Assembly (NCBI RefSeq): GCF_013752535.1
Contig: NZ_CP058348.1
Location: 2,666,001-2,730,000 of the forward strand
Origin: Bdellovibrio sp. KM01
GTDB taxonomy: Bacteria > Bdellovibrionota > Bdellovibrionia > Bdellovibrionales > Bdellovibrionaceae
Length of the DNA: 64,000 nucleotides
Direction: 5' to 3'
The notes beneath the pieces are model-generated. The model did not search any database and was not told the DNA's origin. It saw only the letters and a list, made by a program, of their open reading frames with translations. Shown piece after piece: positions 1-64,000 of the stretch (within the stretch, counting starts at the first letter, position 1; the number at the start of each line of letters is the position of its first letter). Both the position numbers and the translations under genes were made by a program.

Positions 1-1
1 C

Positions 2-178
2 GGTTGGTTAAAAACTCGATATCGTGATGATGCTGTCGAGTTTATTGAAGAGGTTCCTTATGAAGAAACTCGAGCATACATCAAGCTAACCATGAGAAAC
101 TATGTGTTCTATGATCGCTTGCTTCACAGTCAATCTGCAGTGAAGTTTCCTGAAGATCTTTTAAGGCTAAAAAAGTAA
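2..178 (+). CDS. Soluble lytic murein transglycosylase, C-terminal end (partial)
   Basis: An open frame enters from the left edge and stops at TAA 176-178, giving 58 residues. It contains the stretch VPYEETRAYIKLTMRNYVFY, which matches the conserved end of Slt/MltC-type lytic transglycosylase domains (typically IP..ETR.Y+..V...Y..Y). These enzymes cleave peptidoglycan glycan strands in the periplasm with formation of 1,6-anhydro-muramic acid. The catalytic Glu and the N-terminus lie outside the window, so the subtype cannot be determined. It converges on the lipoprotein gene that ends at 190. Confidence 0.75.
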   Translation, partial: GWLKTRYRDDAVEFIEEVPYEETRAYIKLTMRNYVFYDRLLHSQSAVKFPEDLLRLKK

Positions 179-189
179 TCTTTGAGAGC

Positions 190-705
190 CTAAGGCCAAT
201 CACAATCCGTCGAGGTTCCTGCGGAACTTACATCAGGGACTTCGATCGGTGCTATATCTTGATTCGTTAAATCGGTCACCGTTGAATCCCCGGAAGTTAA
301 CTGCAAACGCAAGGTCGTAGCGTCCATTTGACGCAATGGGAAGCGAATGGTTTTTGGAGAAACCGTTCCACCCGTTACTGTTGCGACAAGTTCATTTTCT
401 AGTGAGGAAGTTTCATTGCCACCTTCCGCATCCCACGTCCCCGTCATTTCACAAAGGGTTGGAACGCCGTTTACGATCTGCACGGATTGATATGTGAACT
501 GACTGCCATCAGCTTTCAGAAATATTTTGCTATAAATAGACAAAGATTCACCGTTCACGGTGGCTAGACCGTCCTGGCGGTCGTGGTAAGTCACGTCACT
601 GCTTAAGCTGCCAAAATCGGCTGATCCACTGCCACCACCCGGCTGGTAAGAGCAGGCACCCATAAAACCACAAAGCATCAACAATAATGAGTATTTCATA
701 TTCAC
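190..705 (-). CDS. Predicted lipoprotein of unknown function
   Basis: 171 residues. The N-terminus MNMKYSLLLMLCGFMGAC is a type II signal peptide with lipobox MGAC, so the mature protein should start at the Cys near residue 18. The residue after the Cys is Ser, which favours outer-membrane sorting. A Gly/Ser-rich stretch follows, then a mostly beta-predicted domain with no motif I recognise. It is divergently transcribed from the subtilase gene at 816 and convergent with the transglycosylase gene end. It could be a small beta-barrel-like or adhesin-like surface lipoprotein, but nothing in the sequence settles this. Confidence 0.75.
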   Translation of the reverse strand: MNMKYSLLLMLCGFMGACSYQPGGGSGSADFGSLSSDVTYHDRQDGLATVNGESLSIYSKIFLKADGSQFTYQSVQIVNGVPTLCEMTGTWDAEGGNETSSLENELVATVTGGTVSPKTIRFPLRQMDATTLRLQLTSGDSTVTDLTNQDIAPIEVPDVSSAGTSTDCDWP

Positions 706-815
706 CTCATCGGTCGAGCTGGACTCACCTTTAATTGTCTCACTTTGAGGCGACGCTTTCTACTACACCTCGACTGGATTCTGCCGATAAGCCCATTGGA
801 GAAAGGGGAATCTTC

Positions 816-2183
816 ATGTTTTCTCGCAAGTGGTTGTTAGCATCAGGTGCTGTCGGCGTGATCTTCTTTGGCGGTCTGGGTGCATACTTATATTTTTCAG
901 ATGCCTCCTCCCCTTCACGCTCCCAAAGCTCCAGCAAATTCAATAAAGAGGGTCGCCTTTTTGAGACCTCTAAAATCACTTCGCAGACAGATAGAGTCGA
1001 AGATGAACCAAGTGCCTTATTCAATGATCCCGCCATCAGCCAAGCATGGGGTTTGAAAAAATCTGATGCTGCTCGCGCCTGGTCTGTGACCCGTGGAAGT
1101 AAAGACATTGTTGTCGCCGTTATCGATACCGGTATCGACGAACACCACGAAGACTTGGATAAAAATCTTTGGTTAAATCCAGGCGAAACTGGGAAAGACG
1201 CTCAAGGCCGCAACAAAGCCACCAATGGAATCGATGACGACGGCAATGGCTTTGTCGATGACGTTCATGGTTGGAATTTTGTCTCTAATAACAATAAACT
1301 CGACGACAATCACGGTCACGGAACTCACATCGCAGGGATCATTGGTGCTGAAGCTGGCAATGGTAAAGGCATCACTGGAATCGCTCCCGAAGTGAGCATC
1401 ATGGTATTAAAGTACTACGATCCAAAAGTACCTAACACCGATAATTTAAAAAACACAGTGGCAGCAATCAAGTACGCCGTAAAAATGGGCGCTAAGATCA
1501 TCAACTATTCTGGGGGTGGTACTGAATTTTCCCAAGAAGAACATGATGCCGTTCAAGAAGCGGAAAAAGCCGGCATACTCTTTGTTGCAGCGGCTGGCAA
1601 TGAGCGCTCCAACTCTGACCAGCATCACTACTATCCTGCAGATTATAAACTTAGCAATATCATCTCGGTAACGGCTTACGATCCATCCGTTCAAGTTTTG
1701 AACTCTTCGAACTATGGTGTTGAAACTGTAGATATCGCAGCCCCAGGGCAAAACATCTTGTCTTGCTTACCAGGGAACTCTTACGGTTACATGACCGGTA
1801 CCTCTCAGGCCACAGCTTTCGTAACGGGCGCTGCCGTCTTGGTAATGGCGAATAAACAAGGTGCTTCAACTGCCGTGGAGGTTAAAAAGTACATCCTGGC
1901 GACTGGCGATGCTCAAACTCAGCTGGCATCGAAAACTCGCACATCACGCCAATTGAATCTCTACAAAGCTCTAACGATCTTAGATCAAGGCGTTTCGGCT
2001 TCAGGAGTAGTCACCGTCAATGTGGATAGCATGCAGAAAATGGGCGGCGATCCGAACGAGGCTCCAGCAGGTGCTGCCGTAAATGACGTCAGCCGCTTTG
2101 GTCGCTCGCTTCTCAATGCGATTGGGAATAAACCAAAACCGAGTCGAGTTGGTACTAAAGGCACAGACGGCGACAACTTCTAA
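816..2183 (+). CDS. Subtilisin-like serine protease (peptidase family S8)
   Basis: 455 residues from ATG 816, chosen because GGAGAAAGGGG lies just upstream and residues 1-28 form a signal or anchor segment (MFSRKWLLASGAVGVIFFGG). A longer TTG-initiated reading from 735 has no good ribosome site. The catalytic triad is visible: Asp about 104 (VAVIDTGID), His about 168 (HGHGTHIAGIIG) and Ser about 330 (GTSQATAFVTG). The oxyanion Asn sits in AAAGNE. The insert with NGIDDDGNGFVDD is typical of secreted bacterial subtilases and probably binds calcium. Residues 28-75 look like a short prosegment. The protein should be exported and degrade protein outside the cytoplasm; its substrate is unknown. Confidence 0.93.
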   Translation: MFSRKWLLASGAVGVIFFGGLGAYLYFSDASSPSRSQSSSKFNKEGRLFETSKITSQTDRVEDEPSALFNDPAISQAWGLKKSDAARAWSVTRGSKDIVVAVIDTGIDEHHEDLDKNLWLNPGETGKDAQGRNKATNGIDDDGNGFVDDVHGWNFVSNNNKLDDNHGHGTHIAGIIGAEAGNGKGITGIAPEVSIMVLKYYDPKVPNTDNLKNTVAAIKYAVKMGAKIINYSGGGTEFSQEEHDAVQEAEKAGILFVAAAGNERSNSDQHHYYPADYKLSNIISVTAYDPSVQVLNSSNYGVETVDIAAPGQNILSCLPGNSYGYMTGTSQATAFVTGAAVLVMANKQGASTAVEVKKYILATGDAQTQLASKTRTSRQLNLYKALTILDQGVSASGVVTVNVDSMQKMGGDPNEAPAGAAVNDVSRFGRSLLNAIGNKPKPSRVGTKGTDGDNF

Positions 2184-2252
2184 AGCCAGACCTAAGGCTG
2201 TGTCAAAAATCGAGTCATGGAGATGGGATAAATCGTCTGCAATAATATTACC

Positions 2253-2981
2253 ATGCAGTCTAATCGCCCATCTATATTGCTGGTAATTGTAAACTTCAAT
2301 CAGTCTCATGAAATTACCAACTTCCTTTCAACCGTAAAGGGGTTTTGGCCTTTAGAGCATGCCGTTATTGTAGATGACGGCTCGACAGACGCTTCCCTGC
2401 AGATTATTGCTCAATCAAACATCAAAACACTTCATCATCCTGTTAATCAAGGTGTCGGTGCCGCCATAAGAACGGGCATATTACACGCAAAGGCACATCA
2501 ATATGAAGCAGTGCTGATTATGTCTTCCAATGGAAAGATGATTCCCGCCGAAATACCAACTGTCGTAAATCCCCTCATCAACGGGACTGCCGACTATGTC
2601 ACAGGAAGTCGCTTTGTAGATGGCGGAAACTCACCCGGCTTGACTATATTCAGAAGAGTTTCAATTCCAATCTTCTCTACGTTTTGCACCCTTCTACTAG
2701 GTCGCAGATTTTCTGATATCACCTGCGGATTTCGAGCGTATAAAATTGCTTTTCTATTTAACGGTACGTGCGATATCAATCAACTGTGGCTTTCTCGCTA
2801 TGAATTAGAATACTACATTCACTATTGGGCCTGCCAAAATAAGCTTCGGATCGCCGAAGTTCCTGTGACGATAAAATATAGCCACCTAGGGAAGAATCGA
2901 AAAAGTAAAATTCGTCCCTTTGTTGACTGGTGGTCAATGATGAAGCCACTTATATACTTAAGATTTAAGATTCGCCAATGA
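2253..2981 (+). CDS. Family 2 glycosyltransferase (dolichol-phosphate-mannose-synthase type)
   Basis: 242 residues. A GT-A nucleotide-binding start (ILLVIVNFNQSHEI) is followed by IVDDGSTD and NQGVGAAIRTGI. DITCGFRAYK near residue 170 is the acceptor-side signature of DPM1-like transferases. The usual DxD is degraded to SSNGKM (near residue 93), so metal binding may differ. There is no strong membrane segment, so it probably works at the cytoplasmic face of the inner membrane on a polyprenyl-phosphate or lipid acceptor. It overlaps the next gene by four bases (ATGA) and is the first of three translationally linked genes that look like a surface glycan or lipid locus. Confidence 0.85.
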   Translation: MQSNRPSILLVIVNFNQSHEITNFLSTVKGFWPLEHAVIVDDGSTDASLQIIAQSNIKTLHHPVNQGVGAAIRTGILHAKAHQYEAVLIMSSNGKMIPAEIPTVVNPLINGTADYVTGSRFVDGGNSPGLTIFRRVSIPIFSTFCTLLLGRRFSDITCGFRAYKIAFLFNGTCDINQLWLSRYELEYYIHYWACQNKLRIAEVPVTIKYSHLGKNRKSKIRPFVDWWSMMKPLIYLRFKIRQ

Positions 2982-4465
2982 GACGGATTAAGTTCGGTAT
3001 CCTCTTTCTGTGCTTCGCTTTAATTGGTCTTATATTTCCAAGCAGATACCTATCGCCAAATCAAGGCGTTAATACAACAGGCGCCGACTACGCAACTCAC
3101 CTCAACATTAGCGAACATCTTCGAGATTTTAATATTTTTCCAATTGCATCAGATGCCAGCGCCGGAAAGCATGCTGTATCTAAATATTTACCCATATATC
3201 ATGGGATTTTAGGGTTTCACACATTAGCATGGTTACTTGAAAAAGCTGGCATGCCACTTCCAGGTGCCTATGCTCTGATCATGGATCTGTCCTGCCTATC
3301 CGTCTTATTGGTCTTTATATTCATTCTTCTTGATAAATTTAAAAAAGAGCATTGGCCTGAAATACTGTTAGCCACACTAGTTATATTTCCATTTTACGTT
3401 TTGTTCTTTATATCTGCCGTAGATTCAGCATTTTATTCACAATTACTCTCGCAGGCTCTGATAGCGATTTCGGTTTATTTATTCACACACCGATGGATTA
3501 AGTGCGCAGTTGCGGTACTTCTAATGAGTGCGTTTTGTTATCCTGACTTTATGATATGGACAATTCCTGTCATTCTATTTTCACCTTCAGAATTTAGAAG
3601 CCGCTGGCGTCTGCTTCTCGTTTTTCCGTGGATAGCTTTGATGTGGGTTCCTTTTCAGAGATCATCTTTGATTGGCCCGATGATAACTTCACCTGTATTG
3701 CAAATATCAACCTACCTTTTTGTGATATTCTTTATTCGAAAAATATTTTCCATAAACAAAACCGTCGGGATAGTTAGTTGTTCATTTGCCATTTATTCTC
3801 TTGCTCTAACTATCTTTACTATGAATCTCTTTACCCCGAGCTATTACGCAACCAAAGTTTCAAATTTTTCGTATTTGCTTTTACCTTATCTACTTTTGAA
3901 TCTTAAAGTTTTTCCTGACTTACGAGGTAAAATCCTCATTCTAGCAACGGGATATTTTCTCTTTACCCATGAACCTTTCGCATCCAAATTCAACTACGCG
4001 ACTAGTTTTAAGGAGTCTGGCTTTGTAAACGACGACTATTTAAAAATTAGAATCGTAAAAAATGAATTGCGCGATTCGCCGCTAGCAAATTCATGCAAAT
4101 CTTCCCATACTTTCGTAATACCTAAAGAAGCTCAAAATCTAAAGTCAAACGCATTTACAGATTATCAAGGGCTGATGGAGAATTTCGACATATATTCGCA
4201 GGAACTATACTCATCATATCTTCGCGCTCTCTACGGCAATAGCACCCTTGGAAGCCAAATTGCCTTTACCAGAATCATTGCGGGACAGAAGTTATCAGAT
4301 TGGACTCAGAATCTTGAGTCCGCAATACTCCAAAATGATAAAATGGTTCCGGACTTTTGCCTCGCTATTATTAAAGATGAAGCCCCCCTCTTTGCAAAAA
4401 GTCAGTATTTTGAGAAACTTTATGAGGGAGCACAATTTGTCTATTTCAAGCCTCAGAAACGTTAA
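2978..4465 (+). CDS. Polytopic membrane protein, possible glycosyltransferase-like (unrecognised)
   Basis: 495 residues with about ten hydrophobic helices (for example near residues 5-22, 100-125, 128-150, 155-170 and 215-330) and a soluble C-terminal region from about 345. Near residue 40 a periplasmic loop GADYATHLNISEHL follows the first helix, a layout reminiscent of GT-C transferases (Asp in the first loop), but I cannot assign a family. The start overlaps the GT2 gene by four bases and the end overlaps the LpxA-like gene, so the three are co-translated. Base composition is clearly more AT-rich than its neighbours, suggesting acquired surface-structure genes. It may transfer a sugar from a lipid-linked donor supplied by the upstream transferase. 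Confidence 0.7.
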   Translation: MRRIKFGILFLCFALIGLIFPSRYLSPNQGVNTTGADYATHLNISEHLRDFNIFPIASDASAGKHAVSKYLPIYHGILGFHTLAWLLEKAGMPLPGAYALIMDLSCLSVLLVFIFILLDKFKKEHWPEILLATLVIFPFYVLFFISAVDSAFYSQLLSQALIAISVYLFTHRWIKCAVAVLLMSAFCYPDFMIWTIPVILFSPSEFRSRWRLLLVFPWIALMWVPFQRSSLIGPMITSPVLQISTYLFVIFFIRKIFSINKTVGIVSCSFAIYSLALTIFTMNLFTPSYYATKVSNFSYLLLPYLLLNLKVFPDLRGKILILATGYFLFTHEPFASKFNYATSFKESGFVNDDYLKIRIVKNELRDSPLANSCKSSHTFVIPKEAQNLKSNAFTDYQGLMENFDIYSQELYSSYLRALYGNSTLGSQIAFTRIIAGQKLSDWTQNLESAILQNDKMVPDFCLAIIKDEAPLFAKSQYFEKLYEGAQFVYFKPQKR

Positions 4466-5090
4466 ACACGCTAATCAAATTCATCCGACTGCAATCATCG
4501 ACGAAAGCGCTGTGCTAGGTGAAGGCAATTATATTGGTCCCTTCTGTATAATTGGCAAAGACGTTGTTATAGGTAACGGCAATAGACTTGAAGCGCATTG
4601 CTCTATTGGAACCCCTCCAGAACACAAAGATTTTTGGCACGGAACTTTCAAGTCCGTAGAGGTCGGCGATAACTGCATCATTCGCGAATATGCGACTGTA
4701 AATTCTGGAACAATTAGAAACACGATCATTGGTAACAATGTAAGCTTGCTTCATGCTAGTTATGTAGCTCATGATTGCATCGTTGGAGACAATGTTACCC
4801 TTTCCGGAAATGCGGCCATGGGTGGCCACTGTACGATATTTGAAGGCGCTAATATCGGGCTCAACGTATCAATTCACCAATATAGCTTTGTCGGTCATTA
4901 TTCTATGATTGGCATGGGAACCGTGATTACGAAAAAAAGCCTCATCGAACCAACAAAGACTTACGTAGGAAATCCAGCTAGATTCTTAAAAGAGAACCAA
5001 CATGCGATTAAGAAGAACAATCTAAATATAAAAGATATCGAAAGATTTAATAGAGAATTCCAAGCCGCTTTATCAGCAGCAAAAAACTAA
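4422..5090 (+). CDS. LpxA-like acyl-ACP-dependent N-acyltransferase or O-acyltransferase (left-handed beta-helix)
   Basis: 222 residues from ATG 4422. A TTG at 4437 preceded by GAGGGAG is an equally good start. Repeated hexapeptides (IGPFCIIGKDVVIGNG, VEVGDNCIIREYATV, IIGNNVSLLHASYVAHDC) form a left-handed beta-helix. The segment HASYVAHDCIVGDNV matches the LpxA active-site region, where the His before D-C is the general base. IHQYSFVGHYSMIG matches the LpxA motif VHQF. The ending YVGNPARFLKEN is also LpxA-like. In the family the enzyme moves a hydroxyacyl chain from ACP to UDP-GlcNAc. Placement behind a GT2 gene suggests a paralogue acylating another nucleotide sugar rather than the housekeeping lpxA. 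Confidence 0.82.
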   Translation: MREHNLSISSLRNVKHANQIHPTAIIDESAVLGEGNYIGPFCIIGKDVVIGNGNRLEAHCSIGTPPEHKDFWHGTFKSVEVGDNCIIREYATVNSGTIRNTIIGNNVSLLHASYVAHDCIVGDNVTLSGNAAMGGHCTIFEGANIGLNVSIHQYSFVGHYSMIGMGTVITKKSLIEPTKTYVGNPARFLKENQHAIKKNNLNIKDIERFNREFQAALSAAKN

Positions 5091-5120
5091 AAAGGCAGTC
5101 CAAAGACTGCCTTTTTTGTT
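5088..5120. terminator. Bidirectional rho-independent terminator
   Basis: Perfect stem AAAGGCAGTC / GACTGCCTTT with a four-base loop, and T-runs on both strands. It ends the glycan locus on the plus strand and the zinc-ribbon gene on the minus strand. Confidence 0.9.
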
Positions 5121-5121
5121 T

Positions 5122-5973
5122 TTAATCCATGAAATCAGAAAGCGAGAGTCGACCGCGGATCATCACGATCAGGCCGACTGCCATACAGGCCAGGGCTACG
5201 CCCACACCGACCAGATTGCGGTGACCAAGGCTCAACATACCCCACAGAATCAAAAGACCACTTAACGCAAAAGGACCGATGTAAACCCACTTCATCCATT
5301 TCGGACGGTCCGCGTGGGCTGGGTTTTCAACTCTCATCGTCGACTTTTGCGAAATCCCCACCATCATCATGCTGTTAATACGCGCAATCATCTGGTCACA
5401 AAGGGCATCGCCGCCTTGAGCGGCTTTGATCTCTTCGTACTTCATCATCGCAAAACGGAAAGCATCAAGCTCCCCACAACTTTTGATGAAAGATTCGTGC
5501 AGATTCATATCTTCGAAGTTTTCTAAAACGTTTTTCCATTTACGCACCAAACTTGGTTGGGCACGCAAACTCGAATCTTGAGGAAGACCTTCCAAACGCT
5601 CAAACAGCACGTGACAAGAGTAACACTCCTGCGCACGACGACCGTTCAAAGCTCCACATTTTGGGCAAGATTTCATTTCCTGGCTTTGCACCTGCTCTGC
5701 CGTGGGTTCAACGACAGCACTCACCGTTTCTTCCTTGAAGGAAGCAAGTAACTCTTCTGCCGTCACTCTCTGGTTTTGCTGCGCGTTGGACTGATCTTTC
5801 CCCGGAGTTTCCACCATAAACGTTAGCACGTTGCCAGCATCTACTGGTGGATAATCGAAACCGAAACGATTGTCGCAAGAAATGCACTGAAATACCGGAG
5901 TCTCCGAGTGAATATCTTCACTCGCAACTTCGTACAACTTAGCGCATGATGGGCATCGAACTTTCAATTTCAC
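5122..5973 (-). CDS. Zinc-ribbon (MJ0042-type) protein with C-terminal membrane hairpin
   Basis: 283 residues. The N-terminus MKLKVRCPSCAKLYEV...FQCISCDNRFGF has the CxxC...CxxC layout of the MJ0042/zinc_ribbon_5 domain found at the start of many delta-proteobacterial and Bdellovibrio proteins. A second CxxC pair (CPKCGALNGRRAQECYSC) lies near residues 103-120. Residues about 140-215 are helical, and two closely spaced membrane helices (about 232-250 and 255-272) end the protein, with a short tail. It is probably an inner-membrane protein with cytoplasmic zinc ribbons; its role is unknown. It is transcribed divergently from lnt with almost no gap. Confidence 0.75.
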   Translation of the reverse strand: MKLKVRCPSCAKLYEVASEDIHSETPVFQCISCDNRFGFDYPPVDAGNVLTFMVETPGKDQSNAQQNQRVTAEELLASFKEETVSAVVEPTAEQVQSQEMKSCPKCGALNGRRAQECYSCHVLFERLEGLPQDSSLRAQPSLVRKWKNVLENFEDMNLHESFIKSCGELDAFRFAMMKYEEIKAAQGGDALCDQMIARINSMMMVGISQKSTMRVENPAHADRPKWMKWVYIGPFALSGLLILWGMLSLGHRNLVGVGVALACMAVGLIVMIRGRLSLSDFMD

Positions 5974-6006
5974 GTGGACTCACTCACTCTTTGTGTTACT
6001 AATACC

Positions 6007-7620
6007 ATGATGAAGAAAGCCGTTCAATTATTCAAGCACAAAGCCTTCGATTTACGTTGGGCATTACTCTCGGGAATTTTGGTTGGAACAAGCTACATTC
6101 CCTTTCCACCTTGGGCTTTGCTTTTCTGCTATGTTCCCCTCTGGATTTCTGTCACTGACGATAATTCACTCTCTTTGAAACGTACTTTCTGGAGTGGATG
6201 GCTGACGCAATTTGTGCTTTCTGCCATTGGTTTTCACTGGATTGCCTACACTGCACACGAATTCGGGGCCATGCCTTGGATAGTTTCCTACACGGCACTG
6301 CTACTTTTTTGTGCTTTCATGCATCTCTACATTCCCGCAGCAGCCGTCGCGGGAGTTTGGTTGCAGCGAAAACTCCAACTCTCCAGAACCCAAGCCTTGT
6401 TCTCAATTGCCTTGCTGCATGCGCTGCTCGAGCGTATTTCGCCGGTCATCTTTGATTGGCACTTAGGGTACACTTTGATCGGCGCCCACATCCCGGCTTA
6501 CCAATGGGCCGATGTGATTGGCTTTGCGGGACTTTCCGCACTGATTTTGCTGACTAACGCCTGGGTGGCGTCGATCTGGCTGAGCTTTCGCCAAAAACGC
6601 CAAAGCCTTATCCAAATCGTGGCTTTGACCCTGGTTTTGGTTTTTCTGGTCGCGGCCGGCAACTTTCACAAAGCTCCGTGGGATCATTTCGATCGCGAGT
6701 TCAAAACAACTCTGATCCAAGCCAACATTGGCAACTCCGAAAAAATTCAGGCCGAACAAGGCCGCGGTGCTCAAGAATTCATCACTCGCAAGTTCACTTC
6801 CATGACCATGGAAGCTTTTGCGAAATTTCCTGACACGGATATTTTCGTATGGCCAGAAACCGCGTTCCCAGATTATTTGGATCAAAGACTTTTAGCGCGC
6901 AAGCACACACAAATTCTTGCGAGCGCCATGACCGGCCTTGATCGCCCGATCCTGGCAGGCGCTTACTCGCGCAGCCCCGTTTTAGATCCTCACCGCGATG
7001 AAGCGACCTTCAATGCCTTATTCCTGATAGATGCCAAAGGTAACAACCTGGATGCACCTTACTTGAAAACAAATCTTTTAGCTTTTGGGGAATACCTGCC
7101 TTTAAGCGAAAAGTTTCCGATTTTGTTGAAATGGCTTCCGTTCATTTCAAATTTCGGCCGAGGCAGTGGCCCGCGGGCTTTGTCTTGGAACCGCCCAACG
7201 GAAAGCATTCACTTGGGTGGTCAAATTTGTTACGAAGGATTGGATGCAAAATTCTCTCGCGGCCTCGCTGAAGAAAATTCTGACATCCTGGTCAACGTGA
7301 CCAATGATTCTTGGTTTGGAAAGACTTTTGAACCCAAGCAGCACATGTACATGACTTTGGCTCGCGCTATCGAGACCCGTCGCCCCTTGATTCGCTCTAC
7401 CAACACGGGAATCAGCACGGTGATTTGGGCCAATGGTGACCTTCAACAAACTTCTCCTATTCATGAAGAATGGTCGGGGCAGTTTACTGTAAAATACCGC
7501 AAGGATGCTCCGCTGACGGCCTATGTGAAATGGGGCCACTTGGATTGGATCATTCTTTTGTTCGCGCTTTTCGGCATCGTTCTAACTGGAGTCTTTCATG
7601 CAAGATCTCGCCGTCCTTGA
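6007..7620 (+). CDS. lnt: Apolipoprotein N-acyltransferase
   Basis: 537 residues from ATG 6007; a GTG at 5974 would add 11 residues but abuts the divergent gene. Six to seven N-terminal membrane helices are followed by a periplasmic nitrilase-like domain and a last helix near the C-terminus. The nitrilase triad is visible: Glu in WPETAFPDYL (about 283), Lys in FGEYLPLSEK (about 367) and Cys in GQICYEGLD (about 408). The enzyme adds the third acyl chain to the N-terminal Cys of lipoproteins in the inner membrane, which fits the many lipoproteins here. The 3' end overlaps mutS2 by 23 bases, so the two are probably co-transcribed. Confidence 0.95.
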   Translation: MMKKAVQLFKHKAFDLRWALLSGILVGTSYIPFPPWALLFCYVPLWISVTDDNSLSLKRTFWSGWLTQFVLSAIGFHWIAYTAHEFGAMPWIVSYTALLLFCAFMHLYIPAAAVAGVWLQRKLQLSRTQALFSIALLHALLERISPVIFDWHLGYTLIGAHIPAYQWADVIGFAGLSALILLTNAWVASIWLSFRQKRQSLIQIVALTLVLVFLVAAGNFHKAPWDHFDREFKTTLIQANIGNSEKIQAEQGRGAQEFITRKFTSMTMEAFAKFPDTDIFVWPETAFPDYLDQRLLARKHTQILASAMTGLDRPILAGAYSRSPVLDPHRDEATFNALFLIDAKGNNLDAPYLKTNLLAFGEYLPLSEKFPILLKWLPFISNFGRGSGPRALSWNRPTESIHLGGQICYEGLDAKFSRGLAEENSDILVNVTNDSWFGKTFEPKQHMYMTLARAIETRRPLIRSTNTGISTVIWANGDLQQTSPIHEEWSGQFTVKYRKDAPLTAYVKWGHLDWIILLFALFGIVLTGVFHARSRRP

Positions 7621-9931
7621 TTGGACAGAAATTCTAGAGAAAATTAAATCACACGCCACAAGTGAAGTGGGACGCGAAGCCGTTTTCGATATGAAACCGC
7701 TCGACTCCGCTGATGAAGCTTACGTGAGCTTTCAAGAAATTGCCGATGCGACAGAAGTTTTAAATCAGGGTGTACGCCCTTACATGCAAAGTTTGGATCT
7801 GTATTCCGCATGGATCGCGCGTCTAAAAAAGAAGGCCGTTCTAAAAACTTTGGAAATCAAAGACGTGCGAAACTTCTGCATGGAAGCCTTGGCATTGAAA
7901 GAAGCTTTGGCACCGATTGAAAACACCTGGGCCAAAAGACTTCACGATAGTTTGATGGACGCGGAAGAGCCCCTATCAGCGATAGACCAGATCCTTACTC
8001 CCGGCGGAGAGATTCGATCCGACGCAAGTGAAAAACTTTATAATCTTTTTAAAGAAAAAGAGCGCCTGGCTCGTGAAGTGCAAAGCACCTTGGATCGCCT
8101 GGTGAAAGATCACCAGATGGAAACCGTGATCCAAGATAAATTCGTCACGACTCGTGATGGCCGTTGGGTTCTCCCCGTTCGCGCTGGCATGCAAAGCAAA
8201 CTTCCGGGAGTGATCCATGGATCATCCCAAAGCAAGCAAACTGTTTTCGTTGAGCCCGAAAAAGTTATTCCGACCAACAACCGCTTACGCCAAGTGGAAG
8301 CTGAAATTGAAGACGAGATCGAAAGACTTTTAACAGAGCTTTCTCACTATCTTTCTTCACAAGCGACCGACATTGAAAGCACCCGTGTTTTAATGGAGGA
8401 AGGCGACGTCCGCTTCTCTCAAGCGCAGTTCACAAATCAAATCAATGGTCACGCGATTGAATTTTCCACAGACACGATGGAACTGATCGAAGTTCGTCAT
8501 CCTCTTTTGCAATTGAGTGGAAAAAATGTTGTCTCCAATACGGTTCTTTTTGATGGCAAAAAAAGCATTCTGCTTTTAAGCGGTCCCAATGCCGGTGGTA
8601 AAACCGTGCTGCTTAAGTCCATTGGCCTTGCCGCTCAAATGGCCCGCTGTGGACTTCCGATTTGTGCAAGTGAAACTTCACGCATTCCATTCTTTAAAGA
8701 TGTTTTAATCGGCATCGGTGATAGCCAAAGTGTTGACGAAGAGCTTTCAACATTCGCAGCCCATTTGAAAATTTTAGGAAAAGCGGCTTCAGTGAAAGGC
8801 CACCAGAACTTAATCCTGATTGACGAGATCTGCGGATCCACTGATCCGGAAGAAGGAAGTGCCCTGGCTCGTGCCTTCATTGAAGAATTCTCGGCCAATA
8901 ACGTGTTTGCAGTTATCACTTCTCACTTAGGCCCCTTAAAAGCCGGTTGGGATGAGGAAAGTCGCGTCCTTAACGGAAGCATGGAGTACGATCCAAAAAC
9001 GGGCCGCCCGACTTATGGATTCTTGGCGGGGATTCCGGGTGATTCACTTGCGATTCAAACCGCAAAACGCGTGGGCGTTGCACAATCAATTGTTCAAAGA
9101 GCGATGGACGTACTGGCCCCTGCCACTCGCGCCCGCCTTGAAGGCTTGGAACAAATCGAGCAGCTGAAAAGCGATATCGCGATTCTTCAGGAACATTTGC
9201 GCAAAGAAACCAAGAAAGCCGTTGAAACTAAGAACAAGTACGAAGGCTTACTCAGTCAGTTTAACAAAGACAAAGACGAATGGCTTCAGCGCACCGTTAA
9301 AAAAGCGGAACGCAAAGTTGAAGAAGCTATTGCTCAGGCGAAGGTGGCAGAAACTTTCAAACGTCACGCAGCCCTGCAAGAAATCAAATATCAGCTTCCT
9401 GAAATCGTGAAAGCAAAACCGATCATTCAGGCAGGAGCCCCACAGACGGCGGAGGAATTTGCTAAAAAATTCCCACCAGGCTCAAAAGTTTTTGTTCCGA
9501 CGTTGAATCAAGACGGTATCGTACAAAGCGCGCCGAACAACAAAGGTGACTTGATGATTTTATCCGGTTCCGTGCGTTTGCAGGTGAATTGGCAAAATCT
9601 ACGTTTACCGGGTAAACCTCAAAATCCGACGTCGCAATTGGTTCGCAAAGGATCCAGCGGATTCTCCGTATCTATGGCGGATGACGATCGCACCCTGGAT
9701 TTACGAGGAAAAACTGTGGAAGAGGCCCTGCAAGAACTTGAAGTGGCACTCGATAAAGCAGCCACCACCCGCGAAGATCGTTTAAAGATCATTCATGGTC
9801 ATGGCACGGAAGCTTTAAAGAAAGCGGTACGGACTTATTTGTCTCGATCGGTGTATGTCAAAAAGTGGAAAGCAGGCTCACCGGAAAATGGGGGCGATGG
9901 TATCACTTGGGCAGAAATCGGTGAATCTTAA
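7598..9931 (+). CDS. mutS2: Endonuclease MutS2 (MutS-family ATPase with Smr domain)
   Basis: 777 residues, typical length for MutS2. It lacks the MutS mismatch-binding N-terminal domain. Core and clamp helices are followed by the ATPase: Walker A GPNAGGKT near residues 329-336, Walker B LILIDEICGSTDPEEG, and the ABC-like H-loop VITSHLG. A coiled coil (about 510-600) and KOW-like segment lead to the C-terminal Smr domain with LDLRGKTVEEAL and IIHGHGTEALKKAV. In this family the protein suppresses recombination and, in some bacteria, acts on collided ribosomes; which applies here is not visible. Confidence 0.95.
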   Translation: MQDLAVLDWTEILEKIKSHATSEVGREAVFDMKPLDSADEAYVSFQEIADATEVLNQGVRPYMQSLDLYSAWIARLKKKAVLKTLEIKDVRNFCMEALALKEALAPIENTWAKRLHDSLMDAEEPLSAIDQILTPGGEIRSDASEKLYNLFKEKERLAREVQSTLDRLVKDHQMETVIQDKFVTTRDGRWVLPVRAGMQSKLPGVIHGSSQSKQTVFVEPEKVIPTNNRLRQVEAEIEDEIERLLTELSHYLSSQATDIESTRVLMEEGDVRFSQAQFTNQINGHAIEFSTDTMELIEVRHPLLQLSGKNVVSNTVLFDGKKSILLLSGPNAGGKTVLLKSIGLAAQMARCGLPICASETSRIPFFKDVLIGIGDSQSVDEELSTFAAHLKILGKAASVKGHQNLILIDEICGSTDPEEGSALARAFIEEFSANNVFAVITSHLGPLKAGWDEESRVLNGSMEYDPKTGRPTYGFLAGIPGDSLAIQTAKRVGVAQSIVQRAMDVLAPATRARLEGLEQIEQLKSDIAILQEHLRKETKKAVETKNKYEGLLSQFNKDKDEWLQRTVKKAERKVEEAIAQAKVAETFKRHAALQEIKYQLPEIVKAKPIIQAGAPQTAEEFAKKFPPGSKVFVPTLNQDGIVQSAPNNKGDLMILSGSVRLQVNWQNLRLPGKPQNPTSQLVRKGSSGFSVSMADDDRTLDLRGKTVEEALQELEVALDKAATTREDRLKIIHGHGTEALKKAVRTYLSRSVYVKKWKAGSPENGGDGITWAEIGES

Positions 9932-9948
9932 TTTCTGAGGAGGGTCTT

Positions 9949-11385
9949 GTGAATCACTACCTTATTGCAAGTTGGGTGGTAAGTAAGGCCCTCGCACTGA
10001 CTTACTTTGTTGCGTTTCTTTCTTTATCGGTTCAAGTCCTGGGTCTTTTTGGCTCCCGTGGGATTCTTTCCATCGATCATCTTTTAAACATTCTGGACAA
10101 AGAATTAGGCGCTTCTCGCTTTCGTCATTTTCCGTCTCTTTTTTGGTTTGCTTCGGGGGATTTCACTTTAAAAGCCGCCTGCATGATTGGGATGCTGGCA
10201 TCGACGTTGGCCTTTTTGGGATTTAGCCAAACCTGGATGCTGCTTCTTTGCTGGCTGCTTTATCTTTCTTTTAGCAGCTGTGGACAGGTGTTCTTGTCCT
10301 ATCAATGGGACAACCTCCTTTTAGAGCTAGGGGTCATCGCTTTATTTTTTGCACCCTTCACATTCGAGTGGCGACCTTTCGCGGCTTATGAAATCCATCC
10401 CATGGTAATGGGTTTAGTTTGGGTGTTGCTGTTTAAACTGATGTTTTCATCCGGAGTCGTGAAGCTTGCGAACAAAGATCCAGACTGGAAGAACTTCACT
10501 GCCTTAAGATTTCATTATTGGACCCAGCCCTTACCAAATCCAATCGCCTGGCTTTTGGAAAAGGCTCCCCTGAGCTTTCAAAAGTTCAGTTGCGTTCTTT
10601 TATTTTTCATCGAACTCATCGTGCCTTTTTTTATTTTTGTACCGGGGCCTGTCAGCTTTATTGCTGCCTGCCTACTCATTTTGCTGCAAGTTCTGATTAT
10701 TTTGACTGGCAACTTTGCATTCTTTAATTTACTGACTCTGGGGCTGTGTGCCTCCGTTATCACCGATCCCTTCTGGATTTTTGAAAGCACCTCTTGGATA
10801 TTGCCTGTCGGGGTTTCCACTGAAATCGCCGTGGTGGCTTTGGTTGTTCTTCTTCCCGGAAACTTGTTTTGGATTTACAAAACCGTTTTTGAAACCAGCA
10901 AGTCTTTGGATTTCATGCTTCCATGGATGCGCTTTCTTTTTCCTTTTAGAATCACGAATCCCTATGGTCTTTTTGCGGTGATGACAAAAACTCGCCCCGA
11001 GATCGTTCTTGAAGGCAGTAATGATGGGAACACTTGGCTTGAGTATGAATTTAAGCATAAGCCCACGAAACTATCCCATCGCCCGACGGTGATAGCACCT
11101 TTTCAACCGCGCCTGGATTGGCAAATGTGGTTCGCAGCTCTGGAAAGTTTCAATGAAAACCTCTGGCTGCAAAATCTAGTGACGCGACTTTTTGATGAAA
11201 GTCCCGATGTGCAGGAGCTTTTAAAGAAAGATCCCTTTAACGGAAAAGCACCGAAGCTCTTGCGCTTTGTGCGCTACAACTATCTCTTTAGCTCGTGGGA
11301 GGAGCTAAAATCGCAAAAAATATGGTGGAAACGAGGCCACGCCTCCCCGTATTCTCCCATTTTTGAGAGGGACGAAGAGTCCTAA
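9949..11385 (+). CDS. Lipase maturation factor (LMF1/LMF2) family membrane protein
   Basis: 478 residues from a GTG at 9949 preceded by GAGGAGGG. About ten membrane helices cover residues 5-320. Family signatures are clear: an LFGSRGILSIDHLL loop, SYQWDNLLLELGVIALFFAP, LMFSSGVVKLANKDPDW, then ALRFHYWTQPLPNPIAW. The soluble C-terminus carries PRLDWQMWFAALE and an ending with FVRYNYLFS, both as in vertebrate LMF1. LMF1 helps lipases fold in the eukaryotic ER. Bacterial members are known only from sequence, and their client is unknown. The gene follows mutS2 by 17 bases and is probably in the lnt-mutS2 operon. Confidence 0.88.
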   Translation: MNHYLIASWVVSKALALTYFVAFLSLSVQVLGLFGSRGILSIDHLLNILDKELGASRFRHFPSLFWFASGDFTLKAACMIGMLASTLAFLGFSQTWMLLLCWLLYLSFSSCGQVFLSYQWDNLLLELGVIALFFAPFTFEWRPFAAYEIHPMVMGLVWVLLFKLMFSSGVVKLANKDPDWKNFTALRFHYWTQPLPNPIAWLLEKAPLSFQKFSCVLLFFIELIVPFFIFVPGPVSFIAACLLILLQVLIILTGNFAFFNLLTLGLCASVITDPFWIFESTSWILPVGVSTEIAVVALVVLLPGNLFWIYKTVFETSKSLDFMLPWMRFLFPFRITNPYGLFAVMTKTRPEIVLEGSNDGNTWLEYEFKHKPTKLSHRPTVIAPFQPRLDWQMWFAALESFNENLWLQNLVTRLFDESPDVQELLKKDPFNGKAPKLLRFVRYNYLFSSWEELKSQKIWWKRGHASPYSPIFERDEES

Positions 11386-11590
11386 GTATCTTAAAGTGCC
11401 TTCTCCAGGTGACTAGGAAAATGACAGCTGTCTAAACGGTCACACGGTATTTTCACTCTCACGAGCACTGACTTCTTGAAAATCAAGTGGTCGTATCAAG
11501 AGAAAACGGAACCAAAAATAAATTGGAGATTTTTCCTGGAAACTCGCAAAATGGTTTTTAGGGGAAATTCTAACCAAAGGCTAGGTAGTC

Positions 11591-12094
11591 ATGCACAACT
11601 ATCGGGACTTTATCTTACGCGAACTCGAAAGACGTCAAAAAAAGAATCCGTCTTATTCGCTCAGAGCATTTGCCAGAGACCTGGAAATGCCCAGCTCACG
11701 ACTCAGTGAAATACTGAATCGTAAAATGGGGCTTTCAGAAGCTAGGGCGATTAATCTGGCGGAGAGACTGAATCTTTCACAACCAGAGAAAGAGTACTTT
11801 ATCGACTTAGCACTCTCTGAACACGCGCGCAGCGCTGTGATGAAAGAGATGGCTTTACGTCGAGTCAAGGCTCGAACCGAGTTGATGGGTACCATCGAAA
11901 CTCGGGATCTCAGCGGTTTATCTGAAGGCGCTCATATCGCCATCCAGATCAAACGCGAACAGTATGCTCACGCTTTAGAGAAGATTAAAACCTTCCAAGA
12001 GCAGTTAGCAAAAGACCTGGAAGCTCCTTCTGAGAGTGATTCGGTCTACAATTTAACTGTTCGGCTGATCGAACCAGCCACATCTAACGAATAA
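11591..12094 (+). CDS. Short TIGR02147-like DNA-binding protein
   Basis: 167 residues from ATG 11591. The N-terminal part (YRDFILRELERRQKKNPSYS, then LRAFARDLEMPSSRLSEILN) is the helix-turn-helix of the TIGR02147 family, common in Bdellovibrio and Fibrobacter. Family members are usually about 270 residues and carry a DUF4423 domain. Here the HTH runs almost directly into a piece resembling the end of that domain (IKTFQEQLAKDLEAPSESD, then VYNLTVRLIEPAT). The middle is missing without a frameshift, so it looks like a naturally shortened regulator. It stands alone with its own terminator. Confidence 0.8.
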   Translation: MHNYRDFILRELERRQKKNPSYSLRAFARDLEMPSSRLSEILNRKMGLSEARAINLAERLNLSQPEKEYFIDLALSEHARSAVMKEMALRRVKARTELMGTIETRDLSGLSEGAHIAIQIKREQYAHALEKIKTFQEQLAKDLEAPSESDSVYNLTVRLIEPATSNE

Positions 12095-12100
12095 TAACTG

Positions 12101-12131
12101 GACCCCCTCAAAGCTTTTTGAGGGGGATTTC
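12101..12131 (+). terminator. Rho-independent terminator
   Basis: Stem CCCCCTCAAA / TTTGAGGGGG with a short loop, then ATTTCT, seven bases after the stop of the TIGR02147-like gene. The T-run is weak but the stem is strong. Confidence 0.75.
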
Positions 12132-12179
12132 TGCTCGAAAATCGTTCAAACTATTCTGATATGACTCCAAATACAGGAT

Positions 12180-13934
12180 ATGAACGTGAGTAAAGCAAGA
12201 TACACTGTTGCCAGTATTGGCGTGGCCCTTGTTATTGGATATTTTTCGGGTAAGAAGTACTCTGATTTCTCTCCCAGAAAAACCGTCAGCGAAGATCTTG
12301 CCAGCACCAGCAAGATTGAATTCGAAACTCTCAAATTAAGAGCCTTCCCAAGCCCTGATAAGCTTGAGAAAAAACCTATGAGGTCACTGAAAGAGGCAAC
12401 GGATTTCATTGCTCCTTATCATGAGCGCCAGGATTTCAAATGGCATCCCAGCTATTCAGTCTCCTCACCTAGCTTTGACTCTAAAAATCGTCCTTACTTC
12501 CGTTATAATGATCGCCAACAGACAGTCCCTGTTGCCAATGGCTTTCAAACACTTCGCGATGGCTCGTGGACTCACTTCCCTTTCATGGCAAGTCAGCTGC
12601 TTCCGTTCTATGATCAAAAGTCCCAGGATATTATTTTAAATTCCGTTCAAGATATTTTATGGGACCCGAAAATGGCGGTCTTCGACAAATCCGATCGCAT
12701 GTACACGGTGCTTCGCTTGAAAACCACGGTGTTTAATAAAGATACATCCTATGTGATGATGTATTCCGATGACCAGGGACTGAACTGGGCCGCATTGCCA
12801 CTGGTAGGAACAAAAGACACGGCTTGTGTTTTCAGAGTCCTCGGCACCAACAACTGTCCCCTTCCACAGCATTACGATTTAGAGCGCCCTTACAATCGTG
12901 CGCCTTTAAGTGGACCGCCCGCAATGCTGTACTTCTTAAGCGATGGTAAATTACCGGGCTTTGAGAAAACATATTCCTGGCTCGGAACGGTAGGAAAACT
13001 TTATCTTCAACCTGTTTCTAAAAACTCTCAGGGAAAACTGGTCGCTGAAAAACCCGTACTCCTGAGTCTTAGCGCTCAAGAGATCGGCTATCGTAGCGGC
13101 TCTTCGCCTAAGATCATTCGTTCTGGTTCAAAATATTTTGTCACGTGGCTGGAAGCTAATCGCGACTTCGTGCCTAAGCTTGATCAAAAGGGCAACCCGA
13201 TTATTCCTAAACCTGACCAAAGCAACAGACCCTATTCTGAGATCTGGGTTGCGGAATATGACCTAAGAACCAAAAAGGTCACCAAGAAAGCTGTTCTTAA
13301 ATCATGGCCGGTGAACGACACCCACAACCAACCGGGAATTGTTCGCACGTGGGATGGAAATTTGATCGTCGTATCCGGGGGACATGGTTCTCACTTTACT
13401 TCGGCATATTCTTTAAAGCCTGACTCCGTCTCGGAGTGGAGCAAAGAAGAACCCATGAATACGGCTGATACCGGATACAAATCAAACTATAGCTCCCCGC
13501 TTTGGACTGGTGGCAGTCAAACCTACATCTCGATGATGATTGGTGCCGATGATACGGTTCACACTGTTTACCGCCAGTGGATGCATGATAAGAACATTTT
13601 CGATTTCGAATACTTCGGTGCACTCGTTTATCAAAATGGTAAGTTCGACAGAAAATCAAACTCCTTCCAGTGGAACAAAGCACGAGTGCTGGTGTATCCA
13701 AATGCTCCTGAATACACTCACTGGTACCAGGTGATGTCGATGGATCGCAAAGACAATATATATGTGGAGTACAGCAACATGCGACCGTACCCACCCTATC
13801 TGGTGAAAGATACTAAGGGACAACCCGAATTTATTTCCCCGTATCTTAACAACGCTCTGATGCGTTCGGAGAACAGTGGGAAGACTTGGTCCCTAGTAAG
13901 CGATGATGACCTGAAAAAAGCGCAAACAAAGTAA
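12180..13934 (+). CDS. Secreted or anchored BNR/Asp-box repeat protein (sialidase-like fold)
   Basis: 584 residues. An N-terminal hydrophobic segment (about residues 8-22, ending YFSGKK) acts as signal or anchor. Two Asp-boxes are visible, SDDQGLNW near residue 198 and SENSGKTW near residue 565, which mark six-bladed beta-propellers of the sialidase/BNR class. I do not see the complete catalytic set (Arg triad, Tyr/Glu pair) of true sialidases, so the activity is open. Other propeller-like segments include SGSSPKIIRSGSKYFVTW and GIVRTWDGNLIVVSGGHGSH. It probably works in the periplasm or outside, binding or cleaving glycans. Monocistronic. Confidence 0.7.
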   Translation: MNVSKARYTVASIGVALVIGYFSGKKYSDFSPRKTVSEDLASTSKIEFETLKLRAFPSPDKLEKKPMRSLKEATDFIAPYHERQDFKWHPSYSVSSPSFDSKNRPYFRYNDRQQTVPVANGFQTLRDGSWTHFPFMASQLLPFYDQKSQDIILNSVQDILWDPKMAVFDKSDRMYTVLRLKTTVFNKDTSYVMMYSDDQGLNWAALPLVGTKDTACVFRVLGTNNCPLPQHYDLERPYNRAPLSGPPAMLYFLSDGKLPGFEKTYSWLGTVGKLYLQPVSKNSQGKLVAEKPVLLSLSAQEIGYRSGSSPKIIRSGSKYFVTWLEANRDFVPKLDQKGNPIIPKPDQSNRPYSEIWVAEYDLRTKKVTKKAVLKSWPVNDTHNQPGIVRTWDGNLIVVSGGHGSHFTSAYSLKPDSVSEWSKEEPMNTADTGYKSNYSSPLWTGGSQTYISMMIGADDTVHTVYRQWMHDKNIFDFEYFGALVYQNGKFDRKSNSFQWNKARVLVYPNAPEYTHWYQVMSMDRKDNIYVEYSNMRPYPPYLVKDTKGQPEFISPYLNNALMRSENSGKTWSLVSDDDLKKAQTK

Positions 13935-13980
13935 TCAATTAATTTTAGAAAAATCCAGTAGTAAACATTTGAACAAAAGA

Positions 13981-14032
13981 AAAAATACGATGCTGATTCA
14001 GTCTGAGACAGAATCCATCGTATTTTTCTTTC
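13981..14032 (+). terminator. Rho-independent terminator
   Basis: Long perfect stem AAAAATACGATG / CATCGTATTTTT around a loop that itself can pair (CTGATTCAGTCTGAGACAG), followed by TTTTTCTTTCTT. It ends the BNR-protein transcript. Confidence 0.85.
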
Positions 14033-14245
14033 TTATGTTAAGTGTTCGACGGTTCCCTCTTGAAATTCCTAGTGAAAACAGAAGGCCCGTCTCGAGAAAG
14101 TACGTTTCATTGACTTCATAAAATGAGAATTGTTGGAAATGTTAACTACTCTTTTTACAGTGTTACTCATGTATACACCGGCGACGATTTTAGGCCCTCT
14201 CGGGTTGGCACATCCGATGCAATAGACCCTCGCATAGGGGTTAAT
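14033..14245 (+). other. Intergenic leader before the vWA lipoprotein gene
   Basis: About 213 bases between the terminator and ATG 14246. A TTGACT at 14113-14118 could be a -35 box, but no convincing -10 follows at the right distance. The start is preceded by AGGGGTTAAT. I looked for riboswitch cores (c-di-GMP, TPP, cobalamin) and saw none. Confidence 0.35.
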
Positions 14246-15289
14246 ATGAAAAAGACAAATGCAATCATCTCGATTCTCTCACTAGCTGCTTTATCCGCAT
14301 GTGCTCCGCAAGACATGAGTTTTTCACAGTCCACATCCGCATCGTCTACTTCTGATGCAACGGACTCAATTATCCCTTCTCGAGGTTTGTCGCAAAACTT
14401 CGATATTAAGGAGAACGCGAACATCGATATCTTGTTCGTTGTCGACAACTCTCCTTCCATGCTTGAAGAACAAGCAAATATGTCTTCTAAAATTAATGGC
14501 TTCATGAATCTGGTGTCTGGCTTGAGCTGGCAGGTCGCTTTGACGACGACAGATCCTCGAGTCAATACCGTTGATTCCAGTGGTGCAAACCAACCTTGGG
14601 GTGACGGACAATTCCGTCCCATGTTGAACCGCTCGTTCCTTAAAAAAGGCGATACAACGGACACTGCAGCTCAAGCTGCACTTGCTGACGCTATCAAATT
14701 GGGTGCGAACGGTAGTGGTGATGAACGCCCTATCAACAACATCTATAGATCCATGGAGCGCTCTGAAAATGCGGCCTTCTTCCGTAAAGATTCCAATTTA
14801 GTTGTGATTATTATCTCGGACGAAGACGAGTGCAGTAACGGTAACTGCCCTTCTAGTTCTGCTGATACTAAAAAATCACAACCGTCAAACTTGATCAGCA
14901 TGGTTCAGACGAAATTCGGTTCTGAAAAAGTTATGATGGTGGACTCTATTGTAAAAGCACCATCCGACTCTTCATGCTCGACGGCTTCATATGCTCCTAT
15001 CACTTCCTCACTGGCTAATATGACTGGTGGAGTGCTTGGTTCAGTATGTGCTTCGGATTATACTTCCATCTTATCGAATGCTGGTAATGCCGCAGTGTCT
15101 TTGGCAAGATCGATTTCTTTAAGCTGTAATCCAATTGACTCTGACAACGATGGTAAAATCGACTTCGTGTTGAAAAACTCATCGGGTGTTGCGATCACGA
15201 CTGGTTACTCAGTGAGCGGTAAAATTGTTACCTTCACTTCTTCATTGCCAAACGGTTCCTACTCAGCAGACTATCGTTGCGCGATGTAA
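14246..15289 (+). CDS. Lipoprotein with von Willebrand factor A domain
   Basis: 347 residues from ATG 14246, chosen because AGGGG precedes it and MKKTNAIISILSLAALSAC is a lipoprotein signal peptide (lipobox LSAC). Residues about 60-280 are a vWA fold: NIDILFVVDNSPSMLEEQ carries the DxSxS metal-ion site and LVVIIISDEDEC supplies a later acidic strand. The C-terminal 60 residues include DSDNDGKIDFVL, a possible calcium loop. vWA lipoproteins bind proteins or matrix at the cell surface. No operon partner is close; a terminator follows. Confidence 0.85.
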   Translation: MKKTNAIISILSLAALSACAPQDMSFSQSTSASSTSDATDSIIPSRGLSQNFDIKENANIDILFVVDNSPSMLEEQANMSSKINGFMNLVSGLSWQVALTTTDPRVNTVDSSGANQPWGDGQFRPMLNRSFLKKGDTTDTAAQAALADAIKLGANGSGDERPINNIYRSMERSENAAFFRKDSNLVVIIISDEDECSNGNCPSSSADTKKSQPSNLISMVQTKFGSEKVMMVDSIVKAPSDSSCSTASYAPITSSLANMTGGVLGSVCASDYTSILSNAGNAAVSLARSISLSCNPIDSDNDGKIDFVLKNSSGVAITTGYSVSGKIVTFTSSLPNGSYSADYRCAM

Positions 15290-15335
15290 TTGAAAAACTC
15301 TTAAAACACGTTTTATTAATAAAACGGATTTTCCC

Positions 15336-15374
15336 TAAAACCCTTCCCATTCCGGGGAGGGTTTCTTTTTTTTC
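15336..15374 (+). terminator. Rho-independent terminator
   Basis: Stem AAACCCTTCCC / GGGGAGGGTTT followed by CTTTTTTTT. Just before it (15309-15326) is an 18-base perfect palindrome, CGTTTTATTAATAAAACG. Confidence 0.85.
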
Positions 15375-15400
15375 CCTTTCGTTTTAATTCGGTTCGACCC

Positions 15401-15533
15401 GCAAGTCTCCTTGGGGAGCCCCCGCATTCCGCGACACGCCATCGTGGCTCAGCCGTGGCCCGCCTTTGGCGGGTGCGCGCATCCATGCGCCCACGGAGGT
15501 CGCTGCATGCGGGGGCTCCCCAAGGAGACTTGC
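15401..15533. repeat. 133-bp GC-rich cruciform-forming palindromic element
   Basis: A perfect 27-base inverted repeat forms the outer arms (15401-15427 and 15507-15533, starting GCAAGTCTCC). Between the arms are further nested pairs: CCGTGG with CCACGG, the hairpin CCCGCCTTTGGCGGG and the hairpin GCGCATCCATGCGC. The whole can fold into a long stem capped by a multi-branched junction. It is far more GC-rich than the flanking sequence and has no coding character. The design resembles REP/BIME-like or MITE-like palindromic elements, but no second copy lies in this window. No target-site duplication is obvious. Confidence 0.7.
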
Positions 15534-15840
15534 TGGTGATTCGGGTTGATACGTTCGCGCAAAAACAAGAGACCCTTTGAGAAGATTTGGCTTCGATCGA
15601 GAAACGATTGAATTAACAAAACTGGTTTTTTGGGATTTCAATTTGCTTCACTTTGAGAATGGGGACGTGGGGTGGCTGCCGTTTCTGGGCACGTTCGGCG
15701 TATTGGATTGAGATTGGGATTTTAGGAGAAATTTGTAGGGTTTAAGTTGTTGGAATTGTTTGGGTTAATTTGTTGTTTCATTGTGAGTTATGGCATTCAT
15801 GTTGCTCTTATGTCTTGTGAACAGTGTGCAAGGGGGCTTT
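15534..15840. other. Intergenic stretch after the cruciform element
   Basis: About 307 bases. No supported gene on either strand. The last part is T- and G-rich and ends with CAAGGGGGCTTT, the ribosome site of the next gene. I see no clear promoter. Confidence 0.4.
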
Positions 15841-16596
15841 ATGAATACGATCACTACAATGAAAAAATATTTGATGGTTACGATGTTGGTTGCAGGTGCG
15901 GCGCTTATGACGGCGTGTGGATCATCTGGTGCACAATCGACAGATTTGGCTAGCCGTGGTGTTATTTCTTCTGTGTCTGAGTCGGATTCTAAGGCTCTTG
16001 CTGTTTGCAACTCTACTTCGGGTACAAATTTGGCGGTTCGTCAAATGGCTTATACGGAAGGTAACTCTTACCGTATGGATCTTGTTTGGTTGAAGCTTAC
16101 AGCTCTGCCAACTGATTTTGCTTCTGGTACTTCTTATATCGCTTTTTGGAAATGGTTGGCTAATTCAAATGGCTCTACTTATTTGGATTCTTCTGCGGTT
16201 CCGGTGGCTCTTTATGATTCTCAAACTAAAAAATTTCTTACGAACTGGGGTACTTCCATCAAATGGACTGATATCTCTGCGATGGCTCTTTCGATGGGCT
16301 ACTCTTCGCCTACTTCCTTCTTTGGTCGCGTGATTATTCTTGCGAACCTTAAAGATACGAATGGTGAGTATGATGCTTTGAAAGTTTCGGTTTACAACTC
16401 TTCGACTAATAAATCCGTGAATGAGATCAATGGACTTCTGCCACTGTTCTCTGCAAACCCAAATGCTTATGCGGTTGAATCATCTGGCGCTGCTCGCGCT
16501 GGTGTATTGCAACAGCTTCACCCGTTCTATTCTTACAGAAGCACCGGATACACGACTTCTCAGTTCCAAAGCATGGCACAAAACTTTTGCTTCTAA
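15841..16596 (+). CDS. Predicted lipoprotein of unknown function
   Basis: 251 residues from ATG 15841, which has AGGGGG seven bases upstream; the frame opens further upstream without a better signal. MNTITTMKKYLMVTMLVAGAALMTAC is a lipoprotein signal with lipobox MTAC. The mature part is rich in Ser, Thr, Trp and Tyr (for example SYIAFWKWLANSNGSTYLDS) and looks all-beta. No domain is recognised. Codon use (many TCT, GCT, CTT) differs from neighbouring genes, suggesting either high expression or a different history. Monocistronic between the palindromic element and a terminator. Confidence 0.75.
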   Translation: MNTITTMKKYLMVTMLVAGAALMTACGSSGAQSTDLASRGVISSVSESDSKALAVCNSTSGTNLAVRQMAYTEGNSYRMDLVWLKLTALPTDFASGTSYIAFWKWLANSNGSTYLDSSAVPVALYDSQTKKFLTNWGTSIKWTDISAMALSMGYSSPTSFFGRVIILANLKDTNGEYDALKVSVYNSSTNKSVNEINGLLPLFSANPNAYAVESSGAARAGVLQQLHPFYSYRSTGYTTSQFQSMAQNFCF

Positions 16597-16624
16597 GTCG
16601 GAAGCACTCCGACAGTGTCGGAGT
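16597..16624. repeat. Two mutually exclusive small hairpins after a lipoprotein gene
   Basis: Immediately after the stop codon, GTCGGA (16597-16602) can pair with TCCGAC (16608-16613). Alternatively ACTCCGACA (16606-16614) pairs perfectly with TGTCGGAGT (16616-16624) around a single base. The second form is essentially a 19-base palindrome. Confidence 0.55.
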
Positions 16625-16646
16625 AAATTGAAATCACCCCCAAAAA

Positions 16647-16689
16647 CAGACGCCAACCTGGCCCCCCCCCTAGGTTGGCGTTTTCCTTT
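16647..16689. terminator. Bidirectional rho-independent terminator
   Basis: Stem ACGCCAACCT / AGGTTGGCGT with a loop containing nine consecutive C, followed by TTTTCC on the plus strand and by TCTGTTTTT on the minus strand. It separates the lipoprotein gene from the convergent MFS gene. Confidence 0.82.
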
Positions 16690-17859
16690 TCAGGCGATGT
16701 TGGAGTCATCCTGTGGCTGATGGCGCTCAAAGAAATATTCGTAGCTGTTCACCAGAAGAAACGACAAGAAGCAATAGATGGGACCCAAGAGCATCGCAAA
16801 TGCAATACCGTTGTTATCGGTAAAGTGCCCCACCATCAAATGCATTCCCACTAGCATCATCGAATCCGTTGCCATCATATACGAAACTGCGGAATCAAGA
16901 TCCGTCGGAAACTTTGTCGATATCCACGTGATCGCCAAAGGATAAAATGGCGCGACCGTGAAACCTGCGATAGGCAAAAACACAGGATGCAAATAGATAC
17001 CGCCAAAAGTACAAAGGGCCGTCAACACCAAAGAAATCGAAAGCTGAGCACGCAAACTGATCGGAAACTTAATCAAGGCGAACAAAGATCTTCCCGTCAG
17101 CATACCGACAAAGAAGTACGTCACATAAAGACTTGAGTGCTCCATATCATAGTTCGCGGTTCTGCGCATGAAGAGAGCTAAACGTGATGAAATCATGATC
17201 TCGGCACAAACACAGAAGCTCACCATCAATGCCAAAAACATCTGTGGCTTAAAATTACGGGCTTTGTTGAGTTTATGATTCTCTGGAACGAACTCCGCTT
17301 TTTGATGCAAATTTTCGTGGCTGCCGTGGAAGGTATAAATCAACAAAAACAACGGCACGATCGTGATGCTTCCAAATGTCCAGCGCCAGCTCCCCGTCAA
17401 ATATTCAACAGAGGCTGCAATCAAAGGAGAGCAAAAACTTGCCACCCCATACATCGCATGCAGACCCGATAACAGCTGTTGCTTACGCTCTTCGCTGGAG
17501 CCCAAAGAAACCAGGACGTTGGGAATCAGTCCTACAATCCCCAAACTCATACCGAAAAAAAGCGAGAACACCAGGAACACATAAAAATGAGGTGCTGTTG
17601 CCAGCCCCACCAAAGAGATGATTAAGGCAATCGCCCCGCCCCTTAACACTGTTAAGCGGTCAAAACGTCGCAGCAAATGTCTGGCAAGATAGCTTGAAAG
17701 AAAGCCAGAGATGGAACTTAAAGCGAACATCCATGATCCCATGGAGTCGTTCACTGCAAATTCTTTCATAATCTCGGGGAATAAAGGTCCTCGCACATTA
17801 TCGCTCAGACCAAACACGAATAAACTAATATAGGACAGGATGATATAAGGCCAAATCAT
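16690..17859 (-). CDS. Major facilitator superfamily transporter
   Basis: 389 residues with about twelve hydrophobic helices. The loop between helices 2 and 3 reads ARHLLRRFDRLTVLRGG, a variant of the MFS motif A (GxxxDRxGRR). The substrate cannot be read from the sequence; the short length suggests a sugar- or drug-type porter such as YfkF or fucose-permease relatives. Its start lies only three bases after the stop of the upstream 285-residue gene, with no separate ribosome site, so translation is probably coupled. Confidence 0.88.
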   Translation of the reverse strand: MIWPYIILSYISLFVFGLSDNVRGPLFPEIMKEFAVNDSMGSWMFALSSISGFLSSYLARHLLRRFDRLTVLRGGAIALIISLVGLATAPHFYVFLVFSLFFGMSLGIVGLIPNVLVSLGSSEERKQQLLSGLHAMYGVASFCSPLIAASVEYLTGSWRWTFGSITIVPLFLLIYTFHGSHENLHQKAEFVPENHKLNKARNFKPQMFLALMVSFCVCAEIMISSRLALFMRRTANYDMEHSSLYVTYFFVGMLTGRSLFALIKFPISLRAQLSISLVLTALCTFGGIYLHPVFLPIAGFTVAPFYPLAITWISTKFPTDLDSAVSYMMATDSMMLVGMHLMVGHFTDNNGIAFAMLLGPIYCFLSFLLVNSYEYFFERHQPQDDSNIA

Positions 17860-17862
17860 TGG

Positions 17863-18720
17863 TTAGTGCGAAGACTCCTGGCTTACTTCTTCAGCCTGTA
17901 AGTTTTCACCTTGGCGATAGCGATCGACCAAAGCTTCATCGTTTGTCGGGAATGAGAATAACAACGAGTGAACATTGGTTTCTTCATCTTCTTGAGTGAC
18001 AGCAACATAAACCAAATCTTTAGTTTCATGATCCGGGAATTCTTTAATAAAGCTCACCAGAACGTGACCTTCAGTATCAGTTTTTCTCCAGATTTCATCG
18101 GCGGATTCAATGGTTTCTTCACGAAGCTCCGCAAACTCTTGAAACTTATCCTGAGGGATGTCTTTGTCCGTGCGCACTTTCATCATCGCCTGATAAAGAC
18201 CCACCGCCAAAGGATCGCCCTCTAGCATCGCATCGCCCTCAATCGCGCCTTCAGAAGCTTCAGCATAACCACGGTCATAGACCATCTCTTGCTTTTGATA
18301 CTGATGCCAAACATGGGAGTCGCGGGTTGGGAAATGCATGAACACGAAGGTTGGGTATTCTTCCTCTTCCGCCATATAACCAATAGCGATGTACTTAAAG
18401 GCCGTCGCCCCCTCTTCGAACTCACGGATAAAATAATAAACCGCGTAATCATCGGAAGCCGAGTTATCCATCCAAACTTCATCTGGATCATCCAATGTGG
18501 ACTCCAAATAATTTTCGCGGGACATTTGATCTTCGTCAGAGAAGTCATCAGGAGTCCGATAAGATTGATACTCATCCTGAAACTTTTTAATCATCGTTTC
18601 AAAATAGCCATACAGATCTTGTTCGGTTTCAAAGATCAGACCGGCTTTTTCATCAACGACAATGTACTCTTTTTCAGTGATAGATTTGGCTTTTACAGGA
18701 CGAGTTTTTGCTTTGGCCAT
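17863..18720 (-). CDS. Acidic protein with two copies of a PBECR-like domain
   Basis: 285 residues, strongly acidic, no signal peptide or membrane helix. AAGGAG lies before the ATG. Two halves repeat one pattern: residues about 67-150 have LESTLDDPDEVWMDN, then YYFIREFEE and FVFMHFPTRD. Residues about 200-275 have REETIESADEIWRKT, then VSFIKEFPD and HSLLFSFPTND. The (P/A)DE(V/I)W and +FP(T)xD signatures recall the PBECR-type nuclease-like folds of phages, but I see no clear catalytic residues. It is cotranscribed with the MFS transporter gene behind it. Function unknown. Confidence 0.72.
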   Translation of the reverse strand: MAKAKTRPVKAKSITEKEYIVVDEKAGLIFETEQDLYGYFETMIKKFQDEYQSYRTPDDFSDEDQMSRENYLESTLDDPDEVWMDNSASDDYAVYYFIREFEEGATAFKYIAIGYMAEEEEYPTFVFMHFPTRDSHVWHQYQKQEMVYDRGYAEASEGAIEGDAMLEGDPLAVGLYQAMMKVRTDKDIPQDKFQEFAELREETIESADEIWRKTDTEGHVLVSFIKEFPDHETKDLVYVAVTQEDEETNVHSLLFSFPTNDEALVDRYRQGENLQAEEVSQESSH

Positions 18721-18903
18721 CGTGGCTCCTTATTGCCTATTATTGAGAGAAATCTTGCCTCGCAACAACAGGAAAAAAATCTGACACGACAAGGCCCGTC
18801 ATGACCTCGTTTTTTTCCCCTTGCAACTCTTAGATTTCTTCCTCACCATCGAAAATATGTTGAGCTGTAAATTATGGTCCTATCAAGGCGCAAGGAGGCG
18901 ATC

Positions 18904-19221
18904 TTGGCTAATTTAGAAGAAACTAGTCTTGAACGTATGGAGGCTCTTCTCTCTCATTCTGCGATGGGGGTTCACGTGTTGTTTGATAACACGACCATCG
19001 CGAATGTTCTTAAAGAAGTCACAGACGACAAAGACTTCTACAGCTTCGACAAAATGAAAAAGGTCCAAGACGTGATGACGGAACTCATTGCGAAAAAAAC
19101 CTATTTCGAGAAAATGGCGTACTTGCAAGCCTTGGACTCAGAAAGCTACCAGATGCTTGTCAGAGCGTATTTTCATATTGTTGAAAATACAGTTCGCGCC
19201 AATCACGAACACTCCCACTAA
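18904..19221 (+). CDS. Small cytoplasmic protein of unknown function
   Basis: 105 residues from TTG 18904, preferred because AAGGAGG sits five bases upstream; an in-frame ATG at 18874 would add 10 residues but has no such signal. Sequence is helical and charged (ETSLERMEALLSHSAMGVHV, FDKMKKVQDVMTELIAKKTY) and ends NHEHSH, a possible metal-binding tail. No family is recognised. It is transcribed away from the acidic duplicated-domain gene and followed by a strong terminator. Confidence 0.72.
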   Translation: MANLEETSLERMEALLSHSAMGVHVLFDNTTIANVLKEVTDDKDFYSFDKMKKVQDVMTELIAKKTYFEKMAYLQALDSESYQMLVRAYFHIVENTVRANHEHSH

Positions 19222-19250
19222 AATCCGTTTCACAAAAACGGATTTTTTTT
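19221..19250. terminator. Rho-independent terminator
   Basis: Stem AAATCCGTTT / AAACGGATTT with a five-base loop, followed by eight T. It overlaps the last base of the preceding stop codon. On the minus strand it lies just after the micro-ORF at 19249-19293 and could end that transcript too. Confidence 0.88.
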
Positions 19251-19293
19251 AGCTCCGCACCGACGGAGCTGCATTGCTTTTGCTTAAAGCCAT
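19249..19293 (-). CDS. Possible 14-residue microprotein or leader peptide
   Basis: ATG at 19293 reading MALSKSNAAPSVRS then stop. A very strong ribosome site (GAGGAGG) is five bases upstream. The last codons lie inside the hairpin AGCTCCG/CGGAGCT (19251-19270), and the terminator follows at once. No promoter is obvious. It may be a true microprotein, or the ribosome site may be chance; it is far too short for codon statistics. Confidence 0.3.
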   Translation of the reverse strand: MALSKSNAAPSVRS

Positions 19294-19617
19294 AGCAACC
19301 TCCTCACATCTGACACATTCCCAAGGGAAAGTGTTTAATACCTTTCCACTTTTCAAAACATTTCTGGCGATTTTTGAGATCTTCAAATTTCTGTCGATTT
19401 CTTAGAGTCCTAATTCGACATCGAGATCGAAAAATAATGCAACGCGGAATTCCGATGCTATTCTATCGTTATGAAACTAAGTACCACGACGGCTCTTAAG
19501 TTAAATTCGCCGCACTTGCAGGATGCACGAACGGCGAAAGCCATGCGCATTGGATGCGTTACCTGCGAAATTCCCATTCCATAATGTTTTCCCACCGCAA
19601 AGCCGATAAGGGGTATT
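19294..19617. other. Intergenic region
   Basis: About 324 bases. A/T-rich to about 19440, then a 37-codon open frame (19471-19584, plus) without a ribosome site that I do not accept as a gene. The stretch before the next gene ends AAAGCCGATAAGGGGTATT, which supplies its ribosome site. Confidence 0.4.
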
Positions 19618-19944
19618 GTGAAATATCGACGTCTCTTATCGGCTTTCTTTATTTTCTTAAGCCCGGTTCTCAGTCACGCTGAGTACCGCGTTTTCGTTTT
19701 AAAGATCAGCAAGCGCGCCCCTGCGGGAGCTGCCGCAAACGCTTCCGCCGAGGGCGACCAAGGCTTTCGTCTGGTCGAAAGCACCCTGGACCACGTTCAA
19801 TATCGTTATTTCTATCCCGTCGCTGCCGACGAAGAAGTGACTTACATCGATACCTGGCGTTGTTATGGCAGGACTGGTGGAATGACTCCCCACTGCCCCA
19901 ACCCGAAAGGCCAGATTCCCTCTTCAGACAGTCCAGCACCTTAA
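19618..19944 (+). CDS. Small exported protein of unknown function
   Basis: 108 residues from GTG 19618, preceded by AAGGGG. MKYRRLLSAFFIFLSPVLSHA is a classical signal peptide, cleaved after SHA, leaving about 87 residues. The mature part carries two Cys (WRCYGRTGGMTPHC) that could form a disulphide, and ends in a Pro/Ser-rich tail. The sequence FRLVESTLDHVQYRYFYPVAA looks like a beta hairpin. No family recognised. The next gene begins 33 bases later, so the two may share a transcript. Confidence 0.7.
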   Translation: MKYRRLLSAFFIFLSPVLSHAEYRVFVLKISKRAPAGAAANASAEGDQGFRLVESTLDHVQYRYFYPVAADEEVTYIDTWRCYGRTGGMTPHCPNPKGQIPSSDSPAP

Positions 19945-19976
19945 TCGAATTGCCTCTTTTTGATACACTAGTAGAT

Positions 19977-21260
19977 ATGTCATCTATCGACAATTCTACG
20001 CGTAAATCTCAACAAGCCGAGCTGAATGAACTTCAGACGGAATTCAATCGTAAGAAAAAACAGATCAGCAAAGAAAATGAAGATCAGTTAGAAGAGCTGC
20101 GCGGCCATTACGCTGAAAAAAAAGAAAATGTGCGTGAAAGCAATGAAGCTGCGATCAATCACATCCGTCAGCGCCAAAGAGAAATGGTCGATGATTCTGT
20201 CGAGCAACGTCAGAAGCTTACGGAAAATTACAACTCGCGCACTGCGAACCTGCAAAAGTCCTACGATGAAAAATTGAACGAGACCCGCGACAAACGCCAG
20301 CAACAGCTAGCGATTGTTCAAGAGGACTCGGGTAAAAAAATCAAAGAAACCCAAGACTATGCGCAAAATCAGATCGGTGCGATTCGCGAAAAATCTGCGA
20401 CCGACGTGCAAAACGCCAAAGAACGCTACAACAAGGACATGAAAGAGATCAGTTCGTTTGCCGATAAACGACTTGAGAATCAACGCGCTTCCAATGAAAA
20501 AGCCATCAACAATGAAGTTGAGCGTGGCAAAAACGTTCAGGAAAATCTGCGCGTAAAGCAAGAAAAAGAATTCGCAGAAGTTCGCGAGCGTGGTGAAGGC
20601 AAAATCGCTGCTCAACAACAGATTCAAGAAAAGAAGCTAGCTCGTTCTGATGCGGATGCCGAAAAACGCTATGAAAAAAATCAGCAGCAATGGGACAGCA
20701 AAGAAAAAAATCTGAACTCCCAGTATAGCCAACGGGTTATGCAGAATAAAAAAGCTTACGAAAAAGAGCTTAAAAATCAGCACGACCACTTCCAAAGTAC
20801 ATACGTTAAAAACAATGCCGCCAACCGCGAGTCTTTAAGCATCCAAGAAGAAATGTATGCCAAGGAACTAGCTGCTACCCGTGCGGAATTCGTGAAGGAA
20901 GCTGGCAAATACCAGGCAAAAGAAAACGATCCTTTTTATAAAGTCGAAAACCGTGGCAGCGTTCTTCAGGAGTCCTCAAACTTTTATGTTCTAAGAGCAT
21001 TCGTACCTGAACATGAAAAAGATGCTGTGCGCGTGAACATTCAAAAAGACAAAGCCATCGTCGCTGGTCAGCGTGCATTTAAAGATAAAGTTGAAGACGA
21101 ATCCAAAGCCGTGAGCTCCAGCAGTTTTCAAACTTTCCGTGAAGAATTTAATTTCGACAAACCCATTATCGCCGAAGGCATGACCCGAGAACGCGATGGC
21201 GACTTCGTGGTTTATACGATCCCAAAAGGTTCAGCCACCGGCTTTAGCCGCAAAGCCTAA
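19977..21260 (+). CDS. Long coiled-coil protein with C-terminal small-heat-shock-like domain
   Basis: 427 residues from ATG 19977; the open frame upstream overlaps the previous gene and is not coding. Residues about 5-325 are one long, highly charged coiled coil (repeats of E, K, Q, R, N; for example KLNETRDKRQQQLAIVQEDS). Residues about 325-425 resemble an alpha-crystallin/Hsp20 domain: FYVLRAFVPEHEKDAVRV, IQKDKAIVAGQRAF, SFQTFREEFNFDKPI and DFVVYTIPKG. There is no signal peptide. This is an unusual fusion; it may be a structural filament-like protein or a chaperone that is organised by its coil. Confidence 0.78.
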   Translation: MSSIDNSTRKSQQAELNELQTEFNRKKKQISKENEDQLEELRGHYAEKKENVRESNEAAINHIRQRQREMVDDSVEQRQKLTENYNSRTANLQKSYDEKLNETRDKRQQQLAIVQEDSGKKIKETQDYAQNQIGAIREKSATDVQNAKERYNKDMKEISSFADKRLENQRASNEKAINNEVERGKNVQENLRVKQEKEFAEVRERGEGKIAAQQQIQEKKLARSDADAEKRYEKNQQQWDSKEKNLNSQYSQRVMQNKKAYEKELKNQHDHFQSTYVKNNAANRESLSIQEEMYAKELAATRAEFVKEAGKYQAKENDPFYKVENRGSVLQESSNFYVLRAFVPEHEKDAVRVNIQKDKAIVAGQRAFKDKVEDESKAVSSSSFQTFREEFNFDKPIIAEGMTRERDGDFVVYTIPKGSATGFSRKA

Positions 21261-21285
21261 TTCAACACACGCAGAACAAAAGAAA

Positions 21286-21312
21286 TAAAAAAAGGGACCG
21301 GATGGTCCCTTA
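21286..21312 (-). terminator. Rho-independent terminator for the LuxR-type gene
   Basis: Stem AAGGGACC / GGTCCCTT with a four-base loop. The T-run is on the minus strand (TTTTTTTATTTC). It overlaps the stop codon of the gene at 21310-21618. Confidence 0.82.
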
Positions 21313-21618
21313 TGACAGCTCGAACTTAGGCACTTGGCAAGGATTCAGAAGATCTTCAAGAAAGTAAGCCGCTAACTGATGACGTCCCTCTACGGATGCT
21401 TTCTTGTATAGAATCAATGCTTGTTGTCTGACGGTAGTCTCTGATGTTCCGCGAGTTTGAGCAATAGCTCGCAGACTGAGACCCTTAAGCAGCAACAGAC
21501 CGATGTCACCTTCGGTTTTCGTAAGACCCCACTTTTGGAACTGGCGTTGAACGATAGGATGAATTCCGCCAGTCGGGATACATACGTGTGCACATGTTGA
21601 CTTAATCATATCCTGCAT
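21310..21618 (-). CDS. LuxR/GerE-type helix-turn-helix protein
   Basis: 102 residues. Residues about 30-90 are a LuxR C-terminal HTH: WGLTKTEGDIGLLLLKGLSL, RAIAQTRGTSETTVRQQALI, LYKKASVEGRHQLAAYF. It has the conserved LT..E, the SE.TVR recognition start and the GR.QL ending. There is no receiver or ligand-binding domain, only about 28 residues before the HTH, which carry two Cys (CAHVC). It is a stand-alone DNA-binding protein. Upstream is GGAGAACTCC before the ATG. Confidence 0.85.
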   Translation of the reverse strand: MQDMIKSTCAHVCIPTGGIHPIVQRQFQKWGLTKTEGDIGLLLLKGLSLRAIAQTRGTSETTVRQQALILYKKASVEGRHQLAAYFLEDLLNPCQVPKFELS

Positions 21619-21731
21619 GGAGTTCTCCTCTGAAGAACATCAAATGCGAAAATTTCTTATATGTCATCTAACATGTGTTTGAATGTAATGAAAAACTTGT
21701 AAGTATTTTGTCAGGCTCAATTAAACGGCGT

Positions 21732-21974
21732 TTAGGCCTTCAAAAGATAACGCACTTCGCGCATAACGAAACTAAATCTTGTTTGTATATCGTAAAGCAT
21801 TTCGAGATTAGCGTGCAATTGAGTAATTGCATCGACTTCTTGAACAGGCTTATCAGAAAGTTCGTGGTAACTCGTGTGTGCAACGGGCTCAGAAGATACA
21901 AAAGAGTCCATGAATGATTCAGTAACTGCGTTTTCTTCAACTTTTACTGTCTCATTTTTATTTACTACTCTCAT
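21732..21974 (-). CDS. Small acidic protein of unknown function
   Basis: 80 residues from ATG 21974, chosen for CAGGAG about six bases upstream. The longer open frame adds 24 residues without support. The first 45 residues look disordered and acidic (MRVVNKNETVKVEENAV); the end is helical (LHANLEMLYDIQTRFSFVMR). No family recognised. It has the same orientation as the LuxR-type gene downstream, but about 110 bases separate them. Confidence 0.65.
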   Translation of the reverse strand: MRVVNKNETVKVEENAVTESFMDSFVSSEPVAHTSYHELSDKPVQEVDAITQLHANLEMLYDIQTRFSFVMREVRYLLKA

Positions 21975-22085
21975 CGTGAACTCCTGATTCTGCGCACCTT
22001 TGGAGGCGCCGACATAAAATTCTATTTCTAAAAAAAGACTTCTCAACTTAAATAAACTTACATAAAACTTTTACAAGCTGAGTCA

Positions 22086-22694
22086 CTAGTACTCGCACTT
22101 CAGATCCACTGTATCCTGGGAGGCAAGTTCCGTACGGTCGTCCCCGTTTTTCAGGTAAGTCGCCATCACAGAGGCACCTTGATCATTATGTTTGAGTCCC
22201 AAAACATGCCCCATTTCATGAAGCACCAAAGCCTCAATGTTCACGGCAGAGTTGGATTTGCCCTGGTTCCAATAGAACGTAAATTTAGTATTCACGCGAA
22301 TATCTGTTTCTTTGATCTGGTCACCATTCCACAAAACAGTTGTCCGTGCTTGCTCTGAAAGCTTGTCGTTTTCCCAGGTATCCATGAAATAGATCACGTT
22401 TTTACCGTCTTGAATGGGCTTGTTGGGACCCGTGATGCGAGGAGATGTGACGATATTAAATAGTCTGCGACCGGAGTTGCGCTCCCACGTTTGGGCAGCA
22501 CTGACGATGGCTGCCACGTATTGTTCTGGAACAGACTCGTGAAGGTACATCGTCACGGGCACATCGGCCTTCCACGACACGCGCTCACCATAGGCATTCT
22601 GAACAAAACCACAGCTGTCCTGAGATTTCGGCGCACAGGCTTCTAGGGTCAAAGCCATAACAACTAGCGATGCAACGCCAATCCACTTCCACAT
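22086..22694 (-). CDS. Matrixin-like zinc metalloprotease lipoprotein
   Basis: 202 residues. MWKWIGVASLVVMALTLEAC is a lipoprotein signal with lipobox LEAC. The zinc site HEMGHVLGLKH (HExxHxxGxxH, about residues 160-170) is complete, and a Met-turn candidate follows (GASVM). This places it among matrixin/astacin-type metzincins (M10/M12). A Ser/Asn-poor N-terminal half contains YVAAIVSAAQTWERNSGR, matching the matrixin helix with the TW motif. Probably anchored at the outer membrane and digesting protein there. AGGAGGACTC precedes the start. Confidence 0.9.
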   Translation of the reverse strand: MWKWIGVASLVVMALTLEACAPKSQDSCGFVQNAYGERVSWKADVPVTMYLHESVPEQYVAAIVSAAQTWERNSGRRLFNIVTSPRITGPNKPIQDGKNVIYFMDTWENDKLSEQARTTVLWNGDQIKETDIRVNTKFTFYWNQGKSNSAVNIEALVLHEMGHVLGLKHNDQGASVMATYLKNGDDRTELASQDTVDLKCEY

Positions 22695-23003
22695 GAGCGA
22701 GTCCTCCTGTCGTTACCTATTACAAAGAAAGGACCACCCTGTTCCATCCCCGGGACAGAACTAACCCACTGAAATTCCACACTTTTTAAATAATTACGTT
22801 TTCTGGCATTCGGCGCATGAGACGGTCACTCCGCTGTTAACGCCACAGTCACCCCACCAAAACTCAACTAAGTATCTGTATTTATTGCTATTTTAGGTGT
22901 CTAAGTTTTTGCCACCCTCCCGCCGCAAATGGGGAGTTTTAAAACCAATATATTGAGGTTTGAGCCCAATCTTGGTAAAAATGAGCATTCTGAAAGGCAA
23001 ACT
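22695..23003. other. Intergenic region between divergent genes
   Basis: 309 bases. Should hold the promoters of the metalloprotease (minus) and isocitrate dehydrogenase (plus) genes. A/T-rich patches (TTTTTAAATAATTACG near 22785; GTATTTATTGCTATTTTA near 22876) are candidates, but I cannot fix -35/-10 pairs. AAAGG is about 10 bases upstream of ATG 23004. Confidence 0.4.
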
Positions 23004-23999
23004 ATGATGAAACTGACTGTGATCCCTGGTGATGGTATTGGTCCCGAAATTATGACCCAAGTAATCCGTGTTCTAAAACACGTGCATGCCCCCTTCGAAT
23101 ATGAAGAGCATCAAGCCGGTGAGATCGCCCTGGCAAAACTTGGCGACCTTCTTCCTCAAAACACAGTTGATTCCATCAACAAAACTCGCCTGGCAATCAA
23201 AGGCCCAACGACAACTCCGGTGGGTGGTGGTCACAAATCTATCAACGTTACGATGAGACAGAAATTCGATCTTTACGCCAACGTACGCCCTGTTCGCTCT
23301 CTTCCGGGAGTTCAGTGCGTTTGTTCTGACGTAAATTTGACGATTGTGCGCGAAAACACCGAAGACCTTTATGCTGGTATCGAGCGCATGGTTGATGAAA
23401 ATACGGCCGAGTCTATCAAACGTATCACTCGTCGTGGATCTGAAAGAATCGCTCGCTATGCTTATGACTTGGCTCAAAAAACAGGTCGCAAACAAGTCGC
23501 CATCGTGCACAAAGCAAACATCATGAAAATGTCTGATGGTTTGTTCCTTAAAGTCGCGCAAGAAGTTGGCTGGCAGTATCCAAATATCGCAACGAAAGAC
23601 GTTATCGTAGATAACGCCTGTATGCAGCTGGTAACTCGCCCGCAACAATTCGACGTGATCGTTACCGAAAACTTGTACGGTGATATCTTATCTGATTTGT
23701 GCGCAGGCCTTGTCGGTGGCTTAGGTGTTGTACCGGGCGCAAACATCGGTGAAAAAGCTGCGATCTTTGAAGCTGTTCACGGCTCTGCTCCTGATATCGC
23801 AGGCCAAAACAAAGCCAACCCAACAGCGCTTTTGCAATCTGCAGTGATGATGCTTCAACACATTGGTGAGCACGGCAAGGCAGACTCTATCATGAAAGCT
23901 TTGATTGCAGCATTGTCTGATATCAACGCTCGTACAGGTGACCTGGGTGGTAAAGGGACAACTCAGTCCTTTACTGATGCAATCATTCAAAAACTGTAG
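23004..23999 (+). CDS. NAD-type isocitrate dehydrogenase (isocitrate/isopropylmalate dehydrogenase family)
   Basis: 331 residues from ATG 23004 (MMKLTVIPGDGIGPEIM). The family signatures are present: substrate loop YANVRPVRSLPG, VRENTEDLYAGIE (the NTED motif favours isocitrate over isopropylmalate), metal site NLYGDILSDLCAGLVGGLG and the NAD-side EAVHGSAPDIAGQNKANPTA. The His-Gly-Ser-Ala-Pro-Asp-Ile stretch with neutral residues after it suggests NAD rather than NADP. The enzyme makes 2-oxoglutarate in the TCA cycle. Homoisocitrate dehydrogenase is a close alternative. It is followed directly by an array of hairpin repeats. Confidence 0.88.
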   Translation: MMKLTVIPGDGIGPEIMTQVIRVLKHVHAPFEYEEHQAGEIALAKLGDLLPQNTVDSINKTRLAIKGPTTTPVGGGHKSINVTMRQKFDLYANVRPVRSLPGVQCVCSDVNLTIVRENTEDLYAGIERMVDENTAESIKRITRRGSERIARYAYDLAQKTGRKQVAIVHKANIMKMSDGLFLKVAQEVGWQYPNIATKDVIVDNACMQLVTRPQQFDVIVTENLYGDILSDLCAGLVGGLGVVPGANIGEKAAIFEAVHGSAPDIAGQNKANPTALLQSAVMMLQHIGEHGKADSIMKALIAALSDINARTGDLGGKGTTQSFTDAIIQKL

Positions 24000-24008
24000 T
24001 CGCCCCCT

Positions 24009-24166
24009 ACTCCAACGAAGTTGGAGTGCAGACCAGCCCAACGAAGTTGGAGTGCAGACCAGCCCAACGAAGTTGGAGTGCAGACCAGCCCAACGAAGTT
24101 GGAGTGCAGACCAGCCCGACGAAGTTGGAGTGCAGACCAGCCCGACGAAGTCGGAGCGTAAACCAG
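24009..24166. repeat. Six tandem 26-bp repeats, each with a small hairpin
   Basis: The unit CCCAACGAAGTTGGAGTGCA plus GACCAG repeats at a strict 26-base period (ACGAAG at 24015, 24041, 24067, 24093, 24119, 24145). Each unit contains CCAAC-GAA-GTTGG. In unit 5 the left arm becomes CCGAC (a G-U pair), and in unit 6 both arms change (CCGAC-GAA-GTCGG), so pairing is kept. It starts nine bases after the isocitrate dehydrogenase stop and ends at the terminator stem. There are no spacers, so it is not CRISPR. Confidence 0.9.
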
Positions 24167-24168
24167 CC

Positions 24169-24206
24169 AGCCTCTTAAGGAAAAACTTAAGAGGCCTTTT
24201 TTTTTA
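24169..24206 (+). terminator. Rho-independent terminator
   Basis: Perfect stem GCCTCTTAAG / CTTAAGAGGC with loop GAAAAA and then ten T. It ends the isocitrate dehydrogenase transcript after the hairpin array. Confidence 0.92.
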
Positions 24207-24242
24207 CTTAACACTTGGACTAAACATCCTTAGCATTAAGGC

Positions 24243-24707
24243 ATGAAAAAATCGATTTTACTTCTGTGCGTGTGCTCCCTGCTCTCTGCCTGTGCGACCA
24301 ACCAAAAAAGTCGCTTGGCGACCACTCTTGCCGGCGTGGGTGTCGGCGCCGTGATTGGGGCATCAACAGCTCCCGAAGATGAGAGAGCCGAGCTTCATGC
24401 CATGTACTGGGGCGGTATCGTCGGTGTTGTCGCAGCGGTAGCCGCGAATTTCTATTTCAATGATAAAAATGATATGGATATGGTTCGTCTTGAAAATGAA
24501 AAGATGAAAGCACAACTGGATTTCTTTCAAAGCGGAACTGCCACTTTGCTAAAAGAAACCAAAGGCGCAGCGGATAAAAAGTACTTCCAAAGCGGCAAAG
24601 CTAAAATCAAGCTCTACAAAATTGATCAGTGGGTTGATGAAGGTCCCAACAAAAAATATCATCGCGACCAGATGATTGAAATCCTGCCTCTTGAAAAGAA
24701 CGACTGA
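24243..24707 (+). CDS. Lipoprotein with glycine-rich membrane segment
   Basis: 154 residues. MKKSILLLCVCSLLSAC is a lipoprotein signal (lipobox LSAC). Residues about 28-45 (TLAGVGVGAVIGAS) resemble a glycine zipper, and about 55-72 form a hydrophobic helix. A charged helix follows (DMVRLENEKMKAQLDFF). The stop overlaps the next start by one base (TGATG), so the two proteins are coupled and perhaps partners across the periplasm. Function unknown; TraV- or VirB7-like roles are possible given the next gene. Confidence 0.72.
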   Translation: MKKSILLLCVCSLLSACATNQKSRLATTLAGVGVGAVIGASTAPEDERAELHAMYWGGIVGVVAAVAANFYFNDKNDMDMVRLENEKMKAQLDFFQSGTATLLKETKGAADKKYFQSGKAKIKLYKIDQWVDEGPNKKYHRDQMIEILPLEKND

Positions 24708-25624
24708 TGAAAAAAAATCTTTGGCAGATCTTATTTGCAGCGAGCTTTTTATGGGCCTCCGTCGTGAGTGTTCTTTACTGGCAATTAAGATCAAACCCAA
24801 GGGTGATTGCGATCACGACAGACATGTCGGGGGCCGATAAAGATCGCCCCCAAAATTTTCAGCTGAGCGAGATGGAAAAAGTCACTTTCATGCGCCAATA
24901 TCTGGATCGCTATTTTACCTATGACTCTAATAACTTCTGGCAATCCCAGACGTCTTTGACTTTTTTGATGTCGCAAAGTTTGCGTGAAAAGCGCATCCAA
25001 GAAGTACAGCGCCTGCGTGATAAGATTCAAAGCAAGTCTTTGAACCAACGCAGTCTTTTGCTGTCACTCACCAATAAAGGCGGCAATCAGTACCGCGCCC
25101 TGCTCTCTTTGCAAATCAGTGAACAACAGGGGAAAGTTAATCAACTTTACGTGGCTGTGGATTTGGCAATTGAAGACACAGAACGAACTCTGGAAAATCC
25201 TTGGGGTTTACTCATTACGAAAATGGAAATCCCTCAGACGTCACCCGAGGCGATGCTAATTTCCGGAACTCTGGGTATTCGTGAGAAGGCTCCCCTGGTC
25301 ATTACATTTCCATGTGCTATCGAAAATGTCGAAGCCGTCCCCGAGTCTGTTCTCGAAACTAAAATCACCACTCTGAACGTGTCTGAAATTCAACTGACAG
25401 CTGCCAAAAAATTGGAAGCCCCCGTGGCAATGACAGCTTACTGCAAAGACCGCGAATATCATTTCAATGTTTCATCTACAGATAAGGAATCAGATCTTTT
25501 TAGAGCCTTTACTGTGGACTTGGCTATGGCCAGAAAAAAAGACCCGGCAGGTGCCGGGCAAAAGAAAAAAGATATCTACGATAAGACTATCGAAAATGTT
25601 TTAGGAATTAAAATCGAAAACTAA
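24707..25624 (+). CDS. Single-pass inner-membrane protein, possibly TraE/VirB8-like
   Basis: 305 residues. One N-terminal helix (about 5-25) precedes a periplasmic region. Residues 60-170 (FMRQYLDRYFTYDSNNFWQS, LTFLMSQSLREKRIQEVQRL, YRALLSLQISEQQG) follow the layout of TraE/VirB8 NTF2-like proteins of type IV secretion and conjugation. The last third (IENVEAVPESVLETKITTLN, APVAMTAYCKDREYHFNV) is an extra beta-rich part not seen in TraE. The assignment is tentative: similarity is by pattern only, and no other conjugation genes lie nearby. The end overlaps the convergent sensor-kinase gene by four bases. Confidence 0.55.
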   Translation: MKKNLWQILFAASFLWASVVSVLYWQLRSNPRVIAITTDMSGADKDRPQNFQLSEMEKVTFMRQYLDRYFTYDSNNFWQSQTSLTFLMSQSLREKRIQEVQRLRDKIQSKSLNQRSLLLSLTNKGGNQYRALLSLQISEQQGKVNQLYVAVDLAIEDTERTLENPWGLLITKMEIPQTSPEAMLISGTLGIREKAPLVITFPCAIENVEAVPESVLETKITTLNVSEIQLTAAKKLEAPVAMTAYCKDREYHFNVSSTDKESDLFRAFTVDLAMARKKDPAGAGQKKKDIYDKTIENVLGIKIEN

Positions 25625-26817
25625 GAGATTTTTGCCGTCGTGTGTGCTGTGATTTTTGGAATGATCATGATCACTTGAGTGCCCACTCCCACACGAGAAC
25701 GAAGTTGCAAATCACCACCGACGGCTTGCAAAGCTTTGCGGGCATCAAAAAGTCCCAGGCCATTGCCATTTTCTTTACCGAAGCTTTTTCCTTCTTCCAT
25801 TAATTGCGGAAGAATATCTTCAGGAATACCACTGCCGTTGTCCATGATTTGTAAAAGCCAGTTTTGATCGCGATCTAGCAGGGAAATACTCACACTCGCT
25901 TCAGATTCCGGAGCCGCCTCAACCGAATTATTCAAAATATTTCCCAAAACTCGCAACAACTTGATTTCATCCAAAGGCACAATCAACTTTTCAGCCTTCA
26001 CATGTTGATGCCACGTGAACTCGATATTTGGATAAGAAAATCTAAATTCTTTTAAAATACGGTCTGCGACCTGTATCACGTCAGCACCCTGCACCGTTTT
26101 CTTGGCATTGGCGGACTGGGCCACAGATTGATCTTCTTGTTTCATAGCACGGCCACGTTGCAAAAGATCTTCGGCGATTCCGCGAATACGCCCCACGGCA
26201 AGTCCCAGAAGTTCTTTCTTTTCATGACTCATTTCGTGAGAAAGTTGAGTTAAAGTCGTGAGCGCCATCAAAGGTCCACGAATATCGTGCGCCACCTGGC
26301 GGGAAATTTCAGAGATTTCTTTATTGCGATCCAGTTCTGATTGCAGCTTTTGCTCTTGCAGACGATTTAAAAGTTCACGTCTTGAACCAAAGGAAACGAA
26401 AACCAAACCTAAAAAGATACCAATCAAAAAGATCGGCGAAGACACTGTTTTTAAGGCCAAATCCGCACTCGAATAACAAACTTGCACTTGCCCCGCGGGC
26501 AGCGAGAACAAAGTGATTGGAATATCATTTTCAAATGAACACATGCCATCACGTGGTTTCACAGAAACCTGTGCGACCGAGCTATGAACTTCTTTAAGTT
26601 GCCCCAGGATTTTATCCAGCAAAGTGGAATCTTGCTTTACCAGCAAAGACTTTGCAATGTCCTCTTCCCAGATCGCAAAATACTGGGCAACCGCACCTTG
26701 CGCACGGCGAACCTCAACCACGAAGCTAAGAACAGAGATCGCCAGGATGGCCGCCATAAATGCCGACATCCAGGGCCAAGAGCTGCGTTTAATAAGGTTT
26801 AAGGATGGTTTTATCAT
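25621..26817 (-). CDS. Membrane sensor histidine kinase
   Basis: 398 residues from ATG 26817, taken because the anchor helix (MSAFMAAILAISVLSFVV) then sits near the N-terminus; an ATG at 26898 would add 27 residues rich in Gly and Arg. Two membrane helices flank a roughly 100-residue periplasmic sensor with two Cys. The kinase core has H-box ISRQVAHDIRGPLMALTTLT, N-box LLRVLGNILNNSVEAAPE, G1 MDNGSGIPEDIL and G2 GNGLGLFDARKALQAVGG. No HAMP or receiver domain is present, and no response-regulator gene is adjacent, so the partner is encoded elsewhere. Confidence 0.9.
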   Translation of the reverse strand: MIKPSLNLIKRSSWPWMSAFMAAILAISVLSFVVEVRRAQGAVAQYFAIWEEDIAKSLLVKQDSTLLDKILGQLKEVHSSVAQVSVKPRDGMCSFENDIPITLFSLPAGQVQVCYSSADLALKTVSSPIFLIGIFLGLVFVSFGSRRELLNRLQEQKLQSELDRNKEISEISRQVAHDIRGPLMALTTLTQLSHEMSHEKKELLGLAVGRIRGIAEDLLQRGRAMKQEDQSVAQSANAKKTVQGADVIQVADRILKEFRFSYPNIEFTWHQHVKAEKLIVPLDEIKLLRVLGNILNNSVEAAPESEASVSISLLDRDQNWLLQIMDNGSGIPEDILPQLMEEGKSFGKENGNGLGLFDARKALQAVGGDLQLRSRVGVGTQVIMIIPKITAHTTAKIS

Positions 26818-26939
26818 ACCCCTAAACAAAGCAAAGACTGCTCCACCCCGTCGCCCACCACCGCGAATTTGGACGCCAAAACTATCAACAAGTGACATTT
26901 ATCGAATGACGCCTCAAAACGAGTTGTCTCATACTGAGA

Positions 26940-26978
26940 CTAAAAAAAAGGGAGCTACTTGAGCTCCCTTTTTTTTTA
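26940..26978 (-). terminator. Rho-independent terminator after hslO
   Basis: Stem GGGAGCT / AGCTCCC with loop ACTTG, A-rich on one side and nine T on the other. It is bidirectional in form; on the minus strand it ends hslO before the kinase gene. Confidence 0.88.
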
Positions 26979-27875
26979 GTTCATCGATTCACGATGTAAC
27001 AAATTTTTTAGATCCTGCACTTCTTCGAGCGAAACGTCGTACGGTTTGCCGCACACTTGGCAAGTCACGTGGACTTCTTCTTTTTTATCCAGCATATCTT
27101 GAAGTTCTGCCTCCCCCATCGCTTCCAGCGCGCGGATCACGCGAGCCTTCGTGCATGGGCAAGAGTATTCAACAGTATAGTTATGCTCAACTTCTTCGTA
27201 AGGAATGCCTTCCATGAAGGGAGCTACCAGGTCGACACAAGTCGCACCTTCGTTCAACATTTTTGAGATGTTTGGTTTTTTCGATTCGTAATTAGAAATG
27301 ATTTTTTCAACCATGTCTTCTTCCACACCTGGCATCACTTCAATCATGACTCCACCTGCAGATTGGACTTTTCCGTTTTGATCCAGGTACACGCCCAAAG
27401 AAACCAAAGAACGAATTTGATGGGATTGGTGTAAATAGTGAGCGATGTCGTCGCCGATTTCACTGCTCACCAGTTCCACAGTTCCCTGGAAGGGTTGTTT
27501 TTGGAAGGGTTGGTGGCGAGCCACTGTCAAAAGACCGATACCGATCGCTTTTTTTAGGCTCAAGCCATTGTCGTAATTTTCAGGTTGGTAGTGTGGATTT
27601 GGTGTGTAACCACGCACATGACCTTCATAGCTTGCCTCTGCATAGACGCTGCTCAAAGGACCATTCCCACGGAACAAAAGACCGACCTGTTGCCCATCCT
27701 TCAAGTGTGATGCCATCAACAAGGCTCCCACCATACCGCGGCCAACTGCTACTGTCGCCAAAGGATAGGTATCTTGTAGATCCTGCATGTGTCGAACAAC
27801 TTCCGTTGCATTGACTGCAGCGATACGCACTGTCAGATCTTTGGAGACAAAGCGGTGAACACGTTCTTTACCCAT
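26976..27875 (-). CDS. hslO: Redox-regulated Hsp33 chaperone
   Basis: 299 residues from ATG 27875 (GGGAG upstream). The protein has the Hsp33 fold start (HRFVSKDLTVRIAAVNATEV) and family signature GRGMVGALLMASHLKDGQQV. The C-terminal redox switch is complete: CxC in YSCPCTKARV and CxxC in VTCQVCGKPYD, which together bind zinc when reduced. On oxidation the zinc is lost and the chaperone binds unfolding proteins in the cytoplasm. It is divergent from the phosphatase gene at 27962. Confidence 0.95.
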   Translation of the reverse strand: MGKERVHRFVSKDLTVRIAAVNATEVVRHMQDLQDTYPLATVAVGRGMVGALLMASHLKDGQQVGLLFRGNGPLSSVYAEASYEGHVRGYTPNPHYQPENYDNGLSLKKAIGIGLLTVARHQPFQKQPFQGTVELVSSEIGDDIAHYLHQSHQIRSLVSLGVYLDQNGKVQSAGGVMIEVMPGVEEDMVEKIISNYESKKPNISKMLNEGATCVDLVAPFMEGIPYEEVEHNYTVEYSCPCTKARVIRALEAMGEAELQDMLDKKEEVHVTCQVCGKPYDVSLEEVQDLKNLLHRESMN

Positions 27876-27961
27876 GACAAACTCCCAAAATAGATAGAAA
27901 ATAACAGCCGAAACTAACAAAGCGTCACTATAAATTCAAGCTTCAATAGCAGAGCCGTATT

Positions 27962-28453
27962 ATGAAGATTTATATCTTTCGCCACGCCCAAAAAGCCATG
28001 GATTTCTCTGGAGATCCCGACCTGACTCCCGAGGGCCATGGTCAGGCGTCGACTCTTTTGGATTTAGTACTTAAAAATGAAATGCCAAAACCCACTCAGC
28101 TTTGGGTTTCCCCACGAAAACGGACTCACAGCACCTTTCGTCCTCTGTCAGAACAACTTAAGTTGCCCTTGGTAGACCAGGAAGCTCTTTTGGAACAACA
28201 AGGCGATGAGTCCTTGCAGATCTTTCGTCGACGCATTTCCAACCTTTTGGAAAAAGCCACGGAAGCGGAAAATGATGTGATTTACATGTGCTCGCACTAT
28301 GACTGGGTTATTGAAGCCATGGCGGTCATCCCCAGCGAAACGGATTTGTCAGACGACCGCTTTAGCCACTGGATACCTTGTCAGTGCGTGGGTTTTGAAA
28401 TTTCCAAAGACGGAATGTTTAAATTTCTTGAACTGAAAAAGGTTTCCACATGA
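27962..28453 (+). CDS. SixA-like histidine phosphatase (phosphoglycerate mutase superfamily)
   Basis: 163 residues. The catalytic RH motif is in MKIYIFRHAQKAMD (His 8), followed by LTPEGHGQA. Later elements are VSPRKRTHSTFRPL (the usual S.RA..T position) and MCSHYDWVIEAM with the second catalytic His. Size and layout fit SixA, which dephosphorylates His residues of phosphotransfer domains, but small-molecule phosphatases share the pattern. It overlaps the FAH-family gene by four bases, so the two are translationally coupled. Confidence 0.85.
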   Translation: MKIYIFRHAQKAMDFSGDPDLTPEGHGQASTLLDLVLKNEMPKPTQLWVSPRKRTHSTFRPLSEQLKLPLVDQEALLEQQGDESLQIFRRRISNLLEKATEAENDVIYMCSHYDWVIEAMAVIPSETDLSDDRFSHWIPCQCVGFEISKDGMFKFLELKKVST

Positions 28454-29037
28454 TTCAAAATATCTGGGCCATCGGGCGCAACTATGTCGAACACGCGAAA
28501 GAATTGGGTAATGAGGTTCCAACGGAGCCATTAGTATTTTTGAAAGCTGGCAGCTGTGCGACCATAGCTCACTCGGAAATACATCTGCCGAAATGGGCGA
28601 CGGATGTTCATCACGAAGTGGAGATCGCTTTGCAATTTGATGAAAACTTGCAGATCTCCGCAGCCTGTGTGGCTTTGGATTTAACCGAACGCACCTTACA
28701 ATCGAAGCTAAAAGCCAAAGGCCAACCTTGGACCTTGGCAAAAAGTTTTACTGAAGCTTGTCCGATTTCAAATTTCTTCCCCGTGGGAGATTTGGATGAG
28801 CTTCGGAAAATCGACATCAAACTGATGGTCAACGGCGAGCTTCGCCAAAACGGCAATACGTCACTTATGATTTTCTCCTATGAAGAGCAAATAGACTATG
28901 TGCGTCAATACTTCCCTGTTGTGGCCGGAGACCTGCTTTTAACTGGAACCCCCGCAGGAGTTGGGCCCGTGAAACCTGGCGATGTCTTGGTGGCGGAAAT
29001 TGTGGGGAAAATCACTCACAAATGGACCGTTAAATAG
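28450..29037 (+). CDS. Fumarylacetoacetate hydrolase (FAH) family protein
   Basis: 195 residues, the short YcgM-type form. Signatures: IWAIGRNYVEHAKELGN, EPLVFLKAGSC, the metal-binding HHEVEIALQF with Glu residues, and LTGTPAGVGPVKPGDVL near the end. Members hydrolyse or decarboxylate acylpyruvate-type compounds, for example in oxaloacetate or aromatic catabolism. The exact substrate cannot be told. It follows the histidine phosphatase gene by a four-base overlap. Confidence 0.9.
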   Translation: MIQNIWAIGRNYVEHAKELGNEVPTEPLVFLKAGSCATIAHSEIHLPKWATDVHHEVEIALQFDENLQISAACVALDLTERTLQSKLKAKGQPWTLAKSFTEACPISNFFPVGDLDELRKIDIKLMVNGELRQNGNTSLMIFSYEEQIDYVRQYFPVVAGDLLLTGTPAGVGPVKPGDVLVAEIVGKITHKWTVK

Positions 29038-29150
29038 CGCGCGCCCGCTCCATCTAATTTCCTTGAAAATCTAAGCCTGTAGAGCGAATATTCCACGCAA
29101 TCATATTGAAGAATTGCGGGCCCTTTTCGCTCGCACACAAAGGCTTAGTT

Positions 29151-32102
29151 ATGAACGATATCCAATCGAAGATCGTCACTCGTGGCGAAGAGATCATGAA
29201 ACGTATGGAAGGCCAATCCAAGGCTTCCATCTTCTCCAAAGATTTCTGGTACGGCTCCATCATGGAATGGAGTATGAAAAATGAAAAATTCAAAACCAAC
29301 ATGTTCCGTTTCGTGGACGTGCTTCCTTCTATCAACTCGGGCGACGAAGTGGCTCGCCACTTGAAGGAATACTTCGCTGAAGACGGCGGAAAACTTCCTC
29401 CCGTATTCAACGTGGGTCTTGGATTGGGCTCGTTGGCTCCGGGCTTGATGGCCGGCGCGATTAAGAAGAACGTTGTCGGCATGGCGCAAATGTTCATCAC
29501 AGGTGAAAACCCAGATGATGCTTTGCCGGTACTGAAAAAAGCGCGCAAAAACAAAATGACTTTCACAGTCGACATTTTGGGCGAAGCGATCTTGTCTGAA
29601 AAAGAAGCGCAAGAATATTCAAACAAATGCATTGAGCTTATCGAGTGGCTCGCAAAAGACGCTGAAAAATGGGATGAAGTTCCTCAAATCGATCGCGATC
29701 ATGAAGGTGCAATTCCAAAAGTGAACGTGTCTGTGAAAATGACGGCACTGTACTCGCAAATCAAAGACTCGGCTTGGGATGAATCTAAAAAAATCCTAAA
29801 AGATCGCATGCGCCCTATTTTCCGTCTGGGTATGCAAAAAGGTGTCTTCATCAATTTGGATATGGAGCAATACTCCGTTAAGCACCTGACGTTGGAAGCG
29901 TACACAGAGCTTATCAATGAAGACGAATTCAAAAACTACAAATTCTTTGGAATCGTGATCCAGGCATATCTGCGTGATTCTTTCGAAGACGTCAAAATGC
30001 TGACGGACTTCGCAAAAAAACGTGGCACTCCATTCTGGGTCCGCCTGGTTAAGGGCGCCTACTGGGATTACGAAACAATCGAAGCGGAACAGCGTGGCTG
30101 GCCGGTTCCGGTCTACACCAACAAAGCTGAATCTGATGCGAACTATGAAGTGTGCGCAAAATACTTCCTGGAAAACATCAAATACATCCGCCCGGCTTTT
30201 GCGTCTCACAACGTAAGAACAATCGCCGCTTGTATGATTTACGCTGAGCAATTAAATATTCCTAAAGACGCTTTGGAATTCCAAATGCTCTACGGAATGG
30301 CCGAGCCGATCAAAAAAACCATCGTAGAGATGGGCTACCGTATGCGTGAATACGCTCCGGTGGGAGAATTGATTCCAGGTATGGCGTATCTCGTTCGCCG
30401 CTTGCTTGAGAACTCTTCGAATGAATCATGGTTGCGTGGAAAATTCGCTGATAACAAAACCACCGCGGAACTTTTGAAAGATCCTGCAAGTGGTTTGACT
30501 CCAACTTCCGCGACTCTCCCGAAAAAGCCAGGCAAGTTCTACAACGAACCGCTTTTGGATTTCGCTGTCAAAGCGGACCGCGAGAAAATGGAAAAATCCA
30601 TCGCGACTTTGCGTGCTTCCCTTCCCGTCAACGTACCTGTGATGATCAACAACAAAGAACAAACATCTGCAAAGATCTTTGATCGTGTGAACCCTTCTGA
30701 AAGTTCGCAAGTTGTCGGTAAAATCCACATGGCCACAATCGAGCAAGCAGAACAAGCCATGCAAGCCGCCCAAACCGCTTACAAAACTTGGAAGAATGTT
30801 CCTGCGGAACAACGTGCCGCTTTGGTTGATAAACTTGCGGACCTCATGCAACGTGATCGTTTTAAATTGATTGCGGAACAAGTTTTGGAAGTTGGTAAAC
30901 CATGGGCGGAAGCTGATGGGGACGTGGGCGAAGCGATCGACTTCTGTCGATACTACGCACGCGACATGCGCAACCTTCAAAAACCACTTCGCGTGGGTGG
31001 CTTGCCAGGCGAACTTTCTCATTACATCTATAAATCACGTGGTGTGACGGCAGTCATCGCTCCCTGGAACTTCCCGCTAGCTATCATGGCTGGCATGGTG
31101 ACGGCTGCGGCTGTGACAGGAAATACTGTGGTGATGAAACCCGCAGAGCAATCTTCAGTGGTTGCTTGGGGTTTGATGAAAATGATCGTTGAGGCTGGCT
31201 TCCCCGCAGGTGTTGTGAACTTCCTTCCAGGCTTGGGTGAAGAAGTGGGCGAATACATCGTGAACCATAAATTCACGACGACGATCGCCTTTACTGGTTC
31301 AAAAGCTGTGGGTCTACACATTTTGAACAGAGCTTCGATGGTGCAATCCGGCCAACAGCACGTCAAGAGATGCATTATCGAAATGGGCGGTAAGAACGCT
31401 GTCATCATCGATAACGATGCGGACCTTGATGAAGCAGTCGACGGAGTTCTTTACTCGGCGTTTGGATTCTCGGGACAAAAATGTTCAGCTGCCAGCCGCG
31501 TGATCGTACTTGAAGAAGTTTATGATCGTTTCACAGAACGCCTGGTTGAAGCCGCCCGCTCTATCGAGGTGAAATCTGCTGAAAATCCAAAAGCCTACAT
31601 GGGCCCCGTTGTGGACCAAGAAGCTTACGAGCGCATCATGCACACCATCGCTGAAGGCGAAAAAACGAATAAGCTTTTGTTCAAAGGTGTGGCACCGAAC
31701 AATGGCTTCTATGTTCCCCCGACAATCTTCGGCGACGTTCCAGGCGATGCGAAACTAGCACAGCAGGAAATCTTTGGACCCGTTGTCGCGGTAATCAAAG
31801 CGAAAAATTTGGATCAAGCGATCGAAATCGCTAACAGCACAGAGTACGCTCTGACAGGTGGCATGTTCTCCAGATCCCCTGCGAACATCGCTCGCGTGAA
31901 AGAAGAGTTCGAAGTCGGCAACTTGTACATCAACCGCGGTATCACCGGTGCCATGGTTGATCGTCACCCATTCGGCGGCTTTAAAATGTCTGGTATCGGC
32001 TCTAAAACCGGTGGCCCTGACTATATCAAACAATACATGGAACCTGCTGCTGTAACAGAAAATACGCTTCGTCGTGGTTTTGCTCCAGCTGAAGGCGAAT
32101 AG
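29151..32102 (+). CDS. putA: Bifunctional proline dehydrogenase / P5C dehydrogenase (PutA)
   Basis: 983 residues from ATG 29151. The N-terminal half is the FAD-dependent proline dehydrogenase barrel: WVRLVKGAYWDYE, FASHNVRTIAACM, LEFQMLYGMAEPIKK and YAPVGELIPGMAYLVRRLLE. The C-terminal half is the aldehyde dehydrogenase: APWNFPLAIMAGM, Glu about 744 in IEMGGKNAVI and Cys about 778 in FSGQKCSAAS, then PFGGFKMSGIGSKTGG. It oxidises proline to glutamate for carbon and nitrogen. It lacks the N-terminal ribbon-helix-helix of enterobacterial PutA, so it does not repress itself. Monocistronic with two hairpins behind. Confidence 0.96.
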   Translation: MNDIQSKIVTRGEEIMKRMEGQSKASIFSKDFWYGSIMEWSMKNEKFKTNMFRFVDVLPSINSGDEVARHLKEYFAEDGGKLPPVFNVGLGLGSLAPGLMAGAIKKNVVGMAQMFITGENPDDALPVLKKARKNKMTFTVDILGEAILSEKEAQEYSNKCIELIEWLAKDAEKWDEVPQIDRDHEGAIPKVNVSVKMTALYSQIKDSAWDESKKILKDRMRPIFRLGMQKGVFINLDMEQYSVKHLTLEAYTELINEDEFKNYKFFGIVIQAYLRDSFEDVKMLTDFAKKRGTPFWVRLVKGAYWDYETIEAEQRGWPVPVYTNKAESDANYEVCAKYFLENIKYIRPAFASHNVRTIAACMIYAEQLNIPKDALEFQMLYGMAEPIKKTIVEMGYRMREYAPVGELIPGMAYLVRRLLENSSNESWLRGKFADNKTTAELLKDPASGLTPTSATLPKKPGKFYNEPLLDFAVKADREKMEKSIATLRASLPVNVPVMINNKEQTSAKIFDRVNPSESSQVVGKIHMATIEQAEQAMQAAQTAYKTWKNVPAEQRAALVDKLADLMQRDRFKLIAEQVLEVGKPWAEADGDVGEAIDFCRYYARDMRNLQKPLRVGGLPGELSHYIYKSRGVTAVIAPWNFPLAIMAGMVTAAAVTGNTVVMKPAEQSSVVAWGLMKMIVEAGFPAGVVNFLPGLGEEVGEYIVNHKFTTTIAFTGSKAVGLHILNRASMVQSGQQHVKRCIIEMGGKNAVIIDNDADLDEAVDGVLYSAFGFSGQKCSAASRVIVLEEVYDRFTERLVEAARSIEVKSAENPKAYMGPVVDQEAYERIMHTIAEGEKTNKLLFKGVAPNNGFYVPPTIFGDVPGDAKLAQQEIFGPVVAVIKAKNLDQAIEIANSTEYALTGGMFSRSPANIARVKEEFEVGNLYINRGITGAMVDRHPFGGFKMSGIGSKTGGPDYIKQYMEPAAVTENTLRRGFAPAEGE

Positions 32103-32103
32103 G

Positions 32104-32172
32104 CACGCCCCATTTGTTACGGGGCGTACCCCTTCTGAAAAAAGCCGATCCTAACCGATCGGCTTTTTTTAT
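32104..32172. terminator. Tandem terminator hairpins between putA and the FKBP gene
   Basis: A first hairpin CGCCCC/GGGGCG (32106-32126) is followed by the stem AAAGCCGATC / GATCGGCTTT (32141-32166) with T-runs on both strands. It serves the convergent putA (plus) and FKBP (minus) genes. Confidence 0.88.
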
Positions 32173-32642
32173 TAATGAAGTAATTGAGTTGAAACGACAT
32201 TCAAAGATTCATGAATTTCTTCAGGTGTCGCGTCTCGAGCTTCCAAAGCTTCGATTTCAAATATCAGATCCTGTCCCGCTAAGGGATGATTGCCATCCAG
32301 GCTGACCATGCCGTCATGAAACTGCAAAACTATATAGTTACGAATAGTTCCACTTTTGCCAACGATGGAAATAGGTTGGCCGACACGCAAATTCTTAGGC
32401 AATTTCATTTTTGGAAATAAAATAACTTTTTTAGGGTCATAGAAACCATAAGCTTCTTCAGCGGAAACAGCGATCGTTCTTTTTTCGCCTTTTTTCAGAT
32501 TCTGAAGTCCCTTGGAAAGCCCCATTAAGATGGAGTCCGTGTGTGCGACAGAGGTCAAAACCTCGCGATTGAAAGTAGAGCTGATGAGTTGACCTGTTTT
32601 ATTCTTAAGCAGGCAGTTGAAAGAGATAACCTGTACATTCAT
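32172..32642 (-). CDS. SlyD-like FKBP-type peptidyl-prolyl isomerase
   Basis: 156 residues. FKBP core: DSILMGLSKGLQNLKKGEKR, AEEAYGFYDPKKVILFP. The insert-in-flap domain runs through LRVGQPISIVGKSGTIRN, and the ending VSLDGNHPLAGQDLIFEIEA and ATPEEIHES is typical of SlyD. The His-rich metal-binding tail of E. coli SlyD is missing. It should speed cis-trans isomerisation at proline and act as a chaperone in the cytoplasm. It is separated from the upstream RRM gene by a terminator. Confidence 0.92.
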   Translation of the reverse strand: MNVQVISFNCLLKNKTGQLISSTFNREVLTSVAHTDSILMGLSKGLQNLKKGEKRTIAVSAEEAYGFYDPKKVILFPKMKLPKNLRVGQPISIVGKSGTIRNYIVLQFHDGMVSLDGNHPLAGQDLIFEIEALEARDATPEEIHESLNVVSTQLLH

Positions 32643-32659
32643 GCGGATCCCTTCTGAAA

Positions 32660-32692
32660 AAAGAAAAACCGGCCCCTAAAGGGCCGGTTAAA
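32660..32692 (-). terminator. Rho-independent terminator after the RRM gene
   Basis: Stem AACCGGCCC / GGGCCGGTT with a five-base loop. The T-run (TTTTTCTTTTTTC) follows on the minus strand, so it ends the RNA-binding protein gene. Confidence 0.88.
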
Positions 32693-32713
32693 TCAAATTG
32701 AATTGTATTTGTC

Positions 32714-33019
32714 TTAGTAAGAACGGCGAGAGTTGTAACCCCCACGAGATCCACCACCACCCGTGCGTGGCTCTTGCGGTTTCGCTTCGTTCACAGTCAC
32801 AGCGCGACCGTCCAACTGAGCACCGTTGAAGCGTTTGATAGACTCAGCTGCTTCTTCAGAAGTGGACATCTCAACAAAAGCAAAACCTTTGCTGCGACCT
32901 GTTTCGCGATCCATGATTACTTTTGCAGATTCAACGTTTCCGCACTCAGCGAAAGCATCAGCCAATGACTGATCAGTTGCAGAATAGGGAAGATTACCGA
33001 CATATAGTTTTTTACTCAT
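32714..33019 (-). CDS. RNA-binding protein with one RRM domain
   Basis: 101 residues: one RRM domain plus a short Gly/Arg/Ser tail (GGGGSRGGYNSRRSY). RNP2 is KLYVGNLPY and RNP1 is SKGFAFVEM; both hold the RNA-binding aromatics. Small bacterial RRM proteins of this type are often cold-induced and act as RNA chaperones or translation factors. The ribosome site AGGAGG is close to the ATG, which suits high expression. The 400-base upstream region has room for a regulated leader. Confidence 0.93.
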   Translation of the reverse strand: MSKKLYVGNLPYSATDQSLADAFAECGNVESAKVIMDRETGRSKGFAFVEMSTSEEAAESIKRFNGAQLDGRAVTVNEAKPQEPRTGGGGSRGGYNSRRSY

Positions 33020-33426
33020 TTATTACCTCCTAAAGGCTTGAGCGCTACTTTGGAGGGAATGAACAGAATTGAACATGGACTCGAAATTAGCAGTAACTAA
33101 GCGCACCCTAACACGCATCCCAAAATCCACCTAAGTTTAATATTTGCCAAATCGAAGGTGCTCTCCCTCAGGGAGATCGATACTGACGACTTTGAGATCG
33201 TCGGAGAACCAGATAGCCAAAACCCATGAGCTGTCCTCTTCCTGCTGACGCACTCCGCGCTGGCACTTTATCTTGTAAGCCAATTAAACGCTAAATGCCC
33301 CCCCACCCGGGCCCCTGCCAATTTTCAGTACACTCGGGCAAAAGGTTCAGACCCGCCCCCACCCTCTTTACGAACCAATACAGATACCTTAAAACGGTGT
33401 ATTCCATTGGAAAGAGGACCTCTTTT
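33020..33426. other. Intergenic region between divergent genes
   Basis: 407 bases. It should carry the RRM-gene promoter (minus) and the promoter of the small exported pair (plus). One hairpin, CGACGA/TCGTCG, lies at about 33185-33204, and the sequence near 33290-33360 is C-rich. No gene is supported here. Confidence 0.4.
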
Positions 33427-33867
33427 ATGAAGCACCTTTTACTTTTAGCTTTTGCCATGATTCTGGGATCCCAAGCCCGGGCTTCGGTGTCAGTAGACGA
33501 GTTCGTGGACAGCTACGTAGCGCAAATGAACCGTCGCCTGGTATTTACCAATCAGGATCGAATCGCCGTTCAAAAAAGACCGTACTGCACAGGCCTAAGT
33601 AACACTCAGGTTCAAACCATTAAAAATATCGTTCGTGAAAATTCTGAACAAACCACAGAAGAGTTTTTGACGAAACTGTCGGATGAGCTTAAATGCTACC
33701 CGATCGCTTTCCCACAGCTTAAGCGCGAAGGCTGGGGTATCCTGACGAATACAAAAGCTTTTTGGATGGATATTGAATTGGTTCGCGCAACCCTAAGAGA
33801 TCTCACTCACCGCCCTATTGATGGCAAAGAAAAGCTCTTAGACAGCATCACTTTGCACGAGGTTAAA
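33427..33867 (+). CDS. Small exported protein, first of a paralogous pair
   Basis: 147 residues from ATG 33427 (AGAGGA upstream); the longer frame lacks support. MKHLLLLAFAMILGSQARA is a signal peptide. The mature part runs SVSVDEFVDSYVAQMNRRL, with YCTGLSNTQVQTIKNIVREN and LTKLSDELKCYPI. Two Cys (YCT and KCYP) are shared with the next gene and may form a disulphide. The TAA and the next ATG overlap (TAATGA), so both proteins are co-translated. Function unknown. Confidence 0.72.
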
Positions 33868-33869
33868 TA

Positions 33870-34334
33870 ATGAAAAAGCTTATCCTAATCACGACACTTT
33901 TGATCGGTTTCCAAGTTCACGCGTCTGTCACTCCGAAAGAGTTTAAAGCGGATCTAGTGACTGAAATGAATCGCTTAGCCAAAATCATCAATAAGAAAAG
34001 AGTCGGTTCCAACTGGCAATACTGCACGAAGTTCACGCCAAGACAGCTGCAACTTATTGAGAACATCATCAAAGAATCACCGGAAATTTCCGTTGAAGAC
34101 TTCAGCAACAAGCTGGCTCAAAAACTTAATTGTTTTAGAACGGAAGCCAACAAAGACGACAGCATCGACTTTTCTAAATCATTTTTTGGCTTCGCTATTC
34201 ATACTCCAACCTACATTAAGGACTATGAGCTGATTTCCGAAGCCCTGCTGTGGCTGAATGACGGCCAAAAGCCCCATAAGGACACGCCAGTCCTTGATTC
34301 CTACGGAAACTGGCACTTGGGACAAGCAAACTAA
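33870..34334 (+). CDS. Small exported protein, second of a paralogous pair
   Basis: 154 residues. MKKLILITTLLIGFQVHA is a signal peptide. It follows the same plan as its upstream neighbour: VTPKEFKADLVTEMNRLAKI against VSVDEFVDSYVAQMNRRL, then YCTKFTPRQLQLIENIIKES against YCTGLSNTQVQTIKNIVREN, and KLAQKLNCF against KLSDELKCY. A C-terminal extension is unique to it. The pair arose by duplication. Helical and probably periplasmic; no family recognised. Confidence 0.72.
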   Translation: MKKLILITTLLIGFQVHASVTPKEFKADLVTEMNRLAKIINKKRVGSNWQYCTKFTPRQLQLIENIIKESPEISVEDFSNKLAQKLNCFRTEANKDDSIDFSKSFFGFAIHTPTYIKDYELISEALLWLNDGQKPHKDTPVLDSYGNWHLGQAN

Positions 34335-34337
34335 CCA

Positions 34338-34375
34338 ATAAAAAACCCGCTGTAAAAAGCGGGTTTTTTATTTTT
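34338..34375 (+). terminator. Rho-independent terminator
   Basis: Stem AAAAACCCGC / GCGGGTTTTT with an eight-base loop and a further T-run, after the paralogous pair. It may also stop the convergent gene ending at 34399. Confidence 0.88.
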
Positions 34376-34398
34376 AAATCCTAAGGGTTTTAAAGGCC

Positions 34399-34761
34399 CT
34401 ATTCGCCGCTGGAGCGATAGGTTTTGTGAAGCTGGCAAGCACCCGCTTTCGTATTCAAAATATCAACACGGACCGTGCGGTTTAGCGGAAGCTCGATATC
34501 CTCATCAGTCGCTCCCTTATAAAGGAATACTGTTACTGTGTAGGTCTCCTTAACATCCCCGTTTGCCAACTCTATAGCATCGTCTGTTGTTGGACGGTCT
34601 GCCTTGAATTTATACAAGGAGACGTTTTTATCGGCCTTAACGATCTCCCCGATCATCTGAGTCAAAGCGTGACCTGCTGCTTCATTTTTGCAATTTATGC
34701 CTGCCGCCATAGCTTCAGAACCGATACCAAACAATACCAAACCGATTGCCAAAAGTCTCAT
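34399..34761 (-). CDS. Small exported protein of unknown function
   Basis: 120 residues from ATG 34761, chosen for GGAGGA eight bases upstream; a TTG at 34779 is unlikely. MRLLAIGLVLFGIGSEAMAA is a signal peptide. Mature part has two Cys (INCKNEAAG, GACQLHKTY) that may be bridged, and a beta-rich middle (VKETYTVTVFLYKGATDE). No family recognised. Confidence 0.7.
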   Translation of the reverse strand: MRLLAIGLVLFGIGSEAMAAGINCKNEAAGHALTQMIGEIVKADKNVSLYKFKADRPTTDDAIELANGDVKETYTVTVFLYKGATDEDIELPLNRTVRVDILNTKAGACQLHKTYRSSGE

Positions 34762-34901
34762 TGGACTGATCCTCCACAATGTTTCGTTGAGCAGAAATAC
34801 CCACTGTGAGGCCTGGGGTCACCTTTCAAAAGATTAAGCCTGAGGAATAGCGTTCCCTCAAAGAGGACGTGAGAAGGATATTCGTGGAATGGTTGAGCTT
34901 A

Positions 34902-35008
34902 AAAAGAAAAAGGCCGGAACATTAGTTCCGGCCTTTATAATCTCGTATAAAAATAGAGGTGAGCACATCATGCACCCGAGTACCTTCCTTGGTATCACCC
35001 CTCCCGTA
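34902..35008 (-). ncRNA. Candidate small RNA with its own promoter and terminator
   Basis: A promoter-like TTGCAA (35038-35043) and TCTAAT (35015-35020) are 17 bases apart on the minus strand. Transcription from about 35008 would run to the perfect stem AAAGGCCGGAAC / GTTCCGGCCTTT (34909-34936) and the T-rich tail TTTTTCTTTTT. The transcript would be about 100 bases with another hairpin (GATACC...GGTA). No convincing gene lies in this stretch: the only minus-strand frame reads straight through the terminator. It is a candidate from pattern alone. Confidence 0.4.
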
Positions 35009-35014
35009 GAAATA

Positions 35015-35043
35015 ATTAGACATTGTTGTGGTACACATTGCAA
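35015..35043 (-). promoter_or_regulatory. Putative sigma-70 promoter of the small RNA
   Basis: -35 TTGCAA and -10 TCTAAT, 17-base spacing, reading leftwards. The -10 box matches five of six consensus positions. Confidence 0.35.
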
Positions 35044-35240
35044 GCGTGTTATGCCACTTTTTTTAAGATTTTTTAAGGCCGCACATTGACCCCTCTTTTT
35101 TCAGCCATCTCACTATTCAAAAACCCTCCCTGGAACTCTTGAAGTAAAACTTTACTCGCAGCTTCCTAAAATCAAATCATTCAATAGTCTTTCCAACAAC
35201 TTAGTTGCCACGCTTGAAGTACTTTAATATACCATCGTTC

Positions 35241-35771
35241 ATGCAAAGATCGCTTTTCGAGGACCCCAGATTGCAATCGACTCAAGCCCACGGCGGCACG
35301 CTGTTTAAAAAAGCGCGTTATCGTTGCCGTCGACCTTTGAGCACCACAAAACCACTTCACGTGGTTCTGCGATCAAGCCAAGCCAAGGGTTCACTCAGTT
35401 TTCGAAAGTTTAAAAACTGGAAGCAGGTCGAATATCTGTGCCGACAATTCGCCCGAAAATATAAAATTAAAATCGAAGCCTTCGCGAACGGCGGCAATCA
35501 CCTGCACCTCACCCTCCGGCTGCACAGCAAGGACAGCTACACCCCATTCATCAGATCCCTGACCGGAGCTATCGCGCTTAAATTTACCGGCGCAAACAGA
35601 CATCAAAAGAACGCACAAAAATTCTGGGACTTCCGCCCCTTCACCGCCGTGCTCGAAAAAGCCAAGCAAGTACTGAAAAATTATGTATCGCTGGATTTAC
35701 TAAGAGATCTGCAAGTCATCCCCAGAATCGGGATCCTAACCCACCAAGAATGGCCCCCGCCGCCCCAATAA
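35241..35771 (+). CDS. REP-associated tyrosine transposase (RAYT)/IS200-like protein
   Basis: 176 residues from ATG 35241; a TTG at 35205 adds 12. The HUH motif of Y1 transposases is present as GGNHLHLTLRL (about residue 91), preceded by FARKYKIKIEAFA. The helix with the catalytic Tyr is probably AKQVLKNYVSLDLL (about residue 150). KFWDFRPF matches the W..RPF of RAYT proteins. There are no flanking IS ends and no partner gene, which fits a domesticated single-copy RAYT acting on palindromic repeats. The cruciform element at 15401 is a possible substrate type. Confidence 0.78.
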   Translation: MQRSLFEDPRLQSTQAHGGTLFKKARYRCRRPLSTTKPLHVVLRSSQAKGSLSFRKFKNWKQVEYLCRQFARKYKIKIEAFANGGNHLHLTLRLHSKDSYTPFIRSLTGAIALKFTGANRHQKNAQKFWDFRPFTAVLEKAKQVLKNYVSLDLLRDLQVIPRIGILTHQEWPPPPQ

Positions 35772-35808
35772 AAAAAGCCCACCTTTTGGGTGAGCTTCTT
35801 TATTTTTA
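35772..35808. terminator. Bidirectional rho-independent terminator
   Basis: Stem AAGCCCACC / GGGTGAGCTT with loop TTTT. A-runs and T-runs flank both sides. It separates the RAYT-like gene (plus) from the nuclease gene (minus). Confidence 0.85.
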
Positions 35809-35821
35809 AGTCCATTCAGAA

Positions 35822-36703
35822 CTAGAAGTCGTGAATTGAGTCCACTAGAGTTGGATAGTCTACGAACGGGTTTCTGTTGTACTGAGCTTCGAAGATCTTG
35901 TTATTGCGATCTAGCTCTTCATCGTCTGGCGGATTTTCGCGGTTCCATTTGCGAAGAATGGCTTCTTCATCTGGTGGAATCGGCAGATCGTAGCGAAGAG
36001 AGAAATAAAACAGGGCGCGTGCCACGTGACCTTTGTGACTTTGAGGTGGTTCGAAAATCTCGTCACGGTCGCCATCACCGATACCAAAGCGGGATGCTTT
36101 ACATTTCAAGGTCTGCGTGTCGGATTTCACTTCACCAAACCATTGGTTGCCACGGATCGAGTTCAATTGAGAATCCGTCGGGAACAAATGGTGAAGGTCA
36201 GATTTTTGCGTGTCTTTATCGAAACGTCGGCTGAACAAGCTTTGAGGCCATGTGTGCTCTACGTTCACCACAGTGTTGTCAGGGATGGAACCTGGAGCCG
36301 GCGCACCTCTGCTGCGGAAATCTGCGCGAGTTTTATAGTTATCGCAGTAAAAGTCTTTAACTGAATAAGTGTGAGAGTTTTGATCGTAAGCCAAATAGAA
36401 TTTGCCCATCAACCAAACGCGTGCGCCGTTATACCCGATTTTCGTGTGCGCGTAGCAGCCCTTAGCCGCTTGGCAATCAGAAACGATCATATCGTAGTCA
36501 CCATCTTGAGGGATGTGATAGCTGCGCAGGACTGATTTAATTCTGTAGATGAGATCTGCATCGGTTTTACCAGATGCCAGGTCTTGATAGAACTCAACTC
36601 CATAATATGGAATCGCTTGGGACGTTTGAGCCGCATAAGCAGCGCCAACGAAAAACAATGTGGAAAACACAATCACTGACTTAATGAGCTGGGTTAGCTT
36701 CAT
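35822..36703 (-). CDS. Secreted endonuclease I family nuclease (EndA-like)
   Basis: 293 residues. MKLTQLIKSVIVFSTLFFVGAAYA is a signal peptide. The beta-beta-alpha metal active site is clear: NVEHTWPQSLF and SDLHHLFPTDSQLNSIRGN, as in E. coli EndA and Vibrio Vvn. Several Cys (DCQAAKGC, FYCDN, LKCKASRFG) suggest disulphides in the periplasm. The enzyme cuts DNA and RNA non-specifically. For a predator it would help digest prey nucleic acid. An alternative is nutrient scavenging in a free-living relative. Confidence 0.94.
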   Translation of the reverse strand: MKLTQLIKSVIVFSTLFFVGAAYAAQTSQAIPYYGVEFYQDLASGKTDADLIYRIKSVLRSYHIPQDGDYDMIVSDCQAAKGCYAHTKIGYNGARVWLMGKFYLAYDQNSHTYSVKDFYCDNYKTRADFRSRGAPAPGSIPDNTVVNVEHTWPQSLFSRRFDKDTQKSDLHHLFPTDSQLNSIRGNQWFGEVKSDTQTLKCKASRFGIGDGDRDEIFEPPQSHKGHVARALFYFSLRYDLPIPPDEEAILRKWNRENPPDDEELDRNNKIFEAQYNRNPFVDYPTLVDSIHDF

Positions 36704-36807
36704 TCGGGTCCACCATTCGGTAAAGGGGGTGATTTTTCAGCCTCTGTCGCTGACCACTTTTGCTGGATCAGTGCACATATGTCAATGGGGCTATAAGAAA
36801 TTCCCGG

Positions 36808-37755
36808 TCAGGGTTGTGTTAAGGAAGAGCCCCTTGAAAGGACTCCTTGTCGATAGGCAAAGCCACCTAAGATACCGAAAAGACTGCCGCCCAAATGGGC
36901 CGCGTAAGCCACCCCCGTTCCTAAACCTTCCGGAGCTGACCAAAGATTAGCCAGATCAGTAATTAAAAAGAGAGGGATAATCAAAAGGGTCGGTAAAAAA
37001 ATCGCACCATAATGCTCTGGCAAAGGCGAGATAAAGTACACATAACGAACACGAGCCTTGGCCTGAGCCACACAGTAAAACGCCAGCAGCGCACTCACAG
37101 AGGCACTGGCCCCCACCATCGGAACAACCCCTTGCCCTTGAGACAGCAAGAAGCCCAAGCCACCTGCAAAGCCCCCAATCAGATACACCACCAAAAGCGC
37201 AGCACTTCCTGCCAAGCCTTCAACCGCAGCTCCCATCACTACCAGGAACAGCAAGTTAGAAAACAAGTGCATCCAATTGGAATGCGAAAATTGATAGGTC
37301 ACCCACGACAGAGGACCTTTTTCAACAGAGCTTAAACCAAAGCGAAATAGCAGCTGCTTTTTATAATCGGTGCGGAATTTTTTAAAGTCTTCTTTCCAAG
37401 TTGCGATCTGCACTTGATCACCTTTGTAATTGCGAAGCTCCCCGTCCTTTAGAAACTGGGAGTCGCGAAGGGCATAGGCCCCTAAAATCGCCAGCTGTTC
37501 GCTGCTAGAAGTACTTACCTGCTGCACCCACTGCGGAGTTTCAGCCAAGGTTTCTGGAGGCAGATTTTGCAGGTGTTGATAATAAAGACGGCCCGTCAGG
37601 GTCATCCCTTCTAAATCAAAAAGGCGATTGTTGGAAAGGTCACTACCTGCGCCACTAAAGATCAAAATAAAAATGAACACATTCAACGCCGCAAGAGTGA
37701 GCGTTAAAGGAAAGCGCTGAAACTGTCTAAGGTCTTCAGGACAAGGTACGATCAT
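36808..37755 (-). CDS. Rhomboid-family intramembrane serine protease
   Basis: 315 residues. About seven hydrophobic helices, the first at residues 17-35 and the rhomboid core from about 150. SNWMHLFSNLLFLVVMG matches the WR/HLxxN region, GASASVSALLAFYC holds the catalytic Ser (GxSx), and HLGGSLFGILGGF holds the His. Between helix 1 and the core is a roughly 110-residue soluble loop, larger than in GlpG. It overlaps the RDD-family gene by four bases, so the two are coupled and may work together. Confidence 0.92.
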   Translation of the reverse strand: MIVPCPEDLRQFQRFPLTLTLAALNVFIFILIFSGAGSDLSNNRLFDLEGMTLTGRLYYQHLQNLPPETLAETPQWVQQVSTSSSEQLAILGAYALRDSQFLKDGELRNYKGDQVQIATWKEDFKKFRTDYKKQLLFRFGLSSVEKGPLSWVTYQFSHSNWMHLFSNLLFLVVMGAAVEGLAGSAALLVVYLIGGFAGGLGFLLSQGQGVVPMVGASASVSALLAFYCVAQAKARVRYVYFISPLPEHYGAIFLPTLLIIPLFLITDLANLWSAPEGLGTGVAYAAHLGGSLFGILGGFAYRQGVLSRGSSLTQP

Positions 37756-38963
37756 TGAACACCGTATTTTTCCTTAAAGTCCTCAAGCCAAAGTTTCCCA
37801 CCATGAACACTCGCAGGAACACGACCGCCCTTTTTATGCCCCATGGATTTTTGCAAAGCCCAGATCGAACGGACATACTTTTTATCCATGGCCTGTCTTA
37901 AAGCGGTCACAGATTGCAGTTCCTCGATCAACTCAAGACTGCCTTCGAAATCGCGTTGATTATAACGCTGATCCGCTTCCAAAACCTGGGTGACCCAAAG
38001 TTTTTCAGAAGCATCCGTCAGTTGCACGTCTTCGGGATGATCCAGATATTGCGCCAACACACAGCCCGTGGAGGTTCTTTCTTCACAAACTTTCTTAAGA
38101 TAATCCACACGGTCCGCACCTTCACTCAGCAAGAATTTGGCAAAGTAGGCCATCGTCTGCGAGTTTACCGGATCTCCCCATAATGAAAGTTCAGCTTCTT
38201 TGTGCAAGCAATCTGCAGAAATCTCTTTCAGCAAAAACAAAGACAAAGCAGCATCCAGACGTTGTGGTCCCATGAGTTCTTTATCTTTGATTTCTTTGCA
38301 AGCGGCATCACTGCTGCCAGCGGCCACTTGATACTCACCTGCTGTCAATCCGTGATAACTCTTCATTAGGCCCAAAAAACCGACCAAGGCGAACATTGCA
38401 AAACTTAACTGCATCCACGAGGTGATCAAACGCTGCTCATGCGGTGCGGGACCACGATCATGTCGGCTCTTCAAAGTGATCACCATGGTATCAGAAGCCT
38501 TTTCATGGAAGGCACGACGCAAGGGATGAGCGGCAATTCCTAAAAATGGAATTGCGAGGAGCGCAAAGGAAGCACACCACAGTACCGAGCGCACCAGGCA
38601 CTGAGAAAATGTCAGACGCGTTTGTTGTTGTGGATACGACACCACACGCATTTGCAAAAAGAACTGACCGGGAGTCGCTTGAATTAAATATAGAAAAGCT
38701 GCCTGCAACAAAATCACAGCAACTGCAGACACCGCCATGATCAATAACGCCGCCACAATCCCTTCTTCAGAACGGGAGTTCAGCAGAAAGAAAGTTTTTG
38801 CCTGACGAACCAGGCCCGACACCAAAAGACTGATGACTGGTGAAAAGATCAAAAAATCCAGAACGAAGGCAAGGAAACGATCCATAACAAATGCGATCGC
38901 AGGCTCCTGCTTGAACTGTTTGGAATTATTGATTTCTGGAGCCGATAGATCTGGAAATAGCAT
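37752..38963 (-). CDS. RDD-family membrane protein with soluble C-terminal domain
   Basis: 403 residues. The RDD signature DRFLAFVLDFLIFSPV opens a domain of four to five helices, and ATPGQFFLQMRVV and RAFHEKASDTMVI follow. After residue 205 comes a large region with one helix (SFAMFALVGFLGLM) and then a helical, Cys-containing stretch (SDAACKEIKDKE, ISADCLHKEAEL, KVCEERTSTGCVLAQYL), probably periplasmic. RDD proteins are poorly characterised; some are linked to transport. The four-base overlap with rhomboid suggests it is a partner or substrate of the protease. Confidence 0.82.
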   Translation of the reverse strand: MLFPDLSAPEINNSKQFKQEPAIAFVMDRFLAFVLDFLIFSPVISLLVSGLVRQAKTFFLLNSRSEEGIVAALLIMAVSAVAVILLQAAFLYLIQATPGQFFLQMRVVSYPQQQTRLTFSQCLVRSVLWCASFALLAIPFLGIAAHPLRRAFHEKASDTMVITLKSRHDRGPAPHEQRLITSWMQLSFAMFALVGFLGLMKSYHGLTAGEYQVAAGSSDAACKEIKDKELMGPQRLDAALSLFLLKEISADCLHKEAELSLWGDPVNSQTMAYFAKFLLSEGADRVDYLKKVCEERTSTGCVLAQYLDHPEDVQLTDASEKLWVTQVLEADQRYNQRDFEGSLELIEELQSVTALRQAMDKKYVRSIWALQKSMGHKKGGRVPASVHGGKLWLEDFKEKYGVQ

Positions 38964-39002
38964 ACAGAACGTATCGGCCTGGGACAGAAAGGACTAAAGG
39001 AT

Positions 39003-39623
39003 TTATTGAGTAAATCTCAGAGAGTGAACGCGACCTTCAGAGTCGATTCCAAAGTGCGCTTTGCCTACGATAGTCTTGGAGTCGTCAATGAGGTTGAAAA
39101 CTTGTTCAGAGGCATCCGCCGTCTGAACCGGACTTACTTCTGAATAATCCAATCCGAATGCATCCGCATATTTCGTCAGGAAACTGGCTTTGTTGCTGAT
39201 CGCAAGTGCTTTCTCACCGGCTTGAGCGTCGATGAATTCCAGACTCTCGATTTTACCTTGAGAGATCTTCATGCCGTATTTGCCTTCCAGATAACCAAAA
39301 ATCAAATCATCGCGCAAAGTTGGCTTTTCCGCCAAGGCCGCAACGAAAGATGTTTTTTCGGAAGAAAGTTTTTTAGCGATTTCGTGTTCCCACTTCACGT
39401 CACGGGCAAAGACACCCGGTTCGAAGCTAGCGATACCACGATTGCCACGAGCCCCCAGAGCTGTTTCAGAATTATCGACCAACCATTGGTTAACGAAGAC
39501 CGTCATCAAGGCCACAGAGGCGATAGATAGTACCAGGACAGCTTTTTGCTCCTGGACTTTGTCCTGGAATCTTTTACGGAAAGATTTGTCTTTAGGAAAC
39601 TCTATCACTTTTGCATTCCCCAT
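39003..39623 (-). CDS. Single-pass membrane protein of unknown function
   Basis: 206 residues, GGAG before the ATG. Residues 1-28 are basic and cytoplasmic, one helix lies at about 29-50 (AVLVLSIASVALMTVFV), and the rest is periplasmic, with KYADAFGLDYSEVSPVQTAD and FGIDSEGRVHSLRFTQ near the end. No domain recognised. It follows the RDD gene upstream of it by about 40 bases on the other side of the rhomboid pair and may belong to the same transcript. Confidence 0.65.
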   Translation of the reverse strand: MGNAKVIEFPKDKSFRKRFQDKVQEQKAVLVLSIASVALMTVFVNQWLVDNSETALGARGNRGIASFEPGVFARDVKWEHEIAKKLSSEKTSFVAALAEKPTLRDDLIFGYLEGKYGMKISQGKIESLEFIDAQAGEKALAISNKASFLTKYADAFGLDYSEVSPVQTADASEQVFNLIDDSKTIVGKAHFGIDSEGRVHSLRFTQ

Positions 39624-39845
39624 GTTTGGTTCTCCATCGCAAAGTAACTTAAACCAGCAACGCTGGCTTGTAGATCATTCAAAGGCTACCCTGCGAAGGG
39701 CGTGCCGCTTGGGCGGTACTTTAATTCACTTAGACTCAGTATGACCGATAACCGATTAAACAGACGCACAAAACTTGGTTGACGTCTCACAATGATCGTC
39801 TCATATCGAATCGCAAAAATCAGGTCCAGCCCCACTCTTCAGACT

Positions 39846-41051
39846 CTAGTCCTGGTAAGATTTTACCCAGGAATCAATGCCAGCCTGCATTTGCGGCAGA
39901 TTATAGTAGAGTACTTTATCTAACTGCACCCCGTGGCCTTCGATACGATGACCTTTGCCACTGATGTACAGTGCTTCCGGAATAGAAATTTGTACTCCCG
40001 GCGCCAGCTCATCCATCGGATACCACACGCCCACTAAAAGTTGCCCGCGCGAAGGAGCCCCGCGAAGTGGTGCCCCTTTATACTCTTTAAGTGCTTGGCC
40101 CACCATCTCCGCTACCGATGAAGTTCTGCCGTCCACCAAGACTTTCAAACTGCCCGCAAAACAATTTGCCGAGCGGAATGTCCTTAAGTTTACTTCTCGG
40201 CTTTTCTCTAAAATCTCAAGTTGTTTTTCGTCATTTAAAATATCCGGCATTTCCGCTTTGCCTAAATTCGACTTCGGTTTTTCCAGCCTCCCCACCAGAG
40301 TGGGTTCACAGATAAACATCGACAAGAATCTTAAGCCCGCTACGAAATTGCCGCCGGCATTGTTTCTTAAGTCTATAACCACCGAGCGATACTTTTTAAG
40401 TTCATCTGCGATCGGTTTTATTTTTTCGTCTTTAAAAAACTCGGCACGGAATGAAGGAACTTCTAAAAGAGCCATTTTGTCTGAAACCCTGGTGATCTGC
40501 ATGCTTTCGTCACGCTTCACGACGCCGGGATGAAGTTTCAATGTGAATTCATCATTCCCACGGTGAACCTGATAGTCGCCCGCTTCGGATTCCATCGCCC
40601 AAGAACTTGGTTGTTCACCATTGATCGTGACGATAACGTCACCTTTTTTAAAACCCAATCGCTCGGCCGGTGATTGGGGGAAAACTTTAAACACGACAAG
40701 TTCGCTATCCACGAACTCTCCACTAAGCCCCGTCTCCTTCACTTCACCTTTCCAGATACCGCGAACTTCCGGGGCATCATAGATTTCCAAGTGAGAGACC
40801 TGCAGGGTGCTGAGGGTATTATTGATATCTCGAAGAATAAGATTCTTTTTGGTATAGGGAGTGACCATCTGACTGCGTTGCATACATTGTCGATGCCACT
40901 GGGAAATCTCCTTGTTCGGGAGATAGATTTTATCCAGAACCAAGTCGCACACCACGGGGTACGGATTCACAAACGATTGATTCATCGTCAGCTGGAAAGC
41001 TGCGTAAGCAAACCCCAGAGTTAAAAATACGGCGGCGATTCTATTTAACAT
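39846..41051 (-). CDS. PDZ-containing S41 (tail-specific) protease
   Basis: 401 residues from ATG 41051 (AAGGA upstream), since MLNRIAAVFLTLGFAYAAFQ is a signal peptide; an upstream ATG at 41114 would put 21 residues before it. PDZ domain at about 130-200 (FPQSPAERLGFKKGDVIVTI). The S41 core begins YRSVVIDLRNNAGGNF and the catalytic region is DGRTSSVAEMVGQALKEY (Ser about 310). VWYPMDELAPGVQISIPEA is a later family motif. These proteases trim proteins in the periplasm by their C-termini. Two Cys pairs are present. Confidence 0.9.
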   Translation of the reverse strand: MLNRIAAVFLTLGFAYAAFQLTMNQSFVNPYPVVCDLVLDKIYLPNKEISQWHRQCMQRSQMVTPYTKKNLILRDINNTLSTLQVSHLEIYDAPEVRGIWKGEVKETGLSGEFVDSELVVFKVFPQSPAERLGFKKGDVIVTINGEQPSSWAMESEAGDYQVHRGNDEFTLKLHPGVVKRDESMQITRVSDKMALLEVPSFRAEFFKDEKIKPIADELKKYRSVVIDLRNNAGGNFVAGLRFLSMFICEPTLVGRLEKPKSNLGKAEMPDILNDEKQLEILEKSREVNLRTFRSANCFAGSLKVLVDGRTSSVAEMVGQALKEYKGAPLRGAPSRGQLLVGVWYPMDELAPGVQISIPEALYISGKGHRIEGHGVQLDKVLYYNLPQMQAGIDSWVKSYQD

Positions 41052-41147
41052 TTCATCCTTGACGAAAAAATGGACTCCTTGCGGAATCCATTTTTCCAAT
41101 TTTCCATTGTCCATTAAGCAACTTCCATTGCCGAAGACTTTCGAAAA

Positions 41148-41591
41148 TTAAGCGGCAACCACAGTTTTCTTCTTGCGAGCTGCAGAAGGATCAATATGAT
41201 ATTGCTTAACTTTGCGGTACAAAGTCGCGCGACCGATACCCAAAGCTTTAGCAGCTTCAGTCAGGTTGCCTTTGTATTGAGCGATAGCGTTCTCAATTGC
41301 GTGTGCTTCCATCTCTTCCATTTTTTGAACGTTAGTAGATGCTGCAGTCGGCGTTGGGAACTGGATCAAGTTACCGTGACCTGAGTTATCAGTCGTCACT
41401 GGGCTGTTGCCAGAGATCAAAGCCGGAACACCAGCTGAAAGCTGTTGTCTGAAAAATGCATTATCAAGACCTTCTCTCCATTGAGCTGAAGAATAAGCCT
41501 GAACTGTCACATCGTGCTGCTCCCAGTACTTCTTTGCGTTTTCTACGGTTTCCTGGTTATCGCTCACCACGATCATTACTGTGCGTGACAT
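41148..41591 (-). CDS. Fis-type DNA-binding protein with divergent N-terminal domain
   Basis: 147 residues from ATG 41591, preceded by GGGAGGA. The N-terminal 60 residues (MSRTVMIVVSDNQETVENAK) resemble the start of a response-regulator receiver but lack the clear acidic pocket. The C-terminus is the Fis/NtrC HTH: MEAHAIENAIAQYKGNLTEA, AKALGIGRATLYRKVKQYHI. The sigma-54 AAA+ domain is absent. It is a DNA-binding protein of the enhancer-binding type reduced to ends, followed by a basic tail. Targets unknown. Confidence 0.82.
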   Translation of the reverse strand: MSRTVMIVVSDNQETVENAKKYWEQHDVTVQAYSSAQWREGLDNAFFRQQLSAGVPALISGNSPVTTDNSGHGNLIQFPTPTAASTNVQKMEEMEAHAIENAIAQYKGNLTEAAKALGIGRATLYRKVKQYHIDPSAARKKKTVVAA

Positions 41592-41787
41592 TCTTGTCCT
41601 CCCTATTTGAAACAATTTGCAATCATATTTGACTCACTTTGTACCTATCGGCGTTTCATCGTGAGAATTTAGGGCTAGTTGCAATTTTTTTTTGAGACAC
41701 TTTAACGGCGCCAAATCACTAGACTTTTGACGGGTACGAAAATACCAGTTGCATTAAAATTTGTGAATTTTGACGTAAAAATGGTCG

Positions 41788-42681
41788 TTACTGGATCGCG
41801 ATCGGCGGACGCACTGGACGTTTTAATGTCTCAACAGGCGTCACAAAAACGGGGGCTTCTGCCCGTAATTCGTCAGCCATACTTTGAATAAAGGCGCTGT
41901 ATTTAGAAAGACTGGTGTAATCACTTTTGTGATGGCAATCAAAGTAACCTGGGCGTGCTGCATGAGTCGCTCCAACAACTACCCACCCTTGTGCCGTTTG
42001 CAAATACGCAGGGCCACCCGAGTCACCGAAACAAGCACCCTTATACTGAGTTTGATCTATAACCAAATAATCGTCGACTAACGAATCCAGAGTCACTTCG
42101 ACTTGATTCATTGAAAGAGCCGCAGTGCCCTTTTCATCATTGGTCGTTCCAAATCCCGCCAGGAGCAATTTACTTTTCAAAGGAATTTTATCCGTGTCCC
42201 CATGGATGGCTATGGGAGAGAAGCCCATCGGCGCATTCGTATTTAATTTTAAAAGCGCAAGATCGTGCTCCGTCGTCCAGTAAAGTTCCGTGTCCTCTCC
42301 GGGTTTTTGAACATTCCCGTAATCAGGATGAGAAATAAACTCTTCGACACGAATCATCGACAAAGTGGATTTAGGAAGTTCTTCTCCAAAACTCACATAC
42401 ACGATCGTATAAACCGACTGCATACAATGAGCCGCTGTCACCACCAGATTGTTAGAAATCAAAGTGCCAGTGCAGAGAAATTCCAAACCGCGACGGCTTG
42501 TTGTATATATGGCCACAGTTGCCGAACGTGCGAAGTCCGAGGACTTCACAGCTTCGCCACCAATAATTGAATCTTGAGAGTGGATCTGTGCAGAGGAATA
42601 GAGATGAGGAGCTTGTCTGGAACAAGCTGCTGTCAGGATCAACGCTATAATTAACGATAATGATCTCAAAGCATTCCTCAT
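41788..42681 (-). CDS. Trypsin-like serine protease lipoprotein (S1), third of three
   Basis: 297 residues. The start is ATG 42681 (a TTG is one codon before). Signal with lipobox LTAAC. Catalytic triad: His in VVTAAHCM, Asp in EHDLALLKL, Ser in GACFGDSGGPAYL, with the Asp of GDSGG. The substrate pocket residue six before Ser is GAC in all three paralogues, which points away from a simple trypsin pocket Asp. Three Cys are typical. Probably surface-anchored and active on protein outside the cell. The upstream neighbour is a close relative. Confidence 0.9.
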   Translation of the reverse strand: MRNALRSLSLIIALILTAACSRQAPHLYSSAQIHSQDSIIGGEAVKSSDFARSATVAIYTTSRRGLEFLCTGTLISNNLVVTAAHCMQSVYTIVYVSFGEELPKSTLSMIRVEEFISHPDYGNVQKPGEDTELYWTTEHDLALLKLNTNAPMGFSPIAIHGDTDKIPLKSKLLLAGFGTTNDEKGTAALSMNQVEVTLDSLVDDYLVIDQTQYKGACFGDSGGPAYLQTAQGWVVVGATHAARPGYFDCHHKSDYTSLSKYSAFIQSMADELRAEAPVFVTPVETLKRPVRPPIAIQ

Positions 42682-42700
42682 CAAGTTAAAATTCGCGAGC

Positions 42701-43522
42701 CTAAGGGCTTACAAATTGCGGATAATCACCTTGCATTGTTTCAGCTGCATAATTCAAGAAGTCTTTATAGTTAACAAGGAGTGTATAATTGCCGTAGTTA
42801 TGGCAATCAACATATCCCGTCTCGGGGCCACGAGTCGCACCAGCCAGGATCAACCCCATCGATGTTTCGATGTATGCAGGACCGCCAGAATCCCCGTTAC
42901 ATGCGCCTGAGCCACGCGTTTGATCGACAACAATATCAAGGTCACGGATTTGTACGAATTCAACTTCTGTTTTCTGCAAAACCGTCGTCTTAATAGTTTT
43001 CGTTTCAGACATGCGACCCCAGCCAACCAATGTCATGGCATGACCTGGTTTCAATGCATGTCCCTCGTCCCAAATAGGAACTGGAATATAACCTTGAGGA
43101 GCTCCACCCAACAATTTCACCACAGCAACGTCATTAATCGTACGCTGAGTGCGTTCATTCATACCGAAATCACGGTGACTGATGGCTTCTTCAATTTCTA
43201 CCAAACGTGGATCATTCCAATCGGAAGGAAGAGTCGCACCAAACAGAATTTTCGTCGGAGCTCTTTCGAAGACCTCAGCACAATGAGCCGCTGTAACAAC
43301 TAAATCATGAGAAATCAAAGTGCCCGTGCAATAAGCCGCAAGACTGCCTTCGCGAGTTTGCGCGACCAGTCCTACTGTTGAAGCTGCATAGGCTTCATTA
43401 TCTGAAACATCATAACCATTGATAATAGCGGCTTTTTTCGCATCACCGATGTTTGCAACTTCTGGATTATTCTTTGTGCAGGCTGCAAGTGCGAGCAGCG
43501 GAATTAAAACTAGTTTCTTCAT
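42701..43522 (-). CDS. Trypsin-like serine protease lipoprotein (S1), second of three
   Basis: 273 residues. Signal MKKLVLIPLLALAAC, lipobox LAAC. His in VVTAAHCAEVF, Asp in INDVAVVKL, Ser in GACNGDSGGPAYI. IINGYDVSDNEAYAASTVGL is the S1 activation-site region (a zymogen-like start after a propeptide). It shares the phrase SHDLVVTAAHC with its neighbours. The gap to the downstream gene is only about 20 bases, so the three are one operon. Confidence 0.9.
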   Translation of the reverse strand: MKKLVLIPLLALAACTKNNPEVANIGDAKKAAIINGYDVSDNEAYAASTVGLVAQTREGSLAAYCTGTLISHDLVVTAAHCAEVFERAPTKILFGATLPSDWNDPRLVEIEEAISHRDFGMNERTQRTINDVAVVKLLGGAPQGYIPVPIWDEGHALKPGHAMTLVGWGRMSETKTIKTTVLQKTEVEFVQIRDLDIVVDQTRGSGACNGDSGGPAYIETSMGLILAGATRGPETGYVDCHNYGNYTLLVNYKDFLNYAAETMQGDYPQFVSP

Positions 43523-43542
43523 AAATGTTCCTTTTTAAATTT

Positions 43543-44373
43543 TTATTCCGTAAATACCAAAGCTTCGCCACCCAGAACTTTCGCAACTTTCTCCAAGAAA
43601 TCACGAAACCCCGGAAGAGAAGCATACACCACATTATGATGGCAATCCTGATCACCGTAGGCGGCACCACTGGTGGCACCCACAACAACCAAGCCTTTAT
43701 CCGTTCTTAAATAAGCCGGCCCACCGGAATCTCCCCAACAAGCTCCTGTGCCTTTGGTTTGATCCACTTCAATACGACGATCTTCAACTTTCACTATATT
43801 CACGTTTGTCCATTGCAAAAATTTAGACATCGCTGGTTGGTCCTCTTGTGTACGACCAAACCCCGCGATCAACAATTCCTGATCCGCAGCCAACGAAGAC
43901 TCTGATCCCAATATAGGAACAGGAACCGCCCACTTTGGCGCCTGAGTCACAAGTTTAATCAAAGCCACGTCTTTTAATTCATTAATAGAGCGCATGGCAT
44001 CGGTCATCCCATGCGGCGGATAAACCATGTCATACGTATAAGCTCTTTCGATCTCCCTAAGCTCACCTTCATTTTTGGAAGAATAAGTTTCAGATCCAAA
44101 AGATACTTGAACTTGATATCCCGACAGCAAGGGATCCACACAGTGAGCTGCCGTCACAACCAGGTCCTTAGAAACCAACGTACCCGTACAAAAAGACTTC
44201 GTGCGATCCGCATCAACCATCACCAACGCCACAGTCGATCGCGACAGATCCCCGTCGAACGCTGCTGTCTGTCCATTGATGATCTTCTCCCCATGCACAG
44301 CCGGCGAAGGACCTGAGTTCTTATTCGAACAGGCCACCAATGCAACAAGAGGAAGCAGCATCCACATCTTCAC
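43543..44373 (-). CDS. Trypsin-like serine protease lipoprotein (S1), first of three
   Basis: 276 residues from GTG 44373 (GGAG upstream), or ATG 44367. Signal MKMWMLLPLVALVAC, lipobox LVAC. Activation-site start KIINGQTAAF, His in VVTAAHCVDP, Asp in LKDVALIKLV and Ser in GACWGDSGGPAYL. The first gene of the tandem cluster. All three copies keep the full triad and a lipobox, which implies retained function and surface location rather than decay. Arrays of trypsin-like proteases are common in predatory bacteria. Confidence 0.9.
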   Translation of the reverse strand: MKMWMLLPLVALVACSNKNSGPSPAVHGEKIINGQTAAFDGDLSRSTVALVMVDADRTKSFCTGTLVSKDLVVTAAHCVDPLLSGYQVQVSFGSETYSSKNEGELREIERAYTYDMVYPPHGMTDAMRSINELKDVALIKLVTQAPKWAVPVPILGSESSLAADQELLIAGFGRTQEDQPAMSKFLQWTNVNIVKVEDRRIEVDQTKGTGACWGDSGGPAYLRTDKGLVVVGATSGAAYGDQDCHHNVVYASLPGFRDFLEKVAKVLGGEALVFTE

Positions 44374-44548
44374 GCAAATAACTCCAAGTAAAAAATGATA
44401 AATTCACTTAAGCGAAATCCGGGCCAGAATTTTAATGGTCAGCAGGATTATATAGGAGTTGAGACGACATGCCCCTGAAAAGAAGGAAGCTTTTACCAAC
44501 TCCCCCGACAAACTATTAGACAGTTTTTAAGCCGGGAAAAAGGCAAAA

Positions 44549-44578
44549 AAAAAGACCGCTTCGCAGCGGTCTTTTTCT
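44549..44578. terminator. Bidirectional rho-independent terminator
   Basis: Stem AAAGACCGC / GCGGTCTTT with loop TTCGCA and A/T runs on both sides. It lies 30 bases beyond the stop of the acidic protein gene (minus), which it should terminate. Confidence 0.85.
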
Positions 44579-44607
44579 ATTTTCGATTCTCGATTTTTGA
44601 TTCTCGA

Positions 44608-45123
44608 TTATCTGCGGCCGGATTTGATTTTCACTTGAAGTTTAGAGATCAAGTGAACAGCCATTTTCTCTTGCACGCGGCACATTTTAAGTTCGTCGCG
44701 GCGGTAAGATCTTTGAGAAGGAGTCAAAGTTCCAGTCTCAAGTTCCATTTCGTAATCAAGTTTAGAAGAACGGATGCCTTCTAGCTCTTTAGTTTGTGTC
44801 TTGAAAAGTTTCGTTACGCCAGACAATGGAGCAACTTCGATCCACTCTTCTTTACCACGGTACCAGCTCACCATACGCAAGAAGCGAGCTTTATTTTTTG
44901 CCAAAGTGAATTTTGGGAAACCTGTGTCTGGAAGCTCAAGGATGTTTTCAACATCATCAAGGTTCAAGTCATCTTCTTCACCTTCACCAAGAAGGTTGTC
45001 AGAAAGTCCCGCTAATACTGCAGCTTCTGATTCTTCGTCTACGTCGATATCGAATGCTGACGTTTTTTTGGTATTCTTCTCATCAAGGTCAGAATCCAAA
45101 TCAGAATCAATTTCTTCAGCCAT
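44608..45123 (-). CDS. Cytoplasmic acidic/basic protein of unknown function
   Basis: 171 residues from ATG 45123 (AGGCAAT upstream; ATG 45144 adds seven). Residues 1-75 are very acidic (EEIDSDLDSDLDEKNTKK) and probably disordered; the rest is basic and helical (KNKARFLRMVSWYRGKEEWI, SSKLDYEMELETGTLTPSQR). The ending KLQVKIKSGRR is strongly basic. No family recognised. The bipolar charge suggests a protein-binding or nucleic-acid-linked role, but this is inference. Confidence 0.68.
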   Translation of the reverse strand: MAEEIDSDLDSDLDEKNTKKTSAFDIDVDEESEAAVLAGLSDNLLGEGEEDDLNLDDVENILELPDTGFPKFTLAKNKARFLRMVSWYRGKEEWIEVAPLSGVTKLFKTQTKELEGIRSSKLDYEMELETGTLTPSQRSYRRDELKMCRVQEKMAVHLISKLQVKIKSGRR

Positions 45124-45347
45124 ATTATTGCCTGGATTGATCAAAGCGAGCCTCCCCCAAGTACCAAGTACAGTACATATCTTTTAAAACACTGATTGAA
45201 AGTGGGATGAGTTATATCGCAACTTTCACGATGACACAATATGTTAATTGCGTGAAAAAAGGTGAAAATCACAGGATCGTCTCTACAAAGCCGAAACTCT
45301 CTTCGGATTTTTTCGTCGACCCTGCGTGCCTATTTTACAAGCAAAAA

Positions 45348-45869
45348 CTATTTATAAGCAGTCACATCTACTCTGAAACCACCGGGTTTTTTCCAGAAGT
45401 ATTTATTGGTCGCAGTGATGCGAATTGCTGAGATCGGACGTCCTTCTAAATAGGCATTACGGGATGATCCGGCCACTAATTCACCGACTAAATTGTACTC
45501 AAAACGTGTGTCTGGATAGTCGGCATACATAATATCGACAGATTTAATTTTCACATTATTGCGCGTTCCCGTGAGTCCTACTCGTGTAACACGTCTCCAG
45601 GAGCTGTTTGGGTAAAAAGTAAAGGTGCGTTCTTTAAAGCGTCCCGTATCCCCTGCCCCTAAACTGTAATCCCGAGATTGCCCTTGGGGAGGCTGGGGAT
45701 ATTGCGGCGGTTGCGGGTCTTCTGGTGCAGGATATGGCGGAGGTTGCGGACGTGGATGAGGAGTCGGCTGCTCTTGACCTGGGTCCTCCGGTAATGGCAA
45801 CGGAAGATCTTCTTCGGCGTGGGAATAAGACAGGGAAAAAACAGTCAGAATAAGTACAATCCATTTCAT
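45348..45869 (-). CDS. Exported protein with proline-rich linker and beta domain
   Basis: 173 residues. MKWIVLILTVFSLSYSHA is a signal peptide. A Pro/Gln/Glu-rich linker follows (PEDPGQEQPTPHPRPQPPPY), then a domain of about 95 residues that looks like a beta sandwich (YSLGAGDTGRFKERTFTFYP, RVGLTGTRNNVKIKSVDIMY, ISAIRITATNKYFWKK). The linker could span the cell wall or keep the domain extended. Family not recognised; DUF2541-type sandwiches are a possible comparison. Confidence 0.72.
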   Translation of the reverse strand: MKWIVLILTVFSLSYSHAEEDLPLPLPEDPGQEQPTPHPRPQPPPYPAPEDPQPPQYPQPPQGQSRDYSLGAGDTGRFKERTFTFYPNSSWRRVTRVGLTGTRNNVKIKSVDIMYADYPDTRFEYNLVGELVAGSSRNAYLEGRPISAIRITATNKYFWKKPGGFRVDVTAYK

Positions 45870-45956
45870 GGCGCTGGCCTCCTATTCTCACAAGAAAATA
45901 AAAAACCAGCGTCCCTTTCAATCACTGAAAGGATGGATTGTTGGAAAACACAAGCT

Positions 45957-45975
45957 ACTCCGACTGCTCCGGAGT
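45957..45975. repeat. Small hairpin near the AMP nucleosidase gene end
   Basis: ACTCCG / CGGAGT with loop ACTGCTC, 10 bases from the stop of the AMP nucleosidase gene (minus). A second stem, CCTTTCA/TGAAAGG, lies at 45913-45932. Either may terminate transcription, without a good T-run. Confidence 0.45.
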
Positions 45976-45984
45976 CTAAGCCCG

Positions 45985-46758
45985 CTAATCGAAACGCAAG
46001 TGCTTAACGGATTCACCCGAATCTCGTAGTTCACGAAGAGCGTCGATCCCGATGTTCAAATGTTTGTCGACGAAATTCGTCGTTACTTTCTTGTCGCTTT
46101 CCTCGGTTTTTACACCGTCAGGAATCATGGGGTTATCAGACACCAACAACAATGCTCCACGCGGAATTTCATTTACGAAACCAGTTACGAAGATCGTCGC
46201 CGTTTCCATATCCACGGCCATCGCGCGGGTTTTAGTTAGGTATTCTTTGAACTGCTCATCATGTTCCCAAACGCGACGGTTCGTCGTGTAAACTGTGCCT
46301 GTCCAATAATCGCAGTTATGTTTCGCGATCATCGAAGAAACTGCACGCTGCATACGGAAAGATGGCAGAGCCGGAATTTCAGCTGGCAGGTATTCATTAC
46401 TTGTTCCCTCGCCGCGGATCGCAGCGATGGGCAAAATAAAGTCACCTAATTGATTTTTCTTTTTAAGACCACCGCATTTCCCAAGGAACAAAACGGCCTT
46501 AGGGTTGATGGCAGAGAGAAGATCCATACACGTCGCAGCCAGCGCCGATCCCATGCCGAAATTAAGGATCGTGATGTTTTCCGCCGTTGCACTTTGCATG
46601 GGACGGTCCAATCCTTGAACCGGAACATTAAATTTTTCTGCAAACATTTTTACGTAATTGCCAAAGTTCGTAAGCAAAATATAGTGGCCGAACTCATTCA
46701 AAGGGACACCTGTGTAGCGAGGCAGCCAGTTATCTACGATTTCCTTTTTTGTTTTCAT
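45985..46758 (-). CDS. amn: AMP nucleosidase
   Basis: 257 residues, the short form (no N-terminal regulatory domain as in E. coli Amn). It belongs to the purine-nucleoside-phosphorylase fold: TILNFGMGSALAATCMDLLS, AVLFLGKCGGLKKKNQLGDF, and RAMAVDMETATIF with the catalytic Glu and Met. ALLLVSDNPMIPDGVKTEES is typical of Amn. The enzyme splits AMP into adenine and ribose 5-phosphate and controls the AMP pool. It is divergent from the pirin gene. Confidence 0.9.
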   Translation of the reverse strand: MKTKKEIVDNWLPRYTGVPLNEFGHYILLTNFGNYVKMFAEKFNVPVQGLDRPMQSATAENITILNFGMGSALAATCMDLLSAINPKAVLFLGKCGGLKKKNQLGDFILPIAAIRGEGTSNEYLPAEIPALPSFRMQRAVSSMIAKHNCDYWTGTVYTTNRRVWEHDEQFKEYLTKTRAMAVDMETATIFVTGFVNEIPRGALLLVSDNPMIPDGVKTEESDKKVTTNFVDKHLNIGIDALRELRDSGESVKHLRFD

Positions 46759-46836
46759 TCTTATCCTTAACTTTTCTATCGTCAGATGAATTGATCAAGG
46801 ATAGCATGCTTTTACCGCACAGAAAAGGGGCATTAT

Positions 46837-47721
46837 ATGAGCGTCACTGAAAACAGCATTCTAATGGAGATTCCTCCGCGTCTACTTTCATTGGGTGGCG
46901 GCTCTGAAGTGCATCGTATGATTCCCTACGCTAAGAAGCGCATGGTCGGACCATTTATTTTTTTCGATTATTTTCCCGCAACAGAATTCGCTCCACAGCA
47001 GGGAATTCACGTGCGTCCTCATCCCCACATTGGGCTTTCAACATTAAGTTATCTTTTAGAGGGACAAGTTCTGCACCACGATAGCCTCGGGAACAAACAA
47101 TTACTGAATCCCGGGGATGTGAATTGGATGACGGCGGGCGAGGGAATCTCCCATTCCGAAACCACGCCAGCACACCTGAAAGACATTCCTCATCGTTTGC
47201 ACTTGCTGCAATTTTGGGTGGCCCTACCGCTGGCTGAAGAAGATCGTAAGCCAAGCTTCAACCATCATCCGAAAGCCACCATCCCCCGCTTTAAAGTGAA
47301 AGACGCCGATGTGGTGATGATTGCTGGGGCGGCTTTGGATCACGCATCCCCTGTCGAAGTTTTTTCTGACCTGTTTTTCATGGATGTTCACTTGAAAAAG
47401 GACAAAGAATTTTACTTTGATCCCAAGGGGGACGAGCTGGCGTTTTATATTATAAAAGGCAGTCTTAAAGTGGGCGAAAAGGTCATTCCGCCTGATGATT
47501 TTGTGGTCTTAAACCGAGGCTCGGCCTTACATGTGTTTGCTGCCGAAGACTGTCAGTTTATTGTTTTGGGAGGCACTCCCTTTCCAGAGCCTCGCCATAT
47601 TTATTGGAATTTTGTTTCCTCTTCAAAGGAAAAGATTGAAGTCGCCAAAGCGAAATGGGCAAGTTTAGAGTTTCCCCAAGTCCCAGGCGAGCCCGATATC
47701 ATTCCTTTGCCGGAAACATAG
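46837..47721 (+). CDS. Pirin family protein (bicupin)
   Basis: 294 residues. N-terminal cupin motif RPHPHIGLSTLSYLLEGQVL with metal-binding His residues and GDVNWMTAGEGISHSE (a further His and Glu). The C-terminal cupin (FYFDPKGDELAFYIIKGSLK) has lost these ligands. Bacterial pirins act as quercetinases or redox-linked regulators; the role here cannot be told. Start is ATG 46837, where the signature VHRMIPYAKKRMVGPFIFFD begins near residue 25. Confidence 0.9.
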   Translation: MSVTENSILMEIPPRLLSLGGGSEVHRMIPYAKKRMVGPFIFFDYFPATEFAPQQGIHVRPHPHIGLSTLSYLLEGQVLHHDSLGNKQLLNPGDVNWMTAGEGISHSETTPAHLKDIPHRLHLLQFWVALPLAEEDRKPSFNHHPKATIPRFKVKDADVVMIAGAALDHASPVEVFSDLFFMDVHLKKDKEFYFDPKGDELAFYIIKGSLKVGEKVIPPDDFVVLNRGSALHVFAAEDCQFIVLGGTPFPEPRHIYWNFVSSSKEKIEVAKAKWASLEFPQVPGEPDIIPLPET

Positions 47722-47849
47722 GAAAACTGTCAGAAATTCTGACACTTCTAAATAAATTTCCCGTTAGTTCCCATTGAGCTCCTGTAATGAATAAGACGGA
47801 GCGGTTTTGTGATAAAACTGCTTCGTTATTTTAATAATCAGGAGATTTT

Positions 47850-48656
47850 ATGAAACTTCTTATTTCTTTGTTCATCATGGCTTGCGCTCTTAAAGCAAAT
47901 GCGACTGTTTACGACTATGGCATCGAAATGGTCAGACCTGATGGTTGTGAATTCAGATGGCCCTTCCATGAACAAGGCACACCCGATCCAGAAGGTGCCG
48001 TATGGAAAGGCAAATGCGTCGGCAACAAAGCTGAGGGGTATGGTTTGATGTTTGAAGTGAATTCATCCACCTCCTACTTCATGCGCTATTCTTCAGGCAA
48101 TAATTATCCATGGGTTATGGAAATTAAAAACGGTGTGGCTAAGCCTGTTTTCCTTTCAGTATCTCATGTGGGCGTAACACCCGACTATGACGGTTGCCGC
48201 AAATTCAAAAAGGAATGCGATCAGCATGTTCAGATGTACAATGAAATGAAGTCGTCACTTCCAAAAAATCCATATGCTACTAAATCCGGTAATAATTCCG
48301 GAAAAAACTCTGGATCATCATCCGTTAGTGGAAACTCTTCTTCCTCAGTTGGCGCATTAGGCCCTGTCACTCCTCCTCCTGCTGAATTCTTAAGAGCCAT
48401 TCAAGGTCAACGCGTTGCTTGTACCGACGCCGCTTTGGGTGCCCTGGGTAACAAAATGATGGACAAATATGCTGCTGAGCTTCGTACCAATAGTATGTGT
48501 ACAGTGGCCCGTGGGACGGCGAAGGCTCATTACGAAGTGATCATTTCGATTGAAAAAAGCTGTCCTCCAGAAAAAATTCCCCAAGTGGCAGACATGCAAC
48601 CGCTGCGCGAAGTATTGCAAAGCGCCTTAGACACCATTAATTTCTCTTGCCCTTAG
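47850..48656 (+). CDS. Exported protein with Ser/Asn-rich linker
   Basis: 268 residues; CAGGAG lies before ATG 47850. MKLLISLFIMACALKANA is a signal peptide. The first domain (about 20-135) has six Cys and Tyr/Gly-rich stretches. A Ser/Gly/Asn linker follows at about 145-170 (SGNNSGKNSGSSSVSGNSSS), then a second domain of about 90 residues (VACTDAALGALGNKMMDKYA, AHYEVIISIEKSCPPEKI). No family recognised. A terminator follows. Confidence 0.72.
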   Translation: MKLLISLFIMACALKANATVYDYGIEMVRPDGCEFRWPFHEQGTPDPEGAVWKGKCVGNKAEGYGLMFEVNSSTSYFMRYSSGNNYPWVMEIKNGVAKPVFLSVSHVGVTPDYDGCRKFKKECDQHVQMYNEMKSSLPKNPYATKSGNNSGKNSGSSSVSGNSSSSVGALGPVTPPPAEFLRAIQGQRVACTDAALGALGNKMMDKYAAELRTNSMCTVARGTAKAHYEVIISIEKSCPPEKIPQVADMQPLREVLQSALDTINFSCP

Positions 48657-48682
48657 TGAGGGTACGAAAAACTTAAAATCTC

Positions 48683-48713
48683 AAAAGCCCCTGCGAACGC
48701 GGGGGCTTTTTTT
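48683..48713 (+). terminator. Rho-independent terminator
   Basis: Stem AAAAGCCCC / GGGGGCTTTT with loop TGCGAACGC, then seven T in all. It ends the preceding exported-protein gene. Confidence 0.88.
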
Positions 48714-48789
48714 ACCTTTAAGACGCGGCGGCGCATTACGGTATCATTTGATTTACATTAGGCATCATGGGTAGTCTTGCGGTGGATGT

Positions 48790-48866
48790 GCGGCTGTAGT
48801 TCAGCTGGATAGAGCACCTGGCTTCGAACCAGGGGGTCGGGAGTTCGAATCTCTCCAGCCGCACCA
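48790..48866 (+). tRNA. tRNA-Arg(UCG)
   Basis: 77 bases fold as a standard cloverleaf. Acceptor GCGGCTG/CAGCCGC, anticodon arm CCTGG-CTTCGAA-CCAGG with anticodon TCG (reads CGA), T-arm with GTTCGAATC, and an encoded CCA end (48864-48866). The D-loop has AGCTGGATAG. It stands alone between two exported-protein genes. Confidence 0.95.
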
Positions 48867-48986
48867 TTTTTCCCAACAAGCTGCAGCTTTCACTTCCCTT
48901 GCAGCATTATATTCAAACCTGTTTCAATTGACCCCATTCATGAATCCAAATAGCTCTTATATGTCTTAAATTTTTAAGGAGCATAT

Positions 48987-49667
48987 ATGAGAAAACTGAT
49001 TTCTATCATGGCTTTCATGACTTTCGCTGGCGTTACGGCTCAGGCATCTTTTATCAACGTGCACGGCACTTGGGGCACTGATTCAGTCAACTGGGAAATT
49101 CGTAGCGACGAAAAACAACAAACTTGGAATTTGACGACAGGTTCAGCGCAAAAAGTTTTGGCGATCCAAACTGAAGCAAACAGCGTGCAAATCACTTCTG
49201 CAGATGGCAAGTCTGCTTTGGCAATTTCTTATGCTCCCACAACAATGCTGTTCAAAGGCCAACTTGATGGGCGCGTGGTTGATTTGAAAGTGGATCACAC
49301 AAACAACGGCACTCACTGGTTTGCGGGAGTTTTCAAAAACCACCGCCCGTCTTTGCGTATCGATGTTCCTCAAAATGAAAAAGAAGGCCGCGCCACTGGT
49401 TTCTATAAAAATGAATTGGCCGATCTTTACATCATTCCTACGAAAATGGGTTACTACCTTAAAGGCTACATGAACGGTTACTGGATCGATCTTGATATCA
49501 AAAAGAACGAAGACAAAACTTACTCTTTCGAAGGCGCATACCTTAATAAAAAAATGTCTTTGTCCGTGACGGCTGATACAGCGATTGATGACGTGATTGA
49601 GTATCTTTTGCTGGATATGCCACTTCCAGGGATCGACTTTTTGAATCTTAAGAAAGATGGATTCTAA
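48987..49667 (+). CDS. Small exported protein of unknown function
   Basis: 226 residues; AAGGAG before the ATG. MRKLISIMAFMTFAGVTAQA is a signal peptide. The mature part is almost all beta (VNWEIRSDEKQQTWNLTTGS, DLYIIPTKMGYYLKGYMNGY), perhaps a lipocalin-like or small barrel domain. No recognised family. It opens a run of three small secreted-protein genes. Confidence 0.75.
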   Translation: MRKLISIMAFMTFAGVTAQASFINVHGTWGTDSVNWEIRSDEKQQTWNLTTGSAQKVLAIQTEANSVQITSADGKSALAISYAPTTMLFKGQLDGRVVDLKVDHTNNGTHWFAGVFKNHRPSLRIDVPQNEKEGRATGFYKNELADLYIIPTKMGYYLKGYMNGYWIDLDIKKNEDKTYSFEGAYLNKKMSLSVTADTAIDDVIEYLLLDMPLPGIDFLNLKKDGF

Positions 49668-49719
49668 GGGCAATTGACACACTCGCCAAGACTCCTCATC
49701 ATAAAAGGATAAGGAGTCT

Positions 49720-50205
49720 ATGATGAAATCACTTTTGTCTGTACTTGCGGTTTCTGCCGTTTCTGTTATTGCACATGCTGATGAAGGCAAGATGCCTTCC
49801 CCGCCTTTTAAATCTGATTATGGTAAATATGAAATCACGGGTTGTGCAGGACAAACGTTTCAATTGGACTGCAAGCTTAAATCTGTGACAATTGGTGCGG
49901 CAAATCCTGATACAAATCCCAAAAGTAAAGGCCCGTCTGTGGGCTTTGTGTTTAAATCAGAATCGGATGCCACTGTGAAAAGTGATATCTGGCTTTCTGC
50001 TTCGGACAAATACGAAGAGGAAGACGACAAATATACTCTGACGACAGACAAAACTAAAAATACGACGAACTGGAGCGAAGAGTCCCAGGAAATCACTTTG
50101 GACAAATCAGATGCCAAAGAGTGGACTTTGACATTCGTTGTGAACCGCGAAAATCTGGGCAAAACGATCAAACGTCAGATTGAATTTAAAATTAAGAAAA
50201 AATAA
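49720..50205 (+). CDS. Small exported protein of unknown function
   Basis: 161 residues; AAGGAG upstream (ATG 49720, a second ATG at 49723). MMKSLLSVLAVSAVSVIAHA is a signal peptide. The two Cys (TGCAGQTFQLDCKLK) are close and could be bridged. The mature part is charged and beta-like, with many Lys, Asp and Thr. No recognised family. Confidence 0.72.
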   Translation: MMKSLLSVLAVSAVSVIAHADEGKMPSPPFKSDYGKYEITGCAGQTFQLDCKLKSVTIGAANPDTNPKSKGPSVGFVFKSESDATVKSDIWLSASDKYEEEDDKYTLTTDKTKNTTNWSEESQEITLDKSDAKEWTLTFVVNRENLGKTIKRQIEFKIKKK

Positions 50206-50253
50206 TCCCACTAAGTCCTTCCTTGTGACAGATTAAATTCACAAGGAGAACTT

Positions 50254-50961
50254 ATGAACAAGATTTTGATTATTGCTGCGTGCCTCGCGGCTCAAGGCGC
50301 GTATGCGGCAGACTCGCGTGATTTCGATGCCAATGGACTGACGAAGGTTTCCGTTGAAAACTACAACGGTGAAGTGACTATCAACGCAGCCGACGGTTCA
50401 AAATCCATCGTCACAATCACGAAAAACACAATGCCTGACATGTGCAAAGTAAATGCAGAACGCTCAGGTACAAAACTATCCATTGAAGTGAAACGCAAAG
50501 GCAAAGCTGATTGCCAAGTCGATATGGATATCAAAGTTCCAAAAATGGTAAAATTGGATTTGGAAGTTGGGACCGGAAAAGTCGCTATCAAAGGCACTCA
50601 AGGACACCTGAGCTTTAAAATGGGTGCGGGTTCCTTTATAGCGGATGGCAGCTTTGACAGTGTTGATGGTAAAACCGGAGCTGCTACCACTGTTATCAAA
50701 GGCATCACGGGAGATACAGAATTTAAAACTGGCAGTGGCAACGTGACCTTGCAATATTCATCCTTGCCACAAAAAGGAAAATTGGAATTCAAAAATGGCA
50801 GCGGAAATTCCACGCTCCTTCTTCCTAAAGGCAGTCAGATCAATGCAAAATTAACGGCTTACACAGGTCACATGGAAAACGAATTCGGCTCTAACAAAGA
50901 TGCTCAATTTTCAGTTGAAGCGAAATCCGGCTCTGGTGATTTAAAAGTAAAATCGTACTAA
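50254..50961 (+). CDS. Exported DUF4097-type beta-helix protein
   Basis: 235 residues; CAAGGAG upstream. MNKILIIAACLAAQGAYA is a signal peptide. Repeated short strands with G-x-G turns (KLDLEVGTGKVAIKGTQGHL, FKTGSGNVTLQYSSLPQKG, FKNGSGNSTLLLPKGSQINA) match DUF4097/adhesin-like right-handed beta-helices, which are probably structural or adhesive outside the cell. The gene overlaps by four bases the end of the convergent GT2-acyltransferase fusion. Confidence 0.82.
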   Translation: MNKILIIAACLAAQGAYAADSRDFDANGLTKVSVENYNGEVTINAADGSKSIVTITKNTMPDMCKVNAERSGTKLSIEVKRKGKADCQVDMDIKVPKMVKLDLEVGTGKVAIKGTQGHLSFKMGAGSFIADGSFDSVDGKTGAATTVIKGITGDTEFKTGSGNVTLQYSSLPQKGKLEFKNGSGNSTLLLPKGSQINAKLTAYTGHMENEFGSNKDAQFSVEAKSGSGDLKVKSY

Positions 50962-52913
50962 GACCGAATTTTTGGAGCGTCTGAGAAGAAGTTAAAGAAA
51001 TTGAACCATTGTTCCGGGTATTGATTCATGACTTCTTCCAGGCGCAAAACGTACTGAGTGAGCAGGTTCCCAACCTGCTCTTCTTTTGGCAAATGCGCCA
51101 CAGAATCCGATTTAAATGTATAAACCTTGTACTTCAGATCTGCCGATTTAAACGCAAACACAAAATAGATCTCGGCCTGACTTGCTAAAGCCACGCGCAT
51201 GGGCGTCGTATCAAAGGCTGCCAGCTTGCCAAAGAATAAACGCAAATCCAGACTGCGACTGACCGGACGGTCCCCCATCATCCCGACGAAGTGCCCCTCG
51301 CTCAAATGATCTTTGACTTTCAAAATCGTATTTTCTGAGAGATTGAAAAATACAACTTCAGCCTTACGGCTTTGAGAAGACTGGTGCGCATACTGGCCCG
51401 GAATTCCATGCATCACGGCGAGCATCTTTTTCTCTGAAGGTAATCCTGCAAAGAAAGTCATCGCAAGTTCCCACCCACCGACGTGACTCGCAACGGCCAC
51501 CAGTCCGTTTGGACTTGTTTCCACGTTTTGCACAAAAGCCTGAACGCTTTCATCCAGTTCATAACCGAAGACAAGCTCCTGGCTTTCACGCTGAATAGCA
51601 CGGTCCACCAACGTCTGAGCAAAAACCATCAATTGCGCAAAGATCTTTCTTTGGCGCTGCCACCAGCTGTATTGCGGGCGCACCACTTTCCAATACTCGT
51701 TGAAATACAAACGGGTTTTGCGAGCGAAAAGATAGTAGTAGAAAACTACAAAATTTAAAAAGAAATACGCAAAGCGCAGCCCCAGGGTCTTTAGCATCAG
51801 GCGCATGATCATAATGCCAGTCGCATTCTTATTCTTGCCAGACCACCCCTTGGCGTCGGCTTTCTCGCGCCCGACTGTTTTTAGCAGGTACATGGCGGCA
51901 AAAGCGATCACACCTAAGCCCATCCCCAAAATGATGGATCCCAATCCCCAGGCTGTCAAAAAACCTGCAGCAGAGTCGTCGTGTTTCCCGATCATGCCTT
52001 CGCCAATAGCTTTTGATGCCCAAACTAAAAACGGAATGAAAGGAGGCAATGAGATATTTGTTCCGACCCACATGTAAACGAAGTTTAAACGGAAGATGAA
52101 ACTGAAAAGGCCCGCAATCCCCGTATGCAGTCCATACAAAGGTGTCGCCCCAATGAACACGCCCACGGCAAATGCCAAAGAGCTGCGGAACGGAGAAGTC
52201 TGTTCGCGCATCAATGCCGCGACAGTCAGTACCGTATTCAGGATTGCGATACGTGTATTGTCTTTGATTTTATGAAAATGGCTGACTCTTTTTTCCGGAG
52301 GAAAGTATTTAACCGAGATCTTAACATTTTTGATCTCGACATTTCGCCAAATCAACCGGGTCAGAACTTCAATTTCAAAATCATACTTGGTGCAGAAAAA
52401 TTTCATGTTCTGCAAAAAGAACAATGGATAAATACGGTAACCACTTTGAGAGTCCGCCACTCCCACATCAGTTTGATAACGCACCCAAAAATTAGAAAAC
52501 TTCTTACCGAAGGTGCTGGATCCCGGCACATTCTCCACTTGCATGTCGCGATCACCAACAATCAATGCCCACGGGTTTTCGCGCGCCGATTGCACCAGTA
52601 AAGACATATCCTTGGGATCGTGCTGATCATCCGCATCTATTGCAACAAAGTGCGAGAATCCACGGCGAAGAGTTTCTTTGAAACCCGTTTGGAGGGCAAC
52701 ACCCTTCCCTTGATTTTCTGTATGGCGAACGAAACTGACTCGGGGATGACTGTCGGGATATTTGTTTTTAAAAAGGCTTTCCACCGGAATGTCAGAGCCG
52801 TCGTCAATAATCAGAAGAGGAAAATCACATTCCGCCAGACAGCGCTCGATCACGCCGACCACGGTATTAGGATTATTGTAAACGGGAATCCCCACAACAA
52901 ATCTGCAATTCAT
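50958..52913 (-). CDS. Fusion: GT2 glycosyltransferase + DUF2062 + LpxL-like acyltransferase
   Basis: 651 residues. Residues 1-240 are a GT2 transferase (VGIPVYNNPNT, LLIIDDGSDIPV, VAIDADDQHDPKD). Residues about 240-350 are the membrane DUF2062 domain (FAVGVFIGATPLYGLHTGIA). Residues about 370-651 are an LpxL/HtrB acyltransferase, with the catalytic HxxxxE in SHVGGWELA (about 477) and GMMGDRPVSRS. It fits the glycosyltransferase/acyltransferase genes of aryl-polyene clusters, where it would attach the polyene-linked sugar and acyl chain to a lipid. It is convergent with the DUF4097 gene and divergently placed from no neighbour. Confidence 0.88.
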   Translation of the reverse strand: MNCRFVVGIPVYNNPNTVVGVIERCLAECDFPLLIIDDGSDIPVESLFKNKYPDSHPRVSFVRHTENQGKGVALQTGFKETLRRGFSHFVAIDADDQHDPKDMSLLVQSARENPWALIVGDRDMQVENVPGSSTFGKKFSNFWVRYQTDVGVADSQSGYRIYPLFFLQNMKFFCTKYDFEIEVLTRLIWRNVEIKNVKISVKYFPPEKRVSHFHKIKDNTRIAILNTVLTVAALMREQTSPFRSSLAFAVGVFIGATPLYGLHTGIAGLFSFIFRLNFVYMWVGTNISLPPFIPFLVWASKAIGEGMIGKHDDSAAGFLTAWGLGSIILGMGLGVIAFAAMYLLKTVGREKADAKGWSGKNKNATGIMIMRLMLKTLGLRFAYFFLNFVVFYYYLFARKTRLYFNEYWKVVRPQYSWWQRQRKIFAQLMVFAQTLVDRAIQRESQELVFGYELDESVQAFVQNVETSPNGLVAVASHVGGWELAMTFFAGLPSEKKMLAVMHGIPGQYAHQSSQSRKAEVVFFNLSENTILKVKDHLSEGHFVGMMGDRPVSRSLDLRLFFGKLAAFDTTPMRVALASQAEIYFVFAFKSADLKYKVYTFKSDSVAHLPKEEQVGNLLTQYVLRLEEVMNQYPEQWFNFFNFFSDAPKIRS

Positions 52914-52914
52914 A

Positions 52915-53709
52915 CTACAATGCCGCCTTTACCTGGCCCCAGATACTGTCCCGCAGGTGAACAGCATCACGGTATTGGCTCGCATCCACAGCCGGAAGCA
53001 AACTTATTTTGACCGGTTGAAAAGGATGAATAAACAGATCTCCGCGGCCCATCACCTGGTCCGTACCTTGAATTGAAAGAGGCACCACCAGCGCCTGGCT
53101 TTCAATGGCCAATGAAAAAAATGCGGAACCAAACTTGTTCACCGAAGGGAATCCTTTATCACAACGAGTGGTCTCGGGAAAAATAAGCACCGAACGATTT
53201 CGCAGTAACAAGCGGTCACGCAAAAGCTTTAATCCCACCAGCAAGGAGTTCGGGCTGCCCTTTTCAACTGGGATAAATCCAGCCACCACCATGAAGGGTG
53301 CAAAGAAGATATTATAAAAAAGGGACCGTTTCGCAAGACCGCGCAGCCCAGGTATGTAGGAGATCAACAAAAAAGTATCCAGATTGGAGCGATGATTTGC
53401 GACGAAAATAATTTTACGAGTTTTGTAGCGGTCATAAAATCCAACGATATCATGCAAATTGGTATCGCAACGAAGCCACGGCTGAATCTTAAGCAAAAAA
53501 CGAATCGCCAAACACTGCACATACTCTCCCAAATAGCGGATACGATCCGAAGCCCCTCGCCAAGGAGTGAACACGAAAGCCACAAGATAAATTGCAAATG
53601 TGAGCAAATAGCCGAACAGAACGCCGATCACGCCAATCGTCAGGGCAAAATAAATTGACCAGAATATTCTATGAAACCTATAACTGACAGTGTTCGGCAT
53701 GAAAATCAC
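52915..53709 (-). CDS. PlsC-type lysophospholipid (1-acylglycerol-3-phosphate) acyltransferase
   Basis: 264 residues with an N-terminal membrane helix. Catalytic HxxxxD in VANHRSNLDTFLL (about residue 106), followed by a substrate motif GFIPVEKGSPN and FPETTRCDKGFPS (the EGTR-equivalent block). Here it belongs to the polyene cluster, not the core phospholipid pathway, and probably transfers the polyene acyl chain to a glycerol-phosphate or similar acceptor. It is separated by a single base from the fusion gene's start and shares its direction. Confidence 0.86.
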   Translation of the reverse strand: MIFMPNTVSYRFHRIFWSIYFALTIGVIGVLFGYLLTFAIYLVAFVFTPWRGASDRIRYLGEYVQCLAIRFLLKIQPWLRCDTNLHDIVGFYDRYKTRKIIFVANHRSNLDTFLLISYIPGLRGLAKRSLFYNIFFAPFMVVAGFIPVEKGSPNSLLVGLKLLRDRLLLRNRSVLIFPETTRCDKGFPSVNKFGSAFFSLAIESQALVVPLSIQGTDQVMGRGDLFIHPFQPVKISLLPAVDASQYRDAVHLRDSIWGQVKAAL

Positions 53710-53730
53710 CCTAGCATAGGATTTCTTGAG

Positions 53731-54447
53731 ATGTCAAAAATTGCACTTGTCACCGGAGCTTCTTCAGGAATTGGTCGCGCCATTGCCATTCGCCTGGCAC
53801 AAGATGGATTCAACCTCCGCGTGCATTACAATTCCAATCTCAAAGGTGCCGAGGAAACTTTGGCGGAGGTAATGAAGCACGCTCCAGAAAGCAGCCTTTT
53901 GCAATTCGATATGGCTGATGCCGAGCAGGTTGAAGCCGCATTGAAAGACGTGGATGTTCATACCCTGGTAAATAACGCTGGAATGCATATCGATGGCATG
54001 TCCGCATTGATGTCCAACGACGCCTTTGAAAAAGTCGTGAAAACAAATCTTTTTGGCCCCTTCTACATTTCCAAAATCTGCGCAAAAAAACTTTTATTGA
54101 AACGTGCTGGCTGCATTGTGAACATCTCTTCGTTGGCGGGACAAACCGGCAATGCCGGTCAGGTCAACTATGCTGCTAGCAAAGCGGGCTTGATTGCCAT
54201 GACCAAAACCATGGCTGCAGAATTGGGCCCACGTGGAATTCGCGTCAATGGTGTAGCGCCAGGCTTGATCGAAACGGAGATGATTACGAGCATTCCCCAT
54301 CTGGAAATGTTGAAAAAACAAATCCCCATGGGACGTTTTGGAAATCCCGAAGAAGTGGCTGGAGTCGTCTCGTTCCTATGCTCGAAAGATGCCACTTACG
54401 TGAACGGCCACACCATCAGCGTTAACGGTGGTCTGTTTCCATCATAA
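53731..54447 (+). CDS. fabG: 3-oxoacyl-ACP reductase (FabG-like ketoreductase of the polyene cluster)
   Basis: 238 residues from ATG 53731. Short-chain dehydrogenase with NADPH motif VTGASSGIGRAIAIRL, NNAGMHIDG, and the catalytic Ser-Tyr-Lys in NISSLAGQTGNAGQVNYAAS (S about 134, Y about 147, K about 151). RVNGVAPGLIETEM and SVNGGLFPS complete the family. In the cluster it should reduce the beta-keto group after each extension. It is transcribed opposite to the flanking genes and overlaps the convergent DUF3261-like gene by 26 bases. Confidence 0.9.
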   Translation: MSKIALVTGASSGIGRAIAIRLAQDGFNLRVHYNSNLKGAEETLAEVMKHAPESSLLQFDMADAEQVEAALKDVDVHTLVNNAGMHIDGMSALMSNDAFEKVVKTNLFGPFYISKICAKKLLLKRAGCIVNISSLAGQTGNAGQVNYAASKAGLIAMTKTMAAELGPRGIRVNGVAPGLIETEMITSIPHLEMLKKQIPMGRFGNPEEVAGVVSFLCSKDATYVNGHTISVNGGLFPS

Positions 54448-54964
54448 ATTTATAAGAAGTGGTTTTAATTTTAACTTCGTATTGGCCCTTAGTTTCCACC
54501 AGCATATTCAGTGGAATCCCTAAGGAGTCATAACCTGAAAACGTCACGTGCGCTTTGATGCCATCCTGATCAATGTAAGCCTGGTCGCTCTGGATGCGTG
54601 GATCGTCTTTTTTAAGGTTCACGATGGTTTTAACCAATTTAAAAATCTTTACGAAAAAATCTTTATGCTGGTTGATCTGCTCGATGGTGCTTTCAGCCTG
54701 AATCGGCTGACCTTCGATTTCTTTAATCTTAAAAAGCGAGAAGCCAAAGGAGTTGTATCCATAAAAGAGCATCTCAGAAGGTTTCTTTTGAACGATACAG
54801 CTGAAATCAAAATTCTGGACAGGTTCAGAGATCGAAACTTCGACTTCCACGTCTTGAGAGTAGCGTCCATCAGGAAAAAGCAACGGACCCTGCCCCTTTG
54901 GCACGACTTGCTTACTCGCGCAGGCCATCAAAAATAAAAAGGGCAGAAAAATCAACTTTCTCAT
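54422..54964 (-). CDS. DUF3261-like lipoprotein of the polyene cluster
   Basis: 180 residues. MRKLIFLPFLFLMAC is a lipoprotein signal. The mature part (RYSQDVEVEVSISEPVQNFD, LFYGYNSFGFSLFKIKEIEG) fits the DUF3261 proteins that accompany MMPL exporters in aryl-polyene clusters. It may help place the polyene lipid in the outer membrane. It lies directly downstream of the exporter (ATG and stop four bases apart). Confidence 0.75.
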   Translation of the reverse strand: MRKLIFLPFLFLMACASKQVVPKGQGPLLFPDGRYSQDVEVEVSISEPVQNFDFSCIVQKKPSEMLFYGYNSFGFSLFKIKEIEGQPIQAESTIEQINQHKDFFVKIFKLVKTIVNLKKDDPRIQSDQAYIDQDGIKAHVTFSGYDSLGIPLNMLVETKGQYEVKIKTTSYKFMMETDHR

Positions 54965-57159
54965 TTTTCAGACCTTTTCATGAATCTTTGCTCCATCAAC
55001 AAGAACTTTTTAAGCCCCCAGCGGGTTCCCAGATAAGTTCCCACCGTACCAAAGAATAATGCAAAACCCAATTGATGCAAGATCGGATGCTTGGCAAAGA
55101 CCATCGGGAAAAACCCGATAACATTGGTCATCGCCGCCAAACCCAAGACAGACTGAATGATGTTGTATTCTTCTTCCGGCTGCTTAAACGCATAGAAGTC
55201 TGTCACGAAGACACCGTAATCGATACTGAATCCAAAAACCATCAACAACCCCAGAACTGAAATCAAATCCAGGGAGCCGCCTTTAAAAAAATTCGCGATA
55301 TAAAACAAACCCAAACCACTTAAAAACGGAATGTACGCCGCCACCACCCAATAGAAATTTCGGTAGTAAACAAAAAGCACAAGCGTCGAAAGCAACAACG
55401 CGACCGGAATCATCCATTTTAAATCACTCTCCAAAGAATCAGAAAAACCTTTGATGGAATCCACCAAAGAGTGAGCCTGGGGGAATTTTTCCTTGATCAG
55501 ATTTTTCTGTGCTGCTGTCTCGCCAAAAAACAGGGAAATAAACTGCCCACGTCCCACCAAGTGATTCAAATAGTCTTTTCGCGCCAAATCTGCGAACTGC
55601 AAAACTTTATGGTCATCGGCACAAATATTATCCAGGAACGGAGCAAAGACTTTCGATTCACTGGCAGAAAAACTCTTACGAAGGTAACTACAGCCACCCT
55701 CCTGCCAGGATTGAATATTCGCCTTTTGCGCGTCGATCGGCGGTAGATACTCCCCTAACCCCACATAGGAAATTTTATGAGCTGCACTCCACGCCTGTTC
55801 TTCATCGGTTTTAAAATAAAGATCCTTTTCTTCATGCAAGAGCAAATAGGTTTCACGCCGAGCGCCTTGAGAGAAGAACCAGTTCGTCGCTTCTTGATCC
55901 CCTGGCAACTGATAGTTGAATTTACGCAGGTCAAAACTTAAATCCACACGGAATGAACCGACGATTCCCAAAACAATCAAAACAGAGACCACAATACCGC
56001 TGACACGGAAATCTGGAAAATACCAATCGATAGGTTTCAAGGTGAAATACTGCGGAAGGTATTTGCACAACAGAAAAAAAATGACGAAACCAAACAAAAT
56101 ACCCAGCGTTCCAAAAAACATCATCTGACGAATCAGGGGAATTCCGCTAAAGGCCAAAATTCCCAACCCCACCAACGTCGTCAAAAATCCGACCAGATTT
56201 GATTTCCAGGTTTGCTTCGATTCCTGATTGAAAGCTCCGTGCAGTCCATAATCCACGGCAAGTCCCACGATCCCCGAACCGAATGCCAGGGTCAGACCAT
56301 GAATGCTGCCATAAAAAAGTTCAGTCACCCAACCAGCCAATAACATGGCGATGGCCACCGGCGGAAATAATAGCAATGCCCCCACGCGCCCCTTTAAAAC
56401 CAGGAAGGCAATAAAGCCGACAAGAACAGCAACTCCCACCCACGAGACAATTTCCATGTCTTCGTGAACTTGTTTTTCATTGGAATAAGAAGCGCCATGA
56501 GCACCGACCAAATGAACATCATCAAATTTCTTAAGATCTTCCATCAGATCTTGAACGTTGGTCATTTTGGGTTGCACTGCAAACTGCAAAGGAATCACCA
56601 GACGCTGCGTTTTCGGCTCCAGCAAGAATCCTTGTTCACGGGTGAAGGCCGCCGGCGTCATGGCCTGACTTTTTTGCAGATAAATCTGCCATTGGTCCGT
56701 CGGATCCAGGCGTTTTAGATTAAAGAAATCTTTTTTATCAGAACTAATGAAGCTAAGTTCCGCCATCGCACTTTGAACCGCCTCTTTATACTGTTGAGGT
56801 GATGTCGGTGTGGCGTGGAAGTTTTCGCGCAACACCAGATCCTTGGACCACTCTTCCAAAGTGTCAGTAAATCCCCCCAGGTCATCACCGCAGATCAATC
56901 TTTTGACGCTTTTACCTTGAAACTTTTGCAGTTCCTTACACAGCGACTGCGCTTTTTCATAATCGGCTTTTCCGCCGTGAGGATTGATAACTATAAAATT
57001 CCACCAGAATACCGGAAACTCGGTTTGCGAGTACTGAAGGTACTTAAGACTTTGCGGAAAGAAAATATCCACCGAATCATCGATTTTAGCCTGAGCCGAA
57101 GAAACGAAGACGGCTGTCAATAAAGACAACACCAAAGAAATGAACTTTAACGAGTGCAT
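54961..57159 (-). CDS. MMPL/RND-family exporter of the polyene cluster
   Basis: 732 residues. Signal-like start, a large periplasmic loop (about 30-240), six helices (VLVGFIAFLVLKGR, VAIAMLLAGWVTELFY, IVGLAVDYGLHGAFNQES and others), a second periplasmic loop and a second set of six helices (VLGLLMVFGFSIDYGVFVTD). The two acidic GLxxDYG sites are typical of proton-driven MMPL transporters. In aryl-polyene clusters this protein is proposed to move the lipid-linked polyene toward the outer membrane. It overlaps the LolA-like gene by 13 bases. Confidence 0.88.
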   Translation of the reverse strand: MHSLKFISLVLSLLTAVFVSSAQAKIDDSVDIFFPQSLKYLQYSQTEFPVFWWNFIVINPHGGKADYEKAQSLCKELQKFQGKSVKRLICGDDLGGFTDTLEEWSKDLVLRENFHATPTSPQQYKEAVQSAMAELSFISSDKKDFFNLKRLDPTDQWQIYLQKSQAMTPAAFTREQGFLLEPKTQRLVIPLQFAVQPKMTNVQDLMEDLKKFDDVHLVGAHGASYSNEKQVHEDMEIVSWVGVAVLVGFIAFLVLKGRVGALLLFPPVAIAMLLAGWVTELFYGSIHGLTLAFGSGIVGLAVDYGLHGAFNQESKQTWKSNLVGFLTTLVGLGILAFSGIPLIRQMMFFGTLGILFGFVIFFLLCKYLPQYFTLKPIDWYFPDFRVSGIVVSVLIVLGIVGSFRVDLSFDLRKFNYQLPGDQEATNWFFSQGARRETYLLLHEEKDLYFKTDEEQAWSAAHKISYVGLGEYLPPIDAQKANIQSWQEGGCSYLRKSFSASESKVFAPFLDNICADDHKVLQFADLARKDYLNHLVGRGQFISLFFGETAAQKNLIKEKFPQAHSLVDSIKGFSDSLESDLKWMIPVALLLSTLVLFVYYRNFYWVVAAYIPFLSGLGLFYIANFFKGGSLDLISVLGLLMVFGFSIDYGVFVTDFYAFKQPEEEYNIIQSVLGLAAMTNVIGFFPMVFAKHPILHQLGFALFFGTVGTYLGTRWGLKKFLLMEQRFMKRSEK

Positions 57160-57773
57160 TTTTCATCTTTCGCAACTGCGGAGTTCTGCGTTTTCATACC
57201 CAGAAATTCAATGCGAATTTCATCTTTGGATTTCTCCAGAATCAAAACTTTTTTAACCAAACCCGCTTTATCAATTTCCAATGTGGACGATTCAAAAAAG
57301 GCCTGAGCGGGCTTCTTGGGCGTCAACAGGAACAAGCCACCTTGTTTTTGAATATTGAATTCTTCAACAATTCGCGACTGATTCATGGTAATAATTTTTA
57401 ACAAGCTTGCGATTTGGTCACCGGCTTCGCGCCCCACTTCTGAAAATTTCAAATTCTTTCTTTTCAGCGGAGTTCCCGAGTCCACCACGATGCCGACTCG
57501 ATCAATACAAATATTTGACGGCTTGGGTTTTTCAATATTCCAGTGAAACACAGAGGTATCCACCGTCGGGCGCGACACCTGGAAGGTCCCTTCGGTTTTA
57601 ATTTCCACATCCAGTTCTTTCAAACTTTTGGACTGCCTAAACTGTCCGCTGAGTTTCGTAAACTCCGCCAACTTCAGATCCTTCAAGGCCTCCGCGTCTT
57701 GCGTTGCAGCAAGGGAGATCTGAGCAACGACAAAGGAAACTAGAAAAAATAGAATTTGTGGACAGACTCTCAT
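57147..57773 (-). CDS. LolA-like lipoprotein carrier of the polyene cluster
   Basis: 208 residues from ATG 57773 (GGAG upstream); the longer frame is not supported. MRVCPQILFFLVSFVVAQIS is a signal peptide. The rest (LAEFTKLSGQFRQSKSLKEL, TEGTFQVSRPTVDTSVFHWN, LLKIITMNQSRIVEEFNIQK) matches LolA-type carriers that hold a lipid in a half-barrel in the periplasm. It is first in a minus-strand operon with the exporter and lipoprotein, and divergent from the ACP gene at 57826. Confidence 0.82.
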   Translation of the reverse strand: MRVCPQILFFLVSFVVAQISLAATQDAEALKDLKLAEFTKLSGQFRQSKSLKELDVEIKTEGTFQVSRPTVDTSVFHWNIEKPKPSNICIDRVGIVVDSGTPLKRKNLKFSEVGREAGDQIASLLKIITMNQSRIVEEFNIQKQGGLFLLTPKKPAQAFFESSTLEIDKAGLVKKVLILEKSKDEIRIEFLGMKTQNSAVAKDEKCTR

Positions 57774-57825
57774 AAAAAACTCCAAACGAGTTGAATTGGA
57801 AGCAATTTGATATATCATCTCGCCT

Positions 57826-58101
57826 ATGGAAAAAGAACAAGTTCGAAATGATTTAACTTCCAAGGTCATCGATATCATTTTCACAACATTGAATTTGAAA
57901 CACATCGATAAATCCAGTGTCACTGCGACAACAGCGATCACTCAAGGCGGCTTGAACCTTGATTCAATCGATATTTTAGAGTTGATCGTGAATTTCGAAA
58001 CAAGTTTTGGAATCAAACTAAACGAATCTGAATCTTACGCTCAGCATTTCCGCAATATCGGTTCCATCGTCGAATTTATTGAAACCAAGCAAAGCCAATA
58101 A
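57826..58101 (+). CDS. Acyl carrier protein
   Basis: 91 residues. The phosphopantetheine site is NLDSIDILELI with Ser about 47. Helix content and length are ACP-typical. It is the first gene of the plus-strand biosynthetic operon (ACP, KS, CLF-like, deacetylase, methyltransferase) and ends two bases before the ketosynthase start, so it should carry the growing chain. Confidence 0.9.
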   Translation: MEKEQVRNDLTSKVIDIIFTTLNLKHIDKSSVTATTAITQGGLNLDSIDILELIVNFETSFGIKLNESESYAQHFRNIGSIVEFIETKQSQ

Positions 58102-58102
58102 C

Positions 58103-59269
58103 ATGAAATCCATCAAGGTTGTCGGACTGGGAGCTACCTGTGCTAACGGAGTAAACAAAGAGGAAATCTTTGCCTCCATCAGCCAAGGCTCCTCCGCCAT
58201 TCTTGATTCGGGACTGGCCACTCTTTCTGATTTACAGTGGCAGGAAATTTCCAAAAACGTCCCCGCAGAATTTCGCGACAGTCGTTGTTCTTTACTAAAC
58301 GTTCACAGCCTGCGTGCGGCCCTGCAAGATTCTGGCTGGAGCCAGGGCGATCTCAAAGAAACAGGATTTATTTTCGCCTCTACAACATCACAAATTGATC
58401 AGTGGGAAAAGCATTTGCCGTTCTATAAAAAGAACGGCTACGACTTAGAGAAAATTAAATCCAGCGTGGCCAATCAATCATTAGGAACACCCGCTTTGCG
58501 CCTTGCCGAGTTTTTTGAAATCAAAGGACCCGTTTCCCTAATCACCTCCTCATGCACAGCGTCTTTGCAAGCAATTGCCATGGCGACTCTTTGGATTCGC
58601 ACAGGCAAAGTGAAACGCTGCGTGGTCGGCGGCACTGAAATTCAAAGTGATCTTACGCGAGTTGGCTTTGGCTCTCTGCGCCTGCTTTCAAAAGAGAATG
58701 CCAAGCCCTTTGATAAAGCCCGCACGGGAATTAATCTGGGTGAAGGCAGCGCTTTTCTGTGTCTGGAGCACGGGGATCTTCGTTCTGAAAAGGCCTGGGG
58801 CTTTGTAAGTGGTGTTGGTCTTTCAACGGATGCTCACCATCCAACGTCCCCCCACCCCGAAGGATTGGGATCGCAACGTGCGATTCAAATGGCGCTGCAA
58901 AATGCAGAGCTTTCTGCTTCCGACATTGCGTGGATTTATTCTCACGGAACGGGATCTCCTGCCAATGATCTGGCCGAAGCGAAAGCCATTAATCAGCTCT
59001 TTTCACAAAATCCCTTCGTGACTTCGACGAAATCCAGTCACGGGCATACTTTGGGAGCTTCGGGCGCATTGGAATCAGCGATGGGTCTAATGGCCATGAA
59101 GAAGCAACAGATTCTTCCGACAGCTTATTTTGAAAATGCAGATGAAAATATTCATCTGCAAATTCCCAAAACGACCGTGAATCACAAGTATTCGCACTTT
59201 CTAAAAAACAGTTTGGGTTTTGGCGGAATCAATGCCGCTGTCGTTTATTCAGCGGAGGCGCAAGCATGA
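58103..59269 (+). CDS. Beta-ketoacyl-ACP synthase (first ketosynthase)
   Basis: 388 residues from ATG 58103. Full catalytic triad: Cys about 151 in SSCTASLQAIAM, His about 281 in YSHGTGSPANDL and His about 315 in SHGHTLGASGAL. The N-terminus SIKVVGLGATCANGVN and end NSLGFGGINAAVVYS are KAS II-like. It is followed by a four-base overlap with the CLF-like gene, so the two probably form a heterodimer that builds the polyene. Confidence 0.92.
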   Translation: MKSIKVVGLGATCANGVNKEEIFASISQGSSAILDSGLATLSDLQWQEISKNVPAEFRDSRCSLLNVHSLRAALQDSGWSQGDLKETGFIFASTTSQIDQWEKHLPFYKKNGYDLEKIKSSVANQSLGTPALRLAEFFEIKGPVSLITSSCTASLQAIAMATLWIRTGKVKRCVVGGTEIQSDLTRVGFGSLRLLSKENAKPFDKARTGINLGEGSAFLCLEHGDLRSEKAWGFVSGVGLSTDAHHPTSPHPEGLGSQRAIQMALQNAELSASDIAWIYSHGTGSPANDLAEAKAINQLFSQNPFVTSTKSSHGHTLGASGALESAMGLMAMKKQQILPTAYFENADENIHLQIPKTTVNHKYSHFLKNSLGFGGINAAVVYSAEAQA

Positions 59270-59784
59270 AACTTTTGGGTGAAATCACTTTGCGCTCAGC
59301 AAATGTTGATATGGACTCTTTAGATCCATCCTATCGTCGCGCGACGCTGAATATGGCCCTCACAACTTTGACGGCAGAAAAAGTTTTAAAGAATTTGCCA
59401 GAGGGAGTTTCCAAATCTGATGTATCATTCGTGGTGGCAACTCATTTTGGTGAAGTCAATTCGACCTTGGAATTCTTAAATACCTACCACGAGACACAAA
59501 CTCCCCGTCCGATTCTTTTCCAGAATAGCCTGCATAATTCCACATTGGGTTTTGCAAGTATTCAGTTGGGACTGACCGGTCCCTGCATGACGGTCAGCTG
59601 CGATCGGGAAACCGTGAACTCCGCCCACGAAATGGGTAAAAATCTTCTGACTCTGACACCCTATGTCCTTATCTCCATTGTTGATTGCGTTCCGGATGCT
59701 CTCACTGAACACTATCTGGAGAAGTTCCCTTTTTTGGGTGAACACTTAAATGAAGCGACCAGCTATCTGTACGCAAGGGCCTAG
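59266..59784 (+). CDS. Chain-length-factor-like protein (inactive ketosynthase half)
   Basis: 172 residues, about half the length of a ketosynthase. The block GPCMTVSCDRETVNSAHEMG lies where the active Cys would be in TVSxAC; Arg (about 114) is in its place, so it cannot condense. FVVATHFGEVNSTLEFLNTY and FQNSLHNSTLGFASIQLGLT match the PF13723-type ketosynthase N-domain. In aryl-polyene systems such a partner pairs with the active ketosynthase and sets chain length. It is translationally coupled to the synthase. Confidence 0.82.
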   Translation: MKLLGEITLRSANVDMDSLDPSYRRATLNMALTTLTAEKVLKNLPEGVSKSDVSFVVATHFGEVNSTLEFLNTYHETQTPRPILFQNSLHNSTLGFASIQLGLTGPCMTVSCDRETVNSAHEMGKNLLTLTPYVLISIVDCVPDALTEHYLEKFPFLGEHLNEATSYLYARA

Positions 59785-60462
59785 ATGTTTTTCTTTCGCA
59801 AAAGTCCACTGATTGTCAGACGCATTCACTCTGCACAGAATGAAATCTATCTGACGTTCGACGATGGACCCAGCGCAGATCTTACTCCCCAGGTTTTAGA
59901 TCTGCTGAAAGAGTTGCAAGCCAAGGCAAGCTTCTTTGTCATCGGCGACGAAGCTCGCAAGCATCCCGAAATTTTGAAACGTATTGTGAACGAGGGCCAT
60001 GGGCTTTTTACTCACTCGCTGGATCACGCCTACAGCAATTATTTTCGCAGCACTCCTTACGTAAAAAATTGGATTGAAAATTCTCTGACGGATTTGAATC
60101 ATCTATCCGGCAAGCCCCATAAGGCCTTTCGTCCACCCGCAGGCGTTATCACTCCACCTTTAGTTAAAGCCGCGGAACAGCTGCAATGCCCGTTGATATT
60201 GTGGAGTCATCGTTTTTTTGACACTGCTCACGAATTCACAGAAGACAAAGCCCAAGCAAACCTTCAGCGTCTGCAACCCGGTGACATTATTTTGCTGCAT
60301 GATCGGCAAAAAACTGTGCGCCAGAAGTTATTTTTGAAAACCCTGCGCAAATATTTGCAAGATATCCAGAGACAAGGATATCGTTGTGCGTGTTTGTCAG
60401 ATTCGGTTTTACAAGAAGAGGTTTTGCATGCAAGTCACTCCCGTAACAACGCCCGCAGCTAA
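59785..60462 (+). CDS. Polysaccharide deacetylase (NodB family)
   Basis: 225 residues. It starts directly after the CLF-like stop. NodB motifs: IYLTFDDGPSADLTPQ (catalytic Asp and metal Asp), THSLDH (metal His), FRPPAGVITP and the late IILLHDRQ. The full set implies an active carbohydrate esterase on an N-acetyl sugar. No signal peptide is visible, so it may act on a cytoplasmic, lipid-linked sugar in the polyene pathway, which would be unusual. It overlaps the methyltransferase gene by 35 bases. Confidence 0.9.
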   Translation: MFFFRKSPLIVRRIHSAQNEIYLTFDDGPSADLTPQVLDLLKELQAKASFFVIGDEARKHPEILKRIVNEGHGLFTHSLDHAYSNYFRSTPYVKNWIENSLTDLNHLSGKPHKAFRPPAGVITPPLVKAAEQLQCPLILWSHRFFDTAHEFTEDKAQANLQRLQPGDIILLHDRQKTVRQKLFLKTLRKYLQDIQRQGYRCACLSDSVLQEEVLHASHSRNNARS

Positions 60463-61507
60463 AGAATTGCTTCCCCAGGATGCCAAATTTATGGCGCAAT
60501 TTATTGCAATGGCGCCCTTTGTTTTCCAAACAGCGGTGTGCCTGCGTGACTTCGGAATCTTGAATCTTCTTTGCGAGAACCCAGAGGGTCTTTCCACCGA
60601 CACGATGCTTGAGAAAATAAACCTCAGCCGTTACAGCTTGAATGTTTTGCTGGATGCCGGTGAAAGCTCTGGGATCTTGTTAGAAAAAAACAAAATCTGG
60701 AAAATCACACAAACAGGAATGTTCCTGGAAAAAGACGCTATCACGCGCGTGAATATGAACTTTTCCCAGGACGTTTGCTATCAAGGCCTGTTCAATCTAA
60801 AAGACGCTTTAGAGACAAACACACCAACAGGTCTTAAAGTTTTCGGAAATTGGTCAACGCTTTATGAAGGTCTTTCCAGCCTTCCGGAAAAAGTTCAGCA
60901 AAGCTGGTTTGAGTTTGACCATTTCTTTAGCAGCGACAGCTTTCCTCGCGCGCTCCCTATTGTCTTTAAAGATAAACCAAAGAAAATTTTAGACGTCGGC
61001 GGGAATACAGGTAAGTTCGCTGTGGCGTGTACAAAATTTGACAACGAGGTGAATGTCACAATCGCCGATCACCCAGGACAAATTGAAATGGCTAAGGCCA
61101 ACGCGTCCAGCAATCAAGTGGCGGATCGCATACACTATCATGTGACCGATTTATTGAAAAAAGATGAGGCACTTCCACAAGGACATGATGTTATCTGGAT
61201 GAGTCAGCTATTAAGCTGTTTTTCTGACGAAGACGTAGTGATGCTATTAAAAAAAGCACGTGCCGCATTGGGTGCCGGCGGCAGTCTGTATATTATGGAG
61301 ACCTTCACCGACAATCAGAAATTCAATACGGCTCGTTTTTGTCTGGATATGACGTCTCTTTACTTCACCGTGATGGCGAACGGAAACAGCCGCATGTATC
61401 GCAGCGAAGAATTTTATAAACTGATTGAAAAAGCCGAGATGAAAATCGTCGAAGAACATCCATTCATTCGCTTGAATCACACCATCCTCAAATGCGTACC
61501 AGCATAG
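60428..61507 (+). CDS. SAM-dependent O-methyltransferase
   Basis: 359 residues from ATG 60428 (AAGAGG upstream). Residues about 20-110 are the winged-helix dimerisation domain (VFQTAVCLRDFGILNLLCEN), then a Rossmann SAM domain with KKILDVGGNTGKFAVACTKF and GHDVIWMSQLLSCFSDEDVV. It resembles plant/hydroxyneurosporene-type O-methyltransferases. In aryl-polyene pathways such an enzyme methylates the aryl head group. Confidence 0.88.
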   Translation: MQVTPVTTPAAKELLPQDAKFMAQFIAMAPFVFQTAVCLRDFGILNLLCENPEGLSTDTMLEKINLSRYSLNVLLDAGESSGILLEKNKIWKITQTGMFLEKDAITRVNMNFSQDVCYQGLFNLKDALETNTPTGLKVFGNWSTLYEGLSSLPEKVQQSWFEFDHFFSSDSFPRALPIVFKDKPKKILDVGGNTGKFAVACTKFDNEVNVTIADHPGQIEMAKANASSNQVADRIHYHVTDLLKKDEALPQGHDVIWMSQLLSCFSDEDVVMLLKKARAALGAGGSLYIMETFTDNQKFNTARFCLDMTSLYFTVMANGNSRMYRSEEFYKLIEKAEMKIVEEHPFIRLNHTILKCVPA

Positions 61508-61593
61508 CTTTCTATCGCTAACGCGTGAAGTTATGTTGTTTAACTGAAATCGTTATTATACGATTATTTTTCATTCGTATTTTGGAGTTTTGA

Positions 61594-62811
61594 TTGAAGG
61601 TTTACGTTACCGGCACAGGAGTGATTTCCTCTCTGGGCAACAGCACAAAAGAAATGTTCGGTTCTCTGATTGAGGGAAAAAGTGCCGTTCGTCCCATTCC
61701 TGCGTGGAATGATCTTAATGGCTTGAACTGCCGTTTGGCGGCTCCAGCGGCTCCGTATGACAACCGTATTCTGCCGCGCACAGTTCGCAGAACTATGTCA
61801 CCCATGTCAGAGATGACGGCCCTAGCAACTCAACAAGCTTTAACGGAAGCCGGCCTTTCCGTTCAAGAAATGGATTTTTCAAAATCGTTGCTATCCGTGG
61901 GATCAACGACGGGAAGCCCGATCGGTCTTGAAGAATATTTCCAAAAAATTTCCGAAAACAAGGGAGTGCAGGGACAATCCGGAACGGCTTTCTTTAAAGT
62001 TATGAATCACTCCGTCGCATCCAATGTGGCTGTGGCGCTGGGATTTAATGGCGCCGTGATTTCTCCCAGCAGTGCATGTGCGACTTCAGCACAAGCCGTG
62101 ATCTTGGGTTGGGAGCTGATCAAAGCAGGTCTGTACGACATCGCTATTTGCGGTGGAGCGGATGAGCTTCATTATTTAAGTGTCGCGGTTTTTGACTCTG
62201 TTTATGCAGCGTCTCGTGGTTACCACGATTCCCCTTCGGCAACGCCTCGTCCGTTTGATAAAAAACGCGATGGACTGATTGTGTCCGAAGGCGCTTCGAT
62301 TGTTATCCTGGAAAGCGAGCACAGCGTTGCTAAACGTGGCGGCAAACCCTTGGCCGAATTCTTGGGCGGAGCTTACCGCTGCGAAAGCTCGCATATGAGT
62401 CAAAGCAACGAAGTGCAAATGCATCACGTGATGACAGCCGCTTTAGAGCGTTCTGGAATCACCAAAGATCAAGTTGAATACGTCAGCGCCCATGCAACGG
62501 GAACAATGCAAGGTGATGCGGCCGAAGCGATTGCCATTGGCAATCTGTTCGGGAAACAAGTTCCAGTGAGTTCTTTAAAAGGTCACTTTGGTCATTCAAT
62601 GGCTGCATGTGGAGTGGGCGAACTGATCGCCAGCATGCAGATGATGAATGAAGGTCTTCTGATCGGCACCCGCAATCTGGAAGAAGTCGCCCCCGAGTGC
62701 GACACTGTCATGCACTTGCAAGCAAATCGCAAGGCGAATGCTAACATCACCCTTAGCAATAACTTTGCTTTCGGTGGCATTAATACAAGTTTTATTATTA
62801 AGAAAATTTAA
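61594..62811 (+). CDS. Beta-ketoacyl-ACP synthase (second ketosynthase, FabF-like)
   Basis: 405 residues from TTG 61594, with GGAG seven bases upstream. Cys about 162 in SPSSACATSAQAVILG, His about 300 in YVSAHATGTMQGDAAE and His about 334 in KGHFGHSMAACGVG. The complete triad means it is active. The start KVYVTGTGVISSLGNSTKEM is FabF-like. It lies about 90 bases after the methyltransferase, with the second ACP behind it. Confidence 0.93.
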   Translation: MKVYVTGTGVISSLGNSTKEMFGSLIEGKSAVRPIPAWNDLNGLNCRLAAPAAPYDNRILPRTVRRTMSPMSEMTALATQQALTEAGLSVQEMDFSKSLLSVGSTTGSPIGLEEYFQKISENKGVQGQSGTAFFKVMNHSVASNVAVALGFNGAVISPSSACATSAQAVILGWELIKAGLYDIAICGGADELHYLSVAVFDSVYAASRGYHDSPSATPRPFDKKRDGLIVSEGASIVILESEHSVAKRGGKPLAEFLGGAYRCESSHMSQSNEVQMHHVMTAALERSGITKDQVEYVSAHATGTMQGDAAEAIAIGNLFGKQVPVSSLKGHFGHSMAACGVGELIASMQMMNEGLLIGTRNLEEVAPECDTVMHLQANRKANANITLSNNFAFGGINTSFIIKKI

Positions 62812-62829
62812 ACAGCACGGAGTGAGTCA

Positions 62830-63093
62830 GTGAGCCATTACAGCACGCAAGTCGTAGACATCGTTAACAACATTCTTCATGAAAAATTTGAAGTGCCTAA
62901 AGACGCATTGGTTCCCACAGCGAATCTTAAAGAAGATCTACAATTGGACAGCTTGGATTTCGTAGACATGTTTATTTTGCTAGAACAAGAAACCGGGAAA
63001 AATCCACAGAACGTGGACTTTATGAAAATCAAAAACTTGGGCGATATCTATCAATTGGTGAGCGAACTTACAGTTCAAGAAACTGTAAACTAA
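62830..63093 (+). CDS. Acyl carrier protein (second)
   Basis: 87 residues from GTG 62830 (GGAGTGAGTC upstream). Phosphopantetheine site LQLDSLDFVDMF, Ser about 41. The second ACP in the cluster; aryl-polyene systems commonly use two. The 3' end overlaps the convergent dehydratase gene by 26 bases. Confidence 0.9.
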   Translation: MSHYSTQVVDIVNNILHEKFEVPKDALVPTANLKEDLQLDSLDFVDMFILLEQETGKNPQNVDFMKIKNLGDIYQLVSELTVQETVN

Positions 63094-63454
63094 TATCCGC
63101 CAAGGGTTTGCCGCCCTCGCAGTGTGTCCACGAAACGTGGTATGTAGCTGCAGGGACGCCCGCCTGATCGTTCAATTCTTTTTGAATTTTCACCAGGACT
63201 TTATCATTTGGCGCCACGGGATTTTTAATTCGGAAGCTTGAAATGTTACTCAGCAGATTTTTCGTCTGCAACATCTCTTGGATAAAGTGCTGACTGATAT
63301 CGATCATGGCCACCGCGGGAAGAATGGGCATTTGCGGAAAGTGCCCTGAAAAATAAGACCACGTGGGAGAAGGTTTTATCTCCACTTCAAGCGCTTCGCC
63401 ACTTATTGTGCGAATCGTATAAGTCCCTGAAAGTTCCTTGGCCAAATCAATCAT
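63068..63454 (-). CDS. Hotdog-fold 3-hydroxyacyl-ACP dehydratase-like protein
   Basis: 128 residues from ATG 63454. YFSGHFPQMPILPAVAMIDI is the FabA/FabZ-type active-site block, with His and a following Pro/Leu pocket; SSFRIKNPVAPNDKVLVKIQ continues the hotdog. Usual partners are heterodimeric in aryl-polyene clusters, and the second subunit is not seen here. A longer start at 63496 would overlap the next gene's start. It should dehydrate the beta-hydroxy intermediate to the conjugated double bond. Confidence 0.82.
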   Translation of the reverse strand: MIDLAKELSGTYTIRTISGEALEVEIKPSPTWSYFSGHFPQMPILPAVAMIDISQHFIQEMLQTKNLLSNISSFRIKNPVAPNDKVLVKIQKELNDQAGVPAATYHVSWTHCEGGKPLADISLQFLEL

Positions 63455-63484
63455 AGGTGAGAAAATACACCCGGAGGAATCCCT

Positions 63485-64000
63485 GTGTACATTCAAAATT
63501 ACTCATGCACCACAGCAGCGGGATTCGGCACTCGCTCCCTGATGTCAGCACTCTATTCTGGGAAAGACTGCTCTATTTCCGTCGAAAGCGGCGGCCGCGT
63601 TTGTTATCTGGAACAGAAACCTGAAAAAACTCAGACCTACAAAAATATTTTCGTAAATGCCTTTAAGCAGCTCACCTTGTCGGTGCGCGAAGGCCTTTCA
63701 CAAAATGCGTATGGGGATATCCCCAAAGGCCGTGCCGCCTTGATCTTTGCCTCCACCAAAGGTTGTAGCGAAGATTTTATCTGGGAAGCCACAGGTGAAA
63801 ATATCCGCGAAATGCAGGATCCGTTCACAGATATTTACCAGGAATTCACCGAAGCCATGGGCGAACTGGAATGGACACTTCACTGCAACGTCAGTAATGC
63901 CTGTGCCTCAAGCCATGTCGCCTTGGAATATGCTCAAGATCTTTTCGCGTCAGACCGCGCCGAATATGCGCTGATTATCGCCGGCGACCTGATCGGGCCC
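63485..64000 (+). CDS. Beta-ketoacyl-ACP synthase (third ketosynthase, partial)
   Basis: 172 residues in the window from GTG 63485 (GGAGGAATCC upstream), cut by the right edge. TAAGFGTRSLMSALYSGKD is a KAS-like start. The active Cys (about 140) is in NVSNACASSHVALEYAQ. The His residues lie outside. A third ketosynthase next to the dehydratase fits an aryl-polyene cluster that continues to the right. Confidence 0.88.
   Translation, partial: MYIQNYSCTTAAGFGTRSLMSALYSGKDCSISVESGGRVCYLEQKPEKTQTYKNIFVNAFKQLTLSVREGLSQNAYGDIPKGRAALIFASTKGCSEDFIWEATGENIREMQDPFTDIYQEFTEAMGELEWTLHCNVSNACASSHVALEYAQDLFASDRAEYALIIAGDLIGP

Follow-up and report, generated by a model that had tools for sequence, protein, structure and literature searches.

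Hairpins of REP sequences at the 3′ ends of enterobacterial mRNAs are protective. In those parts of the published accounts on which we draw here, REPs carry a conserved, unpaired head, GTAG (GTRG) or CGTC, immediately before the palindrome on its 5′ side, RAYT genes are flanked by REPs of the GTAG types in inverted orientation, and the CGTC families are said to be without a dedicated transposase; most REP dimers are said to be arranged head-to-head or tail-to-tail (PMC2817692, PMC3733652). BrickBuilt of Porphyromonas gingivalis is portrayed, in the portion of its description used here, as an array with inverted-repeat ends that occurs at 19 sites (PMC4596501).

Here we describe an array of six tandem units within a window of 64,000 nucleotides from Bdellovibrio sp. 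KM01 (contig NZ_CP058348.1, positions 2,666,001 to 2,730,000). Coordinates are positions in the window unless a locus number (L) precedes them. With a probability of roughly three in four, we take the array to be the local tandem amplification of one REP-like intergenic palindrome of ~31 nt that is proper to this Bdellovibrio-type genus. Literature searches, at the level of listings and abstract openings and outside subscription papers and preprints, brought up no mention of the repeat in Bdellovibrio, which is weak evidence of absence.

Six tandem units behind the isocitrate dehydrogenase gene

The gene upstream of the array (23004-23999, plus strand) is isocitrate dehydrogenase-like (icd) by its best NCBIfam models, NF006529 with 479.6 bits and TIGR00175 with 408 bits, both of which score just under their curated cut-offs of 510 and 432.4, respectively. 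Between this gene and a terminator-like site, base-by-base reading revealed six 26-bp units at 24012-24167, starting at 24012, 24038, 24064, 24090, 24116 and 24142. Tandem Repeats Finder reported 24012-24168 with a period of 26, 6.0 copies and 96% matches, and the period-26 identity amounts to 125 of 130 positions. A terminator-like hairpin with a T run follows on the plus strand (24170-24204), and near-identical sequence is present in G012, a relative without the array; sites like the one at 24170-24195 with its T run arise no less often in shuffled sequence. An earlier, sequence-only reading had described six 26-base units ahead of this terminator-like site; the position is borne out, and the letters and pairing states that it gave were confirmed by the base-by-base reading. 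Elsewhere in the window, a 14-bp tandem repeat of 2.2 copies was seen at 44579-44609.

All six units, each on the plus strand, share the pattern CCRAC-GAA-GTYGG. Units 1-4 (unit 1 at 24012-24037, units 2-4 at 24038-24115) read CCAAC-GAA-GTTGG with an A-U pair at the variable stem position; this pair is G-U in unit 5 (24116-24141, CCGAC-GAA-GTTGG) and G-C in unit 6 (24142-24167, CCGAC-GAA-GTCGG). The tail of unit 6 deviates as well (GGAGCGTAAACC), the variant form being GCGTAAACCAGC. The leader CTACT (24007-24011, plus strand), which is the 5′ outer stem of a complete element, occurs before unit 1 only and brings its stem to 9 contiguous pairs, and units 2-6, preceded by CCAGC, are truncated 26-bp copies with 5 pairs each. 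As RNA, unit 1 has a predicted energy of -10.4 kcal/mol, compared with -5.4 in unit 2, -5.1 in unit 5 and -9.2 in unit 6. The predicted minimum-energy fold of the whole array differs from a row of six separate hairpins. A search of the window with CCAACGAAGTTGG at no more than two mismatches gave seven matches, six of them in the array, against a mean of 1.84 and a maximum of 6 in shuffled sequences.

Among the curated covariance models of Rfam the array had no match at gathering score, and the two sub-threshold matches at E≤1 (20.6 and 16.9 bits) were far below their cut-offs; the array was assigned to no known RNA family.

A dispersed element of ~31 nt

Unit 1 together with its leader is one copy of a dispersed element of ~31 nt (CTACTCCRRCNNNGYYGGAGTGYARACCAGC), complete with a 9-bp stem, a GAA loop and the tail GCAGACCAGC; the dispersed copies have this leader as their conserved 5′ end. 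In the genome of the strain itself (G000, searched as one contig of 3.96 Mb), CCRACGAAGTYGGAG occurs beyond the array four times exactly and three times with one mismatch, and ACTCCNACNAAGTNGGAGT exactly at eight complete places, namely unit 1 and seven other single copies. At no more than two mismatches, the latter pattern gave 30 matches, opposite-strand echoes included, compared to 2 for a reversed-pattern control. A gapless alignment of 14 copies found by the palindrome pattern has CTACTCC..GGAGTG in common and a looser tail. From these 14 copies we built a covariance model (R1), leaving out L024 and L026 as likely chance matches and units 2-6 of the array (L029-L032 and the rest).

The R1 search of the own genome returned 20 sites at E≤1e-4. 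Its top-scoring place was unit 1 with 44.8 bits, itself one of the 14 model sequences. A second, single copy in the window at 16596-16626 on the minus strand (hairpin 16606-16624; 36.4 bits, E 1.6e-7) is likewise one of the 14. This second copy sits between genes that a crude gene caller predicts to be convergent. In the relative G020, ACTCC on the 5′ side is preceded by CT or TT in 70 of 84 copies. With GAA as the loop sequence in 42 of the 84, one strand of the element is preferred.

Distribution and turnover in the genus

R1 found its best match at E≤1.1e-5 in 21 of the 23 other genomes of the genus; the two exceptions are G017, with a best E of only 0.99, and G004, with no R1 match. Matches per genome at E≤1 ranged from 0 to 146 in the genus, opposite-strand echoes and chance matches included, with 101 R1 matches in G020 and 36 strong ones in G018. 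Outside the genus, 8 of 15 genomes had R1 matches, all of them weak (best 1.7e-4). An origin from phages or plasmids was rejected, as searches gave no match in phages or plasmids, nor, with an exact pattern, in viral contigs.

For 18 copies of the own genome, the orthologous sites were read in G012, G022 and G011; a similar hairpin was present at 7 of the 18 in G012, at 7 in G022 and at 4 in G011. For these counts a hairpin needed 7 of 8 stem pairs together with CT/AG in set positions, by which decayed copies such as that at the pyrE site of G012 were scored absent, and terminator hairpins were dropped (L114 in G012 and G011, L129 in G011). Many other orthologous sites are, by eye, ~20-35 nt shorter with matching flanks. 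Presence and absence at these 18 sites in three relatives is the behaviour of a mobile element. No target duplication was visible by eye in the orthologous-site alignments, in several of which the flanks are too diverged.

With the crude gene caller, 76 of the 84 non-overlapping G020 copies lie outside called genes and 8 within called frames. The 76 copies comprise 31 that run along both neighbours, 25 that run against them, 10 between convergent and 10 between divergent genes; reference gaps of at least 50 bases in the same G020 stretches were co-directional in 271, divergent in 92 and convergent in 60 cases. In G000, 20 of 22 sites (the last two of the 22 with E near 0.002) are located between co-directional genes, 12 with the direction of transcription and 8 against it. 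An orientation-specific RNA element was rejected on the grounds of these numbers, since neither 31 versus 25 nor 12 versus 8 is a bias. Own-genome copies often flank translation or chaperone genes, by names read from translations (rpsB-tsf, groES-groEL, rplT, tuf, rpsA). Codon adaptation beside G020 copies was 0.371 versus 0.329 at other co-directional gaps (p=0.011), a comparison that is partly circular because the codon reference set consists of the genes beside own-genome copies. Enrichment at highly expressed genes was discarded as a candidate, the p of 2e-6 from an uncontrolled comparison giving way to this weak signal once similar gaps were compared.

The only gap that G000 and the examined G020 copies have in common by both flanks is groES-groEL. 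The copy in this gap (L356 17646-17676, L128 1501-1531) is found in G020 and the own genome and is absent from G012, G022 and G011, and the sharing reflects either reuse of the site or parallel loss. Next to msrA (L122 1501-1531), the insertion seems to have cut the upstream gene short at its 3′ end when compared to three relatives. One G020 copy (L370 1501-1531) lies within a predicted reading frame and is apparently translated (SPSEAGVQT). Downstream of rpsA (L133 and orthologs), the gap has a single copy in both G000 and G011, and G012 and G022 have two copies each.

The icd array in relatives and arrays elsewhere

A search for icd gave matches in 22 of 24 genomes. The 3′ end was readable in 19 other genomes of the genus (L253, which ends within the gene, and L254, a short partial match, were excluded), and the array was present in none of the 19. 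The nearest relative, G012 (90% identity), has a near-identical terminator, with CTACTC-AATTTGA-CTAGCCC where the array would be; this stretch is perhaps a decayed copy of the element. From these alignments the array does not appear to be a conserved regulator of icd, and this candidate was rejected because the array is missing from relatives.

A pattern for the tandem design gave 29 matches, spread over 7 of 24 genomes and five of them being the icd array, versus 0 for a reversed control. In G018, a CTACT leader with four 26-bp units after it stands behind another gene, presumably htpX; the later units are truncated, the stem is GGC/GCC, and by eye the array is placed after the gene end and before a terminator-like hairpin. 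G020 has three truncated dimers with 26- or 27-bp spacing, and most of its model-found pairs are whole elements 29-35 nt apart. Neighbours within 150 bp are direct in 11 of 12 pairs in 800 kb of G020. Since the G018 array and the truncated dimers of G020 repeat the design, the truncated array is a recurrent product of the element, and it arose separately in G018.

Pairing and covariation

The alignment of 87 R1 matches from 800 kb of G020 is paired in 98.7% of 696 stem cells and contains two-sided changes at 5 of 8 stem pairs, 57 cells in total. None of 500 shuffles reached the paired percentage or the number of two-sided cells, and slid registers were only 16-49% paired; the alignment was fitted to R1, which derives from palindrome-pattern copies, and is biased towards pairing to that extent. 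Independent support comes from compensated differences at orthologous sites. Beside rlmN, G011 and G000 share their flanks and differ in three stem pairs, all of them compensated, and stems are swapped between GGC/GCC and GAC/GTC before rplI and behind rpsA; decayed or mismatched stems also occur at orthologous sites. The hairpin is maintained across the repeat family, and maintenance at the level of RNA is indistinguishable from that of DNA. Consensus folding is about equal for both strands, with -7.8 and -7.7 kcal/mol as DNA and -12.8 and -13.7 kcal/mol as RNA. Template-switch correction of quasi-palindromes can likewise restore pairing.

The pair that varies in the icd array is G-C in 70, A-U in 12 and G-U in 4 of the 87 G020 matches. 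Since the G-C of unit 6 is the commoner state in the family, the A-U units would be derived and subsequently duplicated, and the array would record a single two-step change rather than six events. The case is a warning that compensatory changes within one tandem array count as a single event.

These results alter the picture drawn by the sequence-only reading, which had taken the compensatory changes as a sign that the structure is kept. This is true of the family as a whole, with its 98.7% pairing, and is not supported within the array, where one event would have been duplicated into units 1-4. Selection on the RNA specifically, which it had proposed, is not supported either, with copies in either orientation, two strands that fold about equally and a template switch that could also restore pairing; a hairpin selected in the array is at odds with an array that weakens it, the outer stem being lost in units 2-6. 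The comparison of repeat number and pairing in relatives, which it had called for, left the icd array missing in all 19 and pairing kept in the dispersed copies. Nor is a function bound to the icd transcript supported, since none of the 19 readable relatives has the array, not even the nearest, with 90% identity.

Transposase genes

Y1_Tnp is matched 12 times in the own genome, and Y1_Tnp and element counts correlate over 24 genomes (Spearman 0.64, p 0.0008; no phylogenetic correction, element counts including opposite-strand and chance matches). One of 32 Y1_Tnp loci examined, among the 79 matches listed, holds an element, ~1.3 kb away. With frames placed on open frames, no flanking copies were found at 30 of the 32 loci or at the window gene; L188 and L194 were without a frame, and the frames of L174 (380 aa) and L198 (442 aa) may be wrong. 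Membership in the RAYT-linked REPs was rejected, since the Y1_Tnp loci examined are not flanked by copies. The Y1_Tnp (PF01797) match in the window is located at 35421-35687 on the plus strand and is likewise not flanked by element copies. G018 has one Y1_Tnp gene and 36 strong element matches.

Origin of the array

The element is dispersed, mostly intergenic, found in either orientation, gained and lost at orthologous sites with its pairing kept, and sometimes arranged head-to-tail. The amplification that we favour would have begun when one copy reached the 3′ region of icd. Replication slippage may then have joined the tail end (..CAGC) to the inner stem (CCRAC..), skipping CTACT and thereby generating 26-bp truncated units. 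The hairpin would presumably be transcribed together with icd, any effect on mRNA ends being a putative by-product; protection of the mRNA by the array is possible. Counting against the amplification reading, no mobilising enzyme was found and no target duplication was seen by eye, the codon-adaptation excess and the translation and chaperone neighbours would fit a retained function, and three two-sided stem changes separate G000 from G011 at the rlmN site. For the spread of single copies, a trans-acting transposase that recognises a single-stranded DNA hairpin is our leading guess, a tentative one at rather less than even odds.

The hairpins might instead be selected as RNA, as putative stabilisers of mRNA 3′ ends or intercistronic regions or as processing sites, in which case the amplification behind icd would provide better protection. 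Such a role would be in line with the strong conservation of pairing, the co-directional genes, often for translation or chaperones, on either side of 20 of 22 own-genome sites, the modest excess in codon adaptation, and the position of both the icd and the G018 array after a gene end and ahead of a terminator-like hairpin. We nevertheless consider it unlikely, because orientation is random (31 versus 25) though the tail is asymmetric, because gain and loss are rapid, with only one gap common to G000 and the copies examined in G020, and because units 2-5 form weaker hairpins than the single element in an array that no readable relative possesses. It is also improbable that we are dealing with a true REP, which the genome's own tyrosine (Y1) transposases would move in the manner of RAYTs. 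The palindrome has no GTAG on its 5′ side, neighbours are direct in 11 of 12 cases, unlike REP dimers, and elements occur at only 1 of 32 examined Y1_Tnp loci with no flanking copies; the 12 Y1_Tnp matches and the correlation of 0.64 over 24 genomes argue for such a link, but G018 combines a single Y1_Tnp gene with 36 strong matches. A plain minisatellite, grown from unrelated sequence behind icd and unconnected to the dispersed hairpins, would have the period and purity typical of slippage arrays, yet leader, stem, loop and tail are common to unit 1 and the dispersed copies by exact pattern, independently of the model, and the leader-plus-26-bp design recurs in G018, which makes this origin highly improbable.

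Under local amplification of a dispersed palindrome, what seemed a single-locus regulatory story behind icd becomes one of a family, a small palindromic repeat with a covarying stem and fast turnover in the genus. The element yields many natural pairs with and without an insertion, core operons such as groES-groEL, rpsB-tsf and rplT among them, for studying effects on expression, and it offers a clean case for studying the spread of REP-like DNA that has no transposase linked to it. A wider and rather doubtful proposal is that genus-specific minimal mobile hairpins (~31 nt with a stem that covaries, a loop that is mostly GAA and a tail on one side, and neither a REP head nor a linked transposase) have spread through the genomes of predatory bacteria and repeatedly expand at one junction into 26-bp arrays in 3′ untranslated regions.

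Comparison with known repeat systems

As far as the parts of the REP accounts used here go, the element resembles REPs as a palindrome of 20-40 bp, mostly intergenic, in many copies whose counts vary widely between related species, with a short unpaired tail and heterogeneous stems (PMC2817692, PMC3733652). In size and placement the agreement is close, as the element is ~31 nt long and dispersed, and 76 of the 84 copies examined in G020 avoid called genes. In other respects it departs from REPs: there is no GTAG or CGTC 5′ of the palindrome, GTAG instead following the stem on its 3′ side in 28 of 84 G020 copies; 1 of 32 Y1_Tnp loci has a match, 1.3 kb off, and none is flanked; pairs are direct in 11 of 12 cases, so that neighbours lie head-to-tail, and truncated 26-bp arrays recur. 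Compared to enterobacterial REPs that protect mRNA, the Bdellovibrio palindromes are likewise situated behind genes, are presumably transcribed and could block 3′ exonucleases, whereas their position is not conserved and they are known here from sequence alone. With BrickBuilt, a comparable tandem repeat that is part of a small mobile element, going by the same portion of its description, the icd array shares a short tandem repeat (23 nt in BrickBuilt), a leader and a tail, and intergenic sites within one species; the Bdellovibrio repeats differ in being mostly single palindromes of ~31 nt, among which arrays are rare (PMC4596501).
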